From Capsulimonadaceae bacterium (GTDB lineage: Bacteria > Armatimonadota > Armatimonadia > Armatimonadales > Capsulimonadaceae), in contig JARLGU010000012.1 of NCBI GenBank assembly GCA_031292625.1, forward strand, positions 186,001 through 250,000: 64,000 bases of DNA, in the 5' to 3' direction. A program made the translations under genes and the position numbers. Positions 1 through 64,000 of this stretch are shown here, in pieces. The notes beneath the pieces were generated by a model. It searched no databases and was not told the origin of the DNA. It saw nothing but the letters and a program-made list of their open reading frames with translations. Each line of letters begins with the position of its first letter. The first letter of the stretch is position 1.

Positions 1-206
1 ACCGAGATTTGTATAGGCGCGCATAAAATCGAAAGTCCTGTGTACAATAGTCATGATCGCCGCGAGCAACAGGATGTTGCCCCGGCAGCGCTTGCGCGGC
101 GGTCCGCGCATCATTGCTCTCGATCGCAATAAGTCTGAGCCGCCTCGATCCAAGAGCGTTTTGTTAAGCGCTTGCGTCCGGGGCGGATTCCAAAAGGACG
201 CAAAAT

Positions 207-2486
207 ATGAGCCTTCGTTTTTCCGCTTCGACATCCGCCGTCACGGCGTTTGCCGCCCTCGCCTGTCTATTGACCGCAGGGCCGGCATCGTTCGCGCAGG
301 CGGCGGCTGGCAGCAATCAGCATGGCCACGCAGAGACGCGTTTGCCGCTGTCCGTCTTGCCCGCGCCGGTCGTTCCCGATGGATTTGGCGTAAACATCCA
401 CTTTACCCACTTCAAGCCCGAGGAACTGCAGCTATTTAAGGACGCTGGCTTCGGCCTCGTGCGCATGGACCTCGGCTGGAATGGGATTGAGCACGCGCCC
501 GGCGTCTACGACTTTTCAAAGTTCGATACGCTTCTCGACGACCTCGATAGCGTCGGCGCCCGAGCGCTGCTGATCTTAGACTACTCTAACCCGCTCTACG
601 ATCAAGGCCGTTCGCCGTACACCGATGCCGGACGCGCGGCGTTCGCGAAGTATGCTGCTGCCGCCGCCGCCCATTTTGCCGGCAGAAAGGTCATTTGGGA
701 GATCTACAACGAGCCGAATGGCGGCTTTTGGACACCTAAACCGGACGTTAACGCCTACGCGGCTCTCGTAAAGGCGACCGTCGCCGCCGTCCGTCAGACC
801 GATCCACACGCGCTTATTCTGGCCGGAGCCACCGCCAACCTGCCCCGCGATTATATCGAAGGGCTTGTAAGAAGCGGCGCCATGAAGGGTGTCGATGCAC
901 TCTCCGTACACCCCTATCGGGACAGTAACCCGGAAACGTCGATCGAAGACTACAACCGAACGCGGACGATCATGATGCGCTTCACGCCGCCGGGCCAGCC
1001 GCTCTTGCCAATCATCTGCTCGGAGTGGGGCTATTCGACGAACACGAAGGGAATTAGCGAGCAAAAGCAGGCATCGTACATGGTGCGCGAGTACCTGGCG
1101 AACCTGGCGTTCGGCGTCAATCTAACGATCTTCTACGATTGGAAGAATGACGGCCCGGATCCGAATAACACTGAGCACCGCTTTGGGACGCTGACGCAGG
1201 ATCTCAAGCCAAAGCCATCTTATCTCGCCGCTAAGGGCCTTATCAACTCTTTGCGCGGCTACGCGTTCCGCCATCGACTTGTGGCAAACGGCGCAAACGA
1301 CTTCCGTCTGCTCTTCGAAGGCCCGGCGGACCTCGCGGTCGTCGAATGGTCGTCGACCGATAACGGGGACAATGCCTCTCTGCCGGCGGTTCGCAAGGTT
1401 GCTCCCGGCGATCCGGAATACGATTACCTCAAGAGAGCGGCCTCGATCCGATACTCGCCCGAACCTCGCATTACGCTGACCACGCCGCTCGTTCCGGCTG
1501 CGATACGGGTGACGAACCCTGGCGACAAGCCGGTCACCATCGTAATCAAAAACCGCGAGCGCCTCCGGCGGCTTGTCGTTGCGCCCCACGAAACCAGCCT
1601 CGCGATGACAAGTTTGTTCGTCGATTTCAGCGCTCCCAACCCACAGAAGATCGACCTCTCGATTAGCTGGAACGGCGAACCGGTGAACCTTATCGAACCG
1701 CTTACGGCGTTCACCGGCTCCGTGTTCGATCTCGCAGTCGGTCCGCGCGGCAGCGATCTTATGATCGATGTTGTAAATCCGTTAACGACGGCATTTACCG
1801 GCAAGCTCATACTCAAACCGGCCAAAGGAAAAACGATCGATAAGCCTCTGACGTTGGCGGCCGGCGAGAGGAAGACGGTCACCTTCCCGGGAGCGGCCGC
1901 AGGCGCAGGGAAGATCGAAGTCCAGGACAAAGCGGCATTCGTTTGGGCGCGCGGCGCAACGGAGAACTACGTTCCGAAGCCAGGGTGGCCTGCATCGGTC
2001 TCGCAACGAGGCCCGTACAACCGCGTTTTCTACCTGAAGAACAACCCGACGACGAATAGTCCGGCGGAGGTGGTCGCAACCGATCCGGGCGCGCCCGCCG
2101 CCGTCGCAGTCGCGTTTCCATACGAGACCGGCGATGAGTGGCGCTACTATACGTTGGAACCGGTTGCGCAAGAGCTCATCCCGGCGGGCGCGAAGGCGCT
2201 CGTGCTTTGGGCTTGCGGCGACGGCGCCGCAGTGGCGATCCGGGCGCGGTTTATTGATTCAACGGGACAGACGTTTCAACCCGACGGCGGGAGGATCACG
2301 TGGACTGGTTGGCGCCCGGTAACGCTCAGACTGGACGGCGGAAGCGCCTCGCATTGGGGCGGCGCCAACGATGGCATCCCGCATGGCCAGCTGCACTGGT
2401 CAGCGGTCACGTTGCTCGACGCGAGCTCATTGCCCACGCACGTTGGCAGGATTCTGCTCGCCGCGCCCGTGTATGCGATGCCTTAG
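207..2486 (+). CDS. Secreted clan GH-A glycoside hydrolase (GH39/GH5-like)
   Basis: 759 residues, with an N-terminal signal peptide of about 33 residues ending near AQAA. An AAAGGA ribosome site lies just before the ATG. The TIM-barrel half carries the two clan GH-A signatures: WEIYNEPN near residue 167, whose Glu would be the acid/base, and CSEWGYST near 271, whose Glu would be the nucleophile. From about residue 390 to the end the protein looks like beta-sandwich or carbohydrate-binding modules of no family I recognise. It probably cleaves a plant or microbial polysaccharide outside the cytoplasm. The substrate cannot be told from sequence; GH39, GH5 or an unclassified GH-A family are all possible. 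A regulator and two more glycosidase genes follow it. Confidence 0.8.
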   Translation: MSLRFSASTSAVTAFAALACLLTAGPASFAQAAAGSNQHGHAETRLPLSVLPAPVVPDGFGVNIHFTHFKPEELQLFKDAGFGLVRMDLGWNGIEHAPGVYDFSKFDTLLDDLDSVGARALLILDYSNPLYDQGRSPYTDAGRAAFAKYAAAAAAHFAGRKVIWEIYNEPNGGFWTPKPDVNAYAALVKATVAAVRQTDPHALILAGATANLPRDYIEGLVRSGAMKGVDALSVHPYRDSNPETSIEDYNRTRTIMMRFTPPGQPLLPIICSEWGYSTNTKGISEQKQASYMVREYLANLAFGVNLTIFYDWKNDGPDPNNTEHRFGTLTQDLKPKPSYLAAKGLINSLRGYAFRHRLVANGANDFRLLFEGPADLAVVEWSSTDNGDNASLPAVRKVAPGDPEYDYLKRAASIRYSPEPRITLTTPLVPAAIRVTNPGDKPVTIVIKNRERLRRLVVAPHETSLAMTSLFVDFSAPNPQKIDLSISWNGEPVNLIEPLTAFTGSVFDLAVGPRGSDLMIDVVNPLTTAFTGKLILKPAKGKTIDKPLTLAAGERKTVTFPGAAAGAGKIEVQDKAAFVWARGATENYVPKPGWPASVSQRGPYNRVFYLKNNPTTNSPAEVVATDPGAPAAVAVAFPYETGDEWRYYTLEPVAQELIPAGAKALVLWACGDGAAVAIRARFIDSTGQTFQPDGGRITWTGWRPVTLRLDGGSASHWGGANDGIPHGQLHWSAVTLLDASSLPTHVGRILLAAPVYAMP

Positions 2487-2504
2487 CGGTTTGTTAAGAG
2501 TTGC

Positions 2505-2533
2505 TTGACAGATCGAATGCGGCATGATAGAAT
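2505..2533 (+). promoter_or_regulatory. Sigma-70 promoter of the GntR/LacI-type regulator gene
   Basis: TTGACA at 2505-2510 and TAGAAT at 2528-2533 are separated by exactly 17 bases. The -10 box overlaps the left edge of the palindrome at 2531, so a bound repressor would block RNA polymerase. Confidence 0.8.
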
Positions 2534-2567
2534 ACGACCGATCACATAATATGTGATCGGTCGTATT
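2531..2567. promoter_or_regulatory. 37-bp perfect palindromic operator
   Basis: Two 17-base arms, 2531-2547 and 2551-2567, are perfect reverse complements around a central AAT. The left arm reads AATACGACCGATCACAT. The site covers the -10 box and the expected transcription start, the position of an autoregulatory operator for the dimeric regulator encoded immediately downstream. Confidence 0.8.
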
Positions 2568-2570
2568 CGT

Positions 2571-3806
2571 ATGGTGGGTGTGTCGTTGGCAAGCAGAGAT
2601 AAACATCAGTCATTGGATGGCGAGAAGTTATCGTCGACTCGGCGTGTCGAGCAGGACCTGCGCCGAAGGTTGGACGAGCGCGAATGGCCCGGCGGGGTTA
2701 TGCTTCCGAGCCGCCGCTCCCTGGCGAAGGACTATGCCGTCGATCTCACCACCGTCCAGCGAGCCGTCGCGCGTCTCGTCGCCGATGGCCTGCTTCGCGC
2801 GGATGAGGGTCGCGGGACGTTTGCCGTTCATGCCGGGGCCGAAACGACGGACGAGCTAGATATGCCTGTTCGATTTTCGGTGGATCGCCGGCCGGAAAAG
2901 CCGATTGTTGCAGCCATGATTTTCTACAGCCGCCTTGAAGCTCGCCGGATGTTGCCGGGCAACGGCAACGCCGCAGCCATCCTGGCGGCGATTGAGCAAT
3001 CCGGCATGGAAAGCGCCGTTCGTATCGTCCCTCTTGGCCTGGGACAAATGGGCGATCCTGGCGTTCGTTTGATCGATGGCGTGCGAGCGGCGCTAGATCG
3101 CGGCGTCGAGGCTGTTATCGTCGTCCACGACGAGAACCGGGCAGAGATGCAGGAAGCGGCTCATTTGTGCGAGCGTCACCGTATTCCCCTTATCGCGACT
3201 GGGGCGATCTTACACGCATTTCCGGTGTTCTCCGTGCATTATGACGGACATGAGGCTGGCTATCGGGCCGCGAAGCATCTTGTGGAGCAAGGAAGTCGAA
3301 GGCTGCTCTTTTTCGCGCCTTATACCGACGAGTGGGTTGAGGCTCGTCAGGCGGGGGCGGGGTCGTATGCCGTGATGGCGGATCGTTCTGAGGTGTCGTT
3401 TGCCGATCGCGTCGCGCCGCATGGATTGAGCGATCCTTCGCCAGAAGGTCACTTCCGGCGTGCTTACGAGGACGCGACCGCGCTTCTCCGAGAGGGATTG
3501 CGTCCGGATGGGATCGTGACTGCGAACGATGGCGTTGCTCTTGGCTATATCGCCGCCGCGCGCGTCTATGGCCTTGAACCGGGGCGGGACTATTTGATCA
3601 TCGGCTTCGACGATGATCCCAGGTCTCGCGAGGCCGATCTTTCCACGATGCGCCCGCCCGACGACGGACTTGGTCGTGAAGCGGTGAGGCTTGTAATCGA
3701 CGCGGTCAATCGCCGCGCCGTCCACGCCAATGTTTGCCTCCATTCCCATTTGATCGCTCGGGGATCGACATATTTCTCGAAAGAGGGGCGCGAAAGCGCC
3801 AGTTGA
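2571..3806 (+). CDS. GntR-type winged HTH / LacI-type sensor transcriptional regulator
   Basis: About 411 residues. Residues ~22-85 form a GntR winged helix-turn-helix (LPSRRSLAKDYAVDLTTVQR). From ~100 onward it is a periplasmic-binding-protein-like LacI/GalR sensor (IIGFDDDPRSREADLSTMRP near the end), the AraR/GntR-hybrid architecture. It probably represses its own operon and the GH29 gene 61 bp downstream until a sugar binds. Start choice is uncertain: the ATG at 2553 lies inside the operator and close to the predicted transcript start, so ATG 2571 or TTG 2586 (preceded by GGTGGG) is more likely. Confidence 0.82.
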   Translation: MVGVSLASRDKHQSLDGEKLSSTRRVEQDLRRRLDEREWPGGVMLPSRRSLAKDYAVDLTTVQRAVARLVADGLLRADEGRGTFAVHAGAETTDELDMPVRFSVDRRPEKPIVAAMIFYSRLEARRMLPGNGNAAAILAAIEQSGMESAVRIVPLGLGQMGDPGVRLIDGVRAALDRGVEAVIVVHDENRAEMQEAAHLCERHRIPLIATGAILHAFPVFSVHYDGHEAGYRAAKHLVEQGSRRLLFFAPYTDEWVEARQAGAGSYAVMADRSEVSFADRVAPHGLSDPSPEGHFRRAYEDATALLREGLRPDGIVTANDGVALGYIAAARVYGLEPGRDYLIIGFDDDPRSREADLSTMRPPDDGLGREAVRLVIDAVNRRAVHANVCLHSHLIARGSTYFSKEGRESAS

Positions 3807-3867
3807 GCATTTACGTTCCACTATAACGTTGAAGCGATCGCGACGCGATTGCGATTAGGAGTGAGAC

Positions 3868-5232
3868 ATGTTCGATCTTCAGCCAATGGGCGCGCAGCGC
3901 GCGAGCGATGGCGTTCCCGTGCCATCCGTCGAGCAGCTTGCTTTTCAGGACCTTGAACTTGGCCTATTCATCCACTATGGGATGACCACGTACACCGGCG
4001 AAAGCGCACCGAACGGTCAAGAACCGGTCAGTACTTTTGCGCCGGAGAATGTGGACTGCGACGATTGGGTGACGTTGGCGCAGGAGATGGGCGCGCGCTT
4101 CGCGGTCTTTACGGCGCGTCACGAAGAGGGCTTCTGCCTGTGGCCGACATCGACCACGGCTTACTCGATCGCGCACTCCGCTTATCGCGGCGGCAAGGCC
4201 GATCTCGTGCGCGAGTTCGTCGATGCGTGCCGTTGCAAGGGAATTACCCCGTGCCTGTACCATCCGTCGTATATGGACGGACACCACCTTTTCGCGCCCG
4301 AAGATGACCGGCGATGGCACAAAGCATGGTTTGAATCGACCAACCTCCGCCTTGCGTCAAATAAGAGATTCGAGGAGTTTCTTGAGATGCAACGGATGCA
4401 GATCCACGAGCTCCTGACCAACTACGGCCCTATCGCGTATCTCTGGCTGGATCATATCGGCGAAACACAGGGCATTCTCAACCCGGAGCAAATCGATCGC
4501 TTCTGGGCGGAAATCGTCGCCGAGGCGCGACGTTGCCAGCCGTCGTGCCTGCTCCTGAAGGCCGACATTTACCTTTCCCGCGACCGCGAATGCGGCGCCG
4601 GGGTTCATGCGGGCCGAGCGGCCGGCGCGGTCTGGCATACTTGCGAGCGCGAGGACACCGGCGAGGGGCAATCGGACCCGCTGGCGAACCCCGAACATGG
4701 GACCGAGTACGTCGCCTGGGAATCGAATACGATCTTCAGCGGCGACTGGTTCTGGAACGGCGAGTTCGTAAAGCGCCTCGATACGATGATCGAGCACTAT
4801 TACGCCACGGTCGCTCGTGGGTCCACGTTCCTGCCAAACTTTGCGCCCAATCCGGCAGGACGGATGCCGGAATGCGCTCATCGGCACGCCAAACTTTTGG
4901 GCGACTGGATCGCCGCGACATTTGGCTCGCCGCTCGCCATGTCGAACCCGCATGATGACGCGCTTGAACTCGGCGCGCCGGCAATCGTCGATCATATTGA
5001 GATCGCGGAAGACCTCTCGAACGGTCAGCGCATTATGGCGTACGAGGTCGAGGGGCGCTGGCGGGGCGAATGGAAGCCGATCGTGAATGGGACGAGCGTC
5101 GGCCATAAGAGGATCCTGCGCATCAAACCCGATTGGTTTAGCGCCGTGCGCATACGGGTCACGCGCGCGCTTGGAACCCCGCGCATAAAGCGGATCGCGG
5201 CGTACGGCGGCAAGTGGTCCGGAACGGAGTAG
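3868..5232 (+). CDS. Alpha-L-fucosidase-like GH29 glycoside hydrolase
   Basis: 454 residues with AGGAG before the ATG. GH29 features in order: LGLFIHYG near residue 31, ARHEEGFCLW near 90, and YLWLDHIG near 193, whose Asp aligns with the catalytic nucleophile of GH29 enzymes. A C-terminal segment (~375-454) resembles a small beta-sandwich. No signal peptide is seen, so it probably acts in the cytoplasm on imported fucosides or related deoxy-sugars. It sits 61 bp behind the GntR/LacI-type regulator and is probably controlled by it. The exact substrate is not proven by the motif set. Confidence 0.8.
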   Translation: MFDLQPMGAQRASDGVPVPSVEQLAFQDLELGLFIHYGMTTYTGESAPNGQEPVSTFAPENVDCDDWVTLAQEMGARFAVFTARHEEGFCLWPTSTTAYSIAHSAYRGGKADLVREFVDACRCKGITPCLYHPSYMDGHHLFAPEDDRRWHKAWFESTNLRLASNKRFEEFLEMQRMQIHELLTNYGPIAYLWLDHIGETQGILNPEQIDRFWAEIVAEARRCQPSCLLLKADIYLSRDRECGAGVHAGRAAGAVWHTCEREDTGEGQSDPLANPEHGTEYVAWESNTIFSGDWFWNGEFVKRLDTMIEHYYATVARGSTFLPNFAPNPAGRMPECAHRHAKLLGDWIAATFGSPLAMSNPHDDALELGAPAIVDHIEIAEDLSNGQRIMAYEVEGRWRGEWKPIVNGTSVGHKRILRIKPDWFSAVRIRVTRALGTPRIKRIAAYGGKWSGTE

Positions 5233-5357
5233 GGCCCGTCGCGGCGGACGCGGCGAAAGATACTCAAGGTTTTCGACGCGATCGTCCATTCTCTGGCCAT
5301 GCTGACCACGGGTACAATCGCCGCAGTACGCATCCCGCAAAAAGGACATCACTCCCG

Positions 5358-7334
5358 ATGACCCTCCGATCGATCTTCACCATTGCAAGCGTTGTTGCTC
5401 TCTGCGCCTGCGCATCCCTGGCCTCCGCTGCCCCTGTCTCGGTTGCGAGCCTGCTCTGTCAGGAGACGTCGCTGTCGACGCTCTCCACGGCCGCGGACTG
5501 GACGACGCGTTTGGATTCGTCCTACGATCGAACGGGCGGAAACGGAGATTTCAACAACTTCGTGAGCGCGGATGGCGACACTGCGACGCTGGCGGACCTG
5601 CAAGGACCGGGGGCCGTCGTGCGCATATGGTCCGCCAATCCGAAGTCCGGTCATATCAGGATCTATATCGACGATAATCCCGCGCCGGTCGTCGATATGC
5701 CGTTCGACCAGATGCTCGCAGGACGCACGGATCCGTTTCTTTCGCCGCTTACGCAGGTGACCATGGGCGGACATTGGACCTACCTGCCGATCTCGTACGC
5801 CAAGCGCTGCCGCATCACGGTGGAACGTCCGGATGCGCTCTACTACCACGTCACGTCCGTTCGCTTCCCTAACGACGCGGTCGTCCGATCGTTTGCGCTC
5901 CCGTTGGCGGATGACGACCGCGCGGCGCTTAACGGCGCAATCAAGGCGTGGACCGCGCCGTACGCCAACCTGCCTGTCGCGCCGGATGTGGTATCCGTTC
6001 GACCCGGAAGCAGGGCGAGCTTCCGGGAGGTAAAGGGGACGGGCAAAATCGATCAACTCATCGTCGCCGCGCCGGATACGCCGGATCTTGAGTTGCGCAG
6101 ACTGGTCATCAGGATAACGTTCGACCACCACCGAATTCCCGACATCGAAGCGCCCCTTGCCGACTTCTTTGGCAACGCTTACGGTCACAAGACGTTCGAC
6201 TCCCTTGCGCTCGCACAAACCCCGGCGGGCGAGATGATTTGCCGTCTCCCAATGCCGTTTGGCAAATCGGTTCAGATCAGCGTCGAAAACGGCAACGGGC
6301 GGCCGGTTACCGTTTCAGTCGCGACGCATTTCACGCCCGGCGGTTTCAAACGAGGAAGAGACCTTTATCTGCACGCCGACTTTCACCAGGATCTTACGAC
6401 GCGCGGTAAGCCGCATGTCTGGATGGCTACCAGCGGCCAGACGGGGCGTTTCGTCGGGGTTGTCCAGGCGATGGAGAGCCCGTACGGCATCGGGTATCTG
6501 GAAGGCGATGAGCAAATCCGCGTCGACGACGAACAATTCGCCGCCTGCAAGACGCCGGGAACCGTCATCGCGCCATGGAACGGAACGGGGACCGAAGATT
6601 ACTTCAACAGCGGCTGGTATTTTGCTGGAACTCTGCTTGCCGCGCCTTTGCATGGCTGCCTCAAGAAGGACGAAGCCGGACAGATCGATGCTTTTCGATT
6701 TCTTCTCCTCGACGCACCCGTTTTCCAACATTCGATCGACGCCCAAATTGAACACGGCGGCGAAAACGATTTTGCTCCTAAAGCTTACTATTCGTCGGTC
6801 GCGTTCTGGTACGGATCAGGCGAACGAACGCCGGTCGCGCCGATGCCGCCTGCATCGACGCTCGCGTTGCCTTTCAGCCCAGTGCCGCGTTTGACTCTGC
6901 AAGGACCTGGCGTCATTGAAGGCGAATCCCTGGTCAGACTTGCGAAGGCGACCGAAGGAAGCGTCTCCATGCAGACGATGGGAGGTTACGACGATTCCTG
7001 GAGCAGAGGGACGCAGCTCTTCTGGAAAAATGGCGTTGCGGAAGACACGCTCATCGTGCCGATCAACGTTGCCAATGCGGGTCGTTACGAGGTGATCGCT
7101 TATTTGACCAAGGCGGACGATTACGGAATGTTCACCTTCTCGCTGGCCGATCAACAGTTGGGGGGCGCGTTCGACGCCTACAACGATCGCGTCGTAAACT
7201 CCGGACCGATCTCACTCGGAACGGTCGCACTCCCGCCGGGGCCTTCGCCGTTCGTCGTCACAATTGCCGGAAAGAACCCGGCATCCCGCGCGACCTTCTT
7301 CGGGCTGGATGCAATCGTGCTCAAGCCGCTGTAA
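5358..7334 (+). CDS. Secreted DUF2961 / GH172-family glycoside hydrolase
   Basis: 658 residues from the ATG at 5358, preceded by AAAGGA and followed by a signal peptide ending CASLASAA. The core matches DUF2961 (GH172): GPGAVVRIWSANP near residue 83 and GTGTEDYFNSGWYF near 410, which holds the acidic residue conserved in this family. Residues ~520-658 look like a carbohydrate-binding jelly roll (GRYEVIAYLTKADDYG). GH172 members act on fructofuranosides, arabinofuranosides and related glycans. It follows the GH29 gene by 125 bp in the same direction, so joint use on one glycan is plausible. An upstream start at 5214 is open but lacks a ribosome site. Confidence 0.8.
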   Translation: MTLRSIFTIASVVALCACASLASAAPVSVASLLCQETSLSTLSTAADWTTRLDSSYDRTGGNGDFNNFVSADGDTATLADLQGPGAVVRIWSANPKSGHIRIYIDDNPAPVVDMPFDQMLAGRTDPFLSPLTQVTMGGHWTYLPISYAKRCRITVERPDALYYHVTSVRFPNDAVVRSFALPLADDDRAALNGAIKAWTAPYANLPVAPDVVSVRPGSRASFREVKGTGKIDQLIVAAPDTPDLELRRLVIRITFDHHRIPDIEAPLADFFGNAYGHKTFDSLALAQTPAGEMICRLPMPFGKSVQISVENGNGRPVTVSVATHFTPGGFKRGRDLYLHADFHQDLTTRGKPHVWMATSGQTGRFVGVVQAMESPYGIGYLEGDEQIRVDDEQFAACKTPGTVIAPWNGTGTEDYFNSGWYFAGTLLAAPLHGCLKKDEAGQIDAFRFLLLDAPVFQHSIDAQIEHGGENDFAPKAYYSSVAFWYGSGERTPVAPMPPASTLALPFSPVPRLTLQGPGVIEGESLVRLAKATEGSVSMQTMGGYDDSWSRGTQLFWKNGVAEDTLIVPINVANAGRYEVIAYLTKADDYGMFTFSLADQQLGGAFDAYNDRVVNSGPISLGTVALPPGPSPFVVTIAGKNPASRATFFGLDAIVLKPL

Positions 7335-7450
7335 GAGTCTTCCTCGGCTTCGGGGAACTCAGCGCTCTGGACGGAGTGAGATTATGAGCCTGCGGCAACT
7401 CGATTTCGCTTGCATAGGGATGGTCTCCGCGACCGCTACGCCAAAAGCGC

Positions 7451-7484
7451 GAATGGGCCGGAGGATTGCTCCTACGGCCCATTC
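7451..7484. terminator. Hairpin between convergent genes, possible bidirectional terminator
   Basis: GAATGGGCCG (7451-7460) and CGGCCCATTC (7475-7484) are perfect complements. The loop itself contains a short GAG/CTC pairing. The hairpin lies between the stop of the GH172 gene and the stop of the minus-strand pseudopilin gene. There is no clear T-run on either side, so termination is inferred from position and stem strength. Confidence 0.5.
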
Positions 7485-7511
7485 CGAACGTATCAATCGC
7501 TGTCGTCGCGC

Positions 7512-8108
7512 CTACTGTCCGCCCATTCCTCCACCGCCCGCGCCGGTCGGGACGCGGATCGACATGCCGCCGGGGCCCTGAACGGAGGTCGTCGGAAGCC
7601 CGCCCGCGGGTGCGGGCGGGGCAGCAGGCGGCGCTGCCGCAGGCGCCGTTTGGTTCGCTGGAGCGGCAGTGCCCTGGTCGCCTCCAGTGCTGTCTGCCTG
7701 GTGGTGATGTCGGTGCCCGCCTTCTCCGTCGCCGGCAGCTACGCCGCCAGGCGCGCCCGGACGCATATTATCGGGCGCGGTGAGAATGCCGGTGTTTGGA
7801 TCGTACTGGTAGACGCAGCCGGGAGTATTGTACATTTCGGCAACAACGCCGTATTTGCTGAGCGCGTCGAGACTTGGAGGGTTCTTGCCGTCGTAGTCGC
7901 TCTTGTATTGCATGATCGCGGCGCGGATCTGCTCGGTGTAGCTGATGCACATTGTGGCATTGGCGCGATCCATCGCTCCGCCGTAAACGCCCTTGTGCAT
8001 ACCGCCCCACATTGCGGCGGTGATCGTGATAATAATGGCAATCGCGATGATCAGGCCGATCAGCGCCTGGCCTCGGATCGCACGCGACATCTTGCTTGGG
8101 GTAACCAT
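7512..8108 (-). CDS. Glycine/proline-rich prepilin-like protein
   Basis: 198 residues from the ATG at 8108, which has AAGGAG nine bases upstream. The N-terminus (RGQALIGLIIAIAIIITITA) resembles a type IV pilin/pseudopilin cleavage site followed by a hydrophobic helix. The usual Glu at +5 of the mature protein is absent. Residues ~30-100 look globular (ISYTEQIRAAIMQYKSDYDG). The last ~95 residues are low complexity, rich in Gly, Pro, Ala and His, ending GAGGGGMGGQ. It starts one base after the accB stop and must be co-transcribed with it. Role unknown; a surface or secretion pseudopilin is the best guess. Confidence 0.65.
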   Translation of the reverse strand: MVTPSKMSRAIRGQALIGLIIAIAIIITITAAMWGGMHKGVYGGAMDRANATMCISYTEQIRAAIMQYKSDYDGKNPPSLDALSKYGVVAEMYNTPGCVYQYDPNTGILTAPDNMRPGAPGGVAAGDGEGGHRHHHQADSTGGDQGTAAPANQTAPAAAPPAAPPAPAGGLPTTSVQGPGGMSIRVPTGAGGGGMGGQ

Positions 8109-8109
8109 C

Positions 8110-8604
8110 TCAGGCTCCTTCCGACAAAAAGGCCTCGTCCTCATCGCCCAATGCGGCTGGGGATTCGGCGGGCGCAACATTATAGAGCACCTGGCCGTAT
8201 TCCACTGGCTGACCTTCTTCGATCAATACCTCGACAACGGTTCCGGATGCGGTGGAAACGACCTCGTTCATCAGTTTGATCGCTTCGATAAAGCCAACGC
8301 GTTGTCCTGCGCTTACGGTCGCGCCTACTGTCAGGCGGGGAGTCGCTTCGTGAAAGACGCCCACCATGGTGGACGCAATTGCGGAAAGCGCGGGCGCGTA
8401 TTCCAAGAGCGTCTGCTCGGTATCGATGCTTGCAACGGCGTCGGTATCGTCAAGCGGCGTGACGGCGCGGCGCGGCGCAACCGCCGTGGCAGAGCGACGC
8501 TTGATCGTTATTTCAGACCCATCCTTCGCGGTCACGGCAAGCTCGGTAACCTCCGGAGCGTCGGCCAACAGGTCGATAAGGTTCTGGATATCGTTGATTG
8601 TCAT
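8110..8604 (-). CDS. accB: Biotin carboxyl carrier protein of acetyl-CoA carboxylase
   Basis: 164 residues, the normal AccB size. The N-terminal ~30 residues (NDIQNLIDLLADAPEVTELA) match the AccB start region. A mobile Ala/Pro-poor linker follows, and a biotinyl domain occupies ~80-150 with EAIKLMNEV around the biotinylated Lys (canonical EAMKLMNEI; Met is Ile here). It carries CO2-biotin between biotin carboxylase and carboxyltransferase in fatty acid synthesis. No accC lies next to it. A promoter is visible at 8636-8664. The downstream partner is a pilin-like gene, not another carboxylase subunit, which is unusual. Confidence 0.88.
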   Translation of the reverse strand: MTINDIQNLIDLLADAPEVTELAVTAKDGSEITIKRRSATAVAPRRAVTPLDDTDAVASIDTEQTLLEYAPALSAIASTMVGVFHEATPRLTVGATVSAGQRVGFIEAIKLMNEVVSTASGTVVEVLIEEGQPVEYGQVLYNVAPAESPAALGDEDEAFLSEGA

Positions 8605-8635
8605 AATCGTTGATGCGCACTATCTCCTATATACT

Positions 8636-8664
8636 AGGATACCTTTGCGGACCACGATATTCAA
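8636..8664 (-). promoter_or_regulatory. Promoter of the accB-pseudopilin pair
   Basis: On the minus strand TTGAAT (complement of 8659-8664) and TATCCT (complement of 8636-8641) are 17 bases apart. This would start a transcript roughly 25 bases before the accB ATG. Confidence 0.55.
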
Positions 8665-8763
8665 GACATGGCGCACCTTACAAAGGCTGCTTGCGTTTCG
8701 ACCGCCAACAGCTTGATGCCGTTGACCGTTATCGGCCGGGCGAGACGTGGCTTTGCGAGACGG

Positions 8764-9489
8764 TTAAGCGGCTGGGTATTCTTGGCACAGGTAGAAGCGA
8801 CGCGGCACGTCCTCTTCGATCTTTGGAAAGCGCTTGGCGGGGTCCACAAAACAGTTGTCGTTCCAATCATCGCATACGCTCGATACCTCGCCTGATGCCG
8901 TAATCCCGCCGCCCTCTTCGCCCCAAAACTGGTGGATCGTGCGCGGGGGAATTTCCAGGCTTTCGCCTGGCGACAGGCGTATCCGCTCGCGAGGCTGCAC
9001 GGTTCGCGTCATGCCGTTCACCTGGACGCGCAGGGGCTGCTCGATCGCGATCCCCGCATCGTTCGTGGGCGTGAGTTCGAGGATGATTGCGCCGCTTTTG
9101 CCGCGATGGATAATATCCTCACGTTTGGATCGGTGAAAATGCGCCGGCGCGCGTTGCCCTTCGGGGTCGAGCAGAAACTTTTCGGCGTAGCTCTTGGGGT
9201 ACCGGGGATCGTCCATGCGGCCGTTACGCAACGTGAACAGCGTTCGCCCAATCCGCGCGAAGTCGCCGCTCCCGAAGTCGGTGACATCCCAACCCAAGAG
9301 GCAATGCCTAATCTCATCCGCCTCACTCCCCATTTGGCGCCATTGCTCGGGCGTCAAATAGGCATAGGGCGGCAGGTGAAGCCCATTCGCCGCAAAGACG
9401 TCGATAGCCTGCTCGATGCTAGCGTTGATTTGCGAGCGCTTCAAGATCGATAGACGAGTTTCGTTGATTGGTATTGGAGCCACATTCAT
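8764..9489 (-). CDS. D-lyxose ketol-isomerase family cupin enzyme
   Basis: 241 residues from the ATG at 9489, with AGGA upstream. The sequence matches the D-lyxose isomerase family (YdaE-like cupins). PAHFHRSKREDIIHRGKSG near residue 118 supplies two His and a Glu of the divalent-metal site, and IPPRTIHQFWGEEGGG near 180 supplies another His. The family interconverts D-lyxose and D-xylulose and may also use mannose/fructose. Cytoplasmic. It stands alone, 217 bp downstream of the FCD-AraC regulator gene in the same direction; that regulator may control it. An extended reading frame to 9594 lacks a ribosome site. Confidence 0.82.
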   Translation of the reverse strand: MNVAPIPINETRLSILKRSQINASIEQAIDVFAANGLHLPPYAYLTPEQWRQMGSEADEIRHCLLGWDVTDFGSGDFARIGRTLFTLRNGRMDDPRYPKSYAEKFLLDPEGQRAPAHFHRSKREDIIHRGKSGAIILELTPTNDAGIAIEQPLRVQVNGMTRTVQPRERIRLSPGESLEIPPRTIHQFWGEEGGGITASGEVSSVCDDWNDNCFVDPAKRFPKIEEDVPRRFYLCQEYPAA

Positions 9490-9575
9490 TTTGTTTGAAA
9501 TCCTGTCGAAGCGAGTAATGAAGAGGCGTTTCCCATATTCGTCCGAGCATTCTCTACGATTGCAGGGGCGCGGGG

Positions 9576-9604
9576 ATCCTATCCGCTGATTCAATCAATG
9601 CCAA
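9576..9604 (-). promoter_or_regulatory. Promoter of the lyxose isomerase gene
   Basis: On the minus strand TTGGCA (complement of 9599-9604) and TAGGAT (complement of 9576-9581) are separated by 17 bases, giving a leader of about 80 bases before the ATG at 9489. Confidence 0.5.
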
Positions 9605-9705
9605 ATCCTGACGCGCACCTGGATAGCATGATCGGCCATACGTATCATACTGCCTGGTCTCGTCGACGTATACGCGGTTTCTGCCTTTCCACTATGCGAA
9701 TTCGA

Positions 9706-10530
9706 TTATCGTCCGGTGGCGGCTCGATTCTTGCGCCACTCCGACGGGGTGCAGCCCATCAGGCGGCGGAAGTGCAGCGTGAAGCGGGACATGTCCGCGT
9801 AGCCGACCCGATCCGCGACTACCTGGACGGTCGAGTCGACATCCTGCAGGAGCGTTGCGGCGCGGCGCAGGCGAAGGCCCTGAACGAAGGTGCTGAAGGA
9901 CTCGTTGCGCCGCTGGCGGAACAGGCGCGCCAAATGGCTGGGACTGACAAACGCAACATCACGAGCGACCTCGGTGAGGGTGAGGCGGCGATGCAGATTG
10001 AGGACGACATAGGCGGCGACCCGTTCGACTGGATCCGCTTCGCCGGTCGCTTCGGCCGGCTGCTCGGTTAAGATTTGCCAGAGCGCGTCGAGGTCAACCT
10101 GCGCCGCGCGCTGCGCTGCGACGGCATCGCCGGATGCGATGGTTTTGAGTTGCGTATCGTGGGACTGCGCCAGCATCTTTAGGTCCCGAAAGAGCGCGTG
10201 GTGCGACCATCCCGCGAAGATGCGAAAGCGTTCTTCGAGGACGAGCCAGATCTCGTCGAGCCCGGGCGTCCCCGCCATGGCCGCAATCGTCCTGTGGAAC
10301 TGCATGTCAGCCTCAAGAAACGCGCTGTAGTCGCCCTTCGCGCCCGCGTCGCGCATGGCATCCCATCGCAGCCGGAGCGGCGCCGGGTCGAGCCCCGCGG
10401 CAACGTGCAGGGCGGCGTGACGCGCCGCGAAGCTAGCGATCTGCGCCCGGAGCGCATAGATCTGATGAAGCTCAGCCAGCCCTGCCGGATCCCATCGCGA
10501 CGGTCCCAACTTCTGATCGATGCTCATCAT
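9706..10530 (-). CDS. FCD sensor domain fused to AraC-type DNA-binding domain
   Basis: 274 residues. Residues ~15-150 read as an FCD (FadR C-terminal) all-helical ligand domain: ADMQFH supplies Asp75 and His79, SHDTQL supplies His124, and the last expected metal His is replaced by Asp146. Residues ~165-268 are an AraC helix-turn-helix pair (LTEVARDVAFVSPSHLARLF and CTPSEW). FCD normally follows a GntR winged helix, so here the DNA-binding half has been swapped. Likely a metal/organic-acid or sugar-acid sensor. It lies upstream of the lyxose isomerase gene on the same strand. GGAAAG precedes the chosen ATG at 10530; an adjacent ATG at 10527 is equally possible. Confidence 0.75.
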   Translation of the reverse strand: MMSIDQKLGPSRWDPAGLAELHQIYALRAQIASFAARHAALHVAAGLDPAPLRLRWDAMRDAGAKGDYSAFLEADMQFHRTIAAMAGTPGLDEIWLVLEERFRIFAGWSHHALFRDLKMLAQSHDTQLKTIASGDAVAAQRAAQVDLDALWQILTEQPAEATGEADPVERVAAYVVLNLHRRLTLTEVARDVAFVSPSHLARLFRQRRNESFSTFVQGLRLRRAATLLQDVDSTVQVVADRVGYADMSRFTLHFRRLMGCTPSEWRKNRAATGR

Positions 10531-10678
10531 TGCGCGTTCTTTCCGGTGCTTCTCTTGGCGGCTTGTCGCATTCTGCCGTATTATACAACCTGAGTTCGTA
10601 CAGTCCACACATATAATAACACGCCCAGCACATCCCCGTGCCGGGCGTGTATCCTGTGTTCCGCGATCCGCTCTGCAA

Positions 10679-10915
10679 TCAGGAGGAAGATCGTTCCCCT
10701 CGTCCGCCTCCCTTTAAGTCCGCCCATGTCGCCGGCCGGCGTACGTACACGGCAACTTTGCCATCGAGGGAGGCCGGCAAGGTATCCTCGCGGTCCAAGC
10801 ATACGTCGCGCTGAGATCCCACCAGCCGGTAACGGCCTGGCGCAACCTTCTGCCCAGCGATAAAGAAATCGTCCATTGTTATTTCAGGAAGTTGAGCGGA
10901 TGTTCTGTGAAGCAT
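10679..10915 (-). CDS. Small hypothetical protein
   Basis: 78 residues from the ATG at 10915, supported by an AGGAC ribosome site at good spacing. No signal peptide, membrane segment or recognisable domain. The middle (FFIAGQKVAPGRYRLVGSQR) has the alternating pattern of a small beta-sheet protein, and the tail is Gly/Arg/Ser-rich. It precedes the FCD-AraC gene on the same strand by about 150 bp. I do not recognise it. The ribosome site and start favour a real gene, but it could still be a chance frame. Confidence 0.45.
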   Translation of the reverse strand: MLHRTSAQLPEITMDDFFIAGQKVAPGRYRLVGSQRDVCLDREDTLPASLDGKVAVYVRRPATWADLKGGGRGERSSS

Positions 10916-11135
10916 TTTCGTGTCCTGTCCTGATTTTGAGTATTTTCGCTGCATTGCTGTTTCCGGATCGACATCCTCCGGAGCGAATTCCTCCTGCCGG
11001 CGGCGAACGACAACGGGGAACCGCGCAACGCGCTTCCGCAGTCATATCGGAAACCAGCCTGTCTGCTTCCATGCAGACTTGCCCAGCGCCCAATACTGTC
11101 GGCGGCACGTTGGAATTTCAGGAACTGAACCCGAG

Positions 11136-11162
11136 ATTAGCAGGCAACCCCGCCTTGCTAAT
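11136..11162. repeat. Inverted repeat in leader of phosphatase gene
   Basis: ATTAGCAGGC (11136-11145) pairs with GCCTTGCTAAT (11152-11162) around a six-base loop, with one bulged A. It could be an RNA hairpin or protein-binding site. Confidence 0.5.
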
Positions 11163-11230
11163 ACGTTTCGGGCGTGTCCTGTACCTACCCATGTCGCGGA
11201 AGCCGTAAAACGCAACCCGCGCGAATTTTG

Positions 11231-11250
11231 AAAGATTTCTAGAATCTTTT
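11231..11250 (+). terminator. Possible small terminator or attenuator hairpin
   Basis: AAAGATT (11231-11237) and AATCTTT (11243-11249) flank TCTAG and run into TTTT on the plus strand. The stem is AT-rich, so its strength as a terminator is doubtful. Confidence 0.3.
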
Positions 11251-11410
11251 TCGGCGGCGCGCCGTTCTCGGAAGACGCCGTCCCGCCGCACAATGCGCGG
11301 AGGCAGGCGGGCTTCGCTATAGGTCGTGCCGTTGCCGTAAAGAGGGGGCCTCGGCAGCACGGAGTTTGCAGTCCGGCGCCGCAAAATAACGGATTGATCC
11401 GCGTGACGCC

Positions 11411-14119
11411 GTGCCGCGAATACGATACGGACAGGCATTTAGGAATAACACTTCTCCAAATTGGGTAAAAGCGGACATCGTTAGTAAGACGAACAGCTTC
11501 ATAGGTCAGGCTCCACGCTTTTCGCCCGTTCCTCCCGCTGTTATCGGCGCGCTGGGTTATGTGGTTGCAGCCCTTTCGGTCGCCATCGCCACCTGGGTGC
11601 TCGGTCACATGCAGCGCGCTTTGGAACTGGGCAGCGGACAGCACTTGCGCCCATTCGGCATCGGATTTATGGTCCCGATCATCATCGCGACCCTTGCCGG
11701 AGGCCGTGGGTGCGGCTACTTCGCGGTCGCCCTCTCCGCCGTTGCGATCGATTACTTTCTGATGCCGGTCAGGGGGCATTTCAGCGTGCCCGACTACTCT
11801 GCCGCCATTGAAATCGTCCTCGTACTCCTGAGCGGCAACGCGATGGTTATGGGGCTCGATTCGCTCCGGTCTCTCGAACCGCTGCTGCACGAATCGGAGC
11901 AGGCCGCCGCGCAACTGCGCGCCGTTACGGACAACGCCCCCGTCGGAGTTCTTCTCACCGGGACCGACGGAACAATCCGCTACGCGAACCTGGAAGCGGA
12001 GCGCATTATGGGGCGCCGCCTCAAGAATATCCGGCTTGACGTATGCGAGTATGGACGAACCGGACCTCCCGTGCGGCAACGCGGTACGCCCATCGAGACG
12101 ATCTTGACGCCCTGCTTGAACGGCCGGGATGTTGAAATGCGCGAGTGGCCTGTTGTACACGCCGGCGGCGAACGCCTCACGGTCGAAGCGCGCGCGACGC
12201 TCGTGCGGGACGAACGCAAGCGGCCGATTAATGGCCTGGTCACCCTGACCGATGTGACGGAGCGCAAGCGAAGCGAACGATCGGCGGTTTCGCGAGCCAA
12301 TCGAGAGGCGCTGATCAATCGGATTGGAGAGGCGATCCGGGATTCGGTCAACCCTGATGAAATCCAGCATCTGGCCGTCCGGGCCTTAGGGGAGGCGCTT
12401 CGAATCGAGCGGTGCTACTTTATGACGTTCGATCTCGCGGCCGGACATGCGTGGATCGGCAGCGACTTTCACCGCTATGATCTGCCGTCGCTCAGCGGCC
12501 ACTATCGGGTGGACGAGATGCGTGTCCGGCCGGATAAGTTTTTCCGCCAGGGTCGCACCCTCGTTGTCGAGGATGTCCTAACAGGTTTGAGCCCGCGTGA
12601 GTTCGCCAGTGAGTTGGACCGGATCAATATAAACGCGGTGATTGCCGTTCCGATGTTCGCGCACGAGCAGATCGTCGCCCTGTTGGTTGCCGGAGCCGCC
12701 GAAGCGCCGCGGACGTGGAGCGCCGACGAGGTGCTGCTCGTCGAGGCCGTTGCGGCTCAAACGCGATCCGCCGTACAACTCGCGAGGCTGCTGATTCAAG
12801 AACAGAAGCGGCGACGCGACGAGCAGGTGTCAAATCAGATCGCCGAAACCCTCCGGTACAACACGGACCCTGAAATCGTGCTCGCGCGTACCCTTCAGGT
12901 AATCGCATCCGCGCTTGAGGCTGACTGCTGTTGTTATTTCGATCTTGAGGCGGAGGGCAACCGTTTGAAGGTCGCGAGCGAATATCACTGGGCGCAAGAC
13001 GGACTGCGGATTGACGATAAAGGGCGCCTTGCCATCGTCAATGAGATTCTGGTTGAGAACGAAGCCACTCTGGTCATCGAGGATGTTGAGAAAGGCCCGT
13101 GGCAAAGCGAGTCCGTAGAGGCGTGCCGGTCTGCGGGTCTCGCGTCCTTCGTCGCCGTTCCCGTGTTCAGCCAGACGCAAATGACCGGCGTATTTTTGGT
13201 GTCAATGGACAGCAGTGCGCGCTCGTGGAAGGCGGACGAGGTCCGGCTGATTGAGCAGTCGAGCGTGCAAGCTCGCTCGACTTTCGACATGGCAAAGGTG
13301 CGCGCCAGAGAGCATACGGTCGCGGAAACTCTCCAGCGCGCGCTGCAACCGGGACCGGCGGCGGATCCCGCGACGTTCGAAATCGCCTACTTCTACCAAC
13401 CCGCGCTCGATGAGGCGTTTATCGGCGGCGATTTCTACGACGTCTATCAGCCGCGCCCTGGATGCCATGCGATCGTCATCGGCGATGTGAGCGGCAAGGG
13501 AATTGCCGCCGCCGCGCAGATTGCCAGTGTCCGAAACATGCTTCACTATGCTCTCGATCACGAAGCGGATCTTGCGGGGGGGCTGACACGGCTAAATGAG
13601 TCGCTGGCGCGGTCGAGCCAACTCGCCGGATTTGCCACCCTCTTCGTCGGCCTTTACGATAAAGCTACCTGTGAGCTTACGTACGGCTCATGCGGTCATG
13701 AACCGGCCATCCTCCTCACATCGCGCGGAGACATAGAGCTGCTGGGGGCAACCGGACCGCCCGTCGGCGCAATTGAGACCGCCCGGTATGAGCAGCGGAC
13801 GGTGGGAATGCATCCGGGCGATATCCTGGTGCTTTACACGGACGGGATCTCGGAGGCGGGGCCAAATCGCCGCAGCTTGCTCGGCTCTGATGGAGTCGTC
13901 GATATCGTCAAGCGCCGATACGAGGACGCGACGCCAGCAGAGTTGATCGAGCGCCTGATGGCCGATGTCAAGGCTTATAGCAACGGCGTTTTGCGCGACG
14001 ACGTTTGCGTGGTTGCGGCGCTTGTACAACCCGTCGCCAAGCAAGACGCCGCGCCGGCGCTCGCTGCGGCATCCCGTGGACACGGGTTTATGCGCTTGGG
14101 CAGACGCGGCGGACATTGA
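11411..14119 (+). CDS. Membrane PAS-GAF-GAF PP2C (SpoIIE/RsbU-type) phosphatase
   Basis: 902 residues. In order: a membrane sensor of the DUF4118/KdpD type (several hydrophobic helices at ~43-155), a PAS domain (~165-290, LRAVTDNAPVGVLLTGTDG), two GAF domains (~300-460 and ~470-630), and a C-terminal SpoIIE-type serine phosphatase (~640-870) with metal-binding motifs GGDFYDV, GDVSGKG and LYTDGISEA. Such proteins dephosphorylate anti-anti-sigma factors in partner-switching control of stress or development. DUF4118 usually precedes histidine kinases; none is present here. The start is uncertain: GTG 11411 is the longest option and has no good ribosome site. Confidence 0.85.
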   Translation: MPRIRYGQAFRNNTSPNWVKADIVSKTNSFIGQAPRFSPVPPAVIGALGYVVAALSVAIATWVLGHMQRALELGSGQHLRPFGIGFMVPIIIATLAGGRGCGYFAVALSAVAIDYFLMPVRGHFSVPDYSAAIEIVLVLLSGNAMVMGLDSLRSLEPLLHESEQAAAQLRAVTDNAPVGVLLTGTDGTIRYANLEAERIMGRRLKNIRLDVCEYGRTGPPVRQRGTPIETILTPCLNGRDVEMREWPVVHAGGERLTVEARATLVRDERKRPINGLVTLTDVTERKRSERSAVSRANREALINRIGEAIRDSVNPDEIQHLAVRALGEALRIERCYFMTFDLAAGHAWIGSDFHRYDLPSLSGHYRVDEMRVRPDKFFRQGRTLVVEDVLTGLSPREFASELDRININAVIAVPMFAHEQIVALLVAGAAEAPRTWSADEVLLVEAVAAQTRSAVQLARLLIQEQKRRRDEQVSNQIAETLRYNTDPEIVLARTLQVIASALEADCCCYFDLEAEGNRLKVASEYHWAQDGLRIDDKGRLAIVNEILVENEATLVIEDVEKGPWQSESVEACRSAGLASFVAVPVFSQTQMTGVFLVSMDSSARSWKADEVRLIEQSSVQARSTFDMAKVRAREHTVAETLQRALQPGPAADPATFEIAYFYQPALDEAFIGGDFYDVYQPRPGCHAIVIGDVSGKGIAAAAQIASVRNMLHYALDHEADLAGGLTRLNESLARSSQLAGFATLFVGLYDKATCELTYGSCGHEPAILLTSRGDIELLGATGPPVGAIETARYEQRTVGMHPGDILVLYTDGISEAGPNRRSLLGSDGVVDIVKRRYEDATPAELIERLMADVKAYSNGVLRDDVCVVAALVQPVAKQDAAPALAAASRGHGFMRLGRRGGH

Positions 14120-14170
14120 ATTGGCTGAATTGCCGTCTGCGCCCCGCCTTTCCCCCTCGCGAACCGTTTG

Positions 14171-14179
14171 TGCTATACT
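14171..14179 (+). promoter_or_regulatory. Extended -10 promoter of tRNA-Leu
   Basis: TGCTATACT at 14171-14179 is an extended -10 (TGn-TATACT) about 14 bases before the tRNA. A good -35 is not visible, as expected for this class. Confidence 0.5.
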
Positions 14180-14192
14180 GTTTGTGAACCTT

Positions 14193-14276
14193 GCCCAGGT
14201 GGTGAAATGGTAGACACAAGGGACTTAAAATCCCTCGGGGCAACCCATGCGGGTTCGATTCCCGCCCTGGGCACCA
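14193..14276 (+). tRNA. tRNA-Leu (anticodon UAA)
   Basis: 84 bases. Acceptor arms GCCCAGG and CCTGGGC pair fully, the discriminator is A, and the CCA end is encoded. The anticodon loop ACTTAAAAT centres on TAA, and the GGGTTCGATTCCC T-arm and a long type II variable arm are present. Confidence 0.97.
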
Positions 14277-14409
14277 GAGATTGCGACGCGTGTCCGTTCG
14301 CAGGCGGTTGTCCGAATCGTGACCGGCCGGTGAGACGCGCGAGCTCAAATATGGAACCACGACGCTGAAAAAGGGTTAACCTACGAGAGCGAGTTCCAGA
14401 ACACCCTGC

Positions 14410-14437
14410 GCGGCGCTGCGAGCGCCGCCTCAATTTT
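14410..14437 (+). terminator. Terminator-like hairpin after tRNA-Leu
   Basis: GCGGCGCT (14410-14417) and AGCGCCGC (14421-14428) form a perfect 8-bp stem with a 3-base loop, followed by CTCAATTTT. It lies between the tRNA and lpdA. Confidence 0.5.
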
Positions 14438-14534
14438 GAAGCGGTTTCGACGCAGCCTCGGTCCTGACCGGCAGGCGCTGACGGACATCGCCGCACAAAA
14501 CCGCCGTAGACCGGCGGACACGCGAGGAGCACTC

Positions 14535-16010
14535 ATGGCAGAACAGCAATACGACGCGGATATCGTCGTCATTGGCGGCGGACCGGGCGGATACCCGGCT
14601 GCTATCCATGCGGCGAAGCACGGCGGACGAGTCGTGATTATCGATTTCGACAACGTCGGCGGGACCTGTCTCAACTGGGGATGTATTCCCACCAAAACCT
14701 TGATCGGTTCGGTCGCGGCGCTGCAGACCGCTAAGCACGCCAAAGATTTCGGCGTCCAAGCCGAAAACGTCGGCTTCGATTTCGGCGCGATCATGGCCCG
14801 CAAGGAAAAGGTCGTCACCACCCTGGTCGGCGGCGTCGAGTTCTTGCTCAAGAAGAACAAGATCCGCTACATTAAGGGCAAGGGCAAGATCCTTGACGCC
14901 CACACGGTCGAGGCGACGCTGGCGGACGGCAAGACCGAGAAGGTCACGACCGGCAACATTATTATCGCCACGGGCAGCGTCCCGTCGTTCATTCCGATCC
15001 CCGGCCTCGACGGCGGCGGACAGGACAGCGACGTTTTCTTCGCCAACAGCGAGGCGAAGCGCCGCAAGGGCGTCGGCTCGCTCGGCGAGACCGCGGTTTG
15101 GACGTCCAACGACGCCGTTACCGCTAAGCAGGTTCCCGAAAAGCTGGTCGTGCTCGGCGCGGGCGCCGTCGGCACCGAGTTTGCATTCGTCTACAATGGT
15201 TTAGGCAGCAAGGTGACTCTTGTCGAGCTGCTTCCGAATGTCGTCCCTGCCGTCGATCCCGAGATCAGTGAGGAGTTGCGCAAGCTGCTCGAAAAGCAGG
15301 GCATCAAGATCATGACCTCGACCAAGGTCGCGGCTGTCGATGTCGCCAAGCGCAAACTCAAATACGTCTCCGAGAAGAACGGCGACGGCGAGCTCGAGTT
15401 CGATAAGCTTCTCGTTGCGGTCGGCCGCTCGCCTTACGTGGACGGCCTTGGCTTGGAAAACGTCGGCATCGAGATCGAGCGGCGGCGCATTCCGGTCAAC
15501 GAGTATATGCGCACCAGCGTCCCGAACATCTACGCCATCGGCGATGTCACCGGCGGCAAATTGGCGCTCGCCCACGTTGCAACCCGTGAGGGCGAAGTGG
15601 CTGCCGACAACGCGCTGGGGCACGCGACCAAGATGGACTATCGCGCGATCCCGGCGGCCGTCTACACGGAGCCGGAGGTGGCGACTGTCGGTCTCACGGA
15701 GCAGGAAGCCAAGGACAAGGGCTACGATGTCCAGATCGGCCGCTTCTCGTTCAAGGCGCTCGGCAAGGCCATGGCGATCAACGAAAACGTTGGCCTGGTC
15801 AAGATCGTCTCCGAAAAGAAGTATGGCGAGATCCTCGGCGCATCGATCGTCGGCCCGCATGCCAGCGACCTGATCCACGAAGTGTGCGTCTCGATCAAGC
15901 TCGAATCGACCATCGAGGAGCTGATGCATACCATCCATGCCCACCCGTCGCTCGGCGAGGCGGTGATGGAGGCTTCGCAAGATGCCAAGGGCGAGAGCGT
16001 GCACAAGTAG
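14535..16010 (+). CDS. lpdA: Dihydrolipoyl dehydrogenase (E3)
   Basis: 491 residues, start ATG 14535 with GAGGAG nine bases upstream. FAD-binding GGGPGGYPAA near residue 15, redox disulfide GGTCLNWGCIPTKT near 45, NAD-binding VVLGAGAVGTEF near 207, second FAD contact IYAIGDVTGG near 335, and the catalytic HAHPSLGEAV at the C-terminus. It reoxidises dihydrolipoamide of 2-oxoacid dehydrogenases or the glycine cleavage system. Residues ~158-190 contain an extra loop of about 20 residues compared with typical E3. No E1/E2 genes are adjacent. A strong hairpin terminator follows, so it is probably monocistronic. Confidence 0.93.
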   Translation: MAEQQYDADIVVIGGGPGGYPAAIHAAKHGGRVVIIDFDNVGGTCLNWGCIPTKTLIGSVAALQTAKHAKDFGVQAENVGFDFGAIMARKEKVVTTLVGGVEFLLKKNKIRYIKGKGKILDAHTVEATLADGKTEKVTTGNIIIATGSVPSFIPIPGLDGGGQDSDVFFANSEAKRRKGVGSLGETAVWTSNDAVTAKQVPEKLVVLGAGAVGTEFAFVYNGLGSKVTLVELLPNVVPAVDPEISEELRKLLEKQGIKIMTSTKVAAVDVAKRKLKYVSEKNGDGELEFDKLLVAVGRSPYVDGLGLENVGIEIERRRIPVNEYMRTSVPNIYAIGDVTGGKLALAHVATREGEVAADNALGHATKMDYRAIPAAVYTEPEVATVGLTEQEAKDKGYDVQIGRFSFKALGKAMAINENVGLVKIVSEKKYGEILGASIVGPHASDLIHEVCVSIKLESTIEELMHTIHAHPSLGEAVMEASQDAKGESVHK

Positions 16011-16038
16011 CGCGTCGCGAGATGCAAACGGCAATCGG

Positions 16039-16066
16039 AAGGGGAGCGGACAATTCGCTCCCCTTT
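16039..16066 (+). terminator. Rho-independent terminator after lpdA
   Basis: AAGGGGAGCG (16039-16048) and CGCTCCCCTT (16056-16065) form a perfect 10-bp stem with a seven-base loop; the T-run is short (TTT). Confidence 0.75.
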
Positions 16067-16095
16067 CGTTACATGTATAACAAGCGTGACGACAA

Positions 16096-17748
16096 GTGGC
16101 GGAAAAGAACAGATACGCGCTATTGTGCTCGACCCTTTGCTTAGCTTGTACGGCTATACCGTATATCTGGGGGCGAATGCGGAACGGATGCTATTTCCTG
16201 TGGAACGGCCCCGTTCAACGCCCCGATCAGCCATTCTACGTGTCGATCATCGAACAGGGCGCAACCGGCCATCTGAGGATGGTCAACTTGTATTCGACCG
16301 AGTCTCAGCACCCCGTTTTTATGCACGGCTCTTACCTGTTGCTCGGCCTCTGCTCGATGATCTTCCACATTAGCCCGTTGATCATGTATCACATCGGCCA
16401 CGTGGTGCTGGGCGCCGTATTGCTTGCGGTCTGTTGGTTTGCCCTATCGGTTCTTCTCAAGGACGACATCGCAAAGAAAATGGCGTTCACGCTGATCTGC
16501 TTTTCCGCTGGAATCGGATGGCTAACGAGCCACCGATTGGGTGAAGCCAGTTCCGTGGACCTGTGGATGAACGAAGCCGTAACCTATTCCACGCTCGCGG
16601 CACCCCATTATGCTCTCGCGACGGCTCTCAAGTTTGGCGCGCTTATTTGCTTTTTTCTCGCCGTAAAGCGGGATCGTAAGCGTTATGCCGCAATTGCGGG
16701 CCTCTGCTCTGGCGCGCTCGTATTCGAGCATCCATACCAGCTCGTTTCGATTGCAGTCATTGCGGCTATATACGGGCTTCTTAGCGTCGCCGCGTGCCGT
16801 GATGGAGACCGCATCGAACTGGGGCGCAGGGTGATTACGAACGGTCTGCTCGTTGTCGCGATTGCCTTACCATTCGTTATCGCTGGGTGGCGGGAGGCAA
16901 GCACGAGCGAGCTCATTCGTCTGCGCTCTCAGTCTTCCGACGGCCCCGTGCCTCCCTTTCCGTCGATCATTGAAGGTTACGGTCTGCTGTGGATTCTTGC
17001 ATTCGCGGGAGTGTGGTCGGAGGCTCGCGAAGGGCGCATCCTGGACCGCGATGCGCTGCTTTTTCTCGTCGTGCTCAGCCTTGCCGGAACGTTTCTCATG
17101 ATGCCCCTCGGCGCTGTCTGGTTCTCGCGGCGGTTGATCCTGGGCGCGCATATTCCCATCGCGATCCTGGCGGGAGTCGGCCTTGCCGGTCTTTATGCCC
17201 GCGCCGTCTCGTCTCGCGTTCCGTCGCTCGTCGCGAAGATGATCGCCGGGGCGGTCATTCTGTTCTGCTCGACGACGAATTTGGCAAGCTTTTATGAGGC
17301 GCTCGTTTCCCTTTCATATCCCCTTTCCGAGACCGAAGCGAGCCGCTATACGCTCACGAAGCCAGAGGACGACGCAATTCATTGGATCCGCGCGAATACG
17401 GCCCGCTCGGCCGTCGTACAGGCGCTGCCCTGCCTGCATTTGAACAAGGACGATCACACCTATTTCGGTGACGAGACGTTATTGGAATGGGAACCAGCCC
17501 TGACGGGACGCAAAACGTATGTCGCCCACTATTTGGAGACTTATCAATACGCGAAAAAGTTCGCCGCCATAACGAACCTCGATCTGCGCGGCGCTCCGAT
17601 CGATTACCTCGTATACACGGATGGTCCCCTCGAACTCCGGGCATACGCGCCGTTGCAGCGCGCCGTTCCGCCCAGCGGCTTGGTGAAGGTCTACGTCAAC
17701 CACAACATAACCATATTCCGCGTCGTCCCGTCCGCGGACCGGGTTTAA
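16096..17748 (+). CDS. Polytopic membrane protein, probable GT-C-like
   Basis: 550 residues, GTG start. About ten hydrophobic helices separated by short loops, with an N-terminal loop (RPDQPFYVSIIEQGATG) that resembles the first extracytoplasmic loop of GT-C membrane glycosyltransferases, where acidic residues bind lipid-linked sugar. The last ~150 residues are soluble (HWIRANTARSAVVQALP). It follows lpdA by 85 bp beyond a terminator, so it probably has its own promoter. A function in cell-surface glycosylation is inferred from the fold only; another transport or unknown membrane role is possible. Confidence 0.55.
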   Translation: MAEKNRYALLCSTLCLACTAIPYIWGRMRNGCYFLWNGPVQRPDQPFYVSIIEQGATGHLRMVNLYSTESQHPVFMHGSYLLLGLCSMIFHISPLIMYHIGHVVLGAVLLAVCWFALSVLLKDDIAKKMAFTLICFSAGIGWLTSHRLGEASSVDLWMNEAVTYSTLAAPHYALATALKFGALICFFLAVKRDRKRYAAIAGLCSGALVFEHPYQLVSIAVIAAIYGLLSVAACRDGDRIELGRRVITNGLLVVAIALPFVIAGWREASTSELIRLRSQSSDGPVPPFPSIIEGYGLLWILAFAGVWSEAREGRILDRDALLFLVVLSLAGTFLMMPLGAVWFSRRLILGAHIPIAILAGVGLAGLYARAVSSRVPSLVAKMIAGAVILFCSTTNLASFYEALVSLSYPLSETEASRYTLTKPEDDAIHWIRANTARSAVVQALPCLHLNKDDHTYFGDETLLEWEPALTGRKTYVAHYLETYQYAKKFAAITNLDLRGAPIDYLVYTDGPLELRAYAPLQRAVPPSGLVKVYVNHNITIFRVVPSADRV

Positions 17749-17831
17749 TCGTATCTTGGTGCGCCTCCTTCCGCGAGTCATCTCAGGCGGTCCGGTCCGA
17801 TTCAAATTCATGGAGTATTCGCCTAAACCCC

Positions 17832-17860
17832 TTGACAGGGATTTCTCGCTGTGCTATTCT
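17832..17860 (+). promoter_or_regulatory. Consensus promoter of LacI regulator operon
   Basis: TTGACA (17832-17837), a 17-base spacer, then TATTCT (17855-17860). Confidence 0.8.
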
Positions 17861-17861
17861 A

Positions 17862-17877
17862 GAAATAACGATATTTC
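17862..17877. promoter_or_regulatory. Operator-like inverted repeat at LacI gene start
   Basis: GAAATA (17862-17867) and TATTTC (17872-17877) flank ACGA. The site begins right after the -10 box, covers the transcription start and ends where the longest reading frame begins, as expected for autorepression. Confidence 0.65.
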
Positions 17878-17898
17878 ATGCCGCAGGATGCTTTAAGA

Positions 17899-18927
17899 TT
17901 GACGACAACTCTCCGTGACATTGCGAAACGCGCGGGCGTGGCGACAGGAACGGTTTCCCATGTCCTGAACAACAATCAGGCCGTGCGGATCAGCCCGGAG
18001 ACTCGCCATCGCGTCGCTCAAATCGCCACGGAAATGGGCTATCGTCCGAACCGGTTGGCGCAGAGTCTGGTTCGGCAAAAGACGCAAACGATCGGTCTCC
18101 TTATTTCAGGTTTGCGCAACCCGTTCTTCGTCGAGGTCCTCGAAACCGCCGAGGAGGCCGCGCTGCGAAGGGGCTATACCGTGGCCTTGGACACGGCCTG
18201 CCAGCTGCGGCGCGACATCGCGCAGGGCAGCCGCCTCGATGGATGGCCCGTCGATGGGATCCTGCAGTGGACGCGCGGGGACTATCTCGTGAGCAGCTAC
18301 ATCGGCCTTGGAAACCGGGATGTCCCGGTCGTCTACATGGGAGACATTCGCGAGGACGATTGCGATTACGTGACGTTCGATCTTTACGATGGAACGACGC
18401 AGGCTTTGCGCCATCTCTACGCGGGGGGACGCCGCCGGATCGCGTTTATGGGCGTCGCAAACGAGGAAGAGCGCGCGGGCGACCCGAGATTTAGCGCTTA
18501 CCTGGATTTCTGCGCAGCGTCCGGCATGCAACCGGCCAATCTGAGCTCAATATATGGCCAGACCGTTCGCTTCACGACTCAGGCCGGTATGCGGGAGGCG
18601 GGATATCACACCGCGATCCGTATGGCTATTGAGATCACGGGCACCTTGCCGGATGCTGTGGTGTGCTTGAACGACCTGGTCGCAATAGGCGCTTATAACG
18701 GACTGCGGCGTAGCGGAGTCGCCGTTCCAGACGACATTGCCATAGTCGGCTTTGACGGGATCCCCGAAACGAGGGTTTTGGAAAAGCCGTTGACCACCGT
18801 GCGCAGCCCGGTACCGATTCTCATAGAGCGATCACTGAGTATTTTGACGGGGCGTCTGGCTGGCGGGACGGTTGGAAAATGCCAGGAGATCATCCCGTGC
18901 GAGCTTATCATCGGCGAGACGTCCTGA
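17899..18927 (+). CDS. LacI-family transcriptional regulator
   Basis: 342 residues from TTG 17899. The helix-turn-helix is [20 protein letters not shown], followed by the hinge and a periplasmic-binding-like sensor ([40 protein letters not shown]). It probably represses its own promoter and the DUF1559 gene 34 bp downstream in response to a sugar. The ATG at 17878 abuts the operator and the expected transcript start, leaving almost no leader. TTG 17899 has AGGA about ten bases upstream and leaves a normal LacI N-terminus, so it is preferred, without certainty. Confidence 0.88.
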
Positions 18928-18961
18928 CGCCGTTCAATTTGGATTCGAGGAGACTAAAACC

Positions 18962-19858
18962 ATGTACACTCGGCGTGCCTTCACATTGATTGAGCTATTA
19001 ATAGTGATAGCAATTATTGCGATTCTCGCGGCGATTCTTTTTCCTGTTTTCGCGACGGCGAGGGAGAAAGCGAGGCAGACGTCGTGTTCGAGCAATCTCA
19101 AGCAGATCGGTCTTGCGATTACGCAGTACGAACAGGACTTTGACGAGACTCCGCCAGACGGCAATTCACATACCTATTCCGCTTGCGGCTGGGCCGGACA
19201 GATATATCCTTACGTCAAGTCGAAGCAGGTCTTTGTTTGCCCGGACGACTCTACGCCGGCCGCGAGCTGTTCGTATCTTTACAACCAAGACATCATGAAT
19301 TTTGCCGCCTATAGCGGCAATGCCAATTTGAACCCACCTGCCTATCCGCTGTCGACATACTCGAGCGTCGCGAAAACCGTGCTGTTAGCCGAGGTGCAGG
19401 GCAGCGGGGGATACGATATTTCCGACATGAATCCAGCGGATGTTCAGAGCGACCTTCACAGAGGAGGGAATTCGCCGGACGGTCTTGGGGGAAATTTACG
19501 TCAAAACAACACCGTGGGATACGACCCGGACACGAGCAATGCAAGCGGCAGCACAAACAACATCCCCACCAACGCTGGAGGGAACGCCAATTTCACGCTC
19601 AAGTATGCGACCGGCTATCCGTCAGGCAGCAACGTCGCGGCCGCGGTGTTCGTCAGCTCGACGGGAGTCCACTCGCTCGGCGCAAACTATCTTTTGTCCG
19701 ATGGGCATGTTAAGTGGTTGAAAGCCAGTCAGACATCGGCGGGCAACAACAACACGAACGGATCGGCAGATACTTGCGGCGGCTGGGGAAACAACGGCAA
19801 CTACGAAGCGGCCACGACGGCATGCGCGGGCGCGGCCGCGACGTGGAGCATCTATTGA
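18962..19858 (+). CDS. DUF1559 prepilin-like surface protein
   Basis: 298 residues, ATG 18962 with GAGGAG upstream. The type IV prepilin leader is textbook ([20 protein letters not shown]), cleaved before the Phe, and followed by the DUF1559-typical [16 protein letters not shown]. The C-terminal H-X9-DG motif is present ([17 protein letters not shown]). The mature part is rich in Asn, Gly and Ser. DUF1559 proteins are expanded in Planctomycetota and Armatimonadota, and their role is not settled. Here the gene lies 34 bp behind a LacI gene and must share its promoter, so it is probably sugar-responsive and may bind or display glycan at the cell surface. Confidence 0.88.
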
Positions 19859-19934
19859 TCGACGAAATGACCTACCTTTGGACTTTCGCTTGCTGTGCGT
19901 TAAGCGAGTGGTTACCGTAAATTGCTCAGGAGTT

Positions 19935-19965
19935 AGGAACGTTCTTTGGTTCCTGGGCCATTTTT
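19935..19965 (+). terminator. Terminator-like hairpin after DUF1559 gene
   Basis: AGGAAC (19935-19940) and GTTCCT (19949-19954) form a 6-bp stem. A TTTTT run at 19961-19965 follows six bases later, 107 bp after the stop codon. Confidence 0.45.
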
Positions 19966-20026
19966 CAAGCGCTACGCGCGCGGCTTGCCAACAGACTGAG
20001 TATTAGGCGGCGAAAGAAAAATGGCC
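19956..20026. repeat. 71-bp element bounded by 11-bp inverted repeats
   Basis: GGCCATTTTTC (19956-19966) and GAAAAATGGCC (20016-20026) are perfect reverse complements, separated by 49 bases. Confidence 0.6.
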
Positions 20027-20070
20027 AGCCCGGCCAGAGAGGGCATCTTAATCCTCATCTTCTCTAAAAG

Positions 20071-20361
20071 TCTGTGTAATAAACTGGCGTATTGCGAGAA
20101 AGATTCAGGACGGCTCGTGCCGCCGGGGCAATCTTTCGCCCGCGCCTCGTTCACTACCGTGATTTACGATGCCTCGTCAACACGCGTACGGCCTTTTGCC
20201 GCCATCGTCCGCCGGTCACGGACCGGTCTTGCCCGCGCCTCGTTCACGGCGGTGATTTACGATGCTTCGTCAACACGCGCACGGCCCTTTGCCGCCATCG
20301 TCCGATCTCAGCGCACATCGTGAAGCAGTCTTACGAGACCTTTCGATTTATCACATGCTCT
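20071..20361. repeat. Dispersed intergenic repeat, copy 1
   Basis: Shares most of its length with copies at 33889-34146 and 34673-34934, including the blocks GATTCAGGACGGCTCGTGC and GTCAACACGC. The edges (GTGTAATAAA on the left, CACATGCTCT on the right) form imperfect inverted ends. This copy has a ~93-bp internal tandem duplication (20139-20231 and from 20232) and lacks the ~55-bp hairpin block of the other two. Confidence 0.75.
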
Positions 20362-20404
20362 AACTAAGCGAAGTCCTATATCTATCGTGGAAAGAAGGAT
20401 TGCA

Positions 20405-22237
20405 TTGAACCGACCCTTATCCCTCCGCAACCTTGGCATCGCCGGACTGCTTGCGACCATCGCCGCCGCCTGCCCGGTTTACGCCCAGACGCAACTGATC
20501 AACCGCTCGTTTCCCGACCATTCTCGCCAGGTCTGGGTGCATTCCATGAACTGCTTCCCAACGTATAACGAAATCAATCCGCGGGGAACCAGCTATATCT
20601 ACGGCGACAACTATCCGTTGCTGTTGCGCAGATCGCTGAAAGCTCCGATTCGGCCGGCCGACACCGCGCAACGATTCTTGGAGTGCGGCATCACGGGCGT
20701 ACAGGTCGTTTTCTACAACGGCAACGACTACAGCGGCGGCATGCGCGATCGAATGAGCGCGTACGATTCTTTTGGGCTCAAGTTCGCTCCGTGTCTGGAA
20801 CTGGATGCAGGCAATCCTGCTGATGGGGCGCGCGTTATTAGCGACTTCATCGAGGCCGGGAAGGATCATAGATCGGCCGCAAAGATGCAGGAAGAGCCTC
20901 TCGCTTTTGTGTATTCGGGCCGTTCGCTGCACATGGGAGCTTGGCGGACGCTTCGCGAAACCCTGACAAGCAAAGGCCAAAATGTCTTCTTGTGCGGCGA
21001 TATCGCTTCTGAAATCGATTACTATGGCAATAAGCTGATAATGACGATCCCGCCGCCGCGTTCGGCGCCGGAGGACACCGGACGGACGATTGCCGATTAT
21101 CTCAGCGCCCCGAACCAGGTGTTCGATTCCTACTGGGATTTCGGATTCAATCACGCCGCACTGTACGACTTGATCGACGCCATGAACGGCAACGGCGGTA
21201 AATCGTGGCCGCCTCGCCTCTTCGCGGGCGGAAGCATGCCCGGCTACAATCGCGAGCACTCCAACCAACCGGGCATCAGCGGCGGCTACCTCGACTGCGT
21301 CTGCACGGCTGCCTACCGGGATTCCTGGAATAAAGTGCTTGCCGCACAGTTGCAATGGAACAATGTCGTCACGTGGAACGACGAGGGTGAAAAAACCGAG
21401 ATCTGGCCAAGCAGCGAATGGAATTGGACGCGTGCGGATATCACGGCGTTCTACTCGGCCCAGCTTCGACGCGTTCCGTATCCTGATCGGCTGAAGACGC
21501 CTCAGCTATACGTCACGACTCCGCAGCGCATCAATGGAGGCTGTGCGCCGACCTCGAATACGCAGCCTGGAGCGGCTCCGAAAACGTGGATTGCCGAGGC
21601 GATGGCGCTCAATTCGAGCTTCAAGTCGGCGGCGAAAGTTACGATCCAGGTCATTGACGCATCCGGGAGGAGCTGGGGGAAGCCCGTTAGCGCGATCGTG
21701 GCGCCTCAAAAGACGGGAGCCGCGACGATTGAATTGAACGTTCCGCCCTGCGTGAACGGTAAGAACTGGATCCGGGTAAAGGCAACGCTCATTTGCGGGA
21801 TCGTTCGTCAAGACGTCGTCTCCGCGCCTATCCTGATCTATGACAAGGAGGAGCAGACGGACGACATACGGGCCGCGCGAATACACTACTATTCCATCCC
21901 CGCGCGAATGGCTCTGCACGGTCAGGTAGGCTTGATCCTCAAAGGCAGTCCGCTCGCGAGCGGCGCGACGGCGACGGTCGTGCCGCCGCAGGGGACGAGA
22001 GTGCGCTTCGCGGAGGTGTTGCAAAACACTTACCAGGTAGAGAACTTCTACGACTCGGAGGAGCGGACGACGGAGATCCCTCGCCATCCCACGCCGGGCA
22101 ATGTCATCTACGAAGACAACCAGCACGGCGTCAATACGCCGGCGTCCGGGTTCTACGTTGGGCGGGTTATCGATGAAGACGAGCACGTCGGCTACTCGGA
22201 CCCGGTGTACGTATCCAGCCAGCCAACGCCGCGCTGA
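20405..22237 (+). CDS. Secreted GH71-like glycoside hydrolase
   Basis: 610 residues from TTG 20405, which has AAGGA five bases upstream. An N-terminal signal peptide ends near PVYAQ. The ~350-residue barrel resembles GH71 alpha-1,3-glucanases, with a TWNDEGEKTEIWPSS motif near residue 322 that parallels the ITWNDYSESSEVSPS motif of the GH71 protein at 26946. Residues ~400-600 look like beta-sandwich modules. Probably degrades an alpha-glucan outside the cell. It is separated from the upstream LacI-DUF1559 pair by a terminator-like hairpin and a repeat, so shared control is uncertain. Family assignment is moderate because the N-terminal half is divergent. Confidence 0.65.
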   Translation: MNRPLSLRNLGIAGLLATIAAACPVYAQTQLINRSFPDHSRQVWVHSMNCFPTYNEINPRGTSYIYGDNYPLLLRRSLKAPIRPADTAQRFLECGITGVQVVFYNGNDYSGGMRDRMSAYDSFGLKFAPCLELDAGNPADGARVISDFIEAGKDHRSAAKMQEEPLAFVYSGRSLHMGAWRTLRETLTSKGQNVFLCGDIASEIDYYGNKLIMTIPPPRSAPEDTGRTIADYLSAPNQVFDSYWDFGFNHAALYDLIDAMNGNGGKSWPPRLFAGGSMPGYNREHSNQPGISGGYLDCVCTAAYRDSWNKVLAAQLQWNNVVTWNDEGEKTEIWPSSEWNWTRADITAFYSAQLRRVPYPDRLKTPQLYVTTPQRINGGCAPTSNTQPGAAPKTWIAEAMALNSSFKSAAKVTIQVIDASGRSWGKPVSAIVAPQKTGAATIELNVPPCVNGKNWIRVKATLICGIVRQDVVSAPILIYDKEEQTDDIRAARIHYYSIPARMALHGQVGLILKGSPLASGATATVVPPQGTRVRFAEVLQNTYQVENFYDSEERTTEIPRHPTPGNVIYEDNQHGVNTPASGFYVGRVIDEDEHVGYSDPVYVSSQPTPR

Positions 22238-22278
22238 TCCGTGCACAATCCACACGAAGCGAGCTGGGCGATGAAGAG

Positions 22279-22301
22279 GGGGAGCGGATGGTCCGCTCCC
22301 C
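22279..22301 (+). terminator. Terminator hairpin after GH71-like gene
   Basis: GGGGAGCGG (22279-22287) and CCGCTCCCC (22293-22301) form a perfect 9-bp stem with a 5-base loop, followed by ATTT. The stem shares its GGGGAGCG core with the lpdA terminator. Confidence 0.65.
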
Positions 22302-22348
22302 ATTTGGCATCACTGCGGATCTCCGTCACAATTGAGCGGTCCGCCCCC

Positions 22349-22377
22349 TTGACAATATCCCCCATCTGCCCTATAAT
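22349..22377 (+). promoter_or_regulatory. Perfect consensus promoter of second LacI operon
   Basis: TTGACA (22349-22354), 17-base spacer, TATAAT (22372-22377): both boxes match the sigma-70 consensus exactly. Confidence 0.88.
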
Positions 22378-22404
22378 CGAATGTGGGAGCGGTACCACAT
22401 TCGA
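22377..22404. promoter_or_regulatory. Palindromic operator overlapping -10/transcription start
   Basis: TCGAATGTGG (22377-22386) and CCACATTCGA (22395-22404) are perfect reverse complements around an 8-base centre. The site starts at the last base of the -10 box. Confidence 0.82.
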
Positions 22405-22450
22405 GATGCGTGGTATGAGACCGCTGCCTTTTTCGCAAAGAGCCGCAATT

Positions 22451-23488
22451 ATGCCAGTTGAGACGAGAAGAGAATCTGTAACCATTTACGATGTCGCCAG
22501 AGAAGCCGGCACGTCGAAATCCACGGTCGCCAGGGTCTTGGCCAAGCGCGGTTACGTCTCCGCCGAAACGTCGTCGGCCGTTCTCGACGCGGTAAGCCGT
22601 CTCGGCTACCAGCCGGATGAGCAGGCGCAACGCCTTGCGAAGGGCCGCTTCGATAACGTCGTCGATATCTTTACTGCGGAGGTGGATTACGGCATCGTCC
22701 TCCGGCGCACCAAGGCGGTCCAGCATTTCCTTCAGGTGGCCGGTTACGATGTCAGCTACCACGTCTCCGGCAGAGGCGACGGAATGGCGGCTGGGACCAT
22801 CCAGAAACTGCGTCGGCGCAAACCCCGCGCGATTGCCGCTTGTACGTGGGACATTGGTCCGGATGCCGTCGCCGAACTTGTCGGTTACATGCAGGAAGGA
22901 GGCGTCGTCGTCTGCTTCGGCACCGACGAGCATATTTCCATACCCTGCGATCAGGTTCTGTTCGACGAAGAGCAGAACACCTACATGGCGGTTCGGCATC
23001 TTATTGAGATGGGGCATCGAAACATCGGTTTCAATGCGCATGACGATCCCAACCCCGAGCACCCGCGGATCATCGGCATGAGGCGCGCGCTCGCTGAAGC
23101 GGGGATCCCATTTCGGCCGGAGTGGATGCACAATTCGAGAGTCTACGAAGAGGGGGGCAGCCAATTGGCTGCCTGGTTCCTGGCGCTCGAACGCAAACCG
23201 TCGGCGATGTGTATCAACAACGATGTCGTCGCGTCGGTATTCGTACAGCAACTTTATCGCGCTGGGGTCAACGTACCCGCCGATGTGAGCGTGATCGGTC
23301 ACGACGACTCCCCGATTGCCAGCTGCTGCATGGCGCCGCTTACCGTCGTCAGCCAGCCGCACTGGACCGACAGCCAAATCGTCGCCAGATTTCTTACGGA
23401 GCGGCTCACCGGAGAGTACGATGGGCCGGCGCGTCGAGTGATCAACTGCGGAGAACTCGTTCAGCGAGAGAGCGTCGCACGGCTTTAG
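22451..23488 (+). CDS. LacI-family transcriptional regulator
   Basis: 345 residues from ATG 22451. Helix-turn-helix VTIYDVAREAGTSKSTVARV, hinge, then a LacI sensor domain (VSVIGHDDSPIASCCMAPLT). In-frame codons upstream to 22241 run through the promoter and operator, so they cannot be the start; ATG 22406 would leave a 20-base leader without a ribosome site. It most likely represses its own operon, which continues with DUF1559, lipoprotein, acetylesterase and GH71 genes, until a sugar cleared from the target glycan binds. First gene after a perfect promoter, so basal expression should be strong when derepressed. Confidence 0.9.
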   Translation: MPVETRRESVTIYDVAREAGTSKSTVARVLAKRGYVSAETSSAVLDAVSRLGYQPDEQAQRLAKGRFDNVVDIFTAEVDYGIVLRRTKAVQHFLQVAGYDVSYHVSGRGDGMAAGTIQKLRRRKPRAIAACTWDIGPDAVAELVGYMQEGGVVVCFGTDEHISIPCDQVLFDEEQNTYMAVRHLIEMGHRNIGFNAHDDPNPEHPRIIGMRRALAEAGIPFRPEWMHNSRVYEEGGSQLAAWFLALERKPSAMCINNDVVASVFVQQLYRAGVNVPADVSVIGHDDSPIASCCMAPLTVVSQPHWTDSQIVARFLTERLTGEYDGPARRVINCGELVQRESVARL

Positions 23489-23527
23489 GCGCGCTGCGGA
23501 GCCGGTGTTTATCGAAGGAGAAAAGGG

Positions 23528-24439
23528 ATGAAAGCAAGAGCGTTCACTTTAATAGAGCTTCTCGTTGTTATAGCCATTATTGCAATATTGGCAGCGATAC
23601 TGTTCCCCGTTTTCGCGACTGCGCGAGAGAAAGCTCGGCAGACAAGTTGCGCCAGCAACGAAAAGCAAATTGGACTTGCCTTCGTGCAGTACGTCCAGGA
23701 TTACGATGAACACTACCCTGGCGGCGATCTCACGGCAGCGCAGTCGCCGCCTTCCATGTTTGCGGGAGTTGGCTGGGGCATACAGGTTTGGCCCTACGTG
23801 AAATCGGTCGGGGCGATGACATGTCCCTCCGATCCATTGGCTTCGTCGACCGGCGCCCTCTCATATGAGTACAACGTCAACCTCGCCCAGCCGCCAACGG
23901 GGTTCGCCAATGGCGCTGGGGCGCAGGCTTCTAGCCTGACGGCGCCGTCCCGTACGGTGCTTCTATTCGAAGTCTCCCCGTCGGTTATGAAAGGCTGGCC
24001 ATGGTATCTGTTTAATCCGACGGGAGGCTCCTATCCCGATTATTCCTCCTTTGCGTCCGACGGCGATTTCGACGGCATAGCAAGCAACGCGCAGTCTGGA
24101 TATCCGTACACGTCGAGCGCCATGGGCTGTCCGCGCGGTTGTCTGTACTACGTCGCCAAGGGCTGGCTCACACTGCCTAGCGCACTGATCCCGTCGATGG
24201 ACGGACGGCACAGCGGCGGCTCGAATTTCGCGTACGCCGACGGCCATGTGAAATGGCTAAAGCCGACCGCAGTGACAACCGGCGGAAATGTGAGCGGCAA
24301 CTCCAATCTCTGCAATGACGGGACATGGGGATCGCCCGCTGTCACGAGCACGACGACGGTCGGCGCGGTTGGCTCGTCTGATGCGGCTGGCACAGGCTGC
24401 GCCGATCCGACCCTCGGGGCAACATTCAGCATCATTTGA
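23528..24439 (+). CDS. DUF1559 prepilin-like surface protein
   Basis: 303 residues with GGAGAAAAGG before the ATG. Prepilin leader and helix [19 protein letters not shown], then [16 protein letters not shown], nearly the same as the DUF1559 protein at 18962, and the H-X9-DG motif [17 protein letters not shown] near the end. The central 200 residues differ between the two proteins, so they may recognise different ligands. It begins 39 bp after the LacI stop and belongs to that operon. Exported and presumably assembled or anchored by a type IV pilus-like system; function is otherwise unknown. Confidence 0.9.
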
Positions 24440-24496
24440 TGCGATCGAAATCCGGCCCGCAAGACGGAGCCGGTTAGAAAAGAATCGACCTTTAAC

Positions 24497-24790
24497 ATGT
24501 CTACATACTCGATGAGGAGACCGGCGGCAGTTGTCCTTCCAGGCATCGTACTTCTGATAGGTGGCTTCGGATGCTCGCAATCGAATGGCCCAACTCCAAA
24601 CAACGCGTCGCAGGCCAAAATTGCCGCCGCGATGGCCCATTCGAAGCCGATGAAAGCCGCGCCTCCGACTATTGACCAACTGAAGCGCGAGAAGACTGAA
24701 GTTCAAAACAATCCTTCTCTGCCAACGGAAACCAAGAACGTTCTTTTGATGCAAATCGAGCAGAAGATACAGGCTTCGGGCGGTCATTAA
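24497..24790 (+). CDS. Small lipoprotein
   Basis: 97 residues. The N-terminal hydrophobic stretch ends in a lipobox (IGGFGC), so Cys26 would be lipidated and the protein anchored to a membrane. The mature part is short, Pro/Ala/Lys-rich, with a helical tail (LKREKTEVQNNPSLPTETKN). No domain recognised. It lies 57 bp after the DUF1559 gene and 37 bp before the acetylesterase gene, so it is part of the LacI-controlled operon and may help display or assemble the pilin-like protein. Confidence 0.75.
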   Translation: MSTYSMRRPAAVVLPGIVLLIGGFGCSQSNGPTPNNASQAKIAAAMAHSKPMKAAPPTIDQLKREKTEVQNNPSLPTETKNVLLMQIEQKIQASGGH

Positions 24791-24827
24791 GACAGAATCG
24801 CCTTGCAGAAGCTGGAATTGAGAAATA

Positions 24828-26882
24828 ATGGGCCCAAAAGCCAACTCCGTAGCGATTTTGCTCTCGCTAATCGTGCTGCTGAACGCTGTCGTCGCGAAAT
24901 CATCTACCCTACCAGGCGAGCTCAACCCGAGACCGTTTCTGGCGTCGATATTCACCAGCAACATGGTTCTTCAGCGAGAGATGCGAAACCCTGTTTGGGG
25001 CTGGACGACGCCAGGATCAAGAGTTAATGTTGACTTTGCTGGCTACCGCCAGTCAGCGACTGCGGGGAAGGACGGCTACTGGAAGGTTCTGCTGAACAAA
25101 GCGCCCGTCGGCGGGCCTTACGAGATGGTTATCTCGGGCCCCACCGAAATCCACCTGACAAACGTGAAGGTCGGCGATGTCTGGATCTGCTCCGGGCAAT
25201 CGAACATGGAAATCGGCATCAACGCCGCGGCAAACTCCGCGCAGGAGGCGGCCAACGCTAATTTCCCTGATGTGCGTGTGTTCAAGGTGAAGCTTTCCTG
25301 GGGGATCAACCCACGATCGAAGATGGAAGATTCACAGTGGTCACCGGTCAATCCTCAGATGGTTTGGGGAATTAGTGCGGTCGGCTACTTCTTTGCTCGC
25401 GACCTCTACAATGAACTGAAGATACCGATCGGACTCATTGATACCGATTGGGGCGGCACCACGGCAGAGGCGTGGACCAGCTCTGAAGCGCTGGCGACGA
25501 TGCCCGACTTCAAGGAGTACCTTCAAAAGCTAGAGAATGAGCGACACGGAATTCACGATAACTCTTACGAGCGCCTCATCGACGAATGGTGCAACAAGTA
25601 CGAGCCCGCACATCCCGACTTTACAGGCACGGACTACGACGACTCTGGGTGGAAAGAAATGGCTCTGCCGGCTTTCTGGCAGCTAGCCGGCCTTCCGGAT
25701 AGTCCTGGGGACGAATGGAAGACGACGCGCGTCGTGTGGTTTCGTCGCATCGTAAATATTTCGGCAAGCGCAGCAGGCAAGGACGGCGTGCTCCACTTAG
25801 GTAAGATCGTGGATGACGACACGACGTTCGTGAACGGCACGAAGGTCGGCGAGGGAAGCGGTATAAAGTACAACGGCTTGGGATACGGGCCGTCGCGCGA
25901 CTATGCCGTGCCTGGCTCCCTGCTGCATATCGGGAAGAACGTGATCTCGGTGCGCGTTGTAAACAGCGTGTGGCGAGGCGGCATTTGCGGGAAGCCCGAG
26001 CAGATGCGGTTCGTTCTCGGCGACGGCGATGCGATCGATCTGACAGGCGCCTGGAAGTACTGTCAGACCCTGCTGACAAGCCCTGCCTCGTCGCCACTCC
26101 CAAAGCGCGACGATTCGGACGTGCACGCAACAGCGCCGGCAACTCTCTTTGACAGCATGGTTGCCCCTATCATTCCCTATGGCATTACCGGCGCCGTCTG
26201 GTATCAAGGCGAGTCCAATGCCGACCGGGCATACCAGTACCGAACGCTTCTGCCCACTATGATCGGCGATTGGCGCAGTCGCTGGGGGCAGGGCGATTTT
26301 CCGTTCTACATGGTCCAGTTGGCAAACTTCTCACTATGGGCCGAAGACCCCAAAGAGCCTAAAGACGCCTCCTGGGCAGAGCTTCGCGAAGCTCAAGCCA
26401 TGACCGCCGCACGTGTCCCCAACTGCGCGCTTGCCACGGCGATCGATATCGGCGAAGCGACGAATATCCATCCCCGCAATAAGCAGGAAGTGGGACGGCG
26501 TCTTATGTTGGTCGCTCTCGCAAACCATTACGGCAAGGATGTCGTCTGCAGCGGACCGACGTACAAATCGATGCAGGTGCAGGGATCTACGATCCGTGTA
26601 CAGTTCGATCACGTCAACGGCGGTCTGCAGATGCACGGTGATAAGCTGCTCGGCTTCGCAATCGCCGGTGACGATCGGCACTTCGTATGGGCCGACGCAA
26701 AGATAGACGGCAATTCCGTCGTCGTTGCTGCCCCATCGATTTCAGCGCCTGCTGCCGTGCGCTATGCATGGGCGAATAATCCGGCTTGCAGCCTCTTCAA
26801 CGGCGCTGGACTGCCCGCGCTTCCCTTTCGGACGGACCAGTGGCCTGGCATTACAGCGCCCAAGCTGGATGTAGCAAAGTAA
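24828..26882 (+). CDS. Sialate O-acetylesterase family (SGNH) carbohydrate esterase
   Basis: 684 residues with a signal peptide. The catalytic Ser lies in DVWICSGQSNMEIG near residue 121, YQGESNADRAYQYR forms a later SGNH block near 464, and the catalytic Asp/His region is NIHPRNKQEVGRRL near 546. A beta-galactosidase-like jelly roll (~255-400, KTTRVVWFRRIVNISA) is inserted between the blocks, as usual for this family. It removes acetyl groups from glycans; in environmental bacteria the substrate is often an acetylated plant or microbial polysaccharide rather than sialic acid. It lies in the operon with a GH71 enzyme downstream. Confidence 0.85.
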   Translation: MGPKANSVAILLSLIVLLNAVVAKSSTLPGELNPRPFLASIFTSNMVLQREMRNPVWGWTTPGSRVNVDFAGYRQSATAGKDGYWKVLLNKAPVGGPYEMVISGPTEIHLTNVKVGDVWICSGQSNMEIGINAAANSAQEAANANFPDVRVFKVKLSWGINPRSKMEDSQWSPVNPQMVWGISAVGYFFARDLYNELKIPIGLIDTDWGGTTAEAWTSSEALATMPDFKEYLQKLENERHGIHDNSYERLIDEWCNKYEPAHPDFTGTDYDDSGWKEMALPAFWQLAGLPDSPGDEWKTTRVVWFRRIVNISASAAGKDGVLHLGKIVDDDTTFVNGTKVGEGSGIKYNGLGYGPSRDYAVPGSLLHIGKNVISVRVVNSVWRGGICGKPEQMRFVLGDGDAIDLTGAWKYCQTLLTSPASSPLPKRDDSDVHATAPATLFDSMVAPIIPYGITGAVWYQGESNADRAYQYRTLLPTMIGDWRSRWGQGDFPFYMVQLANFSLWAEDPKEPKDASWAELREAQAMTAARVPNCALATAIDIGEATNIHPRNKQEVGRRLMLVALANHYGKDVVCSGPTYKSMQVQGSTIRVQFDHVNGGLQMHGDKLLGFAIAGDDRHFVWADAKIDGNSVVVAAPSISAPAAVRYAWANNPACSLFNGAGLPALPFRTDQWPGITAPKLDVAK

Positions 26883-26945
26883 GGCGGCATTGAGAGAGCA
26901 GACAGGGAACCTCATCGGCAAGGTGAGACGTGTGGTTTACAAAAC

Positions 26946-28421
26946 ATGAATATATACCATCGACATATTGGGTTGGTCTTCTGGACATTGACCCTTCCTA
27001 TCTTCCTTCTATCGTCGACGGCGCGCGCCCAGGCGCCGCTGCCGTTCGACCGGCCGGCGCTTTCGACCCTGCGAAAGTCGCAGCACAAGGTCTTTGCGCA
27101 TTACTTTACGCCGTTTCCGATCTCGATCGACAACCGGGACCCGGAAAACGACTACTACGCCAAGGGGTATCTCGACCCGCATGGCGAACGCGACAAATGG
27201 CTCGCGCACGGCGGGTTTCTCCGCGAGCGTCCATTGCCGCGCGCCCCGCTGACCGACCCTGAGTGGACCAAGAGAGACATCGAAACCGATGTCCGGCGTG
27301 CCGTTGAAATGGGCATCGATGGATTTACCGTCGACCTGATGGGCGAGCCCAGCGAGCGCAATGGAGGTTGGCGGCGGACGATCGAGTTGATCGAAGCAGC
27401 TCAGCGAGTCGATCCAGACTTTAAGATCGTACCGATGCCCGATCTTACGGCCGGCTACAGCCATGCGACCACCTATCTTACCGACGCGATTACGGCGCTT
27501 AGCAAATATCCGAACGTCTACCGGCTCCCGGATGGCCGAATGGTCGTGTCGCCGTACTGCGCGCATATCGAACCGCCTGCCTGGTGGGCGCAATGGCTCG
27601 ACCAGATGAAGGCGCAGGGCGTTTCCGTCGCTCTCGTGCCGCTCTTCCAGGGTTATGGACGTTATCTGAAGGACTACGCTCCCGTGAGCATCGGCGCATC
27701 CGATTGGGGAACGCGCGGTCCGACGGCCAACAAGGGTTACTTCGGCGCGGCCAAACTCGCGCATGAAAGCAAGCTCCTCTGGATGGCCCCCGTCGCTCCG
27801 CAGGACTACCGCCCGAAGGACTTACTTACATGGGAAGGGAAGGGTAGCGAAGGCTTCCGGCAAAGCTGGACGGACGCAATCGATGGCGGGGCCGATTGGG
27901 TGCAACTGATCACTTGGAACGACTATTCCGAATCGAGCGAAGTCTCGCCGTCCACCGGAACGCAATGGTCCTTCTATGATCTCTGTGCATACTACACGGC
28001 TTGGTTTAAGAGCGGCAAACAGCCTAAAATAACCCGAGACGTTTTGTATTACTTCCACCGCGTGGAGTCCGTCGACGCGCCTTTCGACGCTGACAAGCAG
28101 ATGCACAAGACGAATTTGGCCAGCGGGGCGGATCCGCTCATCGACGAAATCGAGGTTCTGGCGTTTTTAACCAAGCCCGGCGTCCTTGAGACAGACATTG
28201 CCGGGAAGCGCTACACAATGGACGCGCCGGCCGGGATCACGTCGTTCCACGCGCCGCTCGCGACCGGGACGCCGCGCTTCAAACTGCTGCGCAAGGGGAA
28301 GAGCGTCATCGATTTCCCGAGCGCCTTCCCGGTTGTGGACAAGTTGCCGTACCAGGATCTGCTCTATCGCGGGGGCAGCAGCAGCCGCCCGCCCGTCGAT
28401 CTTGTCCAGACGGCTCATTAG
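26946..28421 (+). CDS. GH71 family glycoside hydrolase (alpha-1,3-glucanase type)
   Basis: 491 residues with a signal peptide ending STARAQ. GH71 features: VFAHYFTPFPIS near residue 57, GIDGFTVDLMGEPS near 123, and ITWNDYSESSEVSPSTG near 320, which carries family-conserved acidic residues. A C-terminal module of ~110 residues may bind carbohydrate. It is predicted to hydrolyse alpha-1,3-glucan or a related polymer outside the cytoplasm. It is the last gene of the LacI-DUF1559-lipoprotein-esterase operon, 63 bp after the esterase. No strong ribosome site is seen at the ATG. Confidence 0.82.
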   Translation: MNIYHRHIGLVFWTLTLPIFLLSSTARAQAPLPFDRPALSTLRKSQHKVFAHYFTPFPISIDNRDPENDYYAKGYLDPHGERDKWLAHGGFLRERPLPRAPLTDPEWTKRDIETDVRRAVEMGIDGFTVDLMGEPSERNGGWRRTIELIEAAQRVDPDFKIVPMPDLTAGYSHATTYLTDAITALSKYPNVYRLPDGRMVVSPYCAHIEPPAWWAQWLDQMKAQGVSVALVPLFQGYGRYLKDYAPVSIGASDWGTRGPTANKGYFGAAKLAHESKLLWMAPVAPQDYRPKDLLTWEGKGSEGFRQSWTDAIDGGADWVQLITWNDYSESSEVSPSTGTQWSFYDLCAYYTAWFKSGKQPKITRDVLYYFHRVESVDAPFDADKQMHKTNLASGADPLIDEIEVLAFLTKPGVLETDIAGKRYTMDAPAGITSFHAPLATGTPRFKLLRKGKSVIDFPSAFPVVDKLPYQDLLYRGGSSSRPPVDLVQTAH

Positions 28422-28512
28422 TTGAAGCGGAACGCGCTGCTTGCGGCGGTCAAGTCCCTTCCGGGCGGAGTTGCGCGCTCGATGGCCGCTCACCGACTGA
28501 CCGGTCCATATC

Positions 28513-30246
28513 CTACGCCTCGTAGATTGAGGCGACGCCGGTTGTGTGGGCGATCGAGTACTGCAGCTTGGGGACTTCCTGGGCAGGGTCCCAATCCGCC
28601 ATGTAGTCGTTGGTGACGACGTATCCGCCGAGGCGCTTGGCTTCGCGCAGCAGGTGTTCGTCGGCGTCCGTGCCGCTGATTGCGAGGCTGATTTCGCCGT
28701 CGGCGATCATTCGGCGAGCGGTCTGCGGATCATCGACGACATGGGGCAGATTTGCGTCGGCAATCATGTAGATTGGGAAGTGGCCTCGAAGCCGCAGTGC
28801 GCGCCGGACGGCAAGAATGTGGCTCATGCGAGGCTTCGGATTCGATAACATTTCTTGTCCATGCCATGCGACATTGCTCGCATCGACCAATACAGGGCCT
28901 GCAATCGATTTCCGCGTCAGCAACCGGTAGTAGCTGTCGTCGCCGCTGGCCGCTTCAATCGCCTCCGCCACCCGTTTGCGGTCGGCGTCGCTTGTCGATG
29001 CCAACGCTTTGCGCAGCGCGTGGAACGCCTTCGCATCGTGACCGTCCAGCCACGCGACGATTGCTCGTCCGCTGGCGGTTCGGCCCAGGTCGGGAGGGAG
29101 CCTGAGCGGCAGCGCCTCTTCCGCGCGCGCCGCGCCGCGTTCGGGCTCATGGAACAGCGCCGCTTTCAGGTCACCCTGCGCGTGCTCGCTGATCTGGCGA
29201 TGCAATGCCGGGTTTGACGCCCGAACGTGGTCGAATGCCGGACGGATCTCCGGCGGATCGATTCCGGCCTGCGCTAGGGCCGCGAAATATTCGTGGGCCG
29301 CGCGCGGGTCAGGGGCAACTTCGAATAACTTTGAGAGCGTTCGGGCCGCCGGTTCGTACGATCCCGCTCGCACCTGGATAGTCAGCAGCGATCGTCGCGC
29401 AACGGCGGACGCTTTTGCATCGCCTGCCTTTTGCGCCGCATCCGCCTGAATCTCAAGCGCGTCGACGTTCTCAGGCGAATGGCGCAGCACTTCGGATGCG
29501 ATCTGGCGGCCAATTGAGTTGTTCGGCTTTTCCACGAGGCGGCGGACCGCATCGATAAATGCCGCTTCATTATTCGCCGTGTCCGAATGGTCTTCCGAGG
29601 CCGATCGGCTTACGGTCTCGTTCTCTCCGGAGGTCTGGCGATTCGGAAGCGACGCTTGCGTCGCCACCAGCTTACGGAGTTCGGCATTCGTAACTTCAGC
29701 TCTGCGCAGCTTTCGCTCCAGGCGATCGACCTTTCGGTCGATGGCTTCCAGATCGCGCAGGGCATCGGCCTTGGCGACTCCCGCCGCAAGCGCCTCGATT
29801 CGCGCTTGGGCGAGTTCGGCCTCGGCGGCTCTGCGTCGCTCGACTTCCTCGTCGCGTTCTTTCTTGAGGCGGTCTCGCTCTATACGATAAGGCTGTCTCG
29901 CACGATCCTCGGCGGCTTCGAGATTGCGCGGGCTGTCCGGCGGCTGATCGCGGTGTACGGGAGGCAATCGGAGCGGCGGAGGAGCCTGCTGGGCCTGCGC
30001 GGCGATCTCGCGCAACTTGGCGGCAAAAAGGGGGTTGCGCGTGGCTTCTTCTGCGAGGCGGCGTCGCACCATCGGGTTTGCGTATCCGTTGCTGTCCACT
30101 CGAAACCCCGCGAACGATAGCGCGGTCAGCATGGCGAACTCAGGATCCTTGAGCAGCGGAGCGATGCTGGCAAAACGCGCGGCTGCAAGCAGGCTGTGAG
30201 CCTCCTTGAGCGAGAGCGATATCGTTTCTAGGTCTTCCTTGGCCAT
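28513..30246 (-). CDS. Coiled-coil protein with C-terminal NYN/PIN-like nuclease domain
   Basis: 577 residues. Residues ~100-190 form a long charged coiled coil (EERRRAAEAELAQAR-type pattern). Residues ~220-390 are helical and repeat-like. Residues ~435-577 look like a Zc3h12a-type NYN/PIN RNase domain: VLVDASNVAWHG supplies the first acidic residue, IYMIADANLP the next, and GTDADEHLLREAKRLGG and VVTNDYMADW complete the acidic set. A metal-dependent RNase acting in the cytoplasm is likely. It overlaps nothing and ends 92 bp from the convergent GH71 gene. It begins 25 bp after the rlmN stop and may be co-transcribed with rlmN, linking it to RNA metabolism. Confidence 0.65.
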   Translation of the reverse strand: MAKEDLETISLSLKEAHSLLAAARFASIAPLLKDPEFAMLTALSFAGFRVDSNGYANPMVRRRLAEEATRNPLFAAKLREIAAQAQQAPPPLRLPPVHRDQPPDSPRNLEAAEDRARQPYRIERDRLKKERDEEVERRRAAEAELAQARIEALAAGVAKADALRDLEAIDRKVDRLERKLRRAEVTNAELRKLVATQASLPNRQTSGENETVSRSASEDHSDTANNEAAFIDAVRRLVEKPNNSIGRQIASEVLRHSPENVDALEIQADAAQKAGDAKASAVARRSLLTIQVRAGSYEPAARTLSKLFEVAPDPRAAHEYFAALAQAGIDPPEIRPAFDHVRASNPALHRQISEHAQGDLKAALFHEPERGAARAEEALPLRLPPDLGRTASGRAIVAWLDGHDAKAFHALRKALASTSDADRKRVAEAIEAASGDDSYYRLLTRKSIAGPVLVDASNVAWHGQEMLSNPKPRMSHILAVRRALRLRGHFPIYMIADANLPHVVDDPQTARRMIADGEISLAISGTDADEHLLREAKRLGGYVVTNDYMADWDPAQEVPKLQYSIAHTTGVASIYEA

Positions 30247-30270
30247 GGTTGTTAGGGCTTGCCGAGTGTA

Positions 30271-31353
30271 TTAGGCGACGTTAAGCTTTCTTGCGCCGGC
30301 TGGCGGGCGGTACGCTTCCGTCACCAGTTGTCCACACGCGGCGGCGATTTGCTGTCCGCGCTCTTTACGCTGGGTCACCGTGACGCCGGCGTCCTCGAGG
30401 ATCTTGCGGAACTGTTGAACGCGCGCGGTCTCGGGACGCTGAAAACTCTGACCGACGGATGTCGGGTTGTAGGGAATGAGATTGACCGCGCCTGGGAACC
30501 TCTTTAATAGAGCCGCCAGCTGCCGGGCTTCTTCAGGGTTGTCATTCACGCCGCGCAGCAAAATGTACTCGAACGTCACCCGCCGTCCGGTCTTATCGAA
30601 ATACGATTTGCATGTGGTAAGCAGGCGGTCGATCGTGTAGGTGCGGTGGATCGGCACGATTTTTCGCCGCAACTCGTCGGTCGGAGCGTGCAGCGACACG
30701 GCCAGCGTCAGTTGCAGCTTTTCGTTTGCGAGCTTCTCGATGCCCTGCAAAACACCGACCGTCGAGAGCGTAATATGTCGCATCGAAAGCCCAATTTCGC
30801 CGGTGAGGATGTGGATGGAGCGCAGAACGTTGTCGAGATTAAGCATCGGCTCGCCCATGCCCATGTAAACGGCATGCGTAATCCGCCGCGGCGACTGGGA
30901 TTGCAGCGCCAGAAACTGAGCGACGATTTCGCCGGCATCGAGATTGCGTCCAAGTCCCTGAGTTCCCGTTGCGCAAAAGGCGCACGCCATCGGACAGCCA
31001 GCCTGGCACGATAGGCATGTGGACACGCGCTGAGTATCGGGCATCAGCACGGCTTCGACGCGCGGGCCATCGTGCAGCGGAACGGCGATTTTGATCGTTC
31101 CGTCGCGAGGGTCGGACTGTGTCACCGGTTCGCCAAGGGAGCCGATCGAAAAGAGGGCGGTCAGATCGTTGCGCAGGGCAAGCGGCAGGTCTGTCATCGC
31201 GGCAAATGTCGCCTGCGCGCCGCCGCCGAGATTGGGGAGAATGCGCCGGTAGATCCACTCGGCAATCTGCGCGCCCCGATAGGCCGGCGCACCGGCGTGT
31301 TCGGCGACAAGCGCTTTAATCTCTTCCGTTGTCCTGCCAAGCAGCTCGATCAT
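30271..31353 (-). CDS. rlmN: 23S rRNA (adenine2503-C2)-methyltransferase, radical SAM
   Basis: 360 residues from ATG 31353. The radical-SAM cluster motif is AGCPMACAFCATG (C-X3-C-X2-C), preceded by the family's STCLSCQ. YMGMGEPMLNLDNV is the GGEP-type SAM contact, and a late VNDNPEEARQLA region matches RlmN. It methylates A2503 of 23S rRNA and A37 of some tRNAs, affecting ribosome accuracy. Length is normal. A TATACT -10 box lies just upstream, so the transcript leader would be very short; a frame to 31386 exists but crosses that box. Confidence 0.92.
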   Translation of the reverse strand: MIELLGRTTEEIKALVAEHAGAPAYRGAQIAEWIYRRILPNLGGGAQATFAAMTDLPLALRNDLTALFSIGSLGEPVTQSDPRDGTIKIAVPLHDGPRVEAVLMPDTQRVSTCLSCQAGCPMACAFCATGTQGLGRNLDAGEIVAQFLALQSQSPRRITHAVYMGMGEPMLNLDNVLRSIHILTGEIGLSMRHITLSTVGVLQGIEKLANEKLQLTLAVSLHAPTDELRRKIVPIHRTYTIDRLLTTCKSYFDKTGRRVTFEYILLRGVNDNPEEARQLAALLKRFPGAVNLIPYNPTSVGQSFQRPETARVQQFRKILEDAGVTVTQRKERGQQIAAACGQLVTEAYRPPAGARKLNVA

Positions 31354-31451
31354 AGATTGAGCTAGTATACCCGGCGGCCGGTACACGCGGCTGGCGCGGT
31401 TGCAATCCCATCGCTTGTTGGCCGAAGAGAGGGCGGGGGCGCGGTCGCCGG

Positions 31452-32087
31452 TTAGTCGAGGCGGACGATGCTGCGGCGAACCGCGATCGTAACGGCGTGC
31501 GTGCGGTCGCTCGCTTGCAGCTTGGCAAAGATGTTCTTGATGTGCGCCTTAACCGTTCCTTCGCTAATGCCCAGAATATCGGCGATCGCCTGATTGGTTT
31601 TGCCGGCCGCGATTTGCTGGAGCACCTCCTGCTCGCGCAGGGTGAGTTCGGGACCGGCGACCCGGTCGGCGAGCTTGGAGAGGACGTTCGCTTTCAGGAA
31701 TTTTTTGCCGCTGGCGACCGTGGTGATTGCTTCAACAAGATCGTCGACGACGCCGTCCTTGAGAACGTAACCTTGCGCGCCGGACCGCAGAGCGCGGTAG
31801 ACGTCTTCGTCGCCGTCGTAGCTCGTCAAGACGATTACACGCGCCGTTGAATCCATGGCGCGGATTGCGACGAGCGCCTCAATGCCGTCCATCTCCGGCA
31901 TGCGGAGGTCCAAAAGAGTTACATCGGGCGAATGCTTTTCGTAAAGCGATACCGCTTCCCGTCCGTTACATGCTTCGGCGACGACGGTCATATCTTGCCG
32001 GTGGTGGACAAACGACTTTATCCCGGTCCGGACCACAGGGTGATCATCGGCAATTAAGATGCGCAGAGGATTAGTTGGTTGGTCCAC
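31452..32087 (-). CDS. NarL/FixJ-family response regulator
   Basis: 211 residues. Receiver domain 1-125 with the acidic pair DDH near residue 14, phospho-acceptor Asp in VTLLDLRMPEMDG near 59, and Lys in YVLKDG near 109. LuxR-type helix-turn-helix ~145-205 (LTLREQEVLQQIAAGKTNQAIA). It begins 21 bp after the stop of the histidine kinase gene, so the two form an operon and almost certainly a cognate pair. The target genes cannot be told from this window. Confidence 0.92.
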   Translation of the reverse strand: MDQPTNPLRILIADDHPVVRTGIKSFVHHRQDMTVVAEACNGREAVSLYEKHSPDVTLLDLRMPEMDGIEALVAIRAMDSTARVIVLTSYDGDEDVYRALRSGAQGYVLKDGVVDDLVEAITTVASGKKFLKANVLSKLADRVAGPELTLREQEVLQQIAAGKTNQAIADILGISEGTVKAHIKNIFAKLQASDRTHAVTIAVRRSIVRLD

Positions 32088-32108
32088 GGTAGGTTGGCGC
32101 CCATTCGA

Positions 32109-33776
32109 TTAGTGAAATGCTTCCAAGCGAACGATGGTTCCTTTGCCGGGAGCGCTGTCGATTGTCAGCGATGCGCCGATCGCGGCCGCTCTCTCATGCA
32201 AACCGATTAGCCCCGCGCCTCCTTGCGGTCTCAATTGCCCTGCGTCGAACCCTCTTCCATCATCGCTGACGACGATCGCGACACGGTCGGAAAGGTACCA
32301 AAGCTCGATGGAAATCTCGCTCGCCTGGGCGTGCCTGATCGCGTTCGTCAGGGCTTCCTGTCCGAGACGCCAAAGGCATTGCTCGGATGCGGAGCTAAGC
32401 CGCCTCGGGTGTCCCGCGACCGAGAGCTTGATTGGCGGGGATGACTTTGTCGTCATCTGATTGATTAGACGTGTGAAGGCGGAAACAAGGCCACCTTCGT
32501 CGAGCGTCGAATTGCGGAGCGACCAGACGCACCGGCGCGCCTCATCGAGGGAAGAGCGTATTAGCTCGGACACACGATCCAGCGCCTGCAGGGTGGCTTC
32601 CCGATCGTCGTCCAGCGTGCGGCGTCCGTTAGCGAGGTGCATCAGCGCGCCGCAGAGGCTTTGCGACATTGTGTCGTGCAGCTCGCGAGCAAGGCGGCTT
32701 CGTTCCTCGTGGACCGCGCAGTGGACCGCCAGATCGGAGTGGCGAATGAGCAGGGCCGCGGTAGCCAGACGCCTCACGATCGTCAGTGCAATCTGCACGA
32801 CGTCGACTTTCATCCGCGCCTCCGTCGAAAAACCGAAAATGGCAAGGCCCACCATGCTTTGACCAGCCAGGACAGGAAGGGCGGCGCAAGCTTCGGCGCC
32901 CGAGCTCTTGAGCCAGCGACGGAGCCGGGCTCCCGCGGGAGCGGCAAGCAGCGAGCTCTCCATGATGTTGGGGATCTCGACGATCTCTCCGCGGCTGAGC
33001 GCTCTTCGCAGCGGCGTCATCTCATCTGGAAACGGTAGACCGGCGCAAACATCCGTCGTCGCGGAATCGGCGTCGACGAAGGTTGCTGTTAAGAACTGCT
33101 CGCCGAGCCAGATTGCCCCCGTCGCCGCTCCCATAAATTCGGCGGACGTCTCCAGGAACTGATAGAGGTCCGGACTGTTCGCGTTGGATGAAGAAAGCGC
33201 ATCGAGGGATTCTGCGACGAATTGTGAGAGGCTCGCTTCGCAACGGTGCGCCGCGCTGCCGACGATTGTGCCTTCAATCGCTTCCAGCTGGCCGTCCATT
33301 CCGATGACGGGTTGCGTGCATGCGATAAGCTTGCGGTTGACGTCGCCGCTCACGCAAAACGCCACGCCGGTTGCGACTCCCTGGGTTGCGGTTTTGAGTA
33401 TCGCGCGAACGAGTAGTGCTCGATCGCGCTTCGCGACCCGGCCGAGAGCCTCGATGGGGCGAGGCGATGCAGCGGCGTCGTCCATTCCGAGCAGCGCATA
33501 AAGCGATGCCGACCAGGTTACCTCATCGGAGCGCAAGTCCCAGCGCCACTTGCCGGCCGGCGCGGTCTCCGCATCCGCGATTGAGGCGTCGCGGGATGCC
33601 CCGGCGAGCCGGCGGCGGCGTTTTTCGACGAGCGTGCCCGGCATTCCCGGCGGCTTTGCGGACTGCGGGTCGGTTTCGCGATTCGCGCACCTGCCGGGCG
33701 CATGCGGGTCGTCCGGCAGGTCCGGGCATGTCTGCTCGTTAGTATTATGCGGTGGTTGTTCCATTAACGCATGCAT
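32109..33776 (-). CDS. NarL-type sensor histidine kinase with GAF-like sensor
   Basis: 555 residues. Residues ~60-170 look like a PAS domain (WSASLYALLGMDDAAAS), ~190-340 a GAF domain, and ~355-555 a HisKA_3 dimerisation region plus HATPase. The phosphorylated His is in ERSRLARELHDTMSQSL. ATPase boxes are EALTNAIRHA (N box), VSDDGRGFD and GGAGLIGLHERAAAIG. No membrane helix is seen, so it probably senses an intracellular ligand, gas or redox state. It precedes the response regulator gene in one operon. ATG 33776 has GAGG eleven bases upstream; ATG 33764 is an alternative. Confidence 0.9.
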   Translation of the reverse strand: MHALMEQPPHNTNEQTCPDLPDDPHAPGRCANRETDPQSAKPPGMPGTLVEKRRRRLAGASRDASIADAETAPAGKWRWDLRSDEVTWSASLYALLGMDDAAASPRPIEALGRVAKRDRALLVRAILKTATQGVATGVAFCVSGDVNRKLIACTQPVIGMDGQLEAIEGTIVGSAAHRCEASLSQFVAESLDALSSSNANSPDLYQFLETSAEFMGAATGAIWLGEQFLTATFVDADSATTDVCAGLPFPDEMTPLRRALSRGEIVEIPNIMESSLLAAPAGARLRRWLKSSGAEACAALPVLAGQSMVGLAIFGFSTEARMKVDVVQIALTIVRRLATAALLIRHSDLAVHCAVHEERSRLARELHDTMSQSLCGALMHLANGRRTLDDDREATLQALDRVSELIRSSLDEARRCVWSLRNSTLDEGGLVSAFTRLINQMTTKSSPPIKLSVAGHPRRLSSASEQCLWRLGQEALTNAIRHAQASEISIELWYLSDRVAIVVSDDGRGFDAGQLRPQGGAGLIGLHERAAAIGASLTIDSAPGKGTIVRLEAFH

Positions 33777-33888
33777 GAGTGCTGCAACCTCTGGACGCTT
33801 CTATTGCGTCTATTAATATACTGCGGCCTCCAGGCTCGGACTCTGTCGTCGCGGCCATTGAAGAGCCCCTTCCGGAAATCGCGTGCTC

Positions 33889-34146
33889 AGAGCGCGTGTA
33901 ATAAGACTGGCGTATTGCGAAATAGATTCAGGACGGCTCGTGCGGCCGGGGCAATTGTTGCCCGCGCTTCGTTCACGGCGGTGATCCACGACGCGTCGTC
34001 AACACGCTTACGGCCATTTGCCGCGAGCATCCGATCCCAGCCTACATCGTAAAGCCGTGAAACGGCTGCGTCGGCTATTTTTCAAAAACGGCCACGGCGG
34101 CCGCAGAGCGTCTTACAAGACCTTTCGATTTTCTTACATACGCTCT
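33889..34146. repeat. Dispersed intergenic repeat, copy 2
   Basis: 258 bases. Left end AGAGCGCGTGTAATAAG and right end TTACATACGCTCT form imperfect terminal inverted repeats. The interior shares GATTCAGGACGGCTCGTGC and CGTCGTCAACACGC with the other copies, and it contains the TTTTTCAAAAA/CGGCC hairpin block at 34078-34105. Confidence 0.78.
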
Positions 34147-34672
34147 CCGTCAATCCATTGCCATCGGCCGCTGACCCCGACGGGTTGGCGGCGCGGAAAC
34201 TCCCCGGCTCATTGGCGGACGAGTTCAGACGGTGATTTCGCGTAAGCGCGCTATTTCCTCGCGCATTCCCGGACAGAAACATCGGTTGAGTCAATTGAGT
34301 TCGCAACCGGATGCGACGACAATTGCGTGTCGGTCTCGACCAAAAGATACAGTTTCCGGTAAGCCACGTGCAAGTTCTTGTTAGTATATTCGAGAATCCA
34401 GTACTCACAGTCAGAAATCATTCAATCCTAGCAAACGAGTGCACCGATAGCCGCATACCCCCGACGATTCTTTTGGTGTACGTATGGCTATGCGCTTGCC
34501 AGGCTAGGATTAGTTCTTACCGCAAGACAAGCAATCGCAAACATGCCCTGCCGGCCGCTTCCGGGAAAGTCGCCACCGGTCCGGTTGGCGGTCGCGTAAA
34601 TGCGCCCATTGCAGCAAAACACAGCGTACGATATCAATAGGATTAATAATCTTGCAATCCTGGTAAATCTAT

Positions 34673-34934
34673 CTAAGTGTGTGCAATAAACGGGCATATT
34701 GCGCGAAAGATTCAGGACGGCTCGTGCCGCCGGGGCAATCTTTTGCCCGCGCCTCGTTCACGGCGGTGATTTACGATGCTTCGTCAACACGCGTACGGCC
34801 TTTTGCCGCCAGCGTCCGATCCCAGCGCACATCGTGAAGCAGAGAAACAGCTGTGACGGCCCTTTTTCAAAAACGGCCACGGCGGCCGGGGAGCCGTCTT
34901 ACAAAGCCTTTCGATCTTTTACACACGCTCTAAG
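34673..34934. repeat. Dispersed intergenic repeat, copy 3
   Basis: 262 bases. Ends CTAAGTGTGTGCAATAA and TTTTACACACGCTCTAAG are imperfect inverted repeats. It is the most complete copy, with the CTTTTTCAAAAAC hairpin block at 34858-34878. It lies 245 bases upstream of the first exopolysaccharide gene. Confidence 0.78.
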
Positions 34935-35179
34935 ATTGGCGGCCGGCGAGGCACGACCAATTATGGGGACAGTATTCATGCGGTAGGTTCGTCCCGATTA
35001 ATACCAACTGAATCCGGGCGCATCCCTCTTTCGAGGGATCTCCGTCTCTCCCTCCGGGGCCATCGCCATCTATGCGCGGCGACGGGAAAGATTATATGCC
35101 AAATGATGAATAGCGCGGCCCCCGGTACGCATGCCACAATTTGCACACTGGATTATAAGCCAGGGAAAGGCTACTCGAA

Positions 35180-36415
35180 GTGCAGAATACTGTCCTTTAC
35201 TTAGATCATACAGCAAAAATGGGCGGTGGGGAGATTGCACTACTGAACCTTCTCGGCGCACAAGATCGCTCAAAGTTCCGAGCTCTTGTCTGCTTAGCTT
35301 CGGACGGTCCGCTTGTCCAGGCGCTTGAGAACCTCGGAGCCGAGACATACGTTCTTCCATTATCCAGCGCGATCATTGAGACGCGCAAGGATCATCTCGG
35401 GTTTAAGACGTTGCTGCGGATCAGGGATGCCTTCCGTTTGCTCTCGTATGTCGGCGAGCTCGCCCGGTTTATCACGGCCCAACAGGTAGACATTGTGCAC
35501 GCCAACTCGCTCAAATCCGGGCTTTATGGCGGGGTTGCCGCCCGCATCGCCGGCGTTCCGATGCTTTGGCATGTGCGTGACAACGTTGATGACAACTATT
35601 TGCCGCCAGTGGTTGCGCGCATTTTTCAGTTCTTGATCCGGCTGCTTCCCAATGTCGTGGTCGCCAATTCGGAGAGCACGCTCAGTCGAATCGTCACGCG
35701 GGCCGCGGCAGCGAACGGCGCATCGTCGGCATCAATCATCGGACCCGTCAAGATGACCGTGGTTCATGACGGGGTCGATGCGGATCGGTATGCGGACATC
35801 AAGTCCGTGGATCCCGCGTCGGGGGCGATTGCGCTTGTCGGACGAATTGCGCCTTGGAAGGGGCAGCATATTTTCATCGATGCAGCGCGGCAGGTGCTGG
35901 ACACGCATCCGGACGCCCGCTTCTGGGTGATCGGCGCGCCGCTTTTCGGCGAGGACGCCTACGATGCGAAGATCCGCCAGCAGGTCAAGGATCTCGGTCT
36001 CGATGGGGCAATCTCCTTTCTTGGGTTTCGCTCCGATGTGACGGAGTTGCTTGAGGATGTCGGGATTGTTGTTCACGCCAGCACGATCGGCGAACCATTT
36101 GGTCAGGTGGTTGTTGAAGGCATGGCGGCGTCCAAACCTGTAATTGCCACGTCCGGCGGCGCTTTACCGGAGATTATCAAGGATGGCGAGACCGGATTGC
36201 TTGTGCCAATGAACAACTCCGTCGCAATGGCTGACGCCATTAACAGGCTGTTGGCCGATCCCGAAGCGGCCAGATCGATGGGGCAGGCGGCCCGCCGGCG
36301 AATCCGCGATCACTTTACGATCGACAAGACTGCCCGCCGTTTGGAGGGCGTTTACTCCTACATGCTGCGCCGTTCGCCGTCTCGGCCGCTTACGCCCACG
36401 GCGAGGGCGACGTAG
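35180..36415 (+). CDS. GT4 family glycosyltransferase
   Basis: 411 residues from GTG 35180. The N-terminus NTVLYLDHTAKMGGGE and the C-terminal GT-B motif EPFGQVVVEGMAASKPVIA (E-X7-E, nucleotide-sugar binding) are typical of GT4 retaining enzymes; GRIAPWKGQHIFIDAA opens the C-terminal domain. It transfers a sugar to a growing lipid-linked glycan in the cytoplasm. First gene of the exopolysaccharide locus. Donor and acceptor cannot be predicted. Confidence 0.87.
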   Translation: MQNTVLYLDHTAKMGGGEIALLNLLGAQDRSKFRALVCLASDGPLVQALENLGAETYVLPLSSAIIETRKDHLGFKTLLRIRDAFRLLSYVGELARFITAQQVDIVHANSLKSGLYGGVAARIAGVPMLWHVRDNVDDNYLPPVVARIFQFLIRLLPNVVVANSESTLSRIVTRAAAANGASSASIIGPVKMTVVHDGVDADRYADIKSVDPASGAIALVGRIAPWKGQHIFIDAARQVLDTHPDARFWVIGAPLFGEDAYDAKIRQQVKDLGLDGAISFLGFRSDVTELLEDVGIVVHASTIGEPFGQVVVEGMAASKPVIATSGGALPEIIKDGETGLLVPMNNSVAMADAINRLLADPEAARSMGQAARRRIRDHFTIDKTARRLEGVYSYMLRRSPSRPLTPTARAT

Positions 36416-36503
36416 CAATCGGCTGTCAATCGGCCGCGGCTGTTCCGAGTGTTTTCTTGAGGGAAGCCTCGTTGGACGTTATTGATCGAAAGAGCGAGCA
36501 AAA

Positions 36504-37193
36504 GTGAACAACACGACTTACAATCTAGGTTCCAATGATCGCCCTGTGCGATCTACGCGAGTGATCGGACCGACGATCGATTTTGTCAGAGCTCAACCTG
36601 CGCCCGTTCGATATGCCGAGCGAGTGGCTCTTCGCGAGGCGGTTCCGCGCTATCCGGCGCTGGCCGCGACGTCGCGAAGACTGGATCTCGCACTGAGTAT
36701 CCTTGCGCTGGCATTGTCGATGCCGATCATGGCATTGATCGCACTTGCCATTCTCGTGGAGTCCGAGGGCCCAGTGCTCGTCTACCAGGTCTACGCGGGC
36801 ATGGGAGGGCGCCTCTTCCGCCTGTATCAATTCCGGTGCGTGCGTATTGAAGAGTCGAAATCAGGACATCCGACTCTGGTAGGCCGCCTTCTGCGCCTGG
36901 TTGATCTCGATAAAATGCCGTGTTTGCTGAGCGTCGTTGCAGGCAACATGAGCCTGGTCGGACCCACGCCGGTCCTGCCTGACGAAGCCGCCCGGTATAC
37001 GCACGAACAGGCTAGCCGCTTGGCCGCTCGGCCAGGGCTTACCGGTCTCAGTCAGCTCAAGGGCGCCCGCTGCGCATCTCTTGATGAGGCGATTGCCCTC
37101 GACATCGAGTACATCAAGAACCAGTCGATTTCTCTCTACACGAGTATCCTGCTTCGGGCAATTGCCGGAGCGCTTAAGGGCGGAGGCTGCTAG
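36504..37193 (+). CDS. Sugar-phosphate transferase (monotopic PGT family), active site eroded
   Basis: 229 residues, GTG start. A re-entrant or membrane helix at ~56-80 is followed by the bacterial sugar transferase domain (ESEGPVLVYQVYAG, NMSLVGPTPVLPDE, RPGLTGLSQLKG). These enzymes start polysaccharide synthesis by moving sugar-1-phosphate onto undecaprenyl phosphate. The catalytic Asp-Glu dyad, normally in LDELPQ, reads LDKMPC here near residue 133: Asp is kept and Glu is Lys. The usual Arg of QxRxG is Tyr, and KFRTM is QFRCV. It may be inactive, or a divergent subgroup. The Wzc-like gene follows 7 bp later. Confidence 0.78.
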   Translation: MNNTTYNLGSNDRPVRSTRVIGPTIDFVRAQPAPVRYAERVALREAVPRYPALAATSRRLDLALSILALALSMPIMALIALAILVESEGPVLVYQVYAGMGGRLFRLYQFRCVRIEESKSGHPTLVGRLLRLVDLDKMPCLLSVVAGNMSLVGPTPVLPDEAARYTHEQASRLAARPGLTGLSQLKGARCASLDEAIALDIEYIKNQSISLYTSILLRAIAGALKGGGC

Positions 37194-37200
37194 CACAGAA

Positions 37201-39429
37201 ATGAATCGTCGTTTTAAGCCACTCGGCAAAAACCAGGCGCAGTTGACGGGACCTCGGCCGCTTATACGGGCTCGCCGCGAAGATCTTGACCTGCCCGATT
37301 TACCCCTCGATACGGAACAGCCTACCGGCTTGCCGTTTCGAGAGTATGCGAGCATCTTTAGCCGTCGCAAATGGGTCTTGATCGAGACTTTGATTGTTTC
37401 GCTCGTTGCTGGCCTGCTGATTACGCACTTCACGAAGCCCGTCTATCGCGCAACGGCCAAACTGGAAGTCGAAAACCCCGGCGTCGCCGTTCAGAGCGGC
37501 GATGCCAGCAACCCGTTGTCGTCATTGTTCGTCATCGGGCAGCAGCAGCCTGTCGACACACAGTTGGAGCTGATTACAGCTTCGTCGCTCCTGAATGGAG
37601 TCGTGCAAAAAGTCGGCCCGGTCACCCTTTCCGCCGACATTGTTCGTCAGACCAACGTCATCGAGATTAACGGCGAGGCGTCTACTCCGGATGTCGCGGC
37701 GAACGGGGCCAACGAGTTGATGTACTCTTACATCGACAAGCTCAACGTTCACGATGTCGAAGATCTCAAGACAGCCAAGGACTTCGTCCAGAACGAAGGC
37801 GATGCGGCTGCGCGGCGGTTGGCGCAGGCGCAAACCGCGCTGCGCGACTTCCAGCAGCGAAACAATATCGTCGATGTCGCCGCCAATCAGGCGGACCAGC
37901 TGTCGCGCGTGGCAACGATGCAAACGGACCTCAATTCGACATCGTTGGAGCTAAATGCAAAACGGCAAGAACTCGCCCAGTTGACTAGCCAGCTTGCCGC
38001 ACAGCCGTCGATGGTTACGCAGAGGACGTTGACGACTAACCCAAACATCGATACGGTTCGCCACCAGATCGCAAACCTTCAGGTGGAGCGAGAGGGATTG
38101 ACCCAGCCCGATGGCTTTACGAGCAGCGCCGCGCCGGTTCAGGCAATCGACGCGCAGATTGCCGCTCTGCAAAAGCGCCTCGCGGTCGAGCCCGCTATGT
38201 CCACGGCGGTGACGACGCACGCCAACGATGTCTACTCGGCCCTTCAAGCGCGAATCGCAGATGCGCGGGTTCAGATCGCTGTTCTCGCGACGCGCCAGGG
38301 GCAGCTTCAGGCAACGCTCGGGCAGTCCAAGGGGGTCCTCGCGCGCTATCCGCAGATACAGATGACGATGGCGACCTTGACGCGCAACGTCGAGAACGCG
38401 GTCGCCGCCGACAAGATGTTCAAGAGCCAGTTCCAGGATCTGAGCCTTCGCGAGAAGGCGCGGCCCATGCCGGTTCATATCGTTGAGCCCGCGCGCGTTC
38501 CGGATTCGCCGGTTCGGCCCAAGCCGCTGCAGAACATGCTGATGGCCGCCGCCGTCGGTCTGTTCCTTGGCATCATTCTGGTTCTGATTAAGGAGTACAC
38601 CGACGAGCATATTCACACGGGGTCGCTTGCACAGGAATTGCTCAACTTGCCGGTGCTCGGAGAAATTCGCTATGTCCGGCCCGGAAAGCCGATCCTTCTT
38701 CCGCAGATGCCGCCGACCGATCCGATCGTCGAGGCCTATCGCATCATTCGTGCGAGCATCGAGTTCGCGGCGGTCGGTCGACCGACCGGGACGCTGTTGG
38801 TGACTTCGTCGCTGCCCCAGGAAGGCAAGAGCACAGTCGCCGCCAATATCGCGTTTGCGATGGCAATGGATGGCAAGCGCGTCATCCTGGTGGATGCGGA
38901 CCTGCGTCGTCCGTCGCTGCATGCCGAGGCCGACAAGGACAAGCCGATCGGTCTTTCCGATGCGCTGGCTGGTCTTATCCGGGTTGAGGATGCGCTAATT
39001 CCGTACCAGCGCGGCCTCGACGTCCAGCTTCTGTCCGCTGGATCGATGCGCCAAAATCCGGCGGAGCTTCTCGGCGGACCGAACTTCCGCGAGGTTCTGG
39101 CCGAACTTGAGACGCTTTGCGATCTGGTGATCGTGGACTCGTCGCCGATGCTCGCCGTATCGGACACGCGCCGGATGGCCTCCGCGTTCGATGGCGTCGT
39201 CGTGATCATGGAGGCCGGGAAAACGTCCAAGGACGCGATCAAGAAGACCGCGAGCCTGCTTGCCGATGCGCGCGCCAACGTGCTCGGTCTCATCCTCAAC
39301 AAGGTGCGCGTCATGCAAAGTCTGGCGCCTTACAGCTACGGCTACGGCTATGTTGGCGAGGACGTTGGAGCGGCGGCCCGGACGCTGGCGCCCAGCCAGA
39401 ACGGCAATGGCAAGTATCGATCGAACTAG
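37201..39429 (+). CDS. Wzc/CpsD-like polysaccharide co-polymerase and tyrosine autokinase
   Basis: 742 residues from ATG 37201. A Wzz domain begins after ~50 residues, with membrane helices at ~56-78 and ~445-467 bounding a long extracytoplasmic coiled-coil region. The cytoplasmic BY-kinase domain has Walker A SSLPQEGKSTVAAN near residue 540 and A' ILVDADLRRPS near 563. A C-terminal tyrosine cluster (PYSYGYGY) near 711 is the probable autophosphorylation site. It controls chain length and export together with the Wza-like protein encoded next. It starts 7 bp after the sugar transferase gene. Confidence 0.9.
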   Translation: MNRRFKPLGKNQAQLTGPRPLIRARREDLDLPDLPLDTEQPTGLPFREYASIFSRRKWVLIETLIVSLVAGLLITHFTKPVYRATAKLEVENPGVAVQSGDASNPLSSLFVIGQQQPVDTQLELITASSLLNGVVQKVGPVTLSADIVRQTNVIEINGEASTPDVAANGANELMYSYIDKLNVHDVEDLKTAKDFVQNEGDAAARRLAQAQTALRDFQQRNNIVDVAANQADQLSRVATMQTDLNSTSLELNAKRQELAQLTSQLAAQPSMVTQRTLTTNPNIDTVRHQIANLQVEREGLTQPDGFTSSAAPVQAIDAQIAALQKRLAVEPAMSTAVTTHANDVYSALQARIADARVQIAVLATRQGQLQATLGQSKGVLARYPQIQMTMATLTRNVENAVAADKMFKSQFQDLSLREKARPMPVHIVEPARVPDSPVRPKPLQNMLMAAAVGLFLGIILVLIKEYTDEHIHTGSLAQELLNLPVLGEIRYVRPGKPILLPQMPPTDPIVEAYRIIRASIEFAAVGRPTGTLLVTSSLPQEGKSTVAANIAFAMAMDGKRVILVDADLRRPSLHAEADKDKPIGLSDALAGLIRVEDALIPYQRGLDVQLLSAGSMRQNPAELLGGPNFREVLAELETLCDLVIVDSSPMLAVSDTRRMASAFDGVVVIMEAGKTSKDAIKKTASLLADARANVLGLILNKVRVMQSLAPYSYGYGYVGEDVGAAARTLAPSQNGNGKYRSN

Positions 39430-39505
39430 GGGCATCCGCCCGGAAAAGCTATTCATGCCCATGCGGATGGGCGCCGGCGGGACTGAGACAGAGGAGCAGG
39501 ACGAA

Positions 39506-40702
39506 ATGTTTAATAACGCCCGATTCACTATATTGTTGCGCGGGATCGTGTTGCTGGCGTGCGTGGCCGCCGCTGCGCTCTCCGGCGCGCGGATTGCGAA
39601 CGCGGACGACCTTCCAGCGGCGCAGGCGGCCTACGTGATTTCGGTGGACGACGTGTTGTCGATTACCATCTATAACCACGCAGAGATGACTGCCGATGTG
39701 ATCGTTCTCCCGGATGGGACGATTAACTATCCGGTCGTCGGGACGATCCGCGCGGAGGGTTTGACCGTCGAGGAGCTTTCCAGGAAGATCGCAAGCGGCC
39801 TCACGACGATTAACCGTCCTCGCGTGACCGTGTTCGTCAAGCAGTCTCGTCCTCGAAAAATCAGCGTTCTTGGGGCGGTTCGGGCGACGGGGCAATACGA
39901 TTGGAAGCCCGGCTGGCGGGTCCTCGATGCGATTGCGGCATGCGGCGGCGCGGCTCAGGAACCGGGCCTTACGCAGGTGACGCTGGTCGCCGACAGCGGC
40001 ACGAAGACGGTCCCGCTGGACTTCAACCGGCTTATGAAGGGCGGTCTTGCCGACAACCCGGAATTGCAGCCCGGTGATGTGATCCTCGTCCAGCAGAAAG
40101 ACCCGTCGATTGCGCAGGTTCAGGTGGTTGGAGAGGTGATTAAACCCGGCTTGTACACGGTGAGCAGCGAGGGCGTTACGGTGCGATCGATGCTTTCGAT
40201 CGTGGGCGGGCCGACGCTGCATGCCGCAATGAGCCGGGCTCAGATCATGCACGCCGGCGTTACGCGTACGGTCGACCTTCATGAACTAGGACAGAACATC
40301 GGCGAGGATGCCGGTTCGGAAATCCTTTATGCCGGCGACGTACTGAACGTACCCGTCAATCAGGCGAAGATCGCGGTAATCGGCGAGGTGAAGGCAGCTG
40401 GCGTCTTCGAGATCCCCGATGGCCAGAAAGTCTCCGTGTTGAGCGCGCTTGCCGAGGCCGGCGGATGCACGCCGGACGCGGAGCGCGGTCAGGCGACGAT
40501 CCTCCGGAAATCGCCGGATGGGCAGGTGACTCAGGTTGCGGTGGATCTCAACAAGGTCCTTCAGGGCTCTCAGACGGGCGATGCGCAAATCCAGGCGGGC
40601 GATGTGTTCTTCGTCCCAACGCGCAAAAAGGGGAGTGGAGGCGCTGGCATCTTCACGGGCGTCGGAGTTGCCGCCGCTCTTAAGACATTGTTTGCGTTCT
40701 GA
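39506..40702 (+). CDS. Wza-like polysaccharide export protein with SLBB domains
   Basis: 398 residues from ATG 39506 (CAGGA before it). Signal peptide ending near ARIANA, then the Poly_export domain (YVISVDDVLSITIYNH; DGTINYPVVGTIRAEGLTVE, ~45-125), then SLBB repeats (ISVLGAVRATGQY; VQVVGEVIKPGLY; IAVIGEVKAAGVF). No lipobox Cys is seen, so outer-membrane anchoring differs from E. coli Wza. It should form the periplasmic/outer membrane exit channel for the glycan, implying a diderm envelope. It follows the Wzc-like gene by 76 bp. Confidence 0.87.
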   Translation: MFNNARFTILLRGIVLLACVAAAALSGARIANADDLPAAQAAYVISVDDVLSITIYNHAEMTADVIVLPDGTINYPVVGTIRAEGLTVEELSRKIASGLTTINRPRVTVFVKQSRPRKISVLGAVRATGQYDWKPGWRVLDAIAACGGAAQEPGLTQVTLVADSGTKTVPLDFNRLMKGGLADNPELQPGDVILVQQKDPSIAQVQVVGEVIKPGLYTVSSEGVTVRSMLSIVGGPTLHAAMSRAQIMHAGVTRTVDLHELGQNIGEDAGSEILYAGDVLNVPVNQAKIAVIGEVKAAGVFEIPDGQKVSVLSALAEAGGCTPDAERGQATILRKSPDGQVTQVAVDLNKVLQGSQTGDAQIQAGDVFFVPTRKKGSGGAGIFTGVGVAAALKTLFAF

Positions 40703-40764
40703 CGGTTGATTGCAAGCTTGACTTTGCGATGCGTATTCTGTCGGTGCGACCCAGGAACTTTGGT

Positions 40765-41619
40765 ATGAAACTGAATGCTTACATCATGGCGGCTGAACCC
40801 GACTTTATTAAAGCGAGCGTTTTGTCGTACTACGATCTGATTGACACCCTCGTGGTGTCGTACGACGAGCGCGGCGTCGGTTGGACGGGGCATCCTCTGC
40901 CGATCGACGAATGTTTGAGCCGCCTGAAGGCGATCGACCGGGACCACAAGATGGTCTTCGTTCCGGGACAGTTTGCTCGTCCAGGGCACGGACCGCTCGA
41001 TAACGATACGTTTCAACGCCAAAATGCGCTGCGAATCGCCGGAGAGGGTGCGGACTTCGTGATCCAGCTCGATACGGATGAGGTGCTCGCGAATCCGCGC
41101 ATCTTCCTTGAATGTGTCGCCGAGGCGCATGCTCACGGATACAAGGCGCTCGATTTTCCGGCGCGATGGATTTACCGGCAGCTTGGCAGCGGGCGATATC
41201 TCGAATGGTGCAGTCGCTTTTGGGGCGTCACCGCCGGCTATCCAGGACCGGTTGCCGTTGCGCCCGGTGTTACGCTGACTTGCGCGCGCCAGTGCAATTC
41301 GCCGTCTTACCGGGTCGATTTCAAGCTCACGAATACGGGAGGCCCTCTGGTCAAAGGCCGGCCGATTCATCGGGTTATCGCGCAGGGCGACGGCATCTAT
41401 CACTACTCCTGGGCGCGCGATGAGAAAAGTTTGCTCGACAAGTTCCGGGCCTGGGGGCATGCGAGGGATCGCGACTGGAGACCCGAGTTTGAGCGCTGGC
41501 TTTGGTGTGGCCGTCATCCTTATGCCGCGATGCTCATGAGCCCGCTCAATCGCGGGTCCATGATGGGTAAGCACTTGCGGATAATCAGCGTACCTAACAC
41601 GCCTTTCGAGGAGCGGTAA
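40765..41619 (+). CDS. GT2-like glycosyltransferase
   Basis: 284 residues from ATG 40765, which has CAGGA nine bases upstream; the earlier ATG at 40729 lacks a site. The DxD-like motif QLDTDEVLAN near residue 105 follows a GT-A N-terminus (LIDTLVVSYDERGVG). The rest resembles DUF616/glycosyltransferase family 2-like proteins of polysaccharide loci. Cytoplasmic; probably adds one sugar to the repeat unit. The stop codon directly abuts the next ATG. Confidence 0.75.
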   Translation: MKLNAYIMAAEPDFIKASVLSYYDLIDTLVVSYDERGVGWTGHPLPIDECLSRLKAIDRDHKMVFVPGQFARPGHGPLDNDTFQRQNALRIAGEGADFVIQLDTDEVLANPRIFLECVAEAHAHGYKALDFPARWIYRQLGSGRYLEWCSRFWGVTAGYPGPVAVAPGVTLTCARQCNSPSYRVDFKLTNTGGPLVKGRPIHRVIAQGDGIYHYSWARDEKSLLDKFRAWGHARDRDWRPEFERWLWCGRHPYAAMLMSPLNRGSMMGKHLRIISVPNTPFEER

Positions 41620-42612
41620 ATGAACGCGGTCGTGTCTGTAATAATCTGCACGCAGAACCGGGCGGAGGCTCTTAAGGCGACGCTGGCCGGTTTGCGCGGT
41701 GTGGCGATCCCGCCTGGGTGGTGGGTCGAGGCGATCGTTGTCGACAACGATTCGACCGACGATACGGCCCGGGTTGTGAGCGAGGCCGCCATCGACATGC
41801 CGCTTACCTATGTTCGGGAGCCTCGGCGCGGCGTCTCCAACGCCCGGAATACGGGGCTGGCGACGGCGCGCGGCGAGATTGCGCTCTGCATCGACGACGA
41901 CCTGATCGCGCCGCCGAACTGGATTGAGGGAATGTGTGCTCCGATCTTGTCCGGGGCAGCCGATGCGGTCGCGGGCGGAGTTCGTATCGCGCCGAATTTG
42001 CTTATGCCTTGGATGGACCTCTGGCACAAGGCGTGGCTTGCGTCGAGCGAGTGCCTTGAGGCTCCTCTGCCGGCGCGTTTGATCGGCGCGAATATGGCGC
42101 TGCGCATGTCGGTCCTGGAGCGCGTGCCTCACTTCGATCCCGAACTCGGCGTCGGCGCGTTGGGCATGGCGGAAGAGACATTGTTTTCGATGCAGCTGAG
42201 GCGCGCCGGGTTGCGGATCGTTTCGGCGGAGGATGTCGTTTGTTTGCATCATTTCAGTCCAGCGCGGCTATCGAGGAGCGCCTTTTTGGACAGCGCGCGA
42301 CGCCTTGGCCGCTCGGATGCCTATATCGCGCACCATTGGGAGCATACCGTACTCCCCAGGCCGCAGGTTGCACTGATTCGCGCCCTTGCCAGGCTGGCCT
42401 ATTACAAGGTTCGGCACGCGTTTCATGTGGATGATGCGCCGGTAAAGGTCTGGGAGATGCAGCTTGTCCGGGATATCTATTTCGTGCGCGGCTATATGGC
42501 TGAATGCAAAAGGCCGCGCAACTACGAGTTGCACGGATTGCGACGGCTCGACGATCCCGCTTCGGCGGGGCATACGTTGACGAACGCGAGGCAAATCGTT
42601 AATGCGAGTTAG
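41620..42612 (+). CDS. GT2 family glycosyltransferase
   Basis: 330 residues. GT-A fold: VSVIICTQNRAEALKATL at the N-terminus, VDNDSTDDT near residue 45 and the metal-binding motif LCIDDDLIAPPNW near 90. Inverting sugar transfer to a lipid-linked acceptor. It begins immediately after the preceding stop and overlaps the next gene by 11 bp, so translation is coupled. Confidence 0.87.
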   Translation: MNAVVSVIICTQNRAEALKATLAGLRGVAIPPGWWVEAIVVDNDSTDDTARVVSEAAIDMPLTYVREPRRGVSNARNTGLATARGEIALCIDDDLIAPPNWIEGMCAPILSGAADAVAGGVRIAPNLLMPWMDLWHKAWLASSECLEAPLPARLIGANMALRMSVLERVPHFDPELGVGALGMAEETLFSMQLRRAGLRIVSAEDVVCLHHFSPARLSRSAFLDSARRLGRSDAYIAHHWEHTVLPRPQVALIRALARLAYYKVRHAFHVDDAPVKVWEMQLVRDIYFVRGYMAECKRPRNYELHGLRRLDDPASAGHTLTNARQIVNAS

Positions 42613-43633
42613 CGTCATTATCGTTACGATCAACCGGCCGGATTGCGTCCGCATCTGCTTGGAGCATTTGCAGCGGCTTGCGCCCGCGCCGGATCAACTC
42701 ATCGTTGTCGACTCGTCGCGCGACGAGGCTACCCGTGCGGTCGCGGCAGTATTCCCGGACGTGCTTTATTTGCGCAATGAGCTTGGCGACGGACACACGA
42801 CAGCGTCTCGCAATATCGGCAGCTTGCACGCGACGGGCGATATTGTCGCGTTCCTGGATGACGACGCCTATGTTCGGCCGGGTTGGCTAGAGGCGCTTCT
42901 GCAGGGCTACGACGACCCAACGGTCGGGGCCGTTGGGGGGCGCGCATTGCGCAACCAGCACGGCGAGGATGTTGAGGGCGTGGACGAGATCGGCAAGTTC
43001 ACGAATAGAGGCGTCTTAACCGGCAACTTCGCCGCCGATCCCGGCAAGATCGTCGAGGTGGATCATCTGATCGGCTGCAACATGTCGTTTCGTCGCGAAG
43101 TGATCGCTCGCACCGGCGGTTTCCGCGAGGGTTTCCCCGGATACTGCCTGCGCGAGGAGTCTGATATCTTCTTCGTGATGCGCCGTATGGGCTATCGCGC
43201 GTTATTCAATCCCGCGTGCGTCGTGGACCACGTGGCGGGGCCCAAGCCGAAGGGCAAGCGGTTCGATGTCCGTTACGAATATTACGCCGAGCACAACCAT
43301 TACATTTTGCTGATCCGCAACTTCGGTTTGCTCCATCCAATCGTCTGGCGATATTGGTTTACCAAGAACATCCAGGCTTATGTCGAATGCGTCCGCCGTA
43401 TTGCCGGCGCCGTCGTTCGACTCGGGGCATTCATTGCCGGGACGATTTCGGGTTTGGCGATGGGGACGGTTTGGAGCGTAAGGCAGGGCCGCGATCCGGT
43501 TCGCCGGGATCCGCTTGGCGAAGAAATGATGCGGGTTCTTGGGGCGCGTACCCAAGATAAACCGGTCGAATTGACGCGAACGGATCTGCCTTCGACGGTC
43601 TTTGCGGGGAGGGTAGGGAAGGAAGGCCGATGA
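42602..43633 (+). CDS. GT2 family glycosyltransferase
   Basis: 343 residues. VSVIIVTINRPDCVRICLEH opens the GT-A domain, VAFLDDDAYVRPGW near residue 82 is the DXD-type motif, and GCNMSFRREV near 158 precedes the catalytic-base region (CLREESDIFFVMRRMG). A hydrophobic stretch near residue 275 may associate with the membrane. It overlaps its neighbours on both sides (11 bp and 4 bp), within a translationally coupled chain of glycosyltransferase genes. Confidence 0.87.
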   Translation: MRVSVIIVTINRPDCVRICLEHLQRLAPAPDQLIVVDSSRDEATRAVAAVFPDVLYLRNELGDGHTTASRNIGSLHATGDIVAFLDDDAYVRPGWLEALLQGYDDPTVGAVGGRALRNQHGEDVEGVDEIGKFTNRGVLTGNFAADPGKIVEVDHLIGCNMSFRREVIARTGGFREGFPGYCLREESDIFFVMRRMGYRALFNPACVVDHVAGPKPKGKRFDVRYEYYAEHNHYILLIRNFGLLHPIVWRYWFTKNIQAYVECVRRIAGAVVRLGAFIAGTISGLAMGTVWSVRQGRDPVRRDPLGEEMMRVLGARTQDKPVELTRTDLPSTVFAGRVGKEGR

Positions 43634-45285
43634 GCACGACAAGCACCTTTGACAACGAGACACGGGCGCGCGAAGCTTCAGCTCCGGCTTGGGCGTCGCT
43701 CCTTGTCCAGCATGCGCACTTTATCGCGCTGCTGGTCGTCATTGCCGCTTGCGTGACTGTTACGCATCTGCATAACGCCTTTATCAGCCTGTTTGAAGGC
43801 GGCGGCTATCTTTCGGGGGCGCGCCGCATTCTCGACGGGCAAGTGCCGTACCGCGATTTCTTCCTGATGTATTCGCCTCTACGATATTACTGGGCCGCAT
43901 TTTTGCTCAAGGCGACCCCCAGTCCAATCGATGCGCAGTGGCTGTTCTACGATTCGCTCAACTTCGCTTCAGCCATTGCCGCATATCTGACGGTGCGCCA
44001 ATTTACGCAGTCGAAAGCGCTTCAACTGCTCGCGCCCGTTGCGGCCTTTACGTGGTGCGCCGGATCCGAGCGGATGATATTCCCGCTGGCATGCGTTCTC
44101 TTGGCCGCTCTCGCCCGCCGGACCGGCCGCGAAACGGCGATGGTTGGCGCGGGCGTCGCGGCGGCTCTTGCCGGCTTTACGCTGCAGGATCTGCTTCCGT
44201 ATACCGCGGCCCCTGTGGTCGTCTGGCTCGTTGTCCTCTTGCTGATCGCTCGCAACGACGCGGATAGCGCCGGCGCCGCGAAGGTCGTCAAGCTGGGAGG
44301 CGCGTTTATCGGCGGAATCGCAGCCGGCACTTTGCCGATTGTGGCGGCAATGGCGGCGACGCATTCGCTGAGCGCATTTGTGCGGGATGTTTACGTGATC
44401 CCGATGCGCCACTATAACGAGCTTCCGCTGACCAGCTTTCCCAAGCTGACCGCGATGCCCGAAGCCGCTCCCGATGGCTCGCTTTGGGACCGCGTGCCGG
44501 GCGGGAAGCTCATTATCTGGTCGCTAAATACGCTGCCGTTCTTTTTCGTTCCGCTGGTGAGCCTGGCCGCCGCGGGTCTTTCACTAAGCGCGCTGGCGGC
44601 GCGCCGCAATCGGGATGCCGCAGCGGCGAGCCTGCTCGTAGCGCTGCTGGGACTGGGGCTGTTTCGGGCCGTGATGATGCGCCCCGACCTGCCGCATCTG
44701 CATGGGAATGCCCTGCCGGCCGCTTTGTCCGCTATAGGCTTATTGGATATTTTGGCGCTAACGCTTTCGCGGCGAGGCGGCGTCGTTGGGAAACTCGGCG
44801 TGCTTGCCGTGAGCGCGGCATGCGTCGGAATGCTGTTCTTCCTGCTGTACTCGCCGCTGAAAGATCTCAAGAGGCATGCGGTCACGTACCAGGTCGAAGC
44901 CGGCATGCGTCCGCGCACGACCATGGACAAATGGCCGCAGACATCGCAAGTGATCGAGTTCGTCGCCAAGCACTCCGCGCCGTCGGATAAGGTCTTCTAC
45001 GCGTCGACGATCCCGTTCCTTTATGTTCTGACAAATCGGAACAATCCGACTCGCTACGACTATTTCGACCCGATTATCGCAGGCGAGGTCGAGGGCGACG
45101 CTCTGCGGTCCCTGAACGCGGACCCGCCGCGCTATTGTGTTATCGAAGAGCGCCAGCCTCTTTGGAAGCGCGAGTTCGGCCGCGATTTTGCCGTGAATAT
45201 TCAGCGCTGGATCGCTGGTCGATATACGCCAGTGCAGCGCTACAACGATTTTGTGATCTACGGACGCAAACCCAGCTCATTATGA
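43630..45285 (+). CDS. GT-C fold membrane glycosyltransferase-like protein
   Basis: 551 residues with about ten membrane helices. The first extracytoplasmic loop (GARRILDGQVPYRDFFLMYS) matches the PMT/ArnT type pattern (acidic residue, then YxDF...Y.P) of GT-C enzymes that use polyprenyl-phosphate sugars. The final ~110 residues are soluble. It probably modifies the glycan on the outer face of the inner membrane. Its ATG overlaps the previous stop (ATGA), and its stop overlaps the next start in the same way. Confidence 0.7.
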   Translation: MSTTSTFDNETRAREASAPAWASLLVQHAHFIALLVVIAACVTVTHLHNAFISLFEGGGYLSGARRILDGQVPYRDFFLMYSPLRYYWAAFLLKATPSPIDAQWLFYDSLNFASAIAAYLTVRQFTQSKALQLLAPVAAFTWCAGSERMIFPLACVLLAALARRTGRETAMVGAGVAAALAGFTLQDLLPYTAAPVVVWLVVLLLIARNDADSAGAAKVVKLGGAFIGGIAAGTLPIVAAMAATHSLSAFVRDVYVIPMRHYNELPLTSFPKLTAMPEAAPDGSLWDRVPGGKLIIWSLNTLPFFFVPLVSLAAAGLSLSALAARRNRDAAAASLLVALLGLGLFRAVMMRPDLPHLHGNALPAALSAIGLLDILALTLSRRGGVVGKLGVLAVSAACVGMLFFLLYSPLKDLKRHAVTYQVEAGMRPRTTMDKWPQTSQVIEFVAKHSAPSDKVFYASTIPFLYVLTNRNNPTRYDYFDPIIAGEVEGDALRSLNADPPRYCVIEERQPLWKREFGRDFAVNIQRWIAGRYTPVQRYNDFVIYGRKPSSL

Positions 45286-46292
45286 AGATTGCCATTACAT
45301 CGCTCTATCTGCCGTCAGGCAGCAAGATTGGGGTCGGCTACCAGGTGCACTATTTGGCCAATGCGCTCGTGCGGCGGGACCATTCTGTAACCGTGTACAG
45401 CCAGACCGGGCCAAGCGATGACTCGCTTTACGATGTGGTTGTCGTGCCATCAGGCGAGCGGTTGCGCACCTTCCAGTTCGCGTGGAACTTGCGGCAGTAC
45501 GATTTTTCGCAATACGACGTGCTCAACGCGCATGGGGATGACTGGTTCTTGTGGGGGCGTCGCCGGCCGCGTCACGTGCACACGTTCCACGGTTCGTGTC
45601 TTGCGGAGATGATGCACTCCAAGACGCTCAAGGATAAGCTGCGCATGGGGGCTTTAGCGGCATGCGAGATGAACTCGCTGCTCGTAGCGGATGCGACCGT
45701 CGCAGTCTCTGAGAACACGCGGCGCTACATTCCGGGCGTGCAGAGCATCATTCCGTGCGGCGTGAACCTCGACGCATTTCAGCCAGGCAAGGTGCAGTCG
45801 GATCACCCGACCGTACTGTTCGTCGGCACCATGCATGGCCGCAAGCGCGGCGCAATGCTCGCGGAGGTGTTTGAACGCGAGGTGCGGTCGAAGGTGCCTG
45901 ATGCGGAGTTGTGGGCGGTTTGCGAGCAGCCGGTCGAAGGTCCCGGTATCCGCTGGATGGGCCGCGTTGCGCTCGACAAGTTGATCGATCTTTTCCAGCG
46001 AGCGTGGGTCTTTTGTTTGCCGAGCACATACGAGGGCTTTGGCGTTCCCTATATCGAGGCGATGGCATCGGGCACGCCGGTCGTCGCCAGCCCGAACCCT
46101 GGGGCGAACGAGGTGCTTGGACGCGGCAAGTACGGGAAAGTTGCCGAGGATGCGGATTTGGGCGGCGCGCTCGTCGAGCTTCTCGGCGACAGGAACCTGC
46201 GATCGACCCTTCGCGAGGCGGGTTTGGAGCGGGCGCAGCAATATAGCTGGCCGCGCATTTGCGAGATGTACGAGGCGGTATATGCGGGATAG
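45282..46292 (+). CDS. GT4 family glycosyltransferase
   Basis: 336 residues from ATG 45282, which overlaps the previous stop. MKIAITSLYLPSGSKIGVGY starts the GT-B N-domain and PSTYEGFGVPYIEAMASGTP near residue 246 carries E-X7-E. It is shorter than most GT4 enzymes (about 360-400). Adds a sugar to the exopolysaccharide repeat unit. It overlaps the next gene by 11 bp. A longer frame from 45135 would run through the coding end of the upstream gene and is not used. Confidence 0.85.
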   Translation: MKIAITSLYLPSGSKIGVGYQVHYLANALVRRDHSVTVYSQTGPSDDSLYDVVVVPSGERLRTFQFAWNLRQYDFSQYDVLNAHGDDWFLWGRRRPRHVHTFHGSCLAEMMHSKTLKDKLRMGALAACEMNSLLVADATVAVSENTRRYIPGVQSIIPCGVNLDAFQPGKVQSDHPTVLFVGTMHGRKRGAMLAEVFEREVRSKVPDAELWAVCEQPVEGPGIRWMGRVALDKLIDLFQRAWVFCLPSTYEGFGVPYIEAMASGTPVVASPNPGANEVLGRGKYGKVAEDADLGGALVELLGDRNLRSTLREAGLERAQQYSWPRICEMYEAVYAG

Positions 46293-47499
46293 CGCAACCA
46301 ATCAGCTCGAAAAGGGATCGACGATCGCCTACTTTGCGAGCGCCTACTACCCAAGTGTGGGAGGCGTACAAGAGGTCGTTCGTCAGCTCGCTCTTCGACG
46401 GGCCCGCAGCGGCGGCAACTCGCTGATTATCACGAACCGCTGGCCGAAGGACCTTCCCGCGAGCGGCATTTACGAGGGGACGCCGGTTCGCCGCTACGTG
46501 TTTCGCGTGCCGGAAAATACGCCGAAGCAAATGGGCGGCGCGTTGCTGTTCGGTCCCGCGACCCTGGCATCAATCGTCGCCGAACTTCGGCGACATCGAG
46601 TGGACCTGATCAACGTTCATTGCATCAGTTCCAACGCGTTTTACGCGCTGTGGGCCAAAAGAGTGACGGGCTTGCCGCTTGTCGTGAGCTTGCACGGCGA
46701 ACTCACGGTCGATGCAACCGGTTTGTTTCAGCGTTCCGTGTTTGCGCGGAGCCTTATGCGGGAGGTTCTACGCGAGGCCGACGCGATTACGGCATGTTCG
46801 GCCAAGTCGCTTGCGGAAGCGGAGGAATTTTACGGCGCGCCGTTCGGGCGGCGAGCCAGCGTGGTTTACAGCGGCGTGGATGTCAGCGAGTTCGCGGGCG
46901 TGGCTGGGTACGCCCATAAGCAGCCCTATCTGCTGGCGATCGGACGGCTTGAGCGGCCGAAGGGATTCGACGTGCTCCTCGAGGCGTTTCGCACGGTTCT
47001 CGACGGGGGTAAGGACGTGGATTTGCTGATCGCTGGCGAAGGCGGCGAGGAAGTCGCGCTCCGTGCAAGAGCCGCGGATCTCGGTCTGGATCGGCGTGTC
47101 CGCTTCCTGGGGCGCGCGGACCGGCGCTTAGTGCCGCAATTGTTTGCGGGATGTCTGTTTTTCGTACTGCCGTCGCGGGTTGAGCCGATGGGCATTGTCA
47201 ATTTGGAGGCAATGAGCGCGGGGAAGGCGGTCGTTGCGAGCAATACCGGCGGGGTTTCGGAACTGGTCCGCGATGGAGAGACTGGGCTTCTCGTTGAGCC
47301 TGCCAACGCGCGGCAACTCGCGTCCGCGATGACTCGGCTGATTGACGATGCGCCTTTGCGCGAGAAGCTAGGCCGTGCAGGGCGCACGCGGGCGAACCTC
47401 TTCGACTGGTCGGTCAGCGCGTCCAAGTTCGAGGAGATTTACGAATACCTGATCGGACCGGCGAGCGGGGCAAGCCTTGCGCCGCTGGGGGAGATGTGA
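46282..47499 (+). CDS. GT4 family glycosyltransferase
   Basis: 405 residues from ATG 46282. The glycine-rich N-terminal loop YYPSVGGVQEVVRQLA, the C-domain entry AIGRLERPKGFDVLLEAF and SRVEPMGIVNLEAMSAGKAVVAS (E-X7-E) are standard GT4 features. Overlaps the upstream gene by 11 bp and ends 5 bp before the preferred start of the next gene. Confidence 0.87.
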   Translation: MRDSATNQLEKGSTIAYFASAYYPSVGGVQEVVRQLALRRARSGGNSLIITNRWPKDLPASGIYEGTPVRRYVFRVPENTPKQMGGALLFGPATLASIVAELRRHRVDLINVHCISSNAFYALWAKRVTGLPLVVSLHGELTVDATGLFQRSVFARSLMREVLREADAITACSAKSLAEAEEFYGAPFGRRASVVYSGVDVSEFAGVAGYAHKQPYLLAIGRLERPKGFDVLLEAFRTVLDGGKDVDLLIAGEGGEEVALRARAADLGLDRRVRFLGRADRRLVPQLFAGCLFFVLPSRVEPMGIVNLEAMSAGKAVVASNTGGVSELVRDGETGLLVEPANARQLASAMTRLIDDAPLREKLGRAGRTRANLFDWSVSASKFEEIYEYLIGPASGASLAPLGEM

Positions 47500-47504
47500 T
47501 AGAG

Positions 47505-48632
47505 ATGCCGACGCTCTGCATGGTTCACGAAGGGATTGGAAACTACAGCGCAATCGCGCGAGTTGCCGCGAGCGGCGTTCGCCAGGCGTTGGCGGCCGGA
47601 TGGCGGGTAACCGTCGTGGCCGAGCGGCTGGACGAGTCGCTGGCGAAGCAGGTCGAGTGGCTCAAACTCTACGTCCCGCGCAAGGTCTTCGCGGTGAAAT
47701 GGCTGGTTGCCCGATCCGCGATTAGGGCTGCGATGGGCGGGCGTACATTTGATGTCGTCCATGTCCATCAACCCCAAGTTGCATCGCTGGCGGATGTCAT
47801 GCAATGCCATTACTTGACGCGAGCGGCTTACGAATATGACTGTCTGGAACAGGGCGATACGCTCAGGTCGCGCCTGACGCGTCTGCAGGAGTTGGTGGTT
47901 CTTCGCGCGGAGGACTACTATTTCCGACGCTGGAACCCCGCGACGCATATGCTGTTCGATAGCGCACTTACGCAAAGCGAGTTTAACCGGATGTACGGCC
48001 CGCCGGCCAAGCAGGACGTTTTGCTGTATCCGTTTCCGCCCGCGCGCATTCCGTCGGCCGGCGAGCGGCTTGAAGCGCGGCGCAAGATGGTCGGCGAACG
48101 TCAGGGGACGGTCGTTGGATATTTGGGCGGAATTCAGGAGCGCAAGGGTTACCGGCGTCTGGTCGAAGCGGTAAAGGCCGATCCGGGTCTCGTCTTGCTC
48201 ATGGGCGGCCAGTATACGGACGCTTTTACCGACGCGGATCTTGGCGATCGTTTGGTGACGCGCGGATTGGTGGACGATTTAGCGACATTTTATGCGGCCT
48301 GCGATGTCTTTGCGATCCCGAGCCGATTCGAGCCGTTCGGGCTGGTTGCGTTTGAAGCGGCGGCGCGGGGCGTGCCGGTCATTGGAACGGCTGAAGTGGG
48401 CGCGCTCCCGCATTTGGCTGAGTTCGGCGCGGGCCGGACGTGGGATCCGGGGACTCCGCTGGGGAACGTGGCGCGCGAGATGGCGGCGGACCGGGATCGG
48501 TGCGCCGCGATCGCGGGAAGGCTGGAGGACGAATACTGCGAGGGCTCGTACGGTCACAGGCTGCTCGCCGTATATGACAAGGTCCTGCGACTCAAAAAGC
48601 GCGCCTCGGCGCCGATTCTTGCCGCGGAATAG
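47505..48632 (+). CDS. GT4 family glycosyltransferase
   Basis: 375 residues from ATG 47505; GGGGGAG lies ~11 bases upstream, whereas GTG 47496 is too close to it. N-domain VHEGIGNYSAIARVAASG, C-domain GYLGGIQERKGYRRLVEA, and SRFEPFGLVAFEAAARGVPVI with E-X7-E. It is one of nine GT-B enzymes in the locus. The donor sugar is unknown. Confidence 0.85.
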   Translation: MPTLCMVHEGIGNYSAIARVAASGVRQALAAGWRVTVVAERLDESLAKQVEWLKLYVPRKVFAVKWLVARSAIRAAMGGRTFDVVHVHQPQVASLADVMQCHYLTRAAYEYDCLEQGDTLRSRLTRLQELVVLRAEDYYFRRWNPATHMLFDSALTQSEFNRMYGPPAKQDVLLYPFPPARIPSAGERLEARRKMVGERQGTVVGYLGGIQERKGYRRLVEAVKADPGLVLLMGGQYTDAFTDADLGDRLVTRGLVDDLATFYAACDVFAIPSRFEPFGLVAFEAAARGVPVIGTAEVGALPHLAEFGAGRTWDPGTPLGNVAREMAADRDRCAAIAGRLEDEYCEGSYGHRLLAVYDKVLRLKKRASAPILAAE

Positions 48633-48668
48633 CGGTCTCGCCGGAAATCGACCGGTTCGGAGGAAAGT

Positions 48669-49886
48669 ATGACGTCCATTGCGCAGACTACGGGTTCAGC
48701 GGCAAAGCCGACGGAAAGCAGGCTTGCGGGAGGCCTTATGGCGCGCGATCACTTCCTGCAAATCCCTACGCCGGGCGATCACTATTCGTTTACGACAGGC
48801 AGCGCAATCATGACGCTGATTTATGAACTTGCACGCAAGCACGCAGCCGCCGGCGGTCAAAGCACGATCGTGGTGGGATCTGGAACGCGGCACGACTATC
48901 CGGTTGGCGAATGCATTGAGGTTGGGTTTAAGGGGTTGCCGAGCGGCTGGCGCAAGGCGGTAGATATTGCGCTAGGGCGTGCCGGACTGCCGCGGATCAT
49001 GTCGAACGCGGCGTACGCCCCGGCGAGGGAAGCAATCGATCCCGAATTCGAAGGTCATATCTTCTTGCAAAACGCTCCGGGACCGATCGGCATGATCAAA
49101 TCGCACGCGCCAAAGGCCCGCGTCTACCTGCATGCGCACAACACGCTGTTTAAGACGTACTCGGATCGCGAAGTTGCGGATACGGTTGCGGCAGCGGATT
49201 TGATTATCTGCAATTGCGAGTTTCTGGCAAACGAGATCGCGCCCAGGCTGCACGGACGGAACTCATCTAAAATTCGCATTTTTCACAACGGCGTCGATAC
49301 CGAACGCTTTACGCCAATGCCCGAGATGCGCGATCCCGAAGTGGTCAACATTCTCTTCGTCGCTCGCATGGTGCCTGAAAAGGGAGCCGACCTGTTGATC
49401 AAGGCTGCAAATAAGCTGACGACCAAGCGCAAATACAAGATCACGATCGTCGGCAACCAGGGCTTCTCCGCAACGGATCCGCTTTCGCCCTACGAGATCG
49501 AGTTGCGTAAGCTGGCCGCCCCGCTTGGCGACAAGATTGCGTTCATGCCGTTCATCGACCGGCATCAAATCCTGCCGGTCTATCAGGCTGCGGATATCTT
49601 CTGCGCGCCATCGAACTGGAACGAACCGTGTACGCTAACGATCCCGGAGGCGATGTCCTGCGGGACGCCGACGATTGCATCGCGCAAGGGCGGCATTCCG
49701 GAGATCGCCGGGGATGCGGTGCTGTATTTCGATCCGCCGAACACCGACCAGCTTGCCGAGCAGCTAACGTATCTGATTGACGACGACAAAGCGCGTCACG
49801 ATTGGGGGCTCAGCTCGCGGGCTCGCGCCGAATCGCTCGACTGGGCGATCCGCTACGACGTCTTGCGGCACGTGTTGAAATCGTAG
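48669..49886 (+). CDS. GT4 family glycosyltransferase
   Basis: 405 residues with GGAGGAAAG before the ATG. After ~25 unstructured residues the GT-B fold starts (DHYSFTTGSAIMTLIYELAR). LFVARMVPEKGADLLIKAAN opens the C-domain and NEPCTLTIPEAMSCGTPTIAS near residue 318 gives E-X7-E. The 36-bp gap and strong ribosome site before it suggest independent translation within the operon. Confidence 0.86.
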   Translation: MTSIAQTTGSAAKPTESRLAGGLMARDHFLQIPTPGDHYSFTTGSAIMTLIYELARKHAAAGGQSTIVVGSGTRHDYPVGECIEVGFKGLPSGWRKAVDIALGRAGLPRIMSNAAYAPAREAIDPEFEGHIFLQNAPGPIGMIKSHAPKARVYLHAHNTLFKTYSDREVADTVAAADLIICNCEFLANEIAPRLHGRNSSKIRIFHNGVDTERFTPMPEMRDPEVVNILFVARMVPEKGADLLIKAANKLTTKRKYKITIVGNQGFSATDPLSPYEIELRKLAAPLGDKIAFMPFIDRHQILPVYQAADIFCAPSNWNEPCTLTIPEAMSCGTPTIASRKGGIPEIAGDAVLYFDPPNTDQLAEQLTYLIDDDKARHDWGLSSRARAESLDWAIRYDVLRHVLKS

Positions 49887-49909
49887 AACGTTTCGATTGA
49901 GGAGCAGAC

Positions 49910-51124
49910 ATGCACGATACCATCGTGATCGGAATGGAAAACTGGGACGGGGTCTGGCGGAGGATGCAGCCGGTGACGCAGGGAATTGCGCGGCGCAATC
50001 CGGGCGGCAAGCACTTGTTCGTCGGTCTGTCCATCGATGTCTCGCACGCCGTTCGCAAAGGACGGCTGGCGGCAATCGCGCCAGCCTTGTCGTGGCCAAA
50101 ACCTCGGCTCGCGGATGGTGAGAGCAACGTCTACCTTCTCAATACCATTAAGCTTTTACCGGACACGCTGACGGCCGGAAGACTGTTTAACCAGGCCTTC
50201 GCGGCCGCGCAAATCCGTTCGGCCTGTCGCCAACTGGGCATCGTCAGGCCCGTGCTCTATATGAACCCGCACTACGCGGCGAGCCTCGTGGGACATATGG
50301 ATGAATGCGCCGCGATTTACGATATCGGAGACGACTGGACCAGCCTGCCGCAGAAAGAGGCGACGCGCCGGCGCACGATCCGCGAGGACCGCGAGCTCTG
50401 TGCAAAGGCGGACGCCGTGGTCGTCGTATCCGAGACGCTCTTTGAGCTCAAGCGGCCGATGACAAAAAAACTGTATCACATTCCGAACGGCGTCGACGTC
50501 GACCGCTACCTTCGCGTGCTGGGGGACAAAATCGCGCCGCTGCCGCTTACGTCTGAATGGAAGCGGCCCGTTGCTGCCTACACGGGGACTCTGCACAAGG
50601 ATCGCGTGGACCTGGATCTGGTCGTCGAGATCGCGAATCGTTTGCCGGACGTCACGTTGGTATTCGTTGGCCCCGTCCAGCTCGACGATGCCAACCGTCG
50701 CAAGATTACCGCTCCGGGGAACGTTGTGCTCGCGGGCGAAGTGGCGTACGGCGATGTTCCGGCCGTGATGGCGGGGTTCGACGTCTGCATGGTTCCGCAC
50801 AGGGTGACGCCGTTTACGATGAGCCTTTCGCCGCTCAAGCTGTACGAGTATCTTGCGTCGGGTCTGCCGATTGTTGCGACTCCGGTCAGCGGCTTTCGCG
50901 ACTATCCCGATCTGATCCATCTTGCCAGCGACGCCGATGCGTTCGCAGCCGGGATCCGCTCCGCGTTGGCGGAGCCGGCGGCTCAGGGAGCGGCGCGGCA
51001 AACGTTGGCGCGGGAGCACTCATGGGACAAGCGGTTCGACGCGATTGAGGCGGTGATCATCGAAAGCATCAACCAGAGAACGGAGGAAATCTCATGCCGG
51101 CAGTCCGTCCCAAGCTATCGGTAA
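49910..51124 (+). CDS. GT-B glycosyltransferase, TuaH-like
   Basis: 404 residues with GAGGAG before the ATG. N-terminus DTIVIGMENWDGVWRR and SPLKLYEYLASGLPIVATPV near residue 306 in place of the usual E-X7-E: the pattern seen in TuaH/WsaF-like enzymes of teichuronic acid and EPS loci. DIGDDWTSLPQKEA near residue 140 is also typical of that group. It overlaps the next gene by 31 bp. Confidence 0.8.
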   Translation: MHDTIVIGMENWDGVWRRMQPVTQGIARRNPGGKHLFVGLSIDVSHAVRKGRLAAIAPALSWPKPRLADGESNVYLLNTIKLLPDTLTAGRLFNQAFAAAQIRSACRQLGIVRPVLYMNPHYAASLVGHMDECAAIYDIGDDWTSLPQKEATRRRTIREDRELCAKADAVVVVSETLFELKRPMTKKLYHIPNGVDVDRYLRVLGDKIAPLPLTSEWKRPVAAYTGTLHKDRVDLDLVVEIANRLPDVTLVFVGPVQLDDANRRKITAPGNVVLAGEVAYGDVPAVMAGFDVCMVPHRVTPFTMSLSPLKLYEYLASGLPIVATPVSGFRDYPDLIHLASDADAFAAGIRSALAEPAAQGAARQTLAREHSWDKRFDAIEAVIIESINQRTEEISCRQSVPSYR

Positions 51125-52071
51125 TCATCGTGAGCTACAACACGCGCGAGATGACTCTCTCCTGCCTGTCAACGCTTTACGCCGGGCTCGGCGACGTGAG
51201 CGCAGAGGTCTGGATGGTCGATAACGGCAGCGTGGACGGCAGTGTCGCGGCAGTGCGCGCGGCATATCCGGACGTTTTGGTGATCGATACCGGCGAGAAC
51301 CTCGGCTTCGGCGTCGCGAACAATCGGGCCATGGAGCAGGCGTCCGGCGACTACTTCCTGCTGCTCAACAGCGATGCGTTCCCGATTGGCGACGCCGTTA
51401 CGCAACTGACGGCATACATGGACCAACACCCGCGGGTTGGCGTGGCGGGGCCCCGGCTGCTGAACGCCGACGGCACTCTGCAGCTTTCGTGCTTCCGGTT
51501 TCCGTCGCCGTTACAGGCCTGGATGGAGAACCTTTGGATTACGAAGCTGTTTGCGAATCACGCGGTGGCCGGGGATTACAGGCGGTGGGCGCATGACCGG
51601 GAGCGTGACGTGGATTTTGTAATCGGAGCTTGTATGATCGTACGGCGCGAGGTCTTTGAAAAGGTTGGCGGGTTCGATCCGCGATTCTTTATGTATGCCG
51701 AGGAGACGGATTGGCAGCGCCGTATTCACGATGCCGGCTGGACCGTGGCGTTCACGCCATCGGCCGACGTGACGCACTGGGGCGGCGCGAGCGGACTGGC
51801 GTCGGCGGGCAAGACGCGCGAATATTTCTTTGCCAGCCTGGATCGGTACGTCCGCAAGCATCACGGTGTTACGGGACTCATTTCCATGCGGCTCGCGATG
51901 ATTGCCGGCAGCCTCATGCGCACCATCGTATGGACGCTTGCGTCTGTCGCGCCTAAACGGCGGGAGCACGCGGCCGCGAAGCTGCGGCTGCAGACTTGGT
52001 TGCTGGCGCGCCAGACCACGAACTGGGCTGTCGCAAATGGGGACGGATCTGGAAGGCGGCGGAGCGGATGA
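51094..52071 (+). CDS. GT2 family glycosyltransferase, rhamnosyltransferase-like
   Basis: 325 residues. LSVIIVSYNTREMTLSCL at the N-terminus, GENLGFGVANNRAMEQASGD near residue 68 and LLLNSDAFP near 90 match the WbbL-type GT2 group, many of which transfer rhamnose. EETDWQRRIHDAGW near 205 contains the catalytic-base region. The N-terminus overlaps the previous gene by 31 bp. Donor assignment is by family resemblance only. Confidence 0.85.
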   Translation: MPAVRPKLSVIIVSYNTREMTLSCLSTLYAGLGDVSAEVWMVDNGSVDGSVAAVRAAYPDVLVIDTGENLGFGVANNRAMEQASGDYFLLLNSDAFPIGDAVTQLTAYMDQHPRVGVAGPRLLNADGTLQLSCFRFPSPLQAWMENLWITKLFANHAVAGDYRRWAHDRERDVDFVIGACMIVRREVFEKVGGFDPRFFMYAEETDWQRRIHDAGWTVAFTPSADVTHWGGASGLASAGKTREYFFASLDRYVRKHHGVTGLISMRLAMIAGSLMRTIVWTLASVAPKRREHAAAKLRLQTWLLARQTTNWAVANGDGSGRRRSG

Positions 52072-53390
52072 AAGCGATCGATTTGGAAAGAGCGCCCAGC
52101 GAGGTGTCGCTGCTCAATATTATCTTGCGCGTCATCGGTATTGGCGTGGTGGTTGTTATTACCATCATGGAGCCGTTAATCGGGGTCGCGATCCTCTATG
52201 CGCTGGGGTACCTGATCCTTGCATTCCGCCGCCCGGACATCGCCATCTTACTGGTGTTCGCATCCTCGCCGTTCCAGTACGATTTGTCGGCTGGAGGCGC
52301 ATTTCGTTTTTCGATCGCCGAGATCAACCTTGTATTGACCTTCGTCGCGCTCGTCATGCTACGGATCGTCGACCATCGGCGCGTGAAGTATGGTCCCGCG
52401 TTCCTGCCTGTATTGCTTTACCTTGCCGTTTGCGCGATCGCGTCGGTGCACGATATGCACAACAGCAGCGCCTACGTCGCACTGCTGCAGATGTTTCTGT
52501 ACCTTGTAGTCGCCGTTATCGTCTTCTCGCAGTTCTTGCCGAAGCAGCAAACATGCATGTTGGCGCTGCGCGGCGCCGTCGTCGTATCGGTTTTCCTGGC
52601 GATCGCTCAGGCGCTGAACCCCGGCGATTACGTGTTGGGGCTGCACAAGAATGGTATCGGGGCGTCGCTTTCCTGCGGCCTTATTATCGCAGTGGACCTT
52701 TGGTTCGCGGAGAAGGACGTCAAACGCAAGCGGCTGCTCTTGGCGTCGCTGATCGTAATCACGCTTGGGCTGATTAGCGGACTCTCTCGCGGCGCATGGC
52801 TTGCGGCAGCTGCCGGATGCGGCGTGCTCACGATTGTTCGTAGAGAGTATCTGCTGCTGGCGCGCGGTGCGGTGATCGTCGGGCTCGTCTTCATGCTGGT
52901 CTGGTCGCGTCTTCCGTCGCAGTACCAGGAGTACACGGTCGGCTTCGACCCAGGGCGCCAAAACATCGCCTTGCGCTTGAACACGATCGGCTACACGCAG
53001 CAGCTTTTTCGCGCGAGCCCCCTTATTGGCAACGGGATCGCGATTCGTAAGGACATCGATGCGACGAACCTGTTCTGGATTACGCTGGCGGAAACCGGCG
53101 TGATCGGTTTGACGGCATTCTTATTTATGCACGCGGCGCTTCTCTACATCTTCTTCCAAGGTCTGCGCATTGTTCCCAGGGATAGCGCTTACGCGTCGAT
53201 CTATTCCATTGCAAGCGCCCTGCTCATCGCCCATTTTGCCCATGGACTGGTCGATCACTATTGGAGTCGCGGCGCGCTGATGATGGTGTGGGCGGCGGTT
53301 GGCATGGCGATTGGCGTGACGCTCCGTCTTGGGCCTACCGCGCCCCTTCGTCCGCTTGGAACGGGATCGGCGAAAGGGAGCTATATATGA
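52068..53390 (+). CDS. O-antigen ligase / polymerase-like membrane protein
   Basis: 440 residues from ATG 52068 overlapping the previous stop. About eleven membrane helices with the Wzy_C/WaaL signature region: GLSRGAWLAAAAG near residue 237, then a long extracytoplasmic loop, and DATNLFWITLAETGVIGLTA near 328. Ligases usually have His-Asn in the latter motif; Thr replaces His here. It could be the repeat-unit polymerase of this locus or a ligase. It is the only such protein in the locus. Confidence 0.78.
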   Translation: MKAIDLERAPSEVSLLNIILRVIGIGVVVVITIMEPLIGVAILYALGYLILAFRRPDIAILLVFASSPFQYDLSAGGAFRFSIAEINLVLTFVALVMLRIVDHRRVKYGPAFLPVLLYLAVCAIASVHDMHNSSAYVALLQMFLYLVVAVIVFSQFLPKQQTCMLALRGAVVVSVFLAIAQALNPGDYVLGLHKNGIGASLSCGLIIAVDLWFAEKDVKRKRLLLASLIVITLGLISGLSRGAWLAAAAGCGVLTIVRREYLLLARGAVIVGLVFMLVWSRLPSQYQEYTVGFDPGRQNIALRLNTIGYTQQLFRASPLIGNGIAIRKDIDATNLFWITLAETGVIGLTAFLFMHAALLYIFFQGLRIVPRDSAYASIYSIASALLIAHFAHGLVDHYWSRGALMMVWAAVGMAIGVTLRLGPTAPLRPLGTGSAKGSYI

Positions 53391-54520
53391 GAATCGCCTT
53401 ATCGTTCCCTGGTTGCCATACGCGTGGAGGGGTCGAGAGGGTCGTCCTCGAATGTGCTCGCTTCCTTTCAGGCCGCGGCCACGATATCACCGTCTTTGCG
53501 AGCGAATTCGATCCCGCGATGCCGGACCAGGTGCACTGCGCGCCCGTCCATATCAGTGCGCATCCCACGTTCTTTCAGGGGCCGTCGTATCAGACAAATG
53601 CCGGTCGTGCGATCGCCGCAGGCGATTTCGATGTTCTAAATACTCATGGTTGCGTCTGTCCGGTTGACGGCGTTCACCGGGTCCATAGCGTTCACCGTGC
53701 GTGGCTTGAGTATAGCAAGTCGTTTCGCAAGCCGTTTTCAGCGGCTCGAATCAAGCAACTGCTCAATCCGTTGCATCCGGTTCTTTTGCGCATGGAGCGC
53801 GAACACTTCGGGCGGCGGCGGTACCGCAAGCTGATCGCGTTGACCGAGCAGGTTCGCGATGACTTGAAGCGATTCTATAACGTGCCCGAAGAAGATGTGG
53901 TCGTGGTGCCCAATGGGTTTGCGCCCAGCGAGTTTAATCCGGGACGACGGCAACGAGAGCGGGCCGCGCTTCGGTCTAAGCTCGGATTGAGCGACGACCA
54001 GTTTGCGCTGCTTTTCGTTGCGAATGAGCTTGAGCGAAAGGGCTACCCAGCCATTCTCGATGCCCTGTCGCGCCTTGACGATCCGTCGATGATCCTCCTG
54101 GTACTCGGTCGAACCGACGAGCGCGTGGTGATGGAACATGCGCGTCAGAAGGGCGTCGAGGCTCAGGTGCGGTATTGCGGCGCGACCAGAGATGTCGGCG
54201 CGTACCATGCGGCGTCGGACTTGTTCGTGCTGCCAACGCAATATGAAGCATTTTGCTTAGCAATTCTGGAAGCGTTGGGAAGCGGGCTTCCCGTAGTGAC
54301 GTCGAACGTGCCGGGGGCGCGCGATGCCATCCGGCCGGGCATGAACGGCCTATTGATCGAGGATCCTTGCAGCGCCAGCCAACTGGCGGATGCGATTGAC
54401 GCTTTTCGGCGACGCGACGACTTGGAAGATCTTGCCTGGAAGATTTCCGCGTCAGCAGTCGAATACGAATGGCCTGCCGTGCTCGCGCGATACGAGGAGG
54501 TTCTGTTGAAATGCGCATGA
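53387..54520 (+). CDS. GT4 family glycosyltransferase
   Basis: 377 residues from ATG 53387 (GGGAG upstream), overlapping the ligase stop. GGVERVVLECARFLSGRGHD is the GT-B N-terminal loop, FVANELERKGYPAILDAL opens the C-domain, and TQYEAFCLAILEALGSGLPVV near residue 284 carries E-X7-E. It overlaps the next gene by 10 bp. Confidence 0.86.
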   Translation: MRIALSFPGCHTRGGVERVVLECARFLSGRGHDITVFASEFDPAMPDQVHCAPVHISAHPTFFQGPSYQTNAGRAIAAGDFDVLNTHGCVCPVDGVHRVHSVHRAWLEYSKSFRKPFSAARIKQLLNPLHPVLLRMEREHFGRRRYRKLIALTEQVRDDLKRFYNVPEEDVVVVPNGFAPSEFNPGRRQRERAALRSKLGLSDDQFALLFVANELERKGYPAILDALSRLDDPSMILLVLGRTDERVVMEHARQKGVEAQVRYCGATRDVGAYHAASDLFVLPTQYEAFCLAILEALGSGLPVVTSNVPGARDAIRPGMNGLLIEDPCSASQLADAIDAFRRRDDLEDLAWKISASAVEYEWPAVLARYEEVLLKCA

Positions 54521-55755
54521 TGATGTCTCAGTCAACCAATACGCTGGCGTCCCCTCTGGCCTCGTCGCTGAATACTCGCGACGCCGGGGCGAGGCTTCTC
54601 CCGGCTGTCCTGCTGTTGACGGACTCCGATTCGTACAACGGAACCGAGCGCCACATTATGGACTTGGCGAGCGGTCTTCGGGCGCTGGATGCTCCGGTGA
54701 CGATTGGGTGTCCGGCTGACTCCCCGCTCGCATCCAAGGCGATTCAGGACGGGTTTATCACGATCGGAATCGAGAAGCGAGGCGCCTTCGATTTGACGGC
54801 AGTCCGGCAATTGCAGACCTTGTTGCGAACCCACCAGATCGACATTATTCATGCGCACAATGGGCGCACGGGCGTCCTGGCAGGTATGGCGGCGGGACTT
54901 GCCGGCAGGGGAGCGTGCATCACCACGCAGCATTTTATCGAGCCGGCGCGTGCGTCGCGCCGTGGCTTGAGCGCGCTTGTGTCTCGCCAGATCCACGCGT
55001 TCGCGGGGCGCAAACTGGCACATGTTATTGCGGTGTCCGAGGCGGCGCGGCGCGGCATCATCGGCCGCGGCGAGATGCCGCCGCATAAGGTGAGCGTCGT
55101 TCCCAACGGCATCGTAGCGCCGAATGTGCAGACGCTTACGCCTCCGGAACAGGTTCGCGCCTCGCTTGGCGTTTCGCCGGCGACGCCACTGGTCGTCTGT
55201 GTGGCGCGTCTTGAAGTCGAGAAAGATATATCGAGCCTGATCCGTGCGATGGTGCTGTTGACGGCCTCGTTTCCGGAGTGCCAGTGCGTTGTGGCAGGAG
55301 AGGGAAGCGAGCGAAAGCATCTTGAGGCGCTAATTGCTTCGGAGCGGATGGAAGCAAACGTTCGCCTGTTGGGCTACCGTTCGGACGCGCTATCGTTGAT
55401 CAACGCATCGGACGTTCTTGTGCTTCCAAGCCTTTCGGAGCCTTTTGGTTTGGTTCTCCTTGAGGCGATGGCGCTTGCAAAGCCGGTTGTCGCGACGACG
55501 GCGGGCGGTCCGCTGGAGATTGTTTTGCAGGGCCTTACCGGTCTCCTGTCGCCGCCGTCCAAGCCGGCGGCGTTGGCCGAATCGCTCCTATCGGTGGTCG
55601 CCGATCCGGAGCGGGCCACGAAGATGGGGCGCGCCGGACAGGAGCGCTATTGGGAGAAGTTCACGGCCAAGGCAATGGCGGCGTCCGTTCTGGATATCTA
55701 CGTCCGATCCTTCCGGCCGCGTCCGGAAGCGGCGCTCGAGGGTTCGGCGGTTTAG
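54511..55755 (+). CDS. GT4 family glycosyltransferase
   Basis: 414 residues from ATG 54511; ATGs 6 and 9 bases later are alternatives. LLTDSDSYNGTERHIMDLAS starts the GT-B fold after a ~30-residue Ser/Thr-rich leader, VARLEVEKDISSLIRAM opens the C-domain, and SLSEPFGLVLLEAMALAKP near residue 309 gives E-X7-E. A 74-bp gap separates it from the last gene of the locus. Confidence 0.86.
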   Translation: MRMMMSQSTNTLASPLASSLNTRDAGARLLPAVLLLTDSDSYNGTERHIMDLASGLRALDAPVTIGCPADSPLASKAIQDGFITIGIEKRGAFDLTAVRQLQTLLRTHQIDIIHAHNGRTGVLAGMAAGLAGRGACITTQHFIEPARASRRGLSALVSRQIHAFAGRKLAHVIAVSEAARRGIIGRGEMPPHKVSVVPNGIVAPNVQTLTPPEQVRASLGVSPATPLVVCVARLEVEKDISSLIRAMVLLTASFPECQCVVAGEGSERKHLEALIASERMEANVRLLGYRSDALSLINASDVLVLPSLSEPFGLVLLEAMALAKPVVATTAGGPLEIVLQGLTGLLSPPSKPAALAESLLSVVADPERATKMGRAGQERYWEKFTAKAMAASVLDIYVRSFRPRPEAALEGSAV

Positions 55756-55829
55756 CGTATGATCGAAACTTTGCGTCAGCATTGGAAAGCTATAGCCGAG
55801 GATCGTATGAAAGCTAGGAGTGTTTCACT

Positions 55830-57068
55830 ATGCGCATTCTTTTAATATCGCACACCTGTCAATCTTCCACCGAAGGTCAGCCGAAGGCCCATGTGCTCGG
55901 CATGACGCCTGAGATCGATTTGCACGTACTCGTGCCGGATCGGTGGCTGCATTACGGCAAATGGCGAGCCCCAGAGGCGCCTCCCGACGCCTCGTTCAAA
56001 ATGATTACTGGCAAGATTCAACGTCCCTGGTCTGGTCCGGCGCAATGGTATTTCCATACGTATCAGAATCTCAAGGACATTCTGGACGAACTTCGTCCCG
56101 ACGTCGTCGACCTGTGGGAGGAGCCCTGGAACTATCTGAGCGATCAGGTTTGCCGCTTGCGCGACCGCTATTATCCGGAGATGCGCATCGTCTCAGAGAC
56201 CGAGCAAAATATCGATAAGCATCTTCCGTTTCCATTTGAGCAGTACCGGTCCCGGACGCTTCGATCGGCCGACTATTTGATCGGTCGCAGCATCGAGGCC
56301 GTGAAGGTCGTTCGGGATAAGGGCTATACGGGCCCAGCCGCGATCGTCCCAAATGCTGTCGACGACAGTCTGTTTCGCCCGCAGGACCGCGACGCATGCC
56401 GCCGCGAGCTCGGCCTATCCGGTTTCGTTGTCGGCTATGTGGGCCGGGTGGTGCCGGAAAAGGGGTTGGTCGACGTGATCGATATGCTGGCGTTCGCCCC
56501 TGAACAGGTGAACGTCTTGATTGTGGGCGACGGTCCGATCCGCGAAGAATTGGAACTGCATGCGACGACGGTTGGCGTCTCGTCACGTGTTAAATTCCTA
56601 TCCGGCCGCTCGCTCGACGAGCTTCCTCGCATCATGGGGGCGATGGATACGCTCGTGTTGCCGTCGCGAACGACTCAGCGTTGGAAGGAGCAGTTTGGAC
56701 GTGTGCTGATCGAGGCGCAGTCTTGCGGCATTCCGGTGATTGGGAGCGACTCGGGCGCGATCCCGGATGTGGTTGGCGGAGCGGGATTGGTGGTGCCGGA
56801 AGGCGAGCCGTTGGCGCTTGCGCATGCTGTCCGGGATCTGCTCTACGATCAGCCGTTGCTCGACGAGATGGGGTCGGTCGGACGCCAGCAGGTTGCGGAG
56901 CGCTATACGTGGTACAAGGTTGCGCGCAACATGGTTACGATCTACGAGGATGTATTGAGAAGGCCGGTAAGCAGCCAGTCGCCAGGGCGTCCACAACTGC
57001 CGCCGATCGGCCGCGAGCCTCGCGAGATCAGTCCGTCGCCTGACTTCAGCAGCTTTGCCAAGGGTTAG
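55830..57068 (+). CDS. GT4 family glycosyltransferase
   Basis: 412 residues with AGGAG ten bases before the ATG. GYVGRVVPEKGLVDVIDMLA near residue 193 and TQRWKEQFGRVLIEAQSCGI near 288 are GT4 C-domain features. It ends the exopolysaccharide locus; the next genes are convergent with only 23 bp between stops. The C-terminal ~35 residues are Pro/Ser-rich and probably disordered. Confidence 0.85.
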   Translation: MRILLISHTCQSSTEGQPKAHVLGMTPEIDLHVLVPDRWLHYGKWRAPEAPPDASFKMITGKIQRPWSGPAQWYFHTYQNLKDILDELRPDVVDLWEEPWNYLSDQVCRLRDRYYPEMRIVSETEQNIDKHLPFPFEQYRSRTLRSADYLIGRSIEAVKVVRDKGYTGPAAIVPNAVDDSLFRPQDRDACRRELGLSGFVVGYVGRVVPEKGLVDVIDMLAFAPEQVNVLIVGDGPIREELELHATTVGVSSRVKFLSGRSLDELPRIMGAMDTLVLPSRTTQRWKEQFGRVLIEAQSCGIPVIGSDSGAIPDVVGGAGLVVPEGEPLALAHAVRDLLYDQPLLDEMGSVGRQQVAERYTWYKVARNMVTIYEDVLRRPVSSQSPGRPQLPPIGREPREISPSPDFSSFAKG

Positions 57069-57091
57069 ACAGGCGTAAAATGTCGATTGCT

Positions 57092-57547
57092 TTATCGCAA
57101 CCGCCGCCAAAACGAGCAGCAGCTTCCGCTGCTGTTCGCGGCGCAGGTATACATCTTGCTGGCAGCGCAGAATCCGAGAGCGCCCGCGGTCTTTGCGATG
57201 CCAATCAAGCCTAGGAAGATCCAGCCGGCAAGCGCCGTCGCGTGAAACGACAGAAGCAGGCCGTCGAGAGCGAAGAGCGCAAAGCCGAAGAAATGGGCAA
57301 AGCGCATCGCGTTTTCATCGAGCATTTCAATCGGGGACGGGCGAAGCTTCTCAAACGTGACATCCCACAGCACGATCAATGGGGCGCGCCCAACTCTCAG
57401 CAGCGCGGACAACAGCATGATGACCCCCGCCGCGACTACAAGCTGCGTCGAATGGAATGCCAGCGCGAGCCACGTGAGCGCTGCGAGCGAGTAACGGCAG
57501 AACGCGAACGATTGCTTGTGAATGGGAACGTGGTTGTGTCGTGTCAT
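57092..57547 (-). CDS. DUF4395 membrane protein with Cys-rich tail
   Basis: 151 residues. Four hydrophobic helices and the DUF4395 pattern LRPSPIEMLDENAMRFAHFF with a C-terminal GFCAASKMYTC, where DUF4395 proteins usually have two nearby Cys. The last 20 residues add further Cys (SGSCCS), possibly a metal or redox site. Its ATG overlaps the stop of the methyltransferase gene (ATGA), so the two are translationally coupled. Function unknown. Confidence 0.72.
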   Translation of the reverse strand: MTRHNHVPIHKQSFAFCRYSLAALTWLALAFHSTQLVVAAGVIMLLSALLRVGRAPLIVLWDVTFEKLRPSPIEMLDENAMRFAHFFGFALFALDGLLLSFHATALAGWIFLGLIGIAKTAGALGFCAASKMYTCAANSSGSCCSFWRRLR

Positions 57548-58170
57548 CGATCGATTCTCCGAGGCGCGTATAGCCTTGGAAACAGCATCCCGACCCGCTG
57601 TTGATACCCTCCGTAATCCGAAAACCTCTCCGACAACATCTTTTCCTCCAGCGACGCCCGGTAGTACATCGCTGGGACGAATACGATCGTTGTGGCGAGT
57701 GCGGCGGCGACGTTTTGGTAGAGCAGCGCGGAACCGTAAAACATCCAGATCAGCGACGAATAGAGCGGATGGCGGGCGATCGAAAATACTCCGCTCGTTA
57801 CGAGGGTTTGGTCTTCGTAGAGGGTGGCCTGGTTGGCCCAGTTCTGTCCGAGCGCAATCCTCCCGAGCAAGTTGACGACGCAACCCGCAATCATCAGCGC
57901 CGCGCCAAGAACCTCGACGCCGATTCGCGCGTGATCGCCTTCAATCGGGAATGCGCCAAGCTTCCGTGAGATCAGCAGATAGACGCACGCGAAGAACGCC
58001 AACATGCCGGCAGTCGCCACGACGCTTGGCCGTCGATCCGCGACGGCCCGCCCACTCCTTGCTACCGCGAAGTTGCGAAAGACCGCAGCCAGTACGAGGG
58101 TGGTCGTCGCGGGGGCAACCAGCCTCGTACTGAGATCGATGATTGCGGCGGTGCAGCACGGTGTGTTCAT
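57544..58170 (-). CDS. Isoprenylcysteine carboxylmethyltransferase-like membrane enzyme
   Basis: 208 residues, five or six hydrophobic helices. The SAM-binding C-terminal region SGVFSIARHPLYSSLIW and the following EEKMLSERFSDYGGYQQRVG match the bacterial ICMT/PEMT group. These enzymes methylate carboxylates, lipids or small molecules at the membrane; the bacterial substrate is usually unknown. It lies 20 bp after the GH4 stop, with a TATAAT box over that stop that could give a nearly leaderless transcript. Confidence 0.75.
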   Translation of the reverse strand: MNTPCCTAAIIDLSTRLVAPATTTLVLAAVFRNFAVARSGRAVADRRPSVVATAGMLAFFACVYLLISRKLGAFPIEGDHARIGVEVLGAALMIAGCVVNLLGRIALGQNWANQATLYEDQTLVTSGVFSIARHPLYSSLIWMFYGSALLYQNVAAALATTIVFVPAMYYRASLEEKMLSERFSDYGGYQQRVGMLFPRLYAPRRIDR

Positions 58171-58190
58171 GAGCTATCCATCCGACGCAA

Positions 58191-59609
58191 TTATACCGAG
58201 GCCAGCTTGATGAAGCGATTGGCGATCACCAGCGCGGGGTCGAGCGGCACCTCGGCCCGGACGACGTCCTTGGGGATGGCGATCGGTTTCACCGTGCGCG
58301 GCTTCTTGCCTGCAAATTGCCGCAGATAAGGCTCTTGCGCCGTCATCATTTCCGTCGTCATGTCGCGAATCTCCTGGAGCGTCAGCACCGATGCCGTCAG
58401 CGGGTCAAGCGCGGCGGCGTGGACGACAAGCTCCGGGTCGCCGGTAAAACACGCCTCGACCGCTAGCCCTTGCACCGTGACGTTGGTCATGTTCAACGCC
58501 GCGCACTGAGGCGGCAGATCGCCGACGACCGTCGGGTGTAGCCCCAGTTTGTCGACGAAGATCGGAACCTCCACGCAGCAGCCGTCCGGCAGGTTCGTGA
58601 TGTAGCCGTCGTTGCGAATGTTGCCGTTGAGCCGGAATACGTCGCCGGTTTCCAGCGCTTCGATGATGTGCGAACAGTATTCGGCGCTTCGCGGACCCAG
58701 CTTGGCGGATTCGATCGAAAGCGGATCGGTCGCCGCGAATTTTTCCGCGAGCATGACGCAATACTTGTAGTACGCGCCGCTCTCGCCGCCGAAATCCGGC
58801 TCATCGCAGTAGAGGTCGAGCGCCTTTTGGTTCTTACGGAAATAGGGCAGGTACTCCGAGAGATGTCCCGTGCTTTCGGTCATAAAGTAGCCGAATTGGC
58901 GCATCACTTCGCCGCGCACCTTTTCGTTGACGTAATGACCGGGCTCCTCGAACCGGTCCCGCAGGGTGGGATAAAGGTCGCGGCCTTCGTGTTCGAGGCG
59001 CAGAAACCACGCCATGTGATTGATCCCGGCGGCGAGGAAGTCGATCTTGTCCTTCGGAATGCCGACGTAGCTGCCGATCAGGTCCATCGTGGTCTGGACG
59101 CCGTGGCAGAGGCCGACGAATTGCAGGCCGGGAATCTTGCCGAGCGCCCAGCAGCACATCGCCATCGGGTTTGCATAGTTGAACAATACGGCGTTCGGGC
59201 AGAGCTCTTGCATATCGCGGGCGATATCGAGGAGGGCCGGAATGTGACGCAGCGCGCGGAAGATGCCGCCAGGTCCCATCGTGTCCCCGATGCACTGATC
59301 GACGCCGTAGCGCAGAGGAATCTCGTAATCCTGGCGAAACTCTTCGAGACCGCCCGCTTGGATCATGACGATCACGTAGTCGGCATCCTTGAGCGCCTCC
59401 CTGCGATCGGTGGTTGCCGTGACCGTTGCATCGACGTGGTTCTCATCGATCATGCGCTGGACGAACGCGTGCATCTTGTCGAGACGCCTGTGCGTGAGCG
59501 CCATCAGGCGGTATTCGCTGCCTGCAAGCGCGGGAGTTGCGAGGAAATCCGACATCAGCGTCTTGCCGAAAACGAGGCTGCCGGCTCCGATTAGCGCTAT
59601 TCTTGCCAT
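58191..59609 (-). CDS. GH4 family glycosidase (alpha-galactosidase/MelA-like)
   Basis: 472 residues. N-terminal NAD-binding GAGSLVFGKTL, then NYANPMAMCCWALG, GLCHGVQTTMDL near residue 175 (Cys and His of the Mn2+ site) and GINHMAWFLRLEHEG near 203. GH4 enzymes oxidise C3 with NAD+, eliminate the glycoside and need Mn2+. The sequence fits the MelA-like, non-phosphorylated substrate group better than 6-phospho-glucosidases, but this is not certain. Cytoplasmic. It lies 34 bp after the FG-GAP gene and close to a Gfo/Idh dehydrogenase gene. Confidence 0.87.
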   Translation of the reverse strand: MARIALIGAGSLVFGKTLMSDFLATPALAGSEYRLMALTHRRLDKMHAFVQRMIDENHVDATVTATTDRREALKDADYVIVMIQAGGLEEFRQDYEIPLRYGVDQCIGDTMGPGGIFRALRHIPALLDIARDMQELCPNAVLFNYANPMAMCCWALGKIPGLQFVGLCHGVQTTMDLIGSYVGIPKDKIDFLAAGINHMAWFLRLEHEGRDLYPTLRDRFEEPGHYVNEKVRGEVMRQFGYFMTESTGHLSEYLPYFRKNQKALDLYCDEPDFGGESGAYYKYCVMLAEKFAATDPLSIESAKLGPRSAEYCSHIIEALETGDVFRLNGNIRNDGYITNLPDGCCVEVPIFVDKLGLHPTVVGDLPPQCAALNMTNVTVQGLAVEACFTGDPELVVHAAALDPLTASVLTLQEIRDMTTEMMTAQEPYLRQFAGKKPRTVKPIAIPKDVVRAEVPLDPALVIANRFIKLASV

Positions 59610-59643
59610 TTGTTTTTCCCTGTAGGATACCCGTCGTTAGACC

Positions 59644-60729
59644 TTACAGACCTTCGTTATAAAACACGTGCAGACCGTCTTTTCCTGGCGCGATCACATC
59701 CAGCCGTCCGGTTCCTCGAAGATCGGCGAGCGCGAACTGGATGCCGCATCCGGCGCCGACGCCTTGCGGGCCGTAGGTGATCACCTGCTTGCTAAACGAT
59801 TCGCCGTTCCATTTGAAATAGTAGATCCCGAGATCGTCCATTTCCCCGGCCTCGCGACCGTTATGCGCCCGGTGGCGCTTTCCGGTGACCAGTTCGTTTT
59901 GGCCGTCGCCATCGATGTCCGCCCATTGAATGTCGTGGTACTGCGCGTTGAACGGGTCGATCGGATGCGCGATCCATGCCCGCTCGCCGCCGGTTGCGAT
60001 GCGCTGCTCAAACCACGAGAGGCCGTAACCGTGTCCCGATCCCACGATGATGTCATTGACGCCGTCGCCGTTAACATCCACCACAAGGATTGGGACGCTT
60101 GCGCCGCCGCCGAGCTCGAAATCGGGGTGAAACTCCCATGGTCCGGCGAGCGGATCGCCAAGCGATTTCAGCCAGCCATTGTTCAGGACGAACTCGCCGC
60201 GCCCATCGCCATCGATGTCCCCGAAGCCCAGACCGTGCCCCTGGGGAACGTCGCGGATGACATGGCTCGTAAAATCGCCTGCCGGCCGCCCGGCTGCGTC
60301 GATGACGAGTTTGTAGACGACAAGCGGGTGGCCGGGCGTGTTCGGAACGAGTTCGACGCGGCCGTCGCCATCGACATCCCACGCGCGCGTCGTTTCGACG
60401 TTGCCGGTCGAGGCGATGATGTGCTCGGGCCAGTCCGCATTGGGTCGACCCGGATTCTCGCGCCAGCGGAGCGTGTTGCCCCACCATCCGCCGGTGACAA
60501 TGTCGAGGTAGCCGTTTCCGTTTATGTCCAAAGGAATGGTCGAGAAGTCGTCGTAATATTCGTCGTACCGGCGCACGTCTCCTATTCGGTGACGCTTCCG
60601 GAAATCGGGTCCCTGGTACCAAAAGCCCCCGGATACAATATCGAGGATGCCGTCCTTATTCACGTCGAACACTGCGGCTGCTTCAAAGCTCTCGGCGGCG
60701 ATAAGAACATTCTTGAATTTGAGAGGCAT
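59644..60729 (-). CDS. FG-GAP/VCBS repeat protein without signal peptide
   Basis: 361 residues from ATG 60729 (GGAGAAACAAGA before it). Seven calcium-loop-like repeats occur in order: DVNKDGILDIV, DINGNGYLDIV, DVDGDGRVELV, DIDGDGRGEFV, DVNGDGVNDII, DIDGDGQNELV and DLRGTGRLDVI, consistent with a seven-bladed beta propeller. No signal peptide or membrane helix is present, whereas such propellers are usually exported. It overlaps the 3' end of the Gfo/Idh gene by 70 bp and precedes GH4 in the same operon. Role unknown; Ca2+ or sugar binding is possible. Confidence 0.8.
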   Translation of the reverse strand: MPLKFKNVLIAAESFEAAAVFDVNKDGILDIVSGGFWYQGPDFRKRHRIGDVRRYDEYYDDFSTIPLDINGNGYLDIVTGGWWGNTLRWRENPGRPNADWPEHIIASTGNVETTRAWDVDGDGRVELVPNTPGHPLVVYKLVIDAAGRPAGDFTSHVIRDVPQGHGLGFGDIDGDGRGEFVLNNGWLKSLGDPLAGPWEFHPDFELGGGASVPILVVDVNGDGVNDIIVGSGHGYGLSWFEQRIATGGERAWIAHPIDPFNAQYHDIQWADIDGDGQNELVTGKRHRAHNGREAGEMDDLGIYYFKWNGESFSKQVITYGPQGVGAGCGIQFALADLRGTGRLDVIAPGKDGLHVFYNEGL

Positions 60730-61769
60730 TCTTGTTTCTCCAAAAGGTTCATATATTGGCGAGCGTTCACAAGGTCGAGCATGGCTTCCTGCGCGGTACA
60801 CGGCGGTTCGGCTTCGCCTTTGATTGCGCGAATAAAGTTGACCGCCTGCTGATACATCGCATGCGTGCTGGGCAGCGTTGGAGTGATATGCTCCGGCGCC
60901 TGGCCGTCCCCGGGATCGCGGAAAATCTCGACTTGGCCCGGCCGGTTGAGCGCGACGGGCGGCGGCAATGCGATCTTAATCCAACCGCGCTCGAATGCGA
61001 CGAAGGCGGTTTCCTGCCAGTCAAGCGTCGTTTTGTACGGCGAGAATTCGATCACTCCTGGCACCCCGCTCTGGCTCGATCCCGCCAGTACGACCCCGGA
61101 CGGATCGGCATAACCTACCGTGTACGGCTCTCCAAGCAGATGCCGAAGCAAGTTGATCTGATGCGAGTAGGAGTTCATCAGGTGCTTGAACGCCTTGTCG
61201 CTGCCCCGCGGGACATCCGGTTCGATAAGCGGCACGGGCTCATCGGTGCGGATAACATCCCGGAAGCCTCCCGCAACCCAATCGCCAAGCGATACGGAAA
61301 TCCGGACATATTTCAATGCGCCGAGTTCCTTCGTCGTCTTGAGCCTGTCGATTTCGTCCTTTGCGTACATGGTTGCCGGATCGCTGCGCCGGTGATATCC
61401 CACCATTTGCCACGTTCCGCTTTCGGCCAGCGCACTCAGCATTCGTTCAGCGACCGGCAGCGAGATCGCGAGAGGCTTCTCCGTAAACACCGGGACGCCC
61501 GCTGCGTACAGCGGCGGAATGATCGTGCCGTGAAATGCGAACTGCTGAATGGCGACGATCCCGTCAAGCTCTTCGGCGGCGATCATTTCCTCGCCCGTCG
61601 CATAAGTCTTATCGATGCCGTATTTTCGTGCGACCGCATCGCGCAGTATGGGCCGCGGTTCGGCAATCGCCGCGACCTCGCATTCAGGAATGGTGATGTA
61701 GTTGCGTAAATGAGCTGCTTGCCCCATCGCACCTACTCCGGCGAAACCAATTCGGACTTTGTCAGTCAT
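60660..61769 (-). CDS. Gfo/Idh/MocA-family NAD(P)-dependent sugar dehydrogenase
   Basis: 369 residues from ATG 61769, with GAGGTGA eight bases upstream; GTG 61778 is less likely. Rossmann motif GFAGVGAMGQAAHL at the N-terminus and the family's VFTEKPLAISLPVAERM near residue 95, with the catalytic Lys in EKP. It oxidises or reduces a sugar or sugar acid. Its last ~23 codons overlap the FG-GAP gene in another frame. First gene of a probable operon with FG-GAP, GH4, methyltransferase and DUF4395, divergent from an AraC regulator. Confidence 0.87.
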   Translation of the reverse strand: MTDKVRIGFAGVGAMGQAAHLRNYITIPECEVAAIAEPRPILRDAVARKYGIDKTYATGEEMIAAEELDGIVAIQQFAFHGTIIPPLYAAGVPVFTEKPLAISLPVAERMLSALAESGTWQMVGYHRRSDPATMYAKDEIDRLKTTKELGALKYVRISVSLGDWVAGGFRDVIRTDEPVPLIEPDVPRGSDKAFKHLMNSYSHQINLLRHLLGEPYTVGYADPSGVVLAGSSQSGVPGVIEFSPYKTTLDWQETAFVAFERGWIKIALPPPVALNRPGQVEIFRDPGDGQAPEHITPTLPSTHAMYQQAVNFIRAIKGEAEPPCTAQEAMLDLVNARQYMNLLEKQECLSNSRMFLSPPRALKQPQCST

Positions 61770-61854
61770 CTTGGTCACCTCACGTTACGCCGCGATCATG
61801 TTGTCGAGAGAGCCGGCATTTTGGTTAGCGCGGCGCGACCTTCCTCTTGAAATC

Positions 61855-61869
61855 TTGAATTGAGTTCAA
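61855..61869. repeat. Small inverted repeat in divergent promoter region
   Basis: TTGAA (61855-61859) and TTCAA (61865-61869) flank a 5-base centre in the gap between the Gfo/Idh operon and the AraC gene. Confidence 0.3.
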
Positions 61870-61890
61870 TTGTAGCCTGATAGGCCATAA

Positions 61891-61910
61891 TGCGCTATGC
61901 ATGAAGCGCA
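61891..61910. promoter_or_regulatory. Inverted repeat over AraC start codon
   Basis: TGCGCT (61891-61896) and AGCGCA (61905-61910) flank the ATG at 61897. It could be an operator or a translation-blocking hairpin. Confidence 0.35.
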
Positions 61911-62676
61911 TAAGATAGTGCACAAATCGCCGTCGGAGTTGATTGAGTTTTGTGGCGGCGGTTCGTACTCGGCGGCTAAAGGAGAGGATTTCCCTCCGCA
62001 CAAGCACTCCGTTTGGGAGCTCGTTTACTATCGTAGCGGGCATATTCGATGCCCCGTCGGGATCACTCAGTATGCCGGCGTACCCGGCCTTCTGCTCATC
62101 ACGCCGCCGCAAACAGTCCATGCGGAGATTGCATCAACCGCCTACAGCAACTATTTTGTCCAATTGATCGCCCATTTCGATCCAGGCTGGCCGGTCGCGG
62201 TCCACGACGATCCATCGCTTGGGCTTCAGCCGCTCTTTGCGGCGATCGCTCGCGAACTCACCGGCAACCATCCGTACCGCCCGGATCTATTGGCTCTCCT
62301 GGGCGCACAACTCAATCTTATACTCCGGCGCGCCCGCTTGCAAACGACCGCGACTCCCGCGGAAGCGCTTGTTATGCGCGCGGAGGCGATTATGGAAGAG
62401 CGCTTTCGCTCCTCGCTGCGCATCGCGGATGTCGCAGCCGAAATCGGCTGTTCCCCATCGGCTCTGCGGGCCTATTTTGCCACATGCAGGCAATCGACGC
62501 CGCGCGCCTACCTGCAAGATGTTCGCCTCCGAAACGCCGTCGCATTCCTGCGCAACTCATCGTTGACCGTACAGGCCGTCGCCGACCAGTGCGGCTTCGA
62601 TTCCGCCAGTCATCTCTCGCGCTGTATCAAGAAGGCCACGGGCGCGAGCCCAGGCCGGCTTCGGATCGGCGAGTAG
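61897..62676 (+). CDS. AraC-family transcriptional regulator
   Basis: 259 residues. An N-terminal cupin-like sensor (~20-100, HKHSVWELVYYRSGHI with a metal-type His pair) is followed by a C-terminal AraC domain (~165-255) with two helix-turn-helix motifs: RIADVAAEIGCSPSALRAYF and VQAVADQCGFDSASHLSRCI. It is divergent from the Gfo/Idh-FG-GAP-GH4 operon over a 127-bp gap and probably activates it in the presence of a sugar. ATG 61897 is the first in frame. Confidence 0.85.
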   Translation: MHEAHKIVHKSPSELIEFCGGGSYSAAKGEDFPPHKHSVWELVYYRSGHIRCPVGITQYAGVPGLLLITPPQTVHAEIASTAYSNYFVQLIAHFDPGWPVAVHDDPSLGLQPLFAAIARELTGNHPYRPDLLALLGAQLNLILRRARLQTTATPAEALVMRAEAIMEERFRSSLRIADVAAEIGCSPSALRAYFATCRQSTPRAYLQDVRLRNAVAFLRNSSLTVQAVADQCGFDSASHLSRCIKKATGASPGRLRIGE

Positions 62677-62690
62677 CGGAGCCGGCCGCG

Positions 62691-63155
62691 CTACGTCTCG
62701 TCGCTAAAGGTTTCTTGCCTACCAAGTTTCCGGAGCAAAGCGCCCAATACCTCCCTCTCTTCTTCAGAGAGCACCGAAATTCTTCCCACGATTGCTGTGA
62801 CGAATCCGGGCAGCGCCTGCTTGATCAAGGCTCGCCCAGAGTCGGTCAAGTGCACGTGGATTGCGCGGCGGTCCTGGGTGTCTCGCTCGCGTCGCACAAG
62901 CGCGCGCGCCTCCAAATTGTCGATAATCACGGTCAGATTGTTGCGGCTGGTCAAGTGCTTGTCGGCGAGCTGACTCGGCTTGAGCGGCCCCAGATGATAG
63001 AGCGTCTCCAGGACGCCAAACTGGCTGTCCGTGAGCCCGGTTGGCGCGATCGCCGCGTCAATCCAATCGCTCATCGAGCGCGCCGCGCGCATCAGCTTGA
63101 CCATCACGTCCAGGGCGCTGCGTTCTTCGGCGGGACCGTCGTAATGTGTGGGCAT
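62691..63155 (-). CDS. MarR-family transcriptional regulator
   Basis: 154 residues from ATG 63155. The winged helix-turn-helix lies at ~60-125: LKPSQLADKHLTSRNNLTVI (recognition region) and RRERDTQDRRAIHVHLTDSG (wing). An in-frame ATG at 63182 lies almost on the predicted transcription start, so 63155 is preferred. Divergent from a glyoxalase/dioxygenase gene across a palindromic AT-rich site, the usual arrangement of MarR regulators that sense catechols, quinones or antibiotics. Confidence 0.87.
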   Translation of the reverse strand: MPTHYDGPAEERSALDVMVKLMRAARSMSDWIDAAIAPTGLTDSQFGVLETLYHLGPLKPSQLADKHLTSRNNLTVIIDNLEARALVRRERDTQDRRAIHVHLTDSGRALIKQALPGFVTAIVGRISVLSEEEREVLGALLRKLGRQETFSDET

Positions 63156-63184
63156 ACTGCTAAGATACCCGAAGATGCACATAA

Positions 63185-63194
63185 ATTATATAAT
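63185..63194. promoter_or_regulatory. Palindrome between MarR and VOC genes
   Basis: ATTATATAAT at 63185-63194 is a perfect 10-bp palindrome, containing a TATAAT box for the MarR gene on the minus strand. Suitable as a MarR operator controlling both divergent genes. Confidence 0.55.
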
Positions 63195-63265
63195 CACAAT
63201 TGGAACTACATTCCGCCGTCGCTTGTTGGGAACTTCAGAAGATGAGTTGAAGGAGTTAACGAACC

Positions 63266-63763
63266 ATGGAAACGACGAATCGTACCGAATCGATAGAGCC
63301 CGGCGTGCGCATCGGGCATGTCCACTTAAAGGTGTCGGACCTGGATCGAGCTCTTGAGTTTTATCACGGCGTGCTCGGGTTTGACCTTGTCCAGCGCTTT
63401 GGTAGTCAAGCAGCCTTTCTTTCCGCTGGCGGCTACCATCATCACATCGGCCTGAACACGTGGGAAAGCGAGGGAGGAGGTCCGCCTGCTCCTGGGACGA
63501 CCGGGCTCTACCACGTGGCGATTCTCTACCCGACCCGCGCATCGCTTGGCGACGCGCTTCGCCGGCTCACCGAGGCAGGAGTCGCCCTGCAAGGAGCGAG
63601 CGACCATGGCGTTTCGGAAGCGCTGTACTTGAGCGATCCCGACGGCAACGGGGTGGAGCTGTACTGGGACCGGCCGGTAGAAGAGTGGCCGCGCACCGCT
63701 GATGGGAAGATCGCGATGTTTACGAGGCCGCTCAGCCTGCGCGCCTTGCTCGATGCGCGGTGA
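63266..63763 (+). CDS. VOC-family protein, catechol 2,3-dioxygenase (CatE)-like
   Basis: 165 residues with AAGGAG nine bases before the ATG. One pair of VOC half-domains: IGHVHLKVSDLDRALEFYHG (first metal His), GGYHHHIGLNTWESEGGG, TGLYHVAILYPTRASL (second His) and SDPDGNGVELYWDRP (Glu). This set matches the small CatE-like catechol 2,3-dioxygenases often controlled by MarR regulators in Bacillus (MhqR/CatR). It may open catechol rings or detoxify quinone derivatives. Glyoxalase I or fosfomycin-resistance-type VOC enzymes are alternatives. Confidence 0.82.
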   Translation: METTNRTESIEPGVRIGHVHLKVSDLDRALEFYHGVLGFDLVQRFGSQAAFLSAGGYHHHIGLNTWESEGGGPPAPGTTGLYHVAILYPTRASLGDALRRLTEAGVALQGASDHGVSEALYLSDPDGNGVELYWDRPVEEWPRTADGKIAMFTRPLSLRALLDAR

Positions 63764-63855
63764 GCCGTGGGCATTCGTCCGGGCTGCCGTCCAGCGCTGC
63801 CATGGCGCGGGACGGCGGCTCCAAAGGCGAGCGTTAGGCAGACGGCGTCGTTCCC

Positions 63856-64000
63856 TTACACTGCGCGGATCTCATCATCCGTGAGGTAGCAACTCGGGTC
63901 CATGCCGAGCCAATCGCCCGTCGCGGCTTCGGCGCGGGTTCGCAGGTTGCCGTTGCAGACGTCGAGAAAGCGGCAGCCCTGGCAGCGGGCCGGAAGGCGC
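63856..64000 (-). CDS. Radical SAM/SPASM protein, C-terminal end (cut by window)
   Basis: 48 codons before the stop at 63856-63858; the gene continues beyond the right edge. The visible part reads LPARCQGCRFLDVCNGNLR followed by TGDWLGMDPSCYLTDDEI. This has the Cys spacing of a SPASM domain (C-X2-C-X5-C ... C), which binds an auxiliary Fe-S cluster in radical SAM peptide or heme-modifying enzymes such as the NirJ/AhbC/AhbD type. The substrate cannot be judged from this fragment. Confidence 0.65.
   Translation of the reverse strand, partial: RLPARCQGCRFLDVCNGNLRTRAEAATGDWLGMDPSCYLTDDEIRAV

Follow-up and report, generated by a model that had tools for sequence, protein, structure and literature searches.

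The regulator gene and its sensor domain

The window, as we call the whole 64,000-nucleotide stretch of Capsulimonadaceae DNA that was analysed, carries on its minus strand a gene (9706–10530, with its ATG at 10530) encoding a 274-residue protein in which an FCD sensor domain (residues 23–145; 10096–10464, minus strand) is followed by an AraC-type DNA-binding domain with two helix-turn-helix units (residues about 167–270; 9721–10032, minus strand). The gene is defined by its open reading frame and translation, by Pfam matches and by full-length homologues in two phyla. Ahead of it lie a putative sigma-70-like promoter, TGGACT-16-TATAAT, which agrees with the consensus at 10 of 12 positions in a scan (10580–10607, minus strand), and a terminator-like hairpin with a 14-pair stem and a T-rich tail (10619–10650, minus strand) that separates the gene from the upstream open reading frame. 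Directly after the stop codon comes a candidate operator half-site, CGAATTCGCATAG (9692–9704, minus strand), of a motif shared with several relatives of the regulator. The gene that follows the regulator in the same orientation belongs to the D-lyxose isomerase family (8764–9489, minus strand; PF07385, 2.1e-76; PDB entry 3kmh, 9e-52), and its product scores below the NCBIfam equivalog cut-off.

Beyond the isomerase is a biotin-carrier (AccB-like) gene (8110–8604, minus strand), which overlaps a prepilin-like open reading frame (7512–8180, minus strand) by about 70 bases; the true start codon of the latter probably lies further in. An alpha-L-fucosidase-like gene and then a DUF2961 gene (3868–7334, plus strand) converge on the regulator cluster and are possible glycan-use genes.

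The N-terminal half matches the Pfam FCD family (PF07729) at 4.5e-17 and 63.1 bits, against a curated cut-off of 24.3, and the C-terminal half matches both HTH_18 (2.2e-24, 86 bits) and HTH_AraC (4e-14, 53 bits), as well as the sequences of AraC-family DNA-binding domains in the PDB. A GntR domain hidden upstream can be ruled out, since the frame translated from stop to stop (335 residues) contains no winged helix. Lacking the N-terminal GntR winged helix, the protein falls outside the GntR family (FadR/VanR subfamily), and its sensor may work like those of the GntR-family FCD proteins. The best reading is that it is an AraC-type regulator in which an FCD domain replaces the usual cupin-like arm as the sensor.

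An AlphaFold2 model, built from two sequences only, has block pLDDT values mostly of 70–96 over residues 21–100 and 121–150, falling to about 50 in between, at residues 101–120. Over the AraC half the model is poor (pLDDT about 50), so that the assignment of that half depends on sequence matches. Foldseek pairs the modelled FCD half with the FCD domains of PdhR, DgoR, DhdR and NanR at a probability of 1.00, with E-values of only 0.009–0.03; the PdhR domain superimposes with a target-normalised TM score of 0.88 and an rmsd of 1.6 Å. Searches of the PDB with single FCD domains by phmmer gave matches too weak for use. The original prediction of an FCD fold in front and a two-HTH AraC domain behind is thus upheld, the former by the Pfam match and the predicted fold together, the latter by the two HTH families.

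The closest guide to the pocket is E. coli NanR, in which Zn2+ is held by Asp172, His176, His222 and His244 and Arg128 contacts the carboxylate of Neu5Ac (PMC8012715). We aligned NanR with ten FCD-AraC proteins and 75 GntR-linked FCD domains. Window residues Asp75, His79, His124 and Asp146 fall exactly on the four NanR metal ligands, in that order, and Arg28 falls on Arg128. The arginine, the aspartate and the first two histidines occur without exception across the ten FCD-AraC proteins. At the fourth metal position, just past the end of the Pfam match, nine of the ten have histidine and the window copy has aspartate, as do two of the 75 GntR-linked FCD domains, drawn from the window's phylum; Asp146 is therefore a property of this copy and not of the family. 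Both the retention of the first three metal-site residues and the replacement of the fourth had been read from the sequence beforehand, and the NanR alignment confirms them.

Distribution and origin of the FCD-AraC family

FCD sensors are, to our knowledge, known almost entirely from GntR repressors. How unusual, then, is their attachment to an AraC domain? A PF07729 profile search of 291 genomes of Armatimonadota, the phylum of the window, gave 82 matches in 46 genomes. When these were classed by their flanking domains, with a search for the AraC half and scoring of the best candidates in each genome, at least two proved to be FCD-AraC proteins: that of the window and a relative in genome G221, 36% identical to it over the full length. 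A profile made from these two proteins recovered full-length FCD-AraC proteins in nine of 392 genomes of a second phylum, which DUF1559-type prepilins and PVC-type cytochrome and HEAT proteins suggest to be the Planctomycetota. Pfam finds both domains in all ten family members scanned, the window copy included.

Searches elsewhere added nothing to the family. Plasmid tblastn searches matched the AraC half only, among the records listed; viral contigs held no FCD-AraC relatives; in genome contigs the only hits were a Spirochaete GntR-FCD protein, which is not a fusion, and the relative already known from G221; and a thin sampling of other phyla gave no further full-length example. A candidate in G523 was excluded because its similarity is confined to the AraC half. 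No report of an FCD-AraC fusion was found in the literature searched. The expectation that the architecture is rare and has not already been characterised agrees with these counts and with that search.

Two copies in the second phylum deserve separate mention. Genome G769 has a second, divergent FCD-AraC gene (L127, 8265–9095) in a different neighbourhood, with the start of its FCD domain shortened. In G484 the gene (L126, 8933–9733) is interrupted by an in-frame TGA at a codon that specifies tryptophan in the closely related copy from G422, and is either a pseudogene or affected by a sequencing error.

In a maximum-likelihood tree of 85 FCD domains, a single branch with support of 100/99 divides the ten FCD-AraC domains from the 75 that are GntR-linked, and the window and G221 domains are sisters (98/84). 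This fits a family of single origin, although the tree makes one fusion event the most economical interpretation without proving it, since the GntR-FCD comparison set was drawn from one phylum and the domain is short.

Gene neighbourhoods and a candidate operator

The regulators have genes for sugar-acid and sugar enzymes beside them. In the second phylum, a gene of one and the same BNR_2 (sialidase-fold) family lies no more than about 5 kb from the main FCD-AraC copy in eight of the nine genomes, and in six of those eight a lyase of the DHDPS/NAL family is also nearby; the regulator is usually divergent from this gene set or beside it. A different BNR_2 gene adjoins the regulator in G580, three genomes have a BASS-type transporter near it, and in G788 a D-lyxose isomerase family gene lies within 4 kb, as one does in the window. 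The lyases keep the Schiff-base lysine and the tyrosine of the DHDPS/NAL family and score closer to DapA than to NanA.

No DHDPS-type lyase or BNR gene stands beside the window regulator, and the homologues in its genome are on other contigs. One of these, on contig C42 (L133, 9301–10437), is a 34% identical homologue of the second-phylum BNR neighbour, near a LacI-type regulator. On contig C31 (L134, 6240–9447 within 72000–85450) a conventional GntR-FCD gene lies beside a BNR/sialidase-like open reading frame and a DHDPS/NAL-family lyase, which shows that the same genome has a NanR-like locus with similar kinds of genes under the classical GntR-FCD architecture.

Inspection of the upstream regions brought out a shared motif. 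Either CGAATTCACATAG or CGAATTCACCTAG precedes seven FCD-AraC genes, representing five lineages when near-copies are counted once; the motif occurs in the intergenic region next to the regulator in seven of nine relatives, all seven in the second phylum, where it stands a short way ahead of the start codon of the regulator. No clear copy is found in G221, G788 or G580. In the relatives a weaker copy 22 bp upstream completes a 22-bp direct repeat, in which 38 of 60 positions match over the five lineages, compared with a maximum of 32 in shuffled sequences; this score was reached in none of 2000 shuffles at any offset, a test that is somewhat generous as the upstream regions share ancestry. The remaining perfect matches that we inspected in these genomes lack the 22-bp repeat and are for the most part within coding frames.

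The window site CGAATTCGCATAG, between the regulator and the isomerase, is a one-mismatch copy of CGAATTCACATAG. Only three sites in the whole 5.77 Mb genome come within one mismatch of CGAATTCACATAG, this one included. At that density the intergenic DNA flanking the gene should hold about 2e-4 such sites, an estimate whose significance is partly post hoc because the motif came to light through inspection of upstream regions. The window site is also the only perfect match in the genome to the degenerate form CGAATTCRCMTAG, a uniqueness likewise partly post hoc as the R in that form was set after the window had been seen. The window shows no obvious second half-site (5 of 12 positions at −22). 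The first recognition helix of the AraC domain reads SPSHLARLFR in the window, SPGHLARLFR in G801, G821 and G422, and SLNQLERRFK in G221, which lacks a clear motif; these differences fit the distribution of the motif.

What would the window site control? The isomerase start is about 200 bp downstream of it, and 42 bases past the site a TATGAT (9644–9649, minus strand) may be the −10 element of an activator-dependent isomerase promoter, for which there is no clear −35. The isomerase, of D-lyxose or mannose type, is the likely target of the regulator. The motif might instead be unconnected with FCD-AraC proteins, arising by chance or belonging to a core promoter, with the isomerase no target at all. 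A lone half-site, a long gap to the isomerase and a motif noticed only after inspection would all be accommodated by this explanation, but the scarcity of near-matches in the genome argues against chance, and the window site, being downstream of the regulator, is not the regulator's own promoter. We regard this explanation as rather doubtful.

Proposed sensing and regulation by FCD-AraC proteins

The reading that we think best accounts for these observations, and hold to be fairly probable, is that the FCD-AraC proteins are metal-assisted sugar-acid sensors that regulate adjacent sugar genes locally. In the FCD pocket a divalent metal is probably coordinated by Asp75, His79, His124 and Asp146 (histidine in the relatives), and a small carboxylate ligand would be bound by Arg28 and the metal together. 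The ligand is most likely a sugar acid or a 2-keto-3-deoxy or nonulosonic acid, as suggested by the NanR-like pocket, the sialidase-fold neighbours, the pyruvate-type lyase and the aldose isomerase. Its binding would alter the FCD dimer and the way in which the pair of AraC domains sits on their predicted targets, half-sites of the CGAATTC[A/G]CATAG type. In the second phylum the 22-bp direct repeat would then govern the regulator gene together with the divergent BNR/lyase operon, and in the window the candidate site would control the downstream isomerase. As a speculation, KDN, which is cleaved to mannose and pyruvate, would join lyase and isomerase in one route.

Would such a regulator activate or repress? 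Most FCD/GntR proteins are repressors, and AraC-type domains usually activate when they occupy direct repeats about two helical turns apart. If it followed the FCD/GntR pattern, the protein would be a repressor on the direct repeat, released by its ligand as NanR is by Neu5Ac; NanR-like FCD regulators are indeed repressors induced by their ligands (PMC8012715), and the second-phylum site, so close to the regulator's start codon, suits autorepression. The spacing of the repeat points the other way, towards activation, as does the −10 beyond the window site, which is near consensus and has no clear −35 with it; we consider repression unlikely. It is more improbable still that the protein is a degenerate or constitutive AraC regulator that uses its FCD domain for dimerisation only, the window copy having lost metal and ligand sensing through Asp146: the fourth ligand does differ from that of all nine relatives and FCD domains do dimerise (the title of the PdhR FCD entry, 5tpm, calls it a dimerisation domain), but Arg28, Asp75, His79 and His124 are retained at only about 36% identity to relatives, and aspartate is itself a common metal ligand, present at this position in the two GntR-FCD domains noted above.

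A sugar-acid sensor of this kind would combine features of several known systems. With NanR, the GntR-family sialic acid sensor, the FCD-AraC proteins share the FCD fold, the one-to-one correspondence of pocket residues (with the window Asp for the last His) and, in the second phylum, a lyase and a sialidase-fold gene next door. The DNA-binding half, however, is a C-terminal AraC domain where NanR has an N-terminal GntR winged helix, and the lyases stand nearer to DapA than to NanA, unlike the NanR setting; NanR binds Neu5Ac and controls nan genes, and no nan operon is present in the window. PdhR, DgoR and DhdR, which with their FCD domains give the best structural matches to the N-terminal half, likewise have a GntR winged helix, and respond to pyruvate, galactonate and 2-hydroxyglutarate respectively. 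The AraC/XylS regulators AraC, RhaS/RhaR and MelR share the C-terminal double-HTH domain, an operator (here a candidate one) built as a direct repeat with about two helical turns between half-sites, and sugar genes nearby; a passage in PMC5882156 concerns this family, to judge by its examples. These proteins have a cupin-type arm, in contrast to the all-alpha FCD sensor described here. E. coli XylR offers a parallel in principle, a borrowed sensor on an AraC domain, although its sensor is of LacI type, like a periplasmic binding protein.

Taken further, one ancient fusion of a NanR-like, metal-dependent acid sensor to an AraC domain may have given rise to regulators of nonulosonic or 2-keto-3-deoxy sugar acids in two environmental phyla, with the window copy keeping the operator and shifting to the isomerase step, from mannose or lyxose to the ketose. 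We offer this scenario tentatively and think it on the whole questionable.

Finally, this natural and apparently single-origin swap, accompanied by conserved neighbours and a conserved candidate operator, offers a direct way to test how a single ligand domain can drive two DNA-binding architectures that are unrelated to each other. The FCD-AraC proteins are a natural model for regulators that respond to sugar acids, and point towards sugar-acid pathways, so far poorly known, in Armatimonadota and Planctomycetota-like bacteria.
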